From a virus: DNA of 24,081 nucleotides. The stretch's first letter is position 1. Every line of letters starts with the position of its first letter. The DNA lies in IMG/VR virus record IMGVR_UViG_3300032236_000125, positions 1 to 24,081 of that record. One strand, 5' to 3'. Positions 1-24,081 of the stretch are shown here, one piece after another. Under the pieces are notes generated by a model. It worked only from the letters and a program-made list of their open reading frames with translations. It did no database searches and had not been told where the DNA came from. A program made the translations under genes and the position numbers.

Positions 1-645
1 TCAAATCCTTCTGCAAGTGGCTCAAATTCAAGCATTAGCGGAAGTATAGCTACTGCTATTGGTGGTGGATATGGTTCATACAATGCAACTGGAACTGGCG
101 GTAGCGGAGGTTCAGGAGGTGCTGGTGGTACTGTTGGTAGTGGAACTGCAGGACAAGGTTACGCTGGCGGTTTAGGCTATAACTCAGGTGGTGGTGTAAA
201 CCTTCAAGGAGGCGGCGGCGGTGGTGCTGGTTCTGTAGGTCAAGATGTAACACAAGGTACTGGCGCAAGCGGTAATGGAGGTTCAGCAATTTCATCTTCA
301 ATTACTGGTTCTGCTGTATCTTATGCTGGTGGCGGCGCTGGAGGTCATGGAGCTTATCAGCCTGGAGGTGCTGGCCCATTAGGAAGTCCTGGTACTGGCG
401 GCGGTTCAGGCGCAAGTCAAGGTAATGGTGGAAATGCTACAGCAAATTTAGGAGGCGGTGGAGGCGGTGGCGGCAATTATACTGGCGCATATGTAACTTC
501 AGGTGGAAATGGCGGCTCAGGACTTGTAATTCTTTCTATTCCTACTGCTAAATACACAGGCACTACAACAGGCTCTCCTTCTGTTTCAACAAGCGGAAGC
601 AACACTATTCTTCAATATACATCTAGCGGCACTTATACAGCTTAA
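1..645 (+). CDS. Glycine-rich tail fibre/adhesin, C-terminal part (5' end outside window)
   Basis: Open from the first base in frame 1 to a TAA at 643-645, giving at least 214 residues. It is very rich in Gly, Ser, Thr and Ala, with repeated GG and GGGG runs, and ends in a short non-glycine tail (YTGTTTGSPSVS, then SSGTYTA). The same composition and tail recur in the protein encoded at 1015-2112, so the two are paralogues. Glycine-rich domains of this sort occur at the tips of phage fibres, where polyglycine-II helices are packed and loops contact the receptor. The receptor-binding role is inferred from composition and from its place next to fibre and neck genes. The start lies outside the window. 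Confidence 0.8.
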   Translation, partial: SNPSASGSNSSISGSIATAIGGGYGSYNATGTGGSGGSGGAGGTVGSGTAGQGYAGGLGYNSGGGVNLQGGGGGGAGSVGQDVTQGTGASGNGGSAISSSITGSAVSYAGGGAGGHGAYQPGGAGPLGSPGTGGGSGASQGNGGNATANLGGGGGGGGNYTGAYVTSGGNGGSGLVILSIPTAKYTGTTTGSPSVSTSGSNTILQYTSSGTYTA

Positions 646-656
646 AGGAAATTAAA

Positions 657-1004
657 ATGGGTCATTTTGCAAAAGTGGTGAATGGAAAAGTAACTCAAGT
701 TATTGTTGCTGAACCTGATTTTTTTAATACATTTGTAGATACAAGTCCAGGTCAATGGATACAAACTAGCTACAACACTAAAGGCAATCAACATACTGCT
801 GGAGGTACACCTTTGCGTGGAAATTATGCTGGTATTGGTTTTACCTATGACCAATCTAATGATGTTTTTTATGCGCCACAGCCTTATGAAAGTTGGATTT
901 TAGATAATTCTGATTGGACTTGGAAAGCTCCTATTGCTTATCCTACAGATGGAAAAATATATAACTGGCAAGAATCTTCTAAATCTTGGGTAGAAGTAAT
1001 TTAA
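657..1004 (+). CDS. Small fibre-associated phage protein, 115 aa
   Basis: Starts at ATG 657 with an AGGA site about eight bases upstream (AAAGGAAATTAAAATG). The protein begins MGHFAKVVNGKVTQVIVAEP and has GQWIQTSYNT, TPLRGNYAGIGFTYD and a Trp-rich C-terminus (SWILDNSDWTWKAP, YPTDGKIYNWQE). This layout matches a protein very common beside tail-fibre genes of marine and freshwater phages, usually annotated as hypothetical. It could be a fibre subunit, a baseplate/neck adaptor or a fibre chaperone. Its position between two paralogous glycine-rich adhesins suggests it acts with them. No catalytic motif is visible. Confidence 0.8.
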   Translation: MGHFAKVVNGKVTQVIVAEPDFFNTFVDTSPGQWIQTSYNTKGNQHTAGGTPLRGNYAGIGFTYDQSNDVFYAPQPYESWILDNSDWTWKAPIAYPTDGKIYNWQESSKSWVEVI

Positions 1005-1014
1005 GGAATAAATT

Positions 1015-2112
1015 ATGTCGCAACTAATATTTTTAGCTCCTTCAGGCGGCACAGTTACATTAACAAATGCTGATACAGCAAGCACAATAAATTTAACTGT
1101 TCCAGCTACTAATGGAACTCTTTTATTACAAGATAGCACAGGAAATTTATCTGTTACAAATTTAACTGTAACTGGAACAGCATCCATTACTGGAACTACT
1201 CAATTACAGCTTCCAAAAGGTAACTCTTCTCAAAGAACTTCTAGTCCTACTACTGGAATTATTCGTTTTAATACTGATGGCGGTGGTTTTTATGAAGGTT
1301 ATCAAGCTGGACAATGGATAAAATTTACAACTTCAAATGAAGGAAGTTACACAGGCTCATATGTTTTAGTTGCTGGAGGCGGCGGCGGTGCGGCACAAAA
1401 TGGTGGCGGTGGAGCAGGAGGGTATTTAACTTCAACAATTACTTTAATTCCATCTACTACTTATAGCGTAATTCTTGGTGCTGGAGGTTCATCAGGCGGT
1501 CAAGGTAACAATTCACAATTAACAGGAATTGCTGTTGCTGTTGGCGGCGGTGCTGGTGGTACAAATGATGGCGGCTCAGGTGGTGGAGCAAGCAATAAAG
1601 GTTATTCAGGTGGTTTAGGCACTAGTGGACAAGGAAATAATGGTGGTTCAGCCCCAAATAATCCTAGTGCTGGTGTAGGTGGCGGCGGCGGTGGTGGTGC
1701 TGGCGCACAAGGTGGAAGCGCATCTTTTGATGGAAATACTGGAGGCGCAGGAGGTGTTGGATTAGCAACAACTATTACTGGTTCTTCAGTTTATTTAGCT
1801 GGCGGTGGCGGCGGTGCGGCTTGGTATGGAACTTCAGGAGGCGGTGCTGGTGGTACTGGCGGCGGTGGTCATGGCGCAAATGGAAATGGTGTTAGCGATA
1901 ATACTTCAGGCTCTGCCAATACTGGAGGCGGCGGTGGTGGTGGCGGTGGCGGTGCTGGTGGTGAAACTCCTTCTAATGGTGGTTCAGGAGTATTTTATCT
2001 TTCTGTACCAACTTCAAGTTATACAGGAACTACAAGCGGTACAGTTACTGTAACTACTAATGGCTCTAACACTGTAATGAAATTTACAACTTCAGGTAGT
2101 TACACAGCATGA
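1015..2112 (+). CDS. Glycine-rich tail fibre/adhesin, 365 aa
   Basis: ATG 1015 follows an AGGA site (TAAGGAATAAATTATG). Residues 1-60 form a Thr/Asn-rich beta region (LIFLAPSGGTVTLTNADTAS). Residues about 65-105 carry the phage-fibre motif LPKGNSSQRTSSPTTGIIRF followed by GGFYEGYQAGQWIKF. From about residue 117 the chain turns into a long glycine-rich domain (YVLVAGGGGGAAQNGGGGAGG) to about 325, and ends in the tail shared with the upstream adhesin (SYTGTTSGTVTV, TTSGSYTA). The role inferred is host receptor recognition at the fibre tip. The last codons overlap the next gene (ATGA). Low-complexity GGN codons make this a likely recombination hotspot and also an assembly-error risk. Confidence 0.85.
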   Translation: MSQLIFLAPSGGTVTLTNADTASTINLTVPATNGTLLLQDSTGNLSVTNLTVTGTASITGTTQLQLPKGNSSQRTSSPTTGIIRFNTDGGGFYEGYQAGQWIKFTTSNEGSYTGSYVLVAGGGGGAAQNGGGGAGGYLTSTITLIPSTTYSVILGAGGSSGGQGNNSQLTGIAVAVGGGAGGTNDGGSGGGASNKGYSGGLGTSGQGNNGGSAPNNPSAGVGGGGGGGAGAQGGSASFDGNTGGAGGVGLATTITGSSVYLAGGGGGAAWYGTSGGGAGGTGGGGHGANGNGVSDNTSGSANTGGGGGGGGGGAGGETPSNGGSGVFYLSVPTSSYTGTTSGTVTVTTNGSNTVMKFTTSGSYTA

Positions 2113-2417
2113 TTTTTACTTGGAAAATTTTAGACATCATTGAGCAAGATGCTGTCATTACCCAAGTCAAATATGGTGTAAAAGCTATTGATGGTGATAA
2201 TTTAGTAGAAACTGAAGGCTATTGGACTTTTAAAGATAAAACTCATTTTTTGCAAGATTTAACAACTGAAAAAGATGTAATTGCTTGGATAAAAAACGAA
2301 TCAATAATTGATGAAAAGTGCATTATTGAGGATAATTTAGAAAAGCAATTATTAGCAAAAGAGCCTGTATCGCTTAAAAAGCCGTGGGTATTGCCTACTT
2401 TTACAGTCAAAATTTAA
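2109..2417 (+). CDS. Hypothetical phage protein, 102 aa, next to fibre genes
   Basis: The start ATG overlaps the TGA of the preceding adhesin gene (ATGA), implying translational coupling. The protein opens MIFTWKILDIIEQDAVITQV, with a beta-rich first half (YGVKAIDGDNLVETEGYWTF) and a more charged, helical second half (KDVIAWIKNESIID). Small proteins of this type are frequent near fibre genes of environmental phages, and none has a known function to me. Being coupled to the adhesin suggests a fibre assembly or attachment role. That is inference only. Confidence 0.7.
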   Translation: MIFTWKILDIIEQDAVITQVKYGVKAIDGDNLVETEGYWTFKDKTHFLQDLTTEKDVIAWIKNESIIDEKCIIEDNLEKQLLAKEPVSLKKPWVLPTFTVKI

Positions 2418-2426
2418 CGGAATAAT

Positions 2427-3623
2427 ATGACTCAGCCCATTGACATTATCAGCAGAGCATTAAAGGACATTGGCGCATTAGAAGCTGGTGAAACTCCAAC
2501 TCCTGAAGCGGCTCAAGATGCTTTTGATATGCTTAATGACCTTATTGACCAATGGTCAAATGAAGGCATGATGGTCTTTAATACGACTGAAATCATATTT
2601 CCGCTTATTTCAGGTCAAATTCAATACACTATTGGCCCTACACCAAGCACAGCAAATTACATTGGTGCGGCAATTTCAGGAACAATCAATGGAAAAATCC
2701 TTACTGTTTCAGGAATTTCTAGTGGAGCAGTAGCATTAGGGCAAACCCTTAAAGGTTCAGGAATTACATCAGGAACTAAAATAGTTCAATTTTTAACTGG
2801 TGCTGGCGGTAATGTAAATGAAGTAGGTACTTATCAGCTTAATATACCTGGCACTACAGTAGCTCCTGCATTTACTGGCTCTATTTCAGGTACTACTTTA
2901 AATGTAACTGCTATTACTGCTGGCTATCTTGGGGTAGGCTCTGTAATTAGCGGTACTGGTGTTACTTCAGGAACGACTATAACGGCTATATTAAACGGAA
3001 GCGGCGGAGTTGGTACATACACAGTAAGCGTTAGCCAAACTGTTGGTAGTGAGGCTATGACAGCCTCTGTAATACCTATTCCAATTACTCTTTACTATCA
3101 AAAGCCATTAACTATTGATTCTGCTTATGTGCGTATTAATACTAACAGCAATGGTCAGCCCATATTAAATGGCGGCTTGGATTACCAAGTAGGCATTTTG
3201 GCTCTTGAAAACTATAACCAAATTGGTTTAAAAACGCTAAATGGCCCTTGGCCTAAAGCTTTGTATTACAACCCAAATGCGGATCAAGGCAATCTATTCG
3301 TATGGCCTAATCCAGCACAAGGCGAAATGCACCTTTTTGCCAACACTATCTTTGCTAGATATGAAACTTTATATGACACCATTGTTTTGCCACAAGGCTA
3401 TTCAATGGGTCTAAGATGGAATTTGGCTGAACGATTAATGCCAATGTACGGAAAAGCATCTGCAACACAAATAGGCATGATTAATGCTTATGCCGCACAA
3501 TCAAAAGCTACTATTAAGCGTACTAATATGAAGCCTGTAGCATCTGCTTCTTATCCAACTCAAATGTTAGTTGGCAGAGCCAAAGATGCTGGTTGGATTC
3601 TTAATGGCGGATTTACTGGCTAA
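2427..3623 (+). CDS. P22 gp4-like head-to-tail connector (tail accessory factor) with inserted beta modules
   Basis: Residues 1-70 ([20 protein letters not shown], then [16 protein letters not shown] and QIQYTIGP) and residues about 225-398 ([40 protein letters not shown], then a helical end) match the P22 gp4 family. Those proteins form a ring under the portal and help keep packaged DNA in the head. Between the two halves lies an extra block of about 140 residues made of two related repeats (about 82-147 and 149-213; the second starts [12 protein letters not shown]). Related repeats recur in the next gene. A CGGAA site precedes ATG 2427. The stop overlaps the next start (TAATG). Family assignment is by recall of conserved patterns. 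Confidence 0.85.
2667..3065 (+). repeat. Tandem pair of ~65-codon beta-module repeats inside the gp4-like gene
   Basis: Two related coding units in tandem, roughly 2667-2870 and 2871-3065. The pattern is F/I-xGxIxGxxLxV, then a VG or LG turn, xxGxGIT/VTSGTxI, then a Gly-rich turn and GTYxxxxxxTV. The second copy begins [12 protein letters not shown]. The nucleotide copies have diverged, so this is an old or imported duplication. The block interrupts what is a continuous domain in ordinary P22 gp4-type proteins. Confidence 0.75.
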
Positions 3624-5614
3624 TGGCAGATTTTGGATTTGTAGGAGCATCCTACACAGCCCCTTCTATCTATCAGGATGACCAAGAATGTATTAATTGG
3701 CGGCCTGAAATAGATCCTACAAAACAACCTGGAGAAAGGGCTGTTGTTGCTCTTTATCCAACGCCAGGGTTATCATTTTTAACTAATTTACAGCCTAATA
3801 GACCAGTTAGAGGCTTGAGAACAATTTCTTCAGGTGGTTCTCAGCTTATAGCTGTATGCGGAGAATATGTTTATTCTGTTGCTTACAATGGGCAATCTTC
3901 AATCATTGGTCAATTAAAAACCACTACTGGCCCTATAAGCATTACTGATAATGGCCTTTATGTATATATTGTAGATGGTGCAAATCGCTATTCATGGCTT
4001 ATTGAACCTCCTGATACAACCATTTTTACAGGAAGCATTTCAGGAACAACTTTAAATGTTTCTAATTTGGTTGCTGGATCAATTTCTGTTGGCTCACAAG
4101 TATTTGGACTAGGAGTAGTTCCAGGAACTATTATTACTGCTGGATCAGGATTTACATGGACAGTTAATAATTCTCAAAATATTGCTTCTGAAAAATTTAA
4201 TACTGATCCTCCATATTGCATATTTACAGGGTCAATAGCTTCTGCTGGATCTCCTTTAGTTGTAACGCTTACAGTTACAGCAGTTAGCTATGGTTCTTTG
4301 GCTGTTGGAACAACTATTATTGGTGCTGGAATACCTACAAACACCATTATTACTGCTCTAGGAACTGGAACTGGCGGAACTGGAACTTACATATTAAGTG
4401 GCGGCTCATTAACAGTTAGTTCTGAAACAATGTATGCAGAACAATTTAGCATTATACCTTCTACAGATGGTGCTTTTACTGGTGGTACTGTAGTGGATGT
4501 GAATGATAACTATTTTATTTACAGTAGACCAAATAGCCAGCAATTTGCTGTTTCTGACATTCTTAGCCCAATTACAAGGGCTTTAAGCTTTGGCAGTAAA
4601 TTCACTTCTCCTGATAACCTTGTTTCTTTAATTGCAAACAATGGTCAGCTTTACCTTTTGGGTGAAAAATCTACTGAAGTATGGTCAGACCAAGGAACTT
4701 TTCCTTTAGCTTATCAGCGTATTCCAGGAAGCTCTACCCAACAAGGTATCGTAGCTCCTTATTCTGTTGCTAGAGTTGGAAACGCTTTTGCTTATGTTTC
4801 ACAAAATATTCGTGGTTTGAATCAAATTGTTTTAATGAATGGTTATACTCCACAGCGTATTTCTACTCATGCTGTAGAAAATAGCCTTTTAGACCAATAT
4901 ACAGCCGATGCCGTAGCATATACATACCAACTAGAAGGCCATGAAGTTTATGTAGTAAGTTTCCCAACAATTGATATTACTTGGGCTTATGACTTTACAA
5001 CTAATTTATGGCATAAGTGGCTTTGGGTAGATAGCAATAATGTTTATCATCGACATCGTAGTAACTGTGCGGCAGTTTTCCAAGGAGTTGTAGTTGTTGG
5101 AGATTGGGAAAATGGCAATCTTTATCAATTAGATCAAGCTGTTTATACAGATAACGGCGGAGAAATACGCAGATTGCGTAGAGCTCCTCATTTGGTAACT
5201 GATCTTCAAAGGCAGTATTTTGATGAATTGCAGATTCAATTTCAGCCAGGAGTGGGTATCAACGGCTTTTCTGTTGATAGAAATATTTATTTAGGCAATC
5301 CTTATACTATTCCCCTTAATACTCCTTTGACTATTGGAATGCAACAAATTGATGTATTAGGCAATGCTGGTCAGCTTAATTCAAAAGATATTCTTTACAA
5401 TCCTAAAGCCATGCTTCGTTGGTCTAATGATGGTGGATCTACCTGGTCAAAAGAATATTGGCAAGAAATAGGACAGCAAGGCAAATATAAGCATCGTTCC
5501 ATTTGGAGGCGTTTAGGCTGGTCAAGGGACAAGATATTTGAAGTAGTGGTAACTGATCCTGTAAAGGCTGTTATTGTTTCTGCTAACCTTAAAGCTTCTG
5601 TTGGAGAAAATTAA
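3623..5614 (+). CDS. P22 gp10-like packaged-DNA stabilisation/tail hub protein with inserted beta modules
   Basis: ATG 3623 overlaps the previous TAA. The N-terminus ([39 protein letters not shown]) is typical of the gp10 family of P22-like phages, which forms the tail hub between the gp4 ring and the needle/tailspikes. Family hallmarks continue later: FIYSRPNSQQFAVSDIL, LLGEKSTEVW, YQRIPG, IVAPYSVARVGNAFAYVSQN and a C-terminal RLGWSRDKIFEVVVTDPVKA. Residues about 135-272 are an extra block of two beta modules ([12 protein letters not shown] at 135, FTGSIASAGSPLVV at 201) placed after YIVDGANRYSWL, where the family normally continues directly. At 663 residues it is longer than P22 gp10 (about 470), and the insert explains most of the excess. 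Confidence 0.88.
   Translation: MADFGFVGASYTAPSIYQDDQECINWRPEIDPTKQPGERAVVALYPTPGLSFLTNLQPNRPVRGLRTISSGGSQLIAVCGEYVYSVAYNGQSSIIGQLKTTTGPISITDNGLYVYIVDGANRYSWLIEPPDTTIFTGSISGTTLNVSNLVAGSISVGSQVFGLGVVPGTIITAGSGFTWTVNNSQNIASEKFNTDPPYCIFTGSIASAGSPLVVTLTVTAVSYGSLAVGTTIIGAGIPTNTIITALGTGTGGTGTYILSGGSLTVSSETMYAEQFSIIPSTDGAFTGGTVVDVNDNYFIYSRPNSQQFAVSDILSPITRALSFGSKFTSPDNLVSLIANNGQLYLLGEKSTEVWSDQGTFPLAYQRIPGSSTQQGIVAPYSVARVGNAFAYVSQNIRGLNQIVLMNGYTPQRISTHAVENSLLDQYTADAVAYTYQLEGHEVYVVSFPTIDITWAYDFTTNLWHKWLWVDSNNVYHRHRSNCAAVFQGVVVVGDWENGNLYQLDQAVYTDNGGEIRRLRRAPHLVTDLQRQYFDELQIQFQPGVGINGFSVDRNIYLGNPYTIPLNTPLTIGMQQIDVLGNAGQLNSKDILYNPKAMLRWSNDGGSTWSKEYWQEIGQQGKYKHRSIWRRLGWSRDKIFEVVVTDPVKAVIVSANLKASVGEN
4025..4438 (+). 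repeat. Tandem pair of beta-module repeats inside the gp10-like gene
   Basis: Two units, roughly 4025-4198 and 4223-4438. Each starts FTGSI and continues with LxV, VG, GxGxxPGT/PTNTIIT and a Gly-rich GTGTY turn; the first unit is shorter and degenerate. They match the pair in the upstream gp4-like gene, the clearest shared string being [12 protein letters not shown]. Both pairs are in frame and leave the host protein readable on each side. Confidence 0.75.
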
Positions 5615-5853
5615 TGGCTAATCAAATCTTTGCTGGCAATACCAACAATCCATTGCCACAAACTGATTTTTTAGAGCCACAGCCTATTAATAGGCCAACT
5701 AGGGCTTGGATTCAATTTTTCCTTAATTTGATGAATAACACTTCTGCGACTACTGCGACTGCTGGTTCAGCAACTTTGCCAGCAAACCCAGCAGGATTTA
5801 TGAATGTTACGATTGAGGGTAAACCCTATAAAGTTCCATATTACAACCCATGA
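5614..5853 (+). CDS. Small hypothetical virion-region protein, 79 aa
   Basis: TAATG overlap with the gp10-like gene and ATGA overlap with the next gene show it is part of the operon. The sequence is Asn/Pro/Ala/Thr-rich: it begins MANQIFAGNTNNPLPQTDFL, has a central helical patch (RAWIQFFLNLMNN) and a C-terminal GFMNVTIEGKPYKVPYYNP. Similar short proteins lie after gp10-type genes in other podovirus-like genomes. Function is unknown. The final motif could dock onto a partner protein, but no evidence decides this. Confidence 0.65.
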   Translation: MANQIFAGNTNNPLPQTDFLEPQPINRPTRAWIQFFLNLMNNTSATTATAGSATLPANPAGFMNVTIEGKPYKVPYYNP

Positions 5854-6317
5854 TTACTTATAAAATAGATGATTGGATGGAGAATTTGCCTAAATTTAAG
5901 GCACTTTCTGTGGATCATTATGATGAAATTGAAACTTTAAAAGAATTTCCTCTAGACCTAGATTTTGATACTTATGAATCAATTTATAGGGCTGGAAAGT
6001 TAGTTTTTGTGACAGCAAAAGATGGCGATGAATTGATTGGCTATATTGTATTTTTTGTTATGCCACATATTCATTCCAAAAACTGTTTAACGGCTCATGA
6101 AGATATTTACTTTTTAAAGCCTGAATATAGAAAAGGTCATAACGGAATTAAGATGTTTAAGTTTGCCCAAGAGCATTTAAAAGCTATGGGCGTGGATTTG
6201 GTGTTGTATTGCACTAAGTTTGAATTTGATAATTCAAGTTTATTCAAATATTTAGGTTGCAAACCAATAGACAAAGTATTTACTAAATTGTTGCAAGAAC
6301 CGATAATTAGGCATTAG
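5850..6317 (+). CDS. GNAT-fold acetyltransferase-like phage protein, 155 aa
   Basis: Shows the GNAT layout: a helical N-terminus (residues 10-50), a beta hairpin (LVFVTAKDGDELIGYIVFFV, about 51-70), the motif-A strand and acetyl-CoA loop (IYFLKPEYRKGHNGIKMF, 86-103; the loop is R-K-G-H-N-G), and a late strand plus turn (FDNSSLFKYLGCKPI). GNAT-like proteins occur in the structural regions of podoviruses; T7 gp13 belongs to a family of this fold. It may be a virion-assembly factor rather than an active enzyme. The ATG overlaps the previous stop (ATGA). It sits between neck and ejection genes, which supports a morphogenesis role. Confidence 0.72.
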   Translation: MITYKIDDWMENLPKFKALSVDHYDEIETLKEFPLDLDFDTYESIYRAGKLVFVTAKDGDELIGYIVFFVMPHIHSKNCLTAHEDIYFLKPEYRKGHNGIKMFKFAQEHLKAMGVDLVLYCTKFEFDNSSLFKYLGCKPIDKVFTKLLQEPIIRH

Positions 6318-6325
6318 GAGAAAAC

Positions 6326-7117
6326 ATGGGCTCAATAGTATCAGCCGTTGGCAATATCATTGGTGGGAATCAGGCAAATAGCCAGCAACAGCAAGGCTAT
6401 TCCAATGCTAATGGCATTCTTAATCAACGCTATGGTCAAGCCAACCAGCAGATTATGGAAGGCTATAACAATGCTCGTGATCGGCTTACACAAGCTTATC
6501 CTGTGGCTACTGGCACTTTGCAATCTTATGGCAATTTAGCCAATACTTCTAACAATGCTTTGAGTGATTTGATTAGTTCAGGTTATGGAACTCACCAATT
6601 TACTACCCAAGATTTACTGAATGGTCTTGCTCCTAATTATGACTTTTTAAAAGGTCAATTAACAGGAACAACTAATGCCGCCGCCAATGTAGGTGGTGGT
6701 ATGTTAAGCGGAAATGCTTTGCAAGGATTACAGTCAAATGTAGGTAATTTTGCTCAAAATGCTTATCAACAAGCTTTTAACAATTATCAAACTCAAAGAC
6801 AAAATATTTTTGGTAATTTAACTGGCACTTCAAATGTAGCCGCCGCACCAACTACTGCTTTGTCAGGATTGCAAAGTGGTTATGGATCTGCTCAAGCTGG
6901 ATTAGATATTAACCAGGCTCAAAATCAAGCAAACCTCAATACTGCATTAGGCAATACTTTAGCTGGCACAAATATTAATGCTGGAAATGCCGCCGCTAAA
7001 AATACAATGGCTCAATACAATACTGCTGGAAATGCTTTAAGTGATTTTGTTAATGGAGATTCTACAAGTATTGGCGGCGCAATAAAGAACATTGGCAACT
7101 TCTTCAAATTAGGATAA
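6326..7117 (+). CDS. Ejection (DNA-transfer) protein, P22 gp7-type, 263 aa
   Basis: ATG 6326 has a strong AGGAG site seven bases upstream. The protein starts with a glycine-rich hydrophobic segment (MGSIVSAVGNIIGGNQANSQ) followed by Gln/Asn/Ala/Gly-rich helices with repeated N-A-L and Q-A-Q patterns (LSGNALQGLQSNVGNFAQNA, NAYQQAFNNYQTQRQNIFGN). It ends in a hydrophobic helix (IGGAIKNIGNFF). This is the look of P22 gp7/p32-type DNA-transfer proteins, which are carried in the capsid and released to span the cell envelope during injection. It comes first of three adjacent ejection-type genes. Confidence 0.75.
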   Translation: MGSIVSAVGNIIGGNQANSQQQQGYSNANGILNQRYGQANQQIMEGYNNARDRLTQAYPVATGTLQSYGNLANTSNNALSDLISSGYGTHQFTTQDLLNGLAPNYDFLKGQLTGTTNAAANVGGGMLSGNALQGLQSNVGNFAQNAYQQAFNNYQTQRQNIFGNLTGTSNVAAAPTTALSGLQSGYGSAQAGLDINQAQNQANLNTALGNTLAGTNINAGNAAAKNTMAQYNTAGNALSDFVNGDSTSIGGAIKNIGNFFKLG

Positions 7118-7121
7118 AAAC

Positions 7122-8399
7122 ATGGCTTTTCAAATAAATATGCCAGCCGTTCCTACTTATGGTGGCGGTCAAGTTGGCCCTACAGTAGATGCAAACCCAT
7201 TGTCCACAATGGCTGAATTGCAACAAATAAACACTTCACAGCAAGCTTTAAAAAAGGCAAAAGCTACTTATGGTGCTGATGTTCAAGCGGCACAAGCTAA
7301 TGCTCAAAAAGCGCAAACTGAAGCTGATAAAGCAAATATTCAGCTTGGCAATGAAAAAATGGGAACAATGTATAGCATTCTTGCTCCTTATGGATCAGAT
7401 GAAAGAATTGTTGCCGCTGGAAAAATAGATCAAAATGCCACTCCTGACCAATTAAAATCTATCCAAAATGGGCTTTATGATATTGGCGATGAAGTAAAAC
7501 AAGGTCTTATTTCTAGAGGTTGGAGCAAAGCTGATGCAATGCAATATGTTCATGATTTTAATGACAGCATTCTTAAAGATCCAAGACAAGCCCCACAGCT
7601 TTTAAAAAGAGCAACTCAGTCATTGGCTGGCGCACTTAATATTGCAGAGCAAAATCAGCCTCAATATGAAAAAAATGCGGCTGGTCAAACAGTTATGGTT
7701 AATAAAGCAAAAGGCACTATTCAAGAAGTTGGTGCACCTGGCGGAGCTAATCCTACTGCTGGCGGCGCATTAACAACTACAGATTACATTAAAGATTTGA
7801 ATCAACGCAATAGTTCTGCATTAGAAACTGATATGCGTTTAGGCGAAGCTGAACAATTACTTAAATTGGTCAAAGGCGGTGCTGGAACTAAAAACTTTGC
7901 TGAAATCGCTAAGTGGGCGCAAGCGGCTAATCTTCCTCAATCTGTTGTGGATTCTATTGCTGGCGGAGATTTATCTGCTGTTCAATCTGCTCAGAAATTT
8001 ATTACTCAAGCGGTCATTCAAGGCGCAACATCTAATCCTGGAACTGCTGAATCTATCAATAGATACATTAGAGATAATCCTGACATTGGAACTGATCCAA
8101 GAGCATTAGAACGATTTATTAAATTTACCCAAAAGATTAATCAAAAAACTTTTGATGAAACTGAATTTTTGCTTAAACAGAAAAAAGAAGGCAAATTTAA
8201 TCCTGAAACTCATGTTCAAGAAGTACAACAACATCTTCGTCAAAAGTATTTAACTCCTGAAGAAAAGAAAGCTGAAGGTAAAGCTGAAAACAAAACAGAA
8301 ACAACAAAGTCAGGCCGAAAAGTTGTAAGAGAAGGCGTTGATAAAGCGACAGGCAGAACTGTAGTCCAATATGATGATGGAACTCTTGGATATAAATAA
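7122..8399 (+). CDS. Probable ejection/internal virion protein, 425 aa
   Basis: AGGA at about -9 of ATG 7122. The N-terminus is extended (MAFQINMPAVPTYGGGQVGP), followed by a likely coiled coil at about 40-85 (QQALKKAKATYGADVQAAQA, then KAQTEADKANIQ). The middle is helical and the C-terminal region is charged and low-complexity (EEKKAEGKAENKTETTKSGR), closing with a beta tail (VQYDDGTLGYK). The position between a gp7-like protein and a transglycosylase-bearing protein corresponds to the gp20/gp16 ejection genes of P22-like phages. I see no enzyme motif. The stop overlaps the next start (TAATG). Confidence 0.7.
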   Translation: MAFQINMPAVPTYGGGQVGPTVDANPLSTMAELQQINTSQQALKKAKATYGADVQAAQANAQKAQTEADKANIQLGNEKMGTMYSILAPYGSDERIVAAGKIDQNATPDQLKSIQNGLYDIGDEVKQGLISRGWSKADAMQYVHDFNDSILKDPRQAPQLLKRATQSLAGALNIAEQNQPQYEKNAAGQTVMVNKAKGTIQEVGAPGGANPTAGGALTTTDYIKDLNQRNSSALETDMRLGEAEQLLKLVKGGAGTKNFAEIAKWAQAANLPQSVVDSIAGGDLSAVQSAQKFITQAVIQGATSNPGTAESINRYIRDNPDIGTDPRALERFIKFTQKINQKTFDETEFLLKQKKEGKFNPETHVQEVQQHLRQKYLTPEEKKAEGKAENKTETTKSGRKVVREGVDKATGRTVVQYDDGTLGYK

Positions 8400-10441
8400 T
8401 GGATAATTTATACACTTCATTGGAAGAAAAATATAAACTTCCATCAGGTCTTTTAAGCTCTGTTGAAGGAGTGGAAAGCGGCGGTTATAATTCCGCAGTT
8501 AGCCCTAAAGGTGCTAGAAGTAGCTTTCAATTTATGCCTGACACAGCAAAAGCTTACAATGTTGATGTAAATGACAAAGTAAGTGCGGCTCATGGTGCGG
8601 CTCGTTATTTATCTGATCTTTTAAAAGAATATGGAAGCGTTCAAGCGGCTTTAGCCCATTACAACGGCGGAACAAAATCAGGAAAAGCTGTTGCGGCTGG
8701 TCAAGATGCTCCTTATGAGGAAACTAGAAATTACTTGCAAAAGGTAAATTCAAAGTTAAAAGTTAATCCTGAAAACATTCAATGGTCAGATATGAATGAG
8801 CCACAAGGCTCTGTAACTGTATCTTCACCAAATCCACAAGATATTCAATGGAATGATTCTGCAAAAACAGACACTTCTAATATGTCTAATCAAGAATTGT
8901 TTGGTAAAGGCATATTGCAATCAGGAAAAACAACTGCAACTGGAGTTGGTCAAGCTTTAGATTTGCCAGCACAGTTTTTGGAGAAAAAGCTCAAAGGAAC
9001 TGCAATTGGTGATGTAATTAGCCAATTTGGTCAAAAGCTTGGATTGCCTACTGCTGAAGAAGCGGCGGCTCAAAGACCTGAAGAAATTCGTAAATTGCGT
9101 GAAGAAAATGCCGCAATCACATCTACTCCTGCTGGTGCGGCTGGAAATATTGTTGGTGATATTGGTCAAGCTCTTGTATTGCCAGGCGGAACAATTCTTA
9201 AAACTGCTGGTGCTGGAACTGTATTAGGTGCGGCACAACCTGTAGGAGAAGGCGAAAGCCGAGTTATGAATGCTGTTGGCGGCGGAACTGCTGGAGCATT
9301 AGGTCAAACTGCTGTAAATGCTATTGGTAGAGTTGCTCAACCAATAGTCAAAAATCTTAGCAAACAAGCTGAAAAAGGCGTTCAAGTTCTTAAAGATGCT
9401 GGCGTTCCTCTTGATTTAGCTCAAGAAACTGGATCTAAAGTAATGGGTTGGGCCAAGCGTTTAACTTCTGATAATCCTTTTACTGGTGGCGGAAGCCATG
9501 CTTTTGAAGAAATGCAAAACAATGCCTATACAAAAGCTATTGCAAGAACTATGGGTGAAGATGCTGAACGCATTACTCCTGAAGTATTGAAAAACGCTAA
9601 GACAAGGCTTGGTGATAATTATGATGCTTTGTTTGGTAGAAATGGCGTAAGAGTTACAAGAGATTTTCAAAAAGAATTAACATCTTTAAAAGAATCTTCA
9701 GAAAAAGTTATGCCTGAAGGACAAAAAGGAATTACCAATATTGTTAATGATATTTTGGACAAATCCAAAGTAAACATGGGCCATTTAGATGGCAAACAAT
9801 ATCAAGCCATAAAACAACAATTAGCCGCTATGGAAGCCCAAGGCGGAACTGCTGGTCATTATGCTGGTGAGTTAAGAGAAAAATTGTTTGAAGGTCTTTC
9901 CAATACCATTAAAAAGATTGGCAACAAAGACGATTTAGAGCTTTTAAAGCAAACTAACAAGCAATACGGCAATATGAAAAAGATTGAAGATATTGCCCTT
10001 AAAGATCCTGAAGGCCATGTTAGTGCATCTAAACTTTATAACTCTTTGACAACCAAATCAAAACGCAATGCTTTTTATCAAGATGATCCTGAATTAGCTA
10101 GATTAGCTTCTGCTGGTAAAAATGTATTACCTGAAAAAATGCCTAATAGCGGAACTGCCGCTAGATTGGCTGGTCAAGCCGCCATTCCTACTGCTGTAGC
10201 TATGGCTGATTATGCAAAAGAAGGCGATATTGGAACTGCGGCAAAACTTGGTTTAAGTGCTTATGTTGCTCCAAAATTGCTACAAAAAGCATTAACTTCT
10301 CAAGGTGCGGCTGGCAAATATTTAAGAGAAGGAGTTCAAAACATTCCTTTGCGTTCATTGTTACAAGCTCCTTCTAAACTTGGCGTTGGTAAATTGCCAT
10401 TAGCTTACGAAACTCAATACTTGCAAAAAGGTAAACAATAA
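8399..10441 (+). CDS. Internal virion/ejection protein with N-terminal lytic transglycosylase domain, 680 aa
   Basis: Residues about 1-105 form a soluble-lytic-transglycosylase (SLT) domain. The catalytic glutamate is probably E26 in VEGVESGGYN, followed by AVSPKGARSSFQFMPDTA and the AALAHYNGG motif. Such domains in ejected proteins (for example T7 gp16) cut peptidoglycan locally so that DNA can pass. Residues about 125-155 carry two copies of an I-Q-W-S/N-D linker motif. A hydrophobic Gly/Ala-rich stretch at about 245-320 could insert into the membrane, and the rest is helical. It is the third and largest of the ejection set, coupled to neighbours by TAATG junctions on both sides. Confidence 0.85.
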   Translation: MDNLYTSLEEKYKLPSGLLSSVEGVESGGYNSAVSPKGARSSFQFMPDTAKAYNVDVNDKVSAAHGAARYLSDLLKEYGSVQAALAHYNGGTKSGKAVAAGQDAPYEETRNYLQKVNSKLKVNPENIQWSDMNEPQGSVTVSSPNPQDIQWNDSAKTDTSNMSNQELFGKGILQSGKTTATGVGQALDLPAQFLEKKLKGTAIGDVISQFGQKLGLPTAEEAAAQRPEEIRKLREENAAITSTPAGAAGNIVGDIGQALVLPGGTILKTAGAGTVLGAAQPVGEGESRVMNAVGGGTAGALGQTAVNAIGRVAQPIVKNLSKQAEKGVQVLKDAGVPLDLAQETGSKVMGWAKRLTSDNPFTGGGSHAFEEMQNNAYTKAIARTMGEDAERITPEVLKNAKTRLGDNYDALFGRNGVRVTRDFQKELTSLKESSEKVMPEGQKGITNIVNDILDKSKVNMGHLDGKQYQAIKQQLAAMEAQGGTAGHYAGELREKLFEGLSNTIKKIGNKDDLELLKQTNKQYGNMKKIEDIALKDPEGHVSASKLYNSLTTKSKRNAFYQDDPELARLASAGKNVLPEKMPNSGTAARLAGQAAIPTAVAMADYAKEGDIGTAAKLGLSAYVAPKLLQKALTSQGAAGKYLREGVQNIPLRSLLQAPSKLGVGKLPLAYETQYLQKGKQ

Positions 10442-10986
10442 TGACTGTATTACTTTCGCCTATTGGCAATACCATGACTCCATTCTTGGGGCTAGACAAT
10501 TTACCTTTAGCTGGTGGATTGCTTTATACATACCAGGCTGGCTCTACAACTCCATTAACTTCCTATACAAGCGCAGATGGATCTATTGCTTGTGCTAATC
10601 CTATTGTTTTGGGAACTAATGGCGTAGCTCCAACAGAAATTTGGCTTACTTCAGGTGTTTCTTATAAGTTTGTATTGGCAACTGCCGCCAATGTAACGCT
10701 TTACACCTATGACAATATTGCTGGTATTCCTTCTTCTGCGGCTTTAGCCAATGTGCCAAGCGGAGCAATTTTAGTATGGTCAGGAGCTATTTCTGCTGTT
10801 CCAAGTGGCTATGTATTATGTAACGGCTCTAATGGCACTCCAAATCTACAAGACAGTTTTGTTGTTGGTTCAGGAAATACATTCTCAGTAAATGCGGCTG
10901 GTGGATTTGCTTCTTCAGGTGTTATGACAAGCACAGGAACTAATACTCCTTTATATTATTCTTTAGCTTACATAATGAAAACCTAA
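10441..10986 (+). CDS. Short receptor-binding protein: P22-tailspike-like head-binding domain plus tail-collar domain
   Basis: Residues about 18-95 (LDNLPLAGGLLYTYQAGSTT, TSADGSIACANPIVLGTNGV, YKFVLATAANVTLYTYDNIAG) follow the pattern of the N-terminal particle-binding domain of P22 tailspike and related podovirus spikes. Residues about 104-181 (PSGAILVWSGAISAVPSGYV, LCNGSNGTPNLQDSFVVGSG, YYSLAYIMK) match the phage tail-collar domain found at the ends of many fibres. The protein would attach to the neck and present the collar domain outward. At 181 residues it lacks the long beta-helix of true tailspikes. The TAATG start is shared with the preceding stop. Confidence 0.8.
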   Translation: MTVLLSPIGNTMTPFLGLDNLPLAGGLLYTYQAGSTTPLTSYTSADGSIACANPIVLGTNGVAPTEIWLTSGVSYKFVLATAANVTLYTYDNIAGIPSSAALANVPSGAILVWSGAISAVPSGYVLCNGSNGTPNLQDSFVVGSGNTFSVNAAGGFASSGVMTSTGTNTPLYYSLAYIMKT

Positions 10987-10997
10987 TGGAGCAAATT

Positions 10998-11231
10998 ATG
11001 TCCTTTGAGTTAGATCCAGTTCGCTACGGAGTTCTTTGGAATACTGTGGAAAATAACGAAAAAAAATTAGAAGAAATGAACAAAAAGATGGACAAGCTAG
11101 AACTCAAAATTGAGGAACTAATTGCTATGGCTGAAAGGTCTAAAGGTTCATTATGGGCTTTGATGGGCATTGCTTCAGTAGGTGGAGCAATAATTAGCTT
11201 TATTACTGACTTTGTTTTTATAAAAAAATGA
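10998..11231 (+). CDS. Coiled-coil protein with C-terminal membrane segment, 77 aa
   Basis: Two in-frame starts exist. ATG 10998 has a GGAG site six bases upstream; ATG 10986 overlaps the preceding TAA but lacks its own site, so 10998 is preferred. Residues about 15-52 form a heptad-like charged helix (VENNEKKLEEMNKKMDKLEL), followed by a hydrophobic span (LWALMGIASVGGAIISFITD) and a basic tail. The layout is common among small proteins of phage lysis regions. It may be a lysis accessory or holin partner. The family was not identified. Confidence 0.68.
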   Translation: MSFELDPVRYGVLWNTVENNEKKLEEMNKKMDKLELKIEELIAMAERSKGSLWALMGIASVGGAIISFITDFVFIKK

Positions 11232-11234
11232 TGT

Positions 11235-11690
11235 ATGTCAGACCCATTTGGATTATCCGAAGGAGCAAAGACTCTTAGCGGTAGCCTAAATGCAAGCAGA
11301 GAAGCCAGCAAAAGCTTATCTAAAAGCATAGAAGGAATACAGCAAGATGGCATAGAGGTAGCACAGCAAAAAGCTAGAGAAAGAATTAGGGCCAAGCGAG
11401 AAGCGGATTTAAAAAAAGAAAGAGCATTAGTAAAGGCTCTTGAAGAATGGAAGCATAAGAAGCAAATATCTGATGAAGAAGCAAATTTAAAAATACAATT
11501 TGTAAAGCAATATGGTGCAAAAGAATGGGAATCTGTATTAAGAATTAAGTTGGATATTGAAAACATGGAACGCAAAGCCAATGAAGAATATCAACATGAT
11601 TTAAAAGAAGTTAGGCGAGTTCAAATTTGGTGTTTTATAGCGGCTTTAATAGTTACATTGTGGTTAAAATTTGTATTAGGAGTTATATAA
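11235..11690 (+). CDS. Long coiled-coil protein with C-terminal transmembrane anchor, 151 aa
   Basis: Starts just after the preceding stop, with little ribosome-site signal, so translation is probably coupled. The N-terminus is Ser-rich and amphipathic (SEGAKTLSGSLNASREASKS), followed by a long, strongly charged helix from about 45 to 125 with many K/R/E. A single membrane span sits at the end (IWCFIAALIVTLWLKFVLGV). The tail-anchored topology would place the charged helix in the cytoplasm or periplasm. Function is unknown; the position in the lysis block suggests an envelope role. Confidence 0.7.
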   Translation: MSDPFGLSEGAKTLSGSLNASREASKSLSKSIEGIQQDGIEVAQQKARERIRAKREADLKKERALVKALEEWKHKKQISDEEANLKIQFVKQYGAKEWESVLRIKLDIENMERKANEEYQHDLKEVRRVQIWCFIAALIVTLWLKFVLGVI

Positions 11691-11921
11691 ATGGGCGATA
11701 TATTTACGCATATACTTACTGGCAAAGACAATAAAACTCATGACATTGCAAAATGGGCATGGATGCTAGGGTTTTTATTGGTCGGCGCATCAGCTATTTA
11801 TTTAATTTATGCAGGAAAAGAAATTAGTTTGACTGAATTAGCTGGGGCATTAGGAATAGTATCAGGAAGCGGTGCGGCATCAGTCGCTGGAAAACAATTA
11901 TCAGGATCAGAACCTAATTAA
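11691..11921 (+). CDS. Small membrane protein, holin candidate, 76 aa
   Basis: AGGAG lies eight bases before ATG 11691. The chain has a short polar start (GDIFTHILTGKDNKTHDIAK), one clear membrane span (WAWMLGFLLVGASAIYLIYA) and a weaker, small-residue-rich hydrophobic stretch (LAGALGIVSGSGAASVAGK). Length, topology and place in the lysis block fit a holin. The KDNKTHDIAKWAW opening recalls small membrane proteins of betaproteobacterial phages. A second holin candidate lies at 12909-13124, so the assignment between them is open. Confidence 0.62.
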   Translation: MGDIFTHILTGKDNKTHDIAKWAWMLGFLLVGASAIYLIYAGKEISLTELAGALGIVSGSGAASVAGKQLSGSEPN

Positions 11922-11922
11922 T

Positions 11923-12477
11923 ATGAGCTATTTACTTTATCCTTTTTTAGTAATCATTAATTTGATTGGTACAGTTTTAACTTATCCTTTAGCTCTTGTA
12001 ATAGTTCTATTTAAAAAAGATGAAATGGGCTGGGTAAATAATGCCAGCGCAAAAGCTGTAGGCCCAAGGCTAATAAAATTACTTTCTTGGTTTCAAACTC
12101 CTGATAATAGCTTGGATGGAGATGCTGGTTTTCAACAAAATTTTCATCCTTGCTGGTGGTCTAGAGTTCATTGGCTTTGGCGTAATCCTTTTTATGGCTT
12201 TGCCGTAAAAACTTTTGATGGTTCTACAGGCATGAGCTATTCAGGCGATTTACATTGTGATGAAAGCCATCCTGGGCATTTGCTTGTAAAAGGGCATGGA
12301 TTATTTCAATATGTACTTTTTAAACCAATTTTTGGCAAAACGCTGTATTTAAATTTGGGCTGGAATATCAGAGCATTGGTAGACCCTGCTTTTATTACTC
12401 CTGACCAATGGCATGACAATACTGCTTTGATTCATGATTATCCAGCCACTTTTGCATTTAGCCCAAGGATTGTTTAA
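11923..12477 (+). CDS. DUF7338-like phage membrane-associated protein, 184 aa
   Basis: The ATG at 11923 is chosen over an upstream in-frame start at 11872 because the latter lies inside the previous gene. The N-terminus is a membrane segment (LLYPFLVIINLIGTVLTYPL, continuing ALVIVLF). The remainder is rich in Trp, His and aromatic residues (HPCWWSRVHWLWRNPFYGFA, DLHCDESHPGHLL, LYLNLGWNIRAL). The W-R-N-P-x-Y-G-F string is what I recall for the DUF7338 family of phage proteins, whose function is not established. It sits between the holin candidate and the spanins. Confidence 0.72.
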   Translation: MSYLLYPFLVIINLIGTVLTYPLALVIVLFKKDEMGWVNNASAKAVGPRLIKLLSWFQTPDNSLDGDAGFQQNFHPCWWSRVHWLWRNPFYGFAVKTFDGSTGMSYSGDLHCDESHPGHLLVKGHGLFQYVLFKPIFGKTLYLNLGWNIRALVDPAFITPDQWHDNTALIHDYPATFAFSPRIV

Positions 12478-12869
12478 TGTTTGGAATTAATATTTATGCA
12501 ATTTACGCAATAATTGTTATCACTTTATTTTGCGGAGGATTTGTAAATGGATGCTCTTATCAGCAAAATAAAGCTGAAAAAGTAATTCGTGAAAAAGAGC
12601 ATGATTATCAACAGCAAACAGATGCAATTAGGAAAACAAAAGATGAAAAAATCAATAATATTAATACTCAGCTTGTCGATGCTATTGGTGAGTTGCGTAA
12701 GCGTACCAGCCGTTCCGCAGAAACCAACAATGGAGCAACTTCCAAAGGATGTAACGGAAGCCAGCTTTATGCTGAAGATGCAGAATTTCTTGTCAGGGAA
12801 TCTGCAAGAGCAGACAAAATAAATGTAGCTTTACAAGCCTGTTATGAGCAATACAATGCAATCAAATGA
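12477..12869 (+). CDS. Rz-like inner-membrane spanin, 130 aa
   Basis: The start overlaps the previous TAA (TAATG). It has one N-terminal membrane span (residues about 5-24, IYAIYAIIVITLFCGGFVNG) and then a periplasmic coiled coil rich in K, E, Q and D (about 30-75). This is the type II topology of inner-membrane spanins. A second gene in another frame inside it encodes a lipoprotein with the features of Rz1 (12643-12822), which strongly supports the assignment. Together the two disrupt the outer membrane in the last step of lysis. The C-terminal part holds two cysteines (GCNGSQ and QACYEQ). Confidence 0.85.
   Translation: MFGINIYAIYAIIVITLFCGGFVNGCSYQQNKAEKVIREKEHDYQQQTDAIRKTKDEKINNINTQLVDAIGELRKRTSRSAETNNGATSKGCNGSQLYAEDAEFLVRESARADKINVALQACYEQYNAIK
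12643..12822 (+). CDS. Rz1-like outer-membrane spanin lipoprotein, nested inside the Rz-like gene, 59 aa
   Basis: Lies entirely within the Rz-like gene in a different frame. ATG 12643 has a weak AGGA about ten bases upstream; an upstream in-frame ATG at 12589 would place 18 polar residues before the signal and is rejected. The N-terminus is a textbook lipoprotein signal (MKKSIILILSLSMLLVSC) with lipobox LVSC and lipidated Cys18. The mature part is short and proline-containing (VSVPAVPQKPTMEQLP), as in Rz1 proteins. It would be anchored in the outer membrane and contact the Rz coiled coil across the periplasm. Confidence 0.85.
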   Translation: MKKSIILILSLSMLLVSCVSVPAVPQKPTMEQLPKDVTEASFMLKMQNFLSGNLQEQTK

Positions 12870-12908
12870 ATACCATTGGGTTTTAGGATTGCCTGGAGGA
12901 AGCCCCAA

Positions 12909-13124
12909 ATGAGTAATGAACAACTAGCCCAAAGAGTAACTTTAATAGCTTGCTATACATTGGCATTAATTCTTTTGTGTATGTGTTTTGTATTTGTTAC
13001 TGGTTTTTTTATTGACAAAATAGACAACAACAAATTATTTGAAATAGTAGGCCCACTTGCACAAACAATTACTGGCGGATTTATTGGTTTAATTACAGGC
13101 ATAAAAATAGGTTCAAATGAATAG
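12909..13124 (+). CDS. Two-span membrane protein, holin candidate, 71 aa
   Basis: ATG 12909 has a strong GGAGGA site (about ten bases upstream), so it is preferred to the in-frame ATG 12876. The protein has a short N-terminus (MSNEQLAQR), membrane span 1 (about 10-34, TLIACYTLALILLCMCFVFV...), a short loop (DKIDNNKLFE), and span 2 (about 44-64, GPLAQTITGGFIGLITGIKI). Size and topology fit a class II-type holin and it directly precedes the endolysin, overlapping it by eight bases. Two-span proteins here could instead be an antiholin partner of the protein at 11691-11921. Confidence 0.68.
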   Translation: MSNEQLAQRVTLIACYTLALILLCMCFVFVTGFFIDKIDNNKLFEIVGPLAQTITGGFIGLITGIKIGSNE

Positions 13125-13713
13125 CGAACAATTACAAACCCTTGGCATAGATGCAAAATGGCTAAAGCCGTTAAATGACACTTTTGCCAAATACGGCATA
13201 GATACTCCTACAAGACAAGCGGCTTTTATAGGACAAGCACAGCATGAATCTAATAACTTCAAAAACCTTGAAGAAGGACTTTCATACTCAGCTTCTAGAC
13301 TTATGGCTGTTTGGCCCAGCAGATTTCCTAATTTGGATGTGGCTAATCAATATGCGAATAATCCTGAAAAACTAGCTAACAAAGTTTATGTCGGCAGAGC
13401 CGATTTAGGCAATACTGAAGATGGCGATGGTTTTAAATTTCATGGCAGAGGCATTTTTCAGCTTACTGGGCGTTCTAATGTAACTGTATGTGGGGAAGCT
13501 CTAGGACAACCTTTTGCAGAGCATCCTGAGCTTCTAATAGATCCTGAATGGGCTTGTATGTCCGCTGGATGGTTTTGGAACAAAAAAGGTTTAAATGCCC
13601 TTGCTGACCAGGAAGATTGGACTACCATGACTAAACGCATTAATGGCGGAACTGTAGGTCTTGATGATCGTATTAATCGAATCCACAAAGCAATAGATAT
13701 ATTGCAAAGATAG
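13117..13713 (+). CDS. GH19-family endolysin, 198 aa
   Basis: Shows the glycoside hydrolase 19 (chitinase-like) pattern used by many phage lysozymes: AAFIGQAQHESNNFK with catalytic-type E44, LEEGLSYSASRL with E53, the YVGRADLGNTEDGDGFKFHG segment, and GRGIFQLTGRSNV (about 110-122). The C-terminal helix contains RINGGTVGLDDRINR. It would cleave peptidoglycan glycan strands after holin opening. There is no signal peptide or cell-wall-binding domain, as is usual for Gram-negative phages. It is the last gene of the plus-strand lysis block. Confidence 0.9.
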   Translation: MNSEQLQTLGIDAKWLKPLNDTFAKYGIDTPTRQAAFIGQAQHESNNFKNLEEGLSYSASRLMAVWPSRFPNLDVANQYANNPEKLANKVYVGRADLGNTEDGDGFKFHGRGIFQLTGRSNVTVCGEALGQPFAEHPELLIDPEWACMSAGWFWNKKGLNALADQEDWTTMTKRINGGTVGLDDRINRIHKAIDILQR

Positions 13714-13803
13714 CGGCATCAATTTGGCAACTGTTAGCTGTAAGGCGGAAAGCCGAAAAAATCCTTACTTGTTGCATCCTTGATTGTCGGCTTAACTGCC
13801 GCT
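13712..13803. terminator. Convergent junction with nested inverted repeats; possible bidirectional terminator
   Basis: Between the plus-strand endolysin and the minus-strand cluster. Visible pairings: AGCGGCA (13712-13718) with TGCCGCT (13797-13803); AAGCCGA (13750-13756) with TCGGCTT (13787-13793); and a local hairpin GTAAGG/CCTTAC (13740-13745 and 13763-13768) with CGG/CCG inside. These pairings partly compete. Neither strand shows a classic hairpin directly followed by a long U-run, so the terminator role rests on position. Confidence 0.35.
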
Positions 13804-13976
13804 TAATCTTTAAAATCCATGTGCTTTAACATGATTTCATGTGCTTCTCTAAGGAGCTTTTGGAGTTTAATGATTTTGATTGCTTGCTTACCCATTTTAT
13901 CCAAAGCTCCTTGATACTCTTTTAGCAATTCTTTATACCTAGTTTCATAGGTGATACGAATTTTCTTTTTTCTCAT
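13803..13976 (-). CDS. Small basic helical protein, 57 aa
   Basis: The chosen start is the ATG at 13974-13976, which overlaps the stop of the upstream gene (ATGA). A longer open frame to 14042 is ignored because it would run through that gene. The protein starts MRKKKIRITYETRYKELLKE and is almost entirely a charged amphipathic helix (ALDKMGKQAIKIIKLQKLLR). It looks like a small coiled-coil or nucleic-acid-binding peptide. It is the last gene of the minus-strand cluster. The family was not recognised. Confidence 0.6.
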   Translation of the reverse strand: MRKKKIRITYETRYKELLKEYQGALDKMGKQAIKIIKLQKLLREAHEIMLKHMDFKD

Positions 13977-14128
13977 AAAAGCTGAATTCTTGGAGTATCT
14001 TCTTGTACCCAATAAAGGGCCGCTTGCCAGGCTTGAATCCAAAGATTAAGTGCAGTAGAGTTTTCATAAAAGAAATCAGGATAAAGTGCAAAAAAAGCTT
14101 CTTCGCATGGATCTGAAGGAACTTTCAT
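13973..14128 (-). CDS. Small hypothetical phage protein with AWQAA motif, 51 aa
   Basis: Two starts are possible. ATG 14128 has a strong GGAGGA site (GGAGGAAGCATG). ATG 14161 overlaps the upstream TGA and would add 11 residues. The internal site is the stronger signal, but the longer form (to 14161) cannot be excluded. The sequence reads MKVPSDPCEEAFFALYPDFF and then LNLWIQAWQAALYW. Short phage proteins with a final W-x-x-A-W-Q-A-A motif are widespread and uncharacterised. The 3' end couples to the next gene. Confidence 0.6.
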   Translation of the reverse strand: MKVPSDPCEEAFFALYPDFFYENSTALNLWIQAWQAALYWVQEDTPRIQLL

Positions 14129-14157
14129 GCTTCCTCCGAATGGAATCTTTTCTTCTG

Positions 14158-14448
14158 TCATTTCATCACTTTCTTTTTAATGCCTTCTGCCCTTCTCAGG
14201 TCATGGCTGTGTAGTTTTTTACCAACAGATTTTGGAACTTCTTTAGCTTTTTCAGCAACTTTGGCGGCTACTTTTCTAGTAACAATCCGACCATTGGAAA
14301 GTTCAAATTCATGTTTAGCGTGTTTAGCTTCTTTGCCAGCCATTTTTTTAAGTTCGTCATGGCTGTAGGCTTTTGAAGGCGCAACAATAACTTTGCCTGA
14401 TTTTTCCTTAATTGCTGGAACTTTTACTGTTAATTTTTTGGTTGCCAT
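14158..14448 (-). CDS. Lysine-rich basic protein, 96 aa
   Basis: ATG 14448 overlaps the preceding TAA and has AGGA about eight bases upstream. Lys and Ala dominate (MATKKLTVKVPAIKEKSGKV, KKMAGKEAKHAKHEFELSNG, KVAAKVAEKAKEVPK), giving a strongly positive protein with a central beta-like strand and flanking helices. The composition suggests nucleic-acid binding. The repeated SHDELKKM / SHDLRRAEG segments (about 29 and 81) look like an internal repeat. The family was not recognised. Confidence 0.62.
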   Translation of the reverse strand: MATKKLTVKVPAIKEKSGKVIVAPSKAYSHDELKKMAGKEAKHAKHEFELSNGRIVTRKVAAKVAEKAKEVPKSVGKKLHSHDLRRAEGIKKKVMK

Positions 14449-14654
14449 TATTTGATCCTTAGTACTTTAGCTTTTCTTAAAACTTGTTCATATTGCTCTT
14501 TGGCGGCATCATCAAGTTGTCTTAAAGGTAAATTTTGAAAATATTTCCATTTATCTCTGTATTCTTGAATTTCTGATGGAGCAATCCATCCAAGCATTTT
14601 CCATCGAATTGTAATATCAGTTCCAGCCGCAGTCCAAATATGTTCGTTAGACAT
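14448..14654 (-). CDS. Hypothetical protein, 68 aa
   Basis: ATG 14654 is taken as the start; the open frame extends to a TTG at 14690 without a better site. The protein reads MSNEHIWTAAGTDITIRWKM, GWIAPSEIQEYRDKWKYFQ, then a charged helix (RQLDDAAKEQYEQVLRKAKV). The W-K-M-L-G-W-I-x-P-S-E pattern recurs in small phage proteins of unknown role. The 5' end overlaps the stop of the next gene upstream by eight bases. Confidence 0.62.
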   Translation of the reverse strand: MSNEHIWTAAGTDITIRWKMLGWIAPSEIQEYRDKWKYFQNLPLRQLDDAAKEQYEQVLRKAKVLRIK

Positions 14655-14808
14655 TTGTAATCTCGCTTTCTTTAATAAATAAATCAGCAATACGGAATGC
14701 CCTTTCTACAGCTTGGGTGTCCCAATCTTTTTCAGAAACATCAAATTTCCAATCATGAGCAATCATCAGCCTTAAAAGGCTAAAAGCCATTCTTTCCCTA
14801 GTCATCAT
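14647..14808 (-). CDS. Short hypothetical protein, 53 aa
   Basis: Read directly from the minus strand. ATG at 14808 (or 14805) overlaps the end of the lipoprotein gene, and the TAA is at 14647-14649. The product begins MMTRERMAFSLLRLMIAHDW, then VSEKDWDTQAVERAFRIADL and FIKESEITNV. It is an uninterrupted helical frame that fills exactly the otherwise empty gap between its neighbours with short overlaps on both sides. That is the main reason to accept it. There is no known family and the ribosome-binding signal is weak. Confidence 0.6.
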   Translation of the reverse strand: MMTRERMAFSLLRLMIAHDWKFDVSEKDWDTQAVERAFRIADLFIKESEITNV

Positions 14809-15097
14809 TACGCTTTCTATTAGATATGTCCCAGCGTGTTACACAAAGAACTTCCACAACAATATCTTTACTAACGGCATCGTTTCCAATCCTTCTTTTG
14901 CCATAAATTAACATAGGTTGCATTCCGCCAGCTTCGCACTCCTTACTGGCTTGAATAGTTTCTTGTCTAGATAAAGCCTGGACTGCTGGATCAATAATTA
15001 GCGTTTGAGGGGCGGCATCGCTGGAATATTTAACTCCACCAGGTCCTGCACAAGCCGCTAATCCTGTTATTAAAAAAGCTCCGATTACTTTTTTCAT
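14798..15097 (-). CDS. Phage-encoded lipoprotein, 99 aa
   Basis: ATG 15097 has AAGGAGT upstream. The N-terminus is a lipoprotein signal (MKKVIGAFLITGLAAC) with lipobox LAAC and Cys16, followed by a Gly-rich linker. The mature part has LIIDPAVQALSRQETIQASK, ECEAGGMQPMLIYGKRRIG and VVEVLCVTRW, with two further cysteines. It is outside the lysis block and unrelated to the spanin. Small lipoproteins expressed with early genes can mediate superinfection exclusion (for example T5 Llp), and that is a possibility here. The actual role is unknown. Confidence 0.72.
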   Translation of the reverse strand: MKKVIGAFLITGLAACAGPGGVKYSSDAAPQTLIIDPAVQALSRQETIQASKECEAGGMQPMLIYGKRRIGNDAVSKDIVVEVLCVTRWDISNRKRNDD

Positions 15098-15107
15098 CAC
15101 TTACTCC

Positions 15108-15353
15108 TTAAAAGGGAACATCATCGTCAAGTTGTTGCAAAGAAGGGCTTTGTGGCTTATCTTCAGGAACATTTAAATATGCCCATAAAGTTCCTTCTTT
15201 AAGACCTAAGAATGGAATCATTTCCAACTTAATCATTAAATCGCCTTTTTTGGTTTCGGTGACGATGCCGATTGTTTGGTAACGCTTTTTAGCTGTGCCA
15301 TCTTTATCGGTATATTCCGAAACAGGGGCTTTTACATAGTATTTAATTGCCAT
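15108..15353 (-). CDS. Small protein with SSB-like acidic C-terminal tip, 81 aa
   Basis: The protein has a compact beta-rich body (MAIKYYVKAPVSEYTDKDGT, KRYQTIGIVTETKKGDLMIK, LEMIPFLGLKEGTLWAYLNV) and then a Pro/Gln/Ser linker. It ends in LDDDVPF, very close to the DDDIPF tip by which bacterial SSB recruits partner proteins. The body is too short and not clearly a full OB fold. It lies directly downstream of the YqaJ exonuclease and near the annealing protein. I call it an ssDNA-binding or SSB-mimic candidate within the recombination module. Confidence 0.62.
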   Translation of the reverse strand: MAIKYYVKAPVSEYTDKDGTAKKRYQTIGIVTETKKGDLMIKLEMIPFLGLKEGTLWAYLNVPEDKPQSPSLQQLDDDVPF

Positions 15354-15355
15354 TT

Positions 15356-16006
15356 TTAACTGCCTTTCATTAGATTAACTTCTACTGCCACTTCATCAAG
15401 GAACTGCTTTATTTCTGCTTCCATTTCAGCAATGTAATCATCTTCTCGCATTACTCGCTTAATGAATAGTTTGCTTCGTTCAGGCATCCTAGGATCAAAA
15501 GATACAAAATCGCACCAAGCTCTGCCTGTGCAAGCCATCTGCGCTTGCATTTGAATGTAATATTTGGTTGGTGGCCCATCCTGTCTTATATAAGACCAAT
15601 GAGTTGCTGAATTAGGACACTTTATCTCCACAAGACCATTATCAGCAACAAGGCCATCAGGACTGCAACCAAACCACTTGATGCTAGGATGATCCACAAA
15701 CCCAACTTGATCGACAAAATTGCCTGATGTAACTTCGTAAGCAACTCTAGCCTGGGCTTCGTGGTCTTTTCCCCATTGCATTGCATCATTTGTAAACCCT
15801 TCTTCAATTTCACCAGTTACTCGCTGAATAGCCAGCTTGATTAAGTAATTGACTCTAGAAGCCGATACGCCTGTTTTTGTTTTGGCTAATACATCGGCTA
15901 CACCACTAGCCGTTACTTTGCCTAGGCGCACTTTTAGCCATTCCTGTGTGCCTTGCTCAAGGTCTTTGTAAACAGCCAGCCTATCCTCTGTTGTAAATGT
16001 AGTCAT
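15356..16006 (-). CDS. YqaJ-type viral recombinase exonuclease, 216 aa
   Basis: Matches the YqaJ/lambda-exonuclease PD-(D/E)xK family. It has EQGTQEWLKVRLGKVTASGV near residue 17, MQWGKDHEAQARVAYE with E83, CSPDGLV with catalytic-type D117, and VEIKCP with E127 and K129. A following QMQAQMACTGRAWCDFVSFD region corresponds to the conserved Q-x-Q-x-x-M-x-x-T motif. The enzyme would resect double-stranded DNA so that the nearby annealing protein can load. The ATG overlaps the previous stop (ATGA). Length is normal for the family. Confidence 0.9.
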   Translation of the reverse strand: MTTFTTEDRLAVYKDLEQGTQEWLKVRLGKVTASGVADVLAKTKTGVSASRVNYLIKLAIQRVTGEIEEGFTNDAMQWGKDHEAQARVAYEVTSGNFVDQVGFVDHPSIKWFGCSPDGLVADNGLVEIKCPNSATHWSYIRQDGPPTKYYIQMQAQMACTGRAWCDFVSFDPRMPERSKLFIKRVMREDDYIAEMEAEIKQFLDEVAVEVNLMKGS

Positions 16007-16293
16007 AAATTGTTATCAATCCATTTATTTAAAAGTTTTAAAAGTTCCCAATTTAATGATGCTCCAGTTTGATCTGCCATTGCACGAGCATCAGTAGTAA
16101 AGCCATTTAATGTTTCTATTGTTAATACAGGTTCTTTTAATCTAAAAGGCTTGTCAGGAGAATAATCATTTACAACTCTTATAACTTCACGAGTTTTAGT
16201 TCCAAATTCATCAAAATATTCTTGATAAAAAACATTTTTAGCTGGTTTGATTCCATCTTCTGATATTGCAATATTTATTTCAAAAGTTCTCAT
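16003..16293 (-). CDS. Hypothetical protein in recombination module, 96 aa
   Basis: Lies between the annealing-protein gene and the exonuclease, coupled to the latter by ATGA. The product begins MRTFEINIAISEDGIKPAKN, has a beta-rich first part and a helical end (LNWELLKLLNKWIDNNL). I do not recognise a family. Context suggests a role in or around recombination, but nothing in the sequence shows it. Confidence 0.62.
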   Translation of the reverse strand: MRTFEINIAISEDGIKPAKNVFYQEYFDEFGTKTREVIRVVNDYSPDKPFRLKEPVLTIETLNGFTTDARAMADQTGASLNWELLKLLNKWIDNNL

Positions 16294-16338
16294 TTTCTAG
16301 CTTCTTTTTCTTTTCTAAGTATTGAGTCAAATAGAACT

Positions 16339-16878
16339 TTAAGCTCCAAGCTGGGCTTTTTTGGCATCTTTGGCGGCTGAAATCTTAGCGACTGCTGATT
16401 TATCTTTTGAGAGTTGGTGATAGGCGTTACCATAGATTGTTTTGAGTTCATCAATATTCTCCGCTTTATCAATAGCCAAACACCAAATGTCGGCTTGTTC
16501 TCTAAGATCAACTGGTTCTTCTGTAGGCAAATCTTCACCAGCGTAAATGTATAGCCCAATACCAAACAGACTGATACACTTTGTAAGACAGCGCATCATA
16601 GCTGTATTTACATCCATTGCATTTGGATTAGGTATAGCTTTGTTCCGAGAATCTATAACTGGCATCTGACAAGTCATGGATTTGCCCATCGCTGTTACTG
16701 TGCAAAAAACCATCAAACTTTCCGCAAAGTAAACTGGCTCTCCAAATGTCCAAGTAGCTGTAGGATCATTCTGTAAAAGTTGGTCTACGGCCCATGTCCA
16801 AGATAGGTAAGTAAATTTACCTTTCTTTTCTGTATGCTCGTTTACATTAATTGTGCGTAATTCGTTAAATGTTTTCAT
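16339..16878 (-). CDS. ssDNA-annealing protein, DUF1071/Sak-like, 179 aa
   Basis: The first residues (MKTFNELRTINVNEHTEKKG, then FTYLSWTWAVDQLL) match the start of DUF1071-type single-strand annealing proteins. This is why the third of three close starts (GTG 16887, ATG 16884, ATG 16878) is preferred. Further family features are TWTFGEPVYFAE, MGKSMTCQMPVID and DVNTAMMRCLTKCISLFGIG. The protein would pair complementary strands exposed by the YqaJ exonuclease, as in the Red/RecET pathways. The C-terminus is Lys/Ala-rich. Confidence 0.87.
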   Translation of the reverse strand: MKTFNELRTINVNEHTEKKGKFTYLSWTWAVDQLLQNDPTATWTFGEPVYFAESLMVFCTVTAMGKSMTCQMPVIDSRNKAIPNPNAMDVNTAMMRCLTKCISLFGIGLYIYAGEDLPTEEPVDLREQADIWCLAIDKAENIDELKTIYGNAYHQLSKDKSAVAKISAAKDAKKAQLGA

Positions 16879-16892
16879 AGTCATCACTTTCT

Positions 16893-17186
16893 TTAATCGT
16901 TAATTTCGGATTCTGCGGCATTTTTGGCAAAGCGTTCCATGTAATCACAGGCCATGCTGATTACTTTACGGCCTAAAGCTTCATAGTTGCTTGAATCAAT
17001 AACATCTTGTAAAGCTTTGGCATCATCAACACTCATTTCACTTAGAGCTTCAGATATAGCTCCTGAAGTTCTGTAATCGTATTCAGCACCAATTTTCATA
17101 AGTTCCCAGGTGCGAGATTCAATTTCATCTGAACGATCATCGTAATCATCAGGTTCGTAATAGGCATCGTGGCGGCTTATACCCAT
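16893..17186 (-). CDS. Acidic hypothetical protein, 97 aa
   Basis: ATG 17186 has an AGGAGG site about ten bases upstream, inside the end of the tiny gene before it. The N-terminus is strongly acidic (HDAYYEPDDYDDRSDEIESR), followed by helices (TSGAISEALSEMSVDDAKAL, VISMACDYMERFAKNAAESE). The acidic start could mimic DNA or bind a basic partner, but no family is recognised. It lies directly upstream of the annealing protein. Confidence 0.65.
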   Translation of the reverse strand: MGISRHDAYYEPDDYDDRSDEIESRTWELMKIGAEYDYRTSGAISEALSEMSVDDAKALQDVIDSSNYEALGRKVISMACDYMERFAKNAAESEIND

Positions 17187-17187
17187 G

Positions 17188-17268
17188 TTAGATACCTCCT
17201 ACAAAAATGGCGGCTAACAATACACCTAAAAGAATTGTTCCTACTACATCAATAATTACTTTTTTCAT
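17188..17268 (-). CDS. Tiny membrane peptide, 26 aa
   Basis: Read from the minus strand: ATG 17268 preceded by AAGGAG, stop at 17188-17190, one base before the next gene. The product starts MKKVIIDVVGTILLGVLLAA and ends IFVGGI, a single hydrophobic span after a basic start. It is too short for standard gene finders. The good ribosome site, exact fit in the gap and plausible membrane helix argue it is translated. It also carries the Shine-Dalgarno of the following gene. Confidence 0.5.
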   Translation of the reverse strand: MKKVIIDVVGTILLGVLLAAIFVGGI

Positions 17269-17286
17269 CACTTTCTCCTTCATCAA

Positions 17287-17487
17287 TTAATAATCAATAC
17301 CAAAATCTGCTGGATTCAAACCAGCTTCTGTAAGACGAAAAGCCGCACCTTGTTGTAAACAATTGAAAGCCAATTCCCAATAGTTTTCTTGGCCTTCAAA
17401 AGGTTCTGCATCATTTAAAGCAACGCATGGATCAGACCACAGGCCTAATCTTTTTGATTCTTGGTTAAATTCTTTTTCTGTTTTCAT
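17287..17487 (-). CDS. Hypothetical protein, 66 aa; first gene of minus-strand cluster
   Basis: ATG 17487 has AAGGG about nine bases upstream. The sequence begins MKTEKEFNQESKRLGLWSDP and has ENYWELAFNCLQQGAAFRLT and a final NPADFGIDY. It is soluble, slightly acidic and of unknown family. Being the first gene after the divergent promoter region, it is expected to be strongly expressed early. Confidence 0.65.
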   Translation of the reverse strand: MKTEKEFNQESKRLGLWSDPCVALNDAEPFEGQENYWELAFNCLQQGAAFRLTEAGLNPADFGIDY

Positions 17488-17523
17488 TTTTTATTTCCCT
17501 TCATCACTTGTTGAACTGGATTC

Positions 17524-17550
17524 AGTATATACCATTTTTAAGCTTTGCAA
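17524..17550 (-). promoter_or_regulatory. Candidate sigma70 promoter for minus-strand cluster
   Basis: Minus strand shows a -10 TATACT (17524-17529) and a TTGCAA at 17545-17550, spacing 15; shifting the -35 to TGTTGC gives spacing 17. Transcription would start near 17517 and lead into the gene starting at 17487. An inverted repeat TGAA-N5-TTCA (17512-17524) lies at the predicted start site and could be an operator. Confidence 0.5.
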
Positions 17551-17589
17551 CAGTTTTTTTAATTATTTTCATAGGTGGTTTCCCTAGGT

Positions 17590-17604
17590 TCAATGAAATA
17601 TTGA
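17590..17604. promoter_or_regulatory. Candidate operator: inverted repeat over the -35 box
   Basis: TCAAT-N5-ATTGA (TCAATGAAATATTGA), a perfect 5-base inverted repeat overlapping the -35 TTGATG of the plus-strand promoter. It is a plausible binding site for the small HTH protein encoded just downstream, giving autorepression. There is no second identical copy in the intergenic region, so this is a hypothesis. Confidence 0.35.
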
Positions 17605-17630
17605 TGTTTTCCAAAGAATGATGGTAGTAT
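17601..17630 (+). promoter_or_regulatory. Candidate sigma70 promoter for the regulator and replication genes
   Basis: -35 TTGATG (17601-17606), an 18-base spacer, -10 TAGTAT (17625-17630). The start codon of the regulator follows 23 bases later with an AGGA site between. It is divergent to the minus-strand promoter, as in phage switch regions. Confidence 0.55.
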
Positions 17631-17653
17631 AGCGAAAACATGAAAGGAATTAC

Positions 17654-17851
17654 ATGAATCCGATGGACTTACTAAAAATTGAGTTTGGAAGCCTTAAAGA
17701 CCTGGCAGATAAGCTGGATTTAAAGCCAAATACTGTGTATCTATGGGGGCAAAGCAACATTCCATTTAAGTATTTGAAGGCTATTGAGGAGCTTACAAAC
17801 TACAAATTAACTAGAGAAATGCTCAGACCTGACCTATTCAAAAAGGATTAA
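17654..17851 (+). CDS. Cro/YdaS-like HTH regulator, 65 aa
   Basis: AGGA about nine bases before ATG 17654. The protein is a single helix-turn-helix domain (FGSLKDLADKLDLKPNTVYL, then WGQSNIPFKYLKAIEELTNY) ending TREMLRPDLF. This ending is typical of the Cro/YdaS-antitoxin-like group, whose C-terminus usually reads LRPD-hydrophobic. It would bind the divergent control region upstream and set the balance of the two transcripts. It is followed at three bases by the replication gene. Confidence 0.8.
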   Translation: MNPMDLLKIEFGSLKDLADKLDLKPNTVYLWGQSNIPFKYLKAIEELTNYKLTREMLRPDLFKKD

Positions 17852-17853
17852 AA

Positions 17854-18624
17854 GTGAACTTTTATCCGTTTCACATAGGCGATTATTTGAGCCATACCAG
17901 CCATCTTACTGATGAAGAAGATTTGGCTTATCGGCGAATGATTGACCTTTACTACCAAACTGAAGAACCTTTTACAGATACGGCTAAATTGGCTCGAAAA
18001 GTGCGTTCTAGCTTTGAAATTGTGGGTAATTTGCTTCATGAATTTTTTGTATATGAAGATAATGCCTGGCATAACAAAAGGGCAGATGCTGAAATAGCTA
18101 AGTACCAAGCCATGAAAGATGGGGGCAGGAAAGGTGCGGCATTGCGTTGGCATAAGGGTAGCGATAGCCCCCCCATTCCCCTACCTAATCACTCCCCAAT
18201 GCAAACCAAGAACCAAGAACCAAGAACCATTAAAAAACATATATCGCCTATCGGCTTTGATTTATTTTGGAATGCTTATAACAAAAAGGTTGGTAAACCT
18301 AATTCGATAAAGCAATGGTTAAAAATCAAACCTGATGAAGAATTAGTCAAAATCATTGTTTCCAAAGCTTTGGCAGATTCAGCCGCTAAACCTGATAACA
18401 AGTTTAGGAAAGATCCTGAACGCTGGCTCAAAGGTCAGCATTGGTTAGATGAAGTGGTTATAGCTCAAGCTCCTGAAAACAAGGAATTGCCTTTAGGTAC
18501 TGAACAGCAAATTGAAGCGGCTTATAGGGCTGAATGTGGAGATCCTGCAAAATCTAGGTTTAACAGTTATTACGAAATGCGTAATTTTATTGTGGCCCAG
18601 CGTGAAAAAAGGAAAGTTGCGTGA
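17854..18624 (+). CDS. DUF1376-family replication protein, 256 aa
   Basis: Starts with GTG 17854 (AGGA upstream). Residues 1-95 are a DUF1376/YdaU-type domain (MNFYPFHIGDYLSHTSHLTD, EEDLAYRRMIDLYYQTEEPF, WHNKRADAEI), found in phage replication initiators with a winged-helix N-terminus. A Pro/Ser/Asn/Gln linker (about 105-128) follows. The C-terminal part (FDLFWNAYNKKVGKPNSIKQ, DPERWLKGQHWLDE) is shared by many phage replication proteins. It probably binds the origin or loads host helicase. No helicase or primase gene is seen nearby, so host functions are likely used. Confidence 0.85.
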   Translation: MNFYPFHIGDYLSHTSHLTDEEDLAYRRMIDLYYQTEEPFTDTAKLARKVRSSFEIVGNLLHEFFVYEDNAWHNKRADAEIAKYQAMKDGGRKGAALRWHKGSDSPPIPLPNHSPMQTKNQEPRTIKKHISPIGFDLFWNAYNKKVGKPNSIKQWLKIKPDEELVKIIVSKALADSAAKPDNKFRKDPERWLKGQHWLDEVVIAQAPENKELPLGTEQQIEAAYRAECGDPAKSRFNSYYEMRNFIVAQREKRKVA

Positions 18625-19688
18625 ACTATTTAAGCGTTTGTTCAGGCATAGAAGCGGCAACTGTCGCTTGGCATGATATGGGCTGGAAACCATTGGCTTT
18701 TAGTGAAATTGAGAAATTTCCAAGCCAGGTATTGGCGCACCATTATCCTGATGTGCCAAATCTAGGTGATATGACTAAATTTAAGGAGTGGAATTTTGGA
18801 ACAAATAGATTGGATTTACTCGTTGGAGGAACGCCATGCCAAGCCTTTAGCGTTGCAGGACTCAGAAAAGGGCTTGATGACCCAAGAGGAAACCTTGCAC
18901 TTACCTATGTTGCAATTCTTAACAAATTTAGACCCAAGTGGTGCGTTTGGGAAAATGTGCCAGGTGTCCTTAGTTCCAATCAAGGAAGGGATTTTAGCTC
19001 CTTCCTCACAGCGTTGGGCGAACTCGGCTATGGGTGGGCCTACAGGGTGCTTGATGCTCAATACTTTGGAGTCGCACAAAGACGAAAAAGAGTGTTTGTT
19101 GTCGGATGTCTTGGAAACTGGGAATCTGCCGCAAAAGTATTATTTGAGTCCGAAAGCTTGTCAGGGAATACTAAACAGAGCAGAAAAGAGAGAAAAGAAG
19201 CTTCCAGCGGATTTGTACCAAGCATTGCTAATTGCCTCCAAACAACTTGTAACGACTACAGCAGAGCAGATGGATTTAACATGATTGCTTTTGAAAATAG
19301 TCGCAGAGATGGGGCTAGAGTATTTGACAAAGTTAGCAATACTTTGCAATCTTTTATGGGAACTGGCGGCAATAATGTGCCATGTGTTTCCTATGCTTTG
19401 CAAGGTGCTGGAGCTACTAGCCAAAATGCTAATGGATCAGGATATAAAGAAGAACAGTCTTTTACTTTAAATGTGACTGATGTTCATGGAGTTGCAAAAG
19501 ACATGGCAGTTCGCAGACTTACTGAGGTTGAATGTGAAAGATTGCAAGGCTTTCCTGACAATTACACAAACATTAAAGAAAACTGCCCAAGCGGCCCCAG
19601 GTACAAAGCATTAGGCAATTCAATGGCTGTTCCTGTAATGAAATGGATTGGTAGCCGAATAAATGATTATGAAAGAGGAAACCTATAG
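18621..19688 (+). CDS. Cytosine-C5 DNA methyltransferase, 355 aa
   Basis: GTG start overlapping the previous stop (GTGA), with AGGA upstream. Motif I is LSVCSGIEAATVAW; motif IV is GGTPCQAFS with catalytic C73; motif VI is WENVPG (E111-V113); motif VIII is QYFGVAQRRKRVFVVG; and motifs IX-X are RRLTEVECERLQGFPDNY and KALGNSMAVPVMKW. The variable region between about 170 and 300 would be the target-recognition part. There is no cognate restriction enzyme adjacent. The usual role in phages is protecting DNA from host restriction or altering regulation. Length is normal for the family. Confidence 0.92.
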   Translation: MNYLSVCSGIEAATVAWHDMGWKPLAFSEIEKFPSQVLAHHYPDVPNLGDMTKFKEWNFGTNRLDLLVGGTPCQAFSVAGLRKGLDDPRGNLALTYVAILNKFRPKWCVWENVPGVLSSNQGRDFSSFLTALGELGYGWAYRVLDAQYFGVAQRRKRVFVVGCLGNWESAAKVLFESESLSGNTKQSRKERKEASSGFVPSIANCLQTTCNDYSRADGFNMIAFENSRRDGARVFDKVSNTLQSFMGTGGNNVPCVSYALQGAGATSQNANGSGYKEEQSFTLNVTDVHGVAKDMAVRRLTEVECERLQGFPDNYTNIKENCPSGPRYKALGNSMAVPVMKWIGSRINDYERGNL

Positions 19689-19860
19689 ACATCAATGCGC
19701 TGTCCGCCAGCTTATTTTGTGGCGAAAGCAATGGGGGCTTAGATCTTACAGGGAATATATGAGCAAATACAAAGATAAACTGGGTTGGCAATTAATTAGA
19801 GATTTTGAGGATCAATGGACTAAAGGCAATAGGGCTGACGAAAAAGGAGAATGGAAATGA
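19663..19860 (+). CDS. DUF7696-like small phage protein, 65 aa
   Basis: Overlaps the methyltransferase 3' end; ATG 19663 or the in-frame ATG 19669 may be used. The sequence MKEETYRHQCAVRQLILWRK and later FEDQWTKGNRADEKG fits a small phage family I recall as DUF7696 (E-x-Y-R-H-x-C-E/A-V-R-Q-L, ending Q-W-x-x-G-N-R). No function is known. The basic and aromatic content suggests a compact helical protein. The stop TGA overlaps the next ATG. Confidence 0.68.
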   Translation: MIMKEETYRHQCAVRQLILWRKQWGLRSYREYMSKYKDKLGWQLIRDFEDQWTKGNRADEKGEWK

Positions 19861-20189
19861 ATTTAGAACAATTAACTGAAAACAGGGTAGAAGAAGCTTT
19901 AATTAAGCTTTCCAGCACAGATGAAAGCCATGCGGCTTGGGCAGGGCAAGTTAAATACCTTGAGGAAGGCTTAAAACAGGCTAAGAGCCATTCTTTTCTA
20001 TTAGCTGAAGGCACAGTAGCAGAAAGAGAAGCAACGGCTCTATCAAGCGTTAAATACGCTGAAGCAGTTAAAGCTTATGCAGATGCTTTTAAAAACTTTA
20101 AAACCCTGGATAACCAGCGCAATCATGAAATGCGAATTATTGATATTTGGCGCACTTTATCCTCCAATCGTAGACAAGGAAATATGTAA
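19857..20189 (+). CDS. Hypothetical coiled-coil protein, 110 aa
   Basis: ATG 19857 (ATGA overlap, AGGAG seven bases upstream) is better placed than ATG 19851. The protein is helical throughout: MNLEQLTENRVEEALIKLSS, AWAGQVKYLEEGLKQAKSHS, YAEAVKAYADAFKNFKTLDN, and a final WRTLSSNRRQGNM. Similar proteins ending WRT-x6-R-x-G-N-I/M are common in phage early regions. The role is unknown; it may be a scaffold for replication or nuclease partners. Confidence 0.68.
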   Translation: MNLEQLTENRVEEALIKLSSTDESHAAWAGQVKYLEEGLKQAKSHSFLLAEGTVAEREATALSSVKYAEAVKAYADAFKNFKTLDNQRNHEMRIIDIWRTLSSNRRQGNM

Positions 20190-20345
20190 ATGAGAGATTT
20201 CAGTCAGCCATTTTTAAATGCAAAACACCTTTTGGAAGCTTATTACAAGGCAATGATTGCTCAAGATAGAGATTCTGCCTATCAAATTGCCAATGATTTA
20301 GTAGAAAATGTTTTAAAACTTGAAGATATTGCCCATGCAGATTAA
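20190..20345 (+). CDS. Short hypothetical protein, 51 aa
   Basis: ATG 20190 directly follows the preceding TAA, and the frame runs to TAA 20343-20345, overlapping the next gene by eleven bases. The product reads MRDFSQPFLNAKHLLEAYYK, then AMIAQDRDSAYQIANDLVEN and VLKLEDIAHAD, a two-helix protein. It fills a gap between two well-supported genes, with tight junctions on both sides. The helical-hairpin pattern with A-x-x-L-x-x-x-A resembles other small phage early proteins. No function is assigned. Confidence 0.62.
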   Translation: MRDFSQPFLNAKHLLEAYYKAMIAQDRDSAYQIANDLVENVLKLEDIAHAD

Positions 20346-20760
20346 AAAATTTGACCAAGATTTGCATGACAAATACGATCCTCCAGCCAGGGCCGCAGTT
20401 ACAGCATGGTTAAAAATGAAATGGAATGTGGATGCTGTTGATAATCCTGATATTTATGGAACTGACCTAATTTTGTATAAAAACGGAAAAAAAGTAGGTT
20501 ATGCGGAAGTTGAAGTCAGGCAATGGAATCCATGCCCTTATCCTACAGTCCATGTTCCTGTCAGAAAAAAACACATGCTTGAAGTGCCAAAAACGCTATT
20601 TTTTGCTTTAACTCAAGATATGGTTCATGCTTATTGGATCATGGGCGATAAAACTTTAAGCTTTGACACAGTAGAATTGCAGGACAATTTTAAACATGAG
20701 GCTTATTACGATGTTCCTAAAGAATTATTCAATTATGTTGATTTAACTGAACCATTCTAA
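20335..20760 (+). CDS. PD-(D/E)xK-like small nuclease candidate, 141 aa
   Basis: Started at ATG 20335; the open frame extends to a TTG five codons earlier. The core DIYGTDLILYKNGKKVGYAE followed by VEVRQW resembles the D-x(n)-E-x-K active site of the restriction-endonuclease fold, with D44 and E58/E60. The usual lysine would be replaced by R62, so activity is uncertain. It has a cluster of aromatic and Pro residues after it (CPYPTVHVPVRKKH). It comes first of three consecutive nuclease-like genes. The alternative is a degenerate or structural member of the fold. Confidence 0.6.
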   Translation: MQIKKFDQDLHDKYDPPARAAVTAWLKMKWNVDAVDNPDIYGTDLILYKNGKKVGYAEVEVRQWNPCPYPTVHVPVRKKHMLEVPKTLFFALTQDMVHAYWIMGDKTLSFDTVELQDNFKHEAYYDVPKELFNYVDLTEPF

Positions 20761-21047
20761 TGAACAAAGCCGAAAAAGAACGCTATGCAAAACTGGCACG
20801 ATTGGGCTGTATATTGTGCAGACAAAATGAAATTAAAACAGACGATTCACCAACAGAAATTCATCACATACGCAGATTTGGCAATCCTAGAGCCCTTTCA
20901 CCCTGCATTGCACTTTGTGCCTGGCATCACAGGCTTGGCCCTGCCGCAGTTCACCAAATTGGAAAAAAGGCATTTAGTCGCTACTGGGGCTACTCTGAAG
21001 AAGATCTCTTAAAAAAAACAAATGACCTATTACAAACGCAGGGTTGA
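20760..21047 (+). CDS. Ref-like HNH nuclease (RecA-dependent nuclease type), 95 aa
   Basis: TAATG junction with the previous gene. C17 and C20 (CILCR), H35-H36 (TEIHHIRR), C49 and C53, and ALCAWHHRLG form a zinc/HNH-like site, followed by GPAAVHQIGKKAFSRYWGYS. This matches the phage P1 Ref/RecA-dependent nuclease family, which makes cuts in ssDNA-RecA complexes. The protein is only the core domain, without the basic N-terminal extension of P1 Ref. It presumably aids recombination or replication repair. Confidence 0.78.
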   Translation: MNKAEKERYAKLARLGCILCRQNEIKTDDSPTEIHHIRRFGNPRALSPCIALCAWHHRLGPAAVHQIGKKAFSRYWGYSEEDLLKKTNDLLQTQG

Positions 21048-21309
21048 TGCCAACCAAAACCAAATAATTCATACCTTTATTGCTTTAGGGGCTTCTGTAT
21101 TGAACCTTTCTAGAGTTGGGGAGGGTTGCCCTGATATTTTGATTGGATATAAAAAACACAGCGTTTTGTGCGAAATTAAGCGTGATGAAAAGGCATCTTA
21201 TACAGAGCCTCAGATTAAATTTATGCAAAACTGGAGAGGCGGCCCAGTTAGTAGAATTGATTCTGTTGATGCCGCAATCAGGCTTATTAAAATGCTTGAC
21301 ATGGCTTAG
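21022..21309 (+). CDS. VRR-NUC nuclease, 95 aa
   Basis: Overlaps the preceding gene by 26 bases and has no clear ribosome site, so it is probably coupled. The pattern is MTYYKRRVDANQNQIIHTFI, RVGEGCPDILIG with P37-D38, and VLCEIKRDEKA with E51-I-K53, followed by TEPQIKFMQNWRGGPVSRID. This is the small stand-alone VRR-NUC (PD-(D/E)xK) type common in phages and related to Holliday-junction and flap nucleases. The likely role is resolving branched DNA before packaging. Confidence 0.83.
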   Translation: MTYYKRRVDANQNQIIHTFIALGASVLNLSRVGEGCPDILIGYKKHSVLCEIKRDEKASYTEPQIKFMQNWRGGPVSRIDSVDAAIRLIKMLDMA

Positions 21310-21323
21310 AATCAACCTAAAAT
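21296..21323 (+). promoter_or_regulatory. Strong sigma70-type promoter ahead of packaging genes
   Basis: Perfect -35 TTGACA (21296-21301), 16-base spacer, -10 TAAAAT (21318-21323; one mismatch to consensus). It overlaps the end of the VRR-NUC gene. The start site would be near 21330, immediately before the hairpin at 21331-21344. Confidence 0.65.
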
Positions 21324-21330
21324 TAAGGAA

Positions 21331-21351
21331 CTGCAATTTTGCAGACTTTTT
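21331..21351 (+). terminator. Hairpin plus U-run (terminator or 5' stem-loop)
   Basis: CTGCAATTTTGCAG forms a 5-6 base-pair stem (CTGCA/TGCAG), followed after two bases by TTTTT. As a terminator it would stop transcripts arriving from the early genes. For RNA starting at the promoter just upstream it would be a 5'-end stem-loop, which could stabilise the message. The stem is short. Confidence 0.5.
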
Positions 21352-21370
21352 AGCTAAAAGGATTTTTATT

Positions 21371-21628
21371 ATGGCAATGGGCAAAACAACAAACCCAAAT
21401 TCAACTGCTGGTGTTCCAGCAAAAGGCGTAGTAGTGCCTAAATCTGCTGGTAAAGCAGATATGTCAGGTGAACGCATGGAAAAATCGCATCGTGGCGGTG
21501 TAGCTATGGGCAAAGAAGATGCTATTGGCTCTGACAAAGAGTTCAATACAGGCCGTACTGCTGGCATCTGCTATGACCACAAGCGAGCTTCTTACTACGC
21601 TGAAGATCAGTACGAACGCAAAGAGTAA
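21371..21628 (+). CDS. Small conserved hypothetical protein, 85 aa
   Basis: ATG 21371 has AGGA upstream; an in-frame extension to 21143 would cover the VRR-NUC gene and is rejected. The protein starts MAMGKTTNPNSTAGVPAKGV, is Gly/Lys-rich, and has ERMEKSHRGGVAMGKEDAIG and EFNTGRTAGICYDHKRASYY. It is basic with little predicted secondary structure. The S-H-x-G-G-V-A-M-G motif recurs in proteins near phage terminases, without known function. It is the first gene after the strong promoter. Confidence 0.62.
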   Translation: MAMGKTTNPNSTAGVPAKGVVVPKSAGKADMSGERMEKSHRGGVAMGKEDAIGSDKEFNTGRTAGICYDHKRASYYAEDQYERKE

Positions 21629-21634
21629 AAAAGC

Positions 21635-21669
21635 GAAAGCCCTAATGGTGAAGGAACACTAGGGCTTTC
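21635..21669. terminator. 10-bp stem-loop between packaging-region genes
   Basis: GAAAGCCCTA (21635-21644) pairs perfectly with TAGGGCTTTC (21660-21669) around a 15-base loop. On the plus strand there is no U-run after it. On the minus strand it is followed by GCTTTTTT, so its terminator polarity is leftward. It could block antisense transcription, act in both directions, or be an mRNA processing/stability element. Confidence 0.5.
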
Positions 21670-21697
21670 TGACCAAACCAAATAATCGGAGTATTTG

Positions 21698-21937
21698 ATG
21701 GCTGATATAAACGATAAAGAATGTTGTAATTCTTGTCGATTTTTTTCTTTAGGCGATAGAAGCATGGGGCTTTGTCACAGATACCCTAGTTCTATAAATA
21801 CCTCATCCAATGGATGGTGTGGGGAATTTGTGCTTTCTGAAGAAAGCTTGTCTTTAGATGCTTTAGTAAAAGCCATGACTGAGCCAGTATTGATCTCCGA
21901 GCCTAAAAAACAAAGAGGAAGGCCTAAAAAATCATGA
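21698..21937 (+). CDS. Cys-rich small protein with AT-hook-like tail, 79 aa
   Basis: ATG 21698 has CGGAG seven bases upstream. Residues 9-13 (CCNSC), C26-H27 and C41 suggest a zinc-ribbon or metal-bound knuckle (ECCNSCRFF, GLCHRYP, GWCGEF). The C-terminus KKQRGRPKKS contains the G-R-P core of an AT-hook, a minor-groove DNA-binding motif. The two together suggest a DNA-binding protein, perhaps a late regulator, but no family is recognised. The stop overlaps the GroES-like gene start (ATGA). Confidence 0.66.
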   Translation: MADINDKECCNSCRFFSLGDRSMGLCHRYPSSINTSSNGWCGEFVLSEESLSLDALVKAMTEPVLISEPKKQRGRPKKS

Positions 21938-22245
21938 AATTAAAGCCAATGGCAGACAAAATTGTTGTAAAGCCTGATGTAAGGGTTTTATCTACAGTAT
22001 TGATTATTGATAACAAAGAAGTAGAAAATATGGGAACTGTCATAGCCGTAGGGCCTGGCAAAAAGCTTCCCAATGGTCGCAGAGAAGATATGCCTATCGA
22101 AGTAGGCGCAAGAATCCGCTTTGGCACTATGAACGATGATCCAGGCGAAGAATATCTTAAATACTTTAAATACGAAGAAAATGGCGTTAAATATCTTGTC
22201 ATGAGTTGGCAAGATGTTTGTTTTGTGGAGGCTGAAAATGCTTAA
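21934..22245 (+). CDS. GroES-like co-chaperonin (Cpn10), 103 aa
   Basis: It follows the Cpn10 outline: MKLKPMADKIVVKPD at the start, then GTVIAVGPGKKLPNGR, PIEVGARIRFG, a YFKYEENGVKYLVMSWQDVC end strand and a final VEAE. In the family, seven subunits form a lid on GroEL. The mobile loop region (about 15-32, VRVLSTVLIIDNKEVENM) lacks the usual S-A-G-G-I-V-L string but keeps a hydrophobic V-L-I. A phage GroES analogue (such as T4 gp31) lets the host GroEL fold large capsid proteins. There is no GroEL gene in the window, so host GroEL is assumed. Confidence 0.85.
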   Translation: MKLKPMADKIVVKPDVRVLSTVLIIDNKEVENMGTVIAVGPGKKLPNGRREDMPIEVGARIRFGTMNDDPGEEYLKYFKYEENGVKYLVMSWQDVCFVEAENA

Positions 22246-22603
22246 AAAATTGGCAGAATGGTTTAAGCAAAAATATGTTTACCCTCCTGAAGTTAAAGAA
22301 ATGCAAAAAAGAGCTTTAGCATCTAATAAATCTATGACTACTGATGAAATACTAAAATCTTGGTCAGAATTTGCAAAAGAACCAGCAGTTAAAGGCAAAC
22401 CAGCCTTAAAAAAGGCAACAACTAGGAGCAAAGAAATGGCAACTAAACCTGGACTCTATGAAAATATTCATAAAAAGCAGGAACGGATCAAGAAAGAAAA
22501 GGCAGAAGGTAAGCCTGTAGAGAAGATGCGTAAGCCTGGCACAAAAGGTGCACCTACAGCTAAAGCTTTTGAACAATCAGCTAAAACTGCGAAAAAGAAA
22601 TAA
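22238..22603 (+). CDS. Basic Lys-rich protein, 121 aa, with strong internal in-frame start
   Basis: ATG 22238 (GGAG eight bases upstream) is preferred to the in-frame ATG 22214. It has an amphipathic N-terminus (MLKKLAEWFKQKYVYPPEVK), then Lys-rich low-complexity sequence. From residue 67 the protein reads MATKPGLYENIHKKQERIKK and KMRKPGTKGAPTAKAFEQSA, which on its own resembles a widespread small phage protein. ATG 22436 there has AGGAG eight bases upstream, so a 55-residue product may also be made. DNA-binding or head-internal roles are possible. Confidence 0.65.
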   Translation: MLKKLAEWFKQKYVYPPEVKEMQKRALASNKSMTTDEILKSWSEFAKEPAVKGKPALKKATTRSKEMATKPGLYENIHKKQERIKKEKAEGKPVEKMRKPGTKGAPTAKAFEQSAKTAKKK

Positions 22604-22605
22604 TC

Positions 22606-22884
22606 ATGGCTACTAAAAAACATGACAAGCCGATAGCTCATAAGACTACTGGTAAGGGAAAGACCTACAATCCTACTGATAAAGGCGCAGGAATGACTGC
22701 CAAAGGTCGTGCCGAATATAACGCTAAAAATGGTAGTAACTTAAAAGCCCCAGCCCCAAATCCTAAAACAGAGAAAGATAAAGGTCGTAAAGCATCTTTT
22801 TGTGCAAGGATGGAAGGCGTTGTTAAAAAAGCCAAAGGCCCAGCAGAAAGAGCCAAGGCATCACTAAAGAACTGGAATTGTTAA
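22606..22884 (+). CDS. DUF6321-like basic protein, 92 aa
   Basis: Starts three bases after the previous stop. The C-terminal half (TAKGRAEYNAKNGSNLKAPA, GRKASFCARMEGVVKKAKGP, then a terminal NWNC) matches the pattern I recall as DUF6321: G-R-A-x-Y-N, N-L-K-A-P, S-F-C-A-R-M, terminal Lys/Trp-rich tail. The whole chain is strongly positive. Two cysteines (C-A-R-M and the final C) are conserved in that group. The molecular role is unknown; neighbours are other Lys-rich small proteins. Confidence 0.75.
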   Translation: MATKKHDKPIAHKTTGKGKTYNPTDKGAGMTAKGRAEYNAKNGSNLKAPAPNPKTEKDKGRKASFCARMEGVVKKAKGPAERAKASLKNWNC

Positions 22885-22885
22885 T

Positions 22886-23032
22886 ATGCTTAAAAAATCA
22901 GCAAGCCCCAAAGCGTTTAAAGAAAACATTAAAACTGAAGTTAAGGCTGGAAAACCAGTAAAGCAAGCTGTCGCTATTGCTTATTCAGAAGCAAGAGCCG
23001 CCAAAAAAACCACTAAGAAAGGCAAAAAATGA
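22886..23032 (+). CDS. Very short basic protein, 48 aa
   Basis: Read directly: ATG 22886, TGA 23030-23032. The product begins MLKKSASPKAFKENIKTEVK, then AGKPVKQAVAIAYSEARAAK and a Lys/Thr tail. Short proteins with S-P-K-A-F-x-x-N-I-x-x-E-x-x-A-G-K-P-x-K-Q-A-x-A-I-A-Y are frequent in phage genomes and lack known function. The stop overlaps the next start (ATGA), supporting real translation. Too short for most gene finders. Confidence 0.7.
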   Translation: MLKKSASPKAFKENIKTEVKAGKPVKQAVAIAYSEARAAKKTTKKGKK

Positions 23033-23202
23033 TTAATTTGAATTTAACCCTTGAAGAAATTAATACTATCTTAAAACACTTAGGCAATGGCGTTTATACA
23101 GAAGTAGGCCATATTATTTCTAAATTACATGGTCAAGCATTGCCACAAATACCTAAACCTGAAGAAGAAGTTTCTGCTGAAACAACTGTGAGCCAAGAAT
23201 GA
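23029..23202 (+). CDS. Short hypothetical protein, 57 aa
   Basis: ATG 23029 overlaps the stop of the previous gene (ATGA), and its own stop overlaps the next start (ATGA). The sequence begins MINLNLTLEEINTILKHLGN, has TEVGHIISKLHGQALPQI and ends in an acidic tail (KPEEEVSAETTVSQE). The L-T-x-E-E-I-N-x-I-L-x-x-L pattern matches a small helical protein common before phage terminases. Function is unknown. Confidence 0.7.
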   Translation: MINLNLTLEEINTILKHLGNGVYTEVGHIISKLHGQALPQIPKPEEEVSAETTVSQE

Positions 23203-23399
23203 CAAGCCCCAATATCTATGTTCCTTATCCAACTCCACAGGATGAACAGCAACTCCAAGCTGATGTAAGCGCAATCGTATATCAGCCAGGAGTGCCACAA
23301 GAGCTTCAAGACCAATATACCAATATGATTAACAGCCCTCAATTTGTTGATGGCGTTAATGAAGCTGAAGCAAATAGCGACTCTATGGCAAATGAATAA
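23199..23399 (+). CDS. Hypothetical acidic protein, 66 aa
   Basis: Coupled by ATGA to the preceding gene. The sequence is MTSPNIYVPYPTPQDEQQLQ, then VYQPGVPQELQDQYTNMINS and an acidic end. It is Pro/Gln-rich with no hydrophobic core evident, so it may be partly disordered. No family is recognised. After it lies a 57-base AT-rich gap with two TAGGCAA direct repeats before the terminase genes. Confidence 0.62.
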   Translation: MTSPNIYVPYPTPQDEQQLQADVSAIVYQPGVPQELQDQYTNMINSPQFVDGVNEAEANSDSMANE

Positions 23400-23456
23400 A
23401 GATTGTGCTTAAATAATAGGCAACTTGCTCAAAAAATAGGCAAATAATTCAAAGAC

Positions 23457-23750
23457 ATGACAACTGAATCAGACATTTCTCGTGCTCAGAAGATGATGGG
23501 CAATGACAATGCAAGAAAAGGAAAGCTTTTCTATGGAGAATTGCGTAAAGTTCTTGTGCAAAATGATGCCCTTAAATTAAGGTCTATTGCTGAAAAGCTG
23601 GTTGAAGCGGCAGAAGAAGGCGAACCTTGGGCTGTCAAAGAAATCATGGACAGAATGGATGGAAAGCCAATTCAGGCTACTTCCATTGAAAACCCTGATG
23701 GTTCAGCTATTACTGGAATCCAAGTAACCTTTGTAAAACCAAGTGAGTGA
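23457..23750 (+). CDS. Probable terminase small subunit, 97 aa
   Basis: The sequence MTTESDISRAQKMMGNDNAR, KGKLFYGELRKVLVQNDALK, LRSIAEKLVEAAEEGEPWAV, KEIMDRMDGKPIQA resembles small proteins that directly precede large terminase genes and are taken as small terminase subunits or DUF5681-like DNA-binding partners. It is helical, with an N-terminal basic segment that could bind the packaging site. Its 3' end overlaps the start of the large subunit, as expected for a terminase pair. A clear HTH is not visible, hence moderate confidence. Confidence 0.68.
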   Translation: MTTESDISRAQKMMGNDNARKGKLFYGELRKVLVQNDALKLRSIAEKLVEAAEEGEPWAVKEIMDRMDGKPIQATSIENPDGSAITGIQVTFVKPSE

Positions 23751-24081
23751 AGCACTTAACCAAATCATTTCCCAGGTTGAATTTCCTGAGAAACTCTCAA
23801 TACTGTTCGAGAAATCTCGCTATAAGGTTCTTTATGGTGGGCGTGGTGGCGCTAAGTCTTGGGGCATTGCTAGGGCTCTCCTTATTATTGGGGCTCGCAA
23901 AGCTACTCGTATCTTGTGTGCCAGGGAATTTCAAACATCTATCAAGGATTCTGTTCACAAGCTCTTAGGCGATCAAATCGTAGCAATGGGTCTGACAGAG
24001 TTTTATGAGATAACTCAAAACGCCATTAGAGGCAAAAACGGCACAGAATTTAGCTTTGTTGGCTTAAAAAACAATGTTGCA
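23743..24081 (+). CDS. Terminase large subunit, N-terminal part (cut by window end)
   Basis: The frame opens at GTG 23743; a stop lies only three codons upstream (23734-23736), so GTG is the only plausible start, overlapping the small-subunit gene by eight bases. It reads V/M-SEALNQIISQVEFPEKLS and then the ATPase Walker A region (YKVLYGGRGGAKSWGIARAL), typical of PBSX/P22-like large terminases. The adenine-binding and strand segments (LCAREFQTSIKDSVHKLLGD, IRGKNGTEFSFVGLKNN) also fit. It powers DNA translocation into the prohead and cuts concatemers. The nuclease domain lies beyond the window. Confidence 0.9.
   Translation, partial: MSEALNQIISQVEFPEKLSILFEKSRYKVLYGGRGGAKSWGIARALLIIGARKATRILCAREFQTSIKDSVHKLLGDQIVAMGLTEFYEITQNAIRGKNGTEFSFVGLKNNVA

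Follow-up and report, generated by a model that had tools for sequence, protein, structure and literature searches.

In an uncultured phage with a short tail, two consecutive neck proteins carry the same pair of extra modules, which raises the questions of whether these blocks are true insertions, how they came to sit in both proteins and what they might do at this point of the virion. The IMG/VR virus record concerned is identical with the window, the stretch of 24,081 bases analysed here. An initial annotation had placed one module family twice in each of the gp4-like and gp10-like proteins, in blocks of about 140 residues, and had read these blocks as in-frame domain insertions. The features concerned are the following.

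Module insertions in two neck proteins

2427..3623, plus strand: gp4-like head-tail adaptor, 398 residues, host of modules 1 and 2 (PHROG 637 Ad3, PHROG 12985; predicted core similar to P22 gp4)
2670..2867, plus strand: module gp4-a, residues 82-147 (HMM 52.2 bits, best shuffle 10.8)
2868..3068, plus strand: module gp4-b, residues 148-214 (HMM 84.9 bits, best shuffle 8.9)
3623..5614, plus strand: gp10-like nozzle or packaged-DNA stabilisation protein, 663 residues, host of modules 3 and 4 (PHROG 578 Hc3, E 3.8e-92; predicted core similar to P22 gp10)
4022..4207, plus strand: module gp10-a, residues 134-195 (HMM 61.2 bits, best shuffle 9.8)
4220..4441, plus strand: module gp10-b, residues 200-273 (HMM 64.6 bits, best shuffle 6.5)
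10441..10986, plus strand: probable spike or fibre, its N-terminal domain of the head-binding kind (match to 7eeq_A, the corresponding domain of the Pam1 tailspike, E 1.2e-7)

A single-module query against the window's own record returned exactly four matches, namely the query itself and three others with E values of 6.6e-12, 9.5e-10 and 4.9e-8. The units are about 62-74 residues long and the two-unit blocks about 133-140 residues, in good agreement with the annotated length. Threonine, serine and glycine together make up 49% of 591 units while charged residues account for 3.3%, compared with 16% in the host cores. A chance likeness through this composition was ruled out by a control of 1000 shuffles per module, in which an HMM trained solely on 45 modules of proteins other than gp4 and gp10 gave 52-85 bits for the four modules and at most 10.8 bits for the shuffles. 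Across the other open reading frames of the window the same HMM found nothing significant, the one further frame listed having an E value of 0.56. Conserved module positions are mostly glycine, threonine or hydrophobic, with one tyrosine or tryptophan position, and this pattern, together with the scarcity of charge, is as would be expected for a structural domain.

Both hosts read normally on either flank of the blocks, as had been proposed. Besides their PHROG Ad3 and Hc3 matches, the predicted structures contain the P22 gp4-type adaptor helix bundle in the gp4-like protein (9pgg_Ax, Z 15.2, 112 residues, rmsd 2.0) and the overall P22 gp10-type fold with its central propeller in the gp10-like protein (8eap_D, Z 36.9, 364 residues).

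Module state was genotyped in about 240 loci, some of which overlap and four of which (L001-L004; loci are numbered with the prefix L) are pieces of the window. Units in gp4 are found at one site after residue ~72, with one unit in 145 loci and two in 88, and the gp4 of Rhodoferax phage P26218 shows an in-frame empty site with an 18-residue gap. For gp10, 105 sampled loci are without the module (in-frame gap of ~7-12 residues); two HMM matches were obtained in 65 loci and three in 57. In the cases read (L022, L031 and L102), the third match proved to be the remainder of module b beyond a nested unit that interrupts it. Since relatives vary between zero, one and two modules at one gp4 site and between zero, two, and two plus nested units in gp10, the blocks are true in-frame domain insertions of one family at fixed sites in both neck proteins. 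In the gp4 of Xanthomonas phage PBR31, an insert of 79 residues looks similar without giving a significant match, and no other phage was found when this insert was used as query. No cultured relative with modules was encountered, MW202520 and MW202674 being environmental assemblies.

Predicted fold and distribution of the module family

Both host proteins were modeled using AlphaFold2 with family alignments. Mean pLDDT was 83 for gp4, with module blocks mostly at 87-96 and lowest at 79, and 77.5 for gp10, with module blocks mostly at 82-94. Separate barrels beside P22 gp4- and gp10-type cores were predicted in both structures, which further bears out the insertion claim. Neither of the outcomes named beforehand as fatal to that claim was seen, given that the gp10 of many relatives is free of the block and that the models do set the modules apart. 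Foldseek with the gp4 module stretch matched 8eci_1 (E 0.037, probability 1.00), a chain titled 'Decoration protein' which is gp7 of Arthrobacter phage Bridgette, and residues 145-216 of the gp4 model (module gp4-b) aligned to it with Z 7.5 and an rmsd of 2.1 A over 65 residues at 32% identity. EF-Tu-domain-2-type barrels (eEFSec, IF2, eEF1A) tie with 8eci_1 on Z, mostly at 10-13% identity. Judged by the models, the barrel fold would thus be a common one with the Bridgette decoration protein as its best specific match. Dimeric capsid cement proteins have been described for Bridgette (PMC13033339).

The module and Bridgette gp7 also have the stretch GI-x-AGTTITA in common. With composition correction their sequence score was above all 1000 shuffles, and without it the score was reached by 0-2 of 2000 shuffles, depending on profile and stretch. 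PDB sequence and profile searches with the module yielded no credible match and missed 8eci_1. A sequence kinship is suggested by the shuffle controls, which favour it and do not prove it. Bridgette gp7 stands on its own in the capsid and is extended at its C-terminus, whereas the modules are insertions in neck proteins.

Ig-like domains are displayed on phage virions, and the modules had initially been likened to them. The comparison stands for behaviour: like the Ig-like domains of tailed phages, the module is a promiscuous beta domain of the virion surface, seen in many virion proteins and partly as an insertion. It probably does not stand for the fold, which is predicted as a barrel of decoration-protein or EF-Tu-domain-2 type. 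Ig chains do not appear among the fold matches listed for the module stretch, an absence that does not in itself exclude an Ig-like fold; those listed are other barrels. Curated Ig families gave no match above cut-off against the modules, and a weak Big_6 match was seen in one of 32 (E 0.027).

To follow the family elsewhere, a consensus module made from gp4 and gp10 units was used as IMG/VR query; the module alignment varied too much to be scanned for as a pattern. At least 501 relatives were obtained, and most of the 80 loci kept are gp4 or gp10 of this phage group, as expected because the consensus was built from gp4 and gp10 units. Further members were found in another family of nozzle proteins (PHROG 3287), in baseplate wedge proteins and in one protein each of the tail sheath, minor head and tail fibre kinds. 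The tail sheath protein (PHROG 205; L315:3532-5493) has two modules. Cellular genomes contributed 18 loci with the module, including a baseplate J protein. Five adjacent modules together with a secretion-sorting domain occur in a Bacteroidota protein of 2286 residues (L332:4330-11190). Among the entries listed by a BFVD search with the gp4 model are a major capsid protein of HK97 type (39% identity) and, from the giant virus Indivirus, two proteins with collagen repeats (A0A1V0SCQ2 and A0A1V0SDM6, ~21% identity). In each case the identity refers to the gp4 model, of which the module may be the matching part.

No Pfam entry for the module family was found, and the tested module proteins had no NCBIfam match. 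A Cu-oxidase likeness of the module (Pfam E 0.16) was discarded as chance. A tblastn search of one module against annotated phages returned nothing, most likely due to masking of the module by the low-complexity filter, and a text search for the FTGSISG motif, with most subscription journals outside its scope, gave no paper naming it. Domain mosaicism in virion proteins has been linked to host contact in a survey that relies on ECOD domains and puts its emphasis on tail spikes, fibres, baseplates and endolysins (PMC10684548). The module differs from the domain shuffling described there in having no Pfam entry and in its hosts here, which are neck proteins. Promiscuous Ig-like virion domains were already known; new here is a different, Pfam-absent barrel that occurs in two neck proteins in contact with each other and with nesting.

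Lineages, nesting and the gp4-gp10 junction

The idea that one module spread within a single tail machine holds in so far as all four units belong to a shared family. Mean identity is 54-73% within a positional module lineage and 38-48% when a gp4 lineage is compared with a gp10 lineage. Recent copying from one neck gene to the other within one phage was rejected, since gp4-gp10 module pairs of the same phage (37-50% identity) are no closer than pairs from different phages. On core trees of 171 phages, computed with the inserts left out, the empty and filled states of gp10 are separated by one change on the gp10 tree, which is separate from the gp4 changes, and by five on the gp4 tree; one versus two modules in gp4 calls for six changes or more on the tree of gp4. 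Because the outgroups are empty, the gp10 pair reads as a single gain. For gp4, module b is hinted to be the added one since single-module units are nearer to module a (57% identity) than to module b (54%). Five gp10 state changes on the gp4 tree and one on its own would fit recombination between gp4 and gp10. A sign of such an event is seen in L091-L094, where a two-module gp4 that is ~78% identical to that of the window is combined with a gp10 of the empty lineage. Modules diverge faster than their host cores, above all in gp10.

In many relatives the gp10-b copy is split by nested units, which in the sample of larger inserts that was read lie between the ITALG strand and the last strands. 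What is nested there is a second unit type (GTGYAVND...GG), present once or more (L031, L102, L308, L302). The nested unit of the L031 gp10 covers residues ~240-325, and the stretch 228-342 resembles PHROG 9703 'head decoration' (E 2e-4). In the gp10 of L261 and L311, residues ~268-399 appear to comprise an extra unit of the module family itself, into which yet another unit of that family is inserted, and L298 shows the same hit pattern.

The junction between the two genes, at 3623 in the window, is itself variable. The two genes are at least 100 bases apart in 45 of 220 loci, and many of these gaps hold an endonuclease (e.g. L006, L013, L030, L042, L162 and L230) while some hold a short fibre-like open reading frame instead. 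The endonucleases are of an HNH_3/zinc-loop type, of an HNH-looking type without a Pfam match, or of two NUMOD3-bearing kinds that resemble GIY-YIG enzymes. Among 26 distinct endonuclease members in these loci, 23 lie exactly between gp4 and gp10; as junction frames had served as seeds for the families, this figure means that they hardly occur elsewhere nearby and is not an unbiased rate. Two of the carriers, L006 and L013, are close relatives of the window, which has no endonuclease at its junction. It is plausible that junction endonucleases drive exchange of the gp4-gp10 segment.

Such mobility invites the view that the modules are tolerated passengers, accepted by outward loops with little effect and drifting in number by recombination. 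Variable copy number, units within units (the second unit type included) and the clustering of endonucleases at the junction would all suit this. We nevertheless consider it improbable, since reading frame, insertion site and positional lineages have been conserved despite large divergence and every sampled gp4 protein of this phage group has at least one module. A broader proposal, which we offer tentatively and believe rather less than we doubt it, is that the decoration-type barrel serves as a general virion plug-in of sheath, baseplate, adaptor, nozzle and capsid, able to nest within itself and parallel to Ig-like domains in all but fold, and that its spread in the neck was driven by homing endonucleases at the junction.

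Possible roles at the adaptor-nozzle joint

P22 and T7 have 12 adaptors and 6 nozzle subunits. If the same stoichiometry applied here, about 24 modules from gp4 and 12 from gp10, or some 36 in total, would ring the adaptor-nozzle joint. Within the gp4 model the modules lie between extra strands at 53-69 and 218-307, and these strands appear to be the counterpart of the T7 gp11 fibre dock (171 residues aligned, loosely, rmsd 5.2). P22 gp4 is without a fibre dock domain (PMC6702177). The gp10 modules are placed by the model on a loop between propeller strands. What was inserted in frame at these two sites would be a mobile, nearly uncharged, Thr/Ser/Gly-rich barrel of capsid-decoration type, the gp4 modules among the strands of a dock-like beta domain and the gp10 modules on a propeller loop, probably acquired by recombination from a wide pool common to many virion proteins.

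The initial annotation had left adhesion, stability and surface-sugar roles side by side. The predicted fold match leans towards stability or decoration. The role that we consider most likely, at slightly less than an even chance, is that of a collar of decoration domains which would brace or shield the adaptor-nozzle joint and the spike sockets. This is favoured because of the decoration-protein likeness, the scarcity of charge and the ring geometry. Weighing against it are how common the predicted barrel is, the modest sequence evidence for kinship with the Bridgette protein, the looseness of the T7 gp11 alignment and the speed at which the modules diverge. The occurrence of the family in bacterial secreted proteins also counts against bracing, as bracing of a capsid cannot be its role there.

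Those same secreted proteins, together with the wide spread over virion proteins, point towards adhesion, in which weak but many-fold binding of cell-surface or environmental glycans would keep the phage near its host. Adhesion of this glycan type has been proposed for the Ig-like domains of other phages. Surface-loop sites and the high copy number predicted for the ring would favour it as well, and the faster divergence of the modules, with gp10 modules outpacing their cores, is also compatible with it. However, conserved charged residues are absent, aromatic residues are few beyond the one tyrosine or tryptophan position, and a capsid decoration protein is the nearest specific match of the fold, so that adhesion seems unlikely to us, if still worth serious thought.

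The position of the modules bears on spike attachment, too. The fibre docks of T7 gp11 (adaptor) and gp12 (nozzle) flank the fibre (PMC6702177). Like the modules, these docks are beta domains which adaptor and nozzle carry at the fibre-attachment joint, but they belong to the proteins' own fold whereas the modules are additions that differ in number between phages and have a barrel of another type. The product of 10441..10986, with its Pam1-type head-binding domain, is expected to dock at gp4/gp10, the joint that the modules would ring. Just upstream of the gp4-like gene, window positions 1015-2112 encode a glycine-rich product (Pfam Gly_rich_2) that is probably a further tail appendage. The modules might reshape the socket for particular spikes, with module number following spike type. 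Consistent with this are the location of the gp4 modules among strands that appear to match the T7 dock, the Pam1-type head-binding domain encoded by the phage, and a fibre in L204 whose N-terminal domain is related (PHROG 26190) and which itself carries a module. Module number varies between close relatives, however, and the gp10 modules are at a different site, which makes an adaptor function quite improbable.

Whether the modules brace and shield the joint or act otherwise, the graded states found in relatives (zero, one, two, and two plus nested units) are natural with and without pairs for testing the function of a surface module, and they single out the adaptor-nozzle joint as permissive for insertions.
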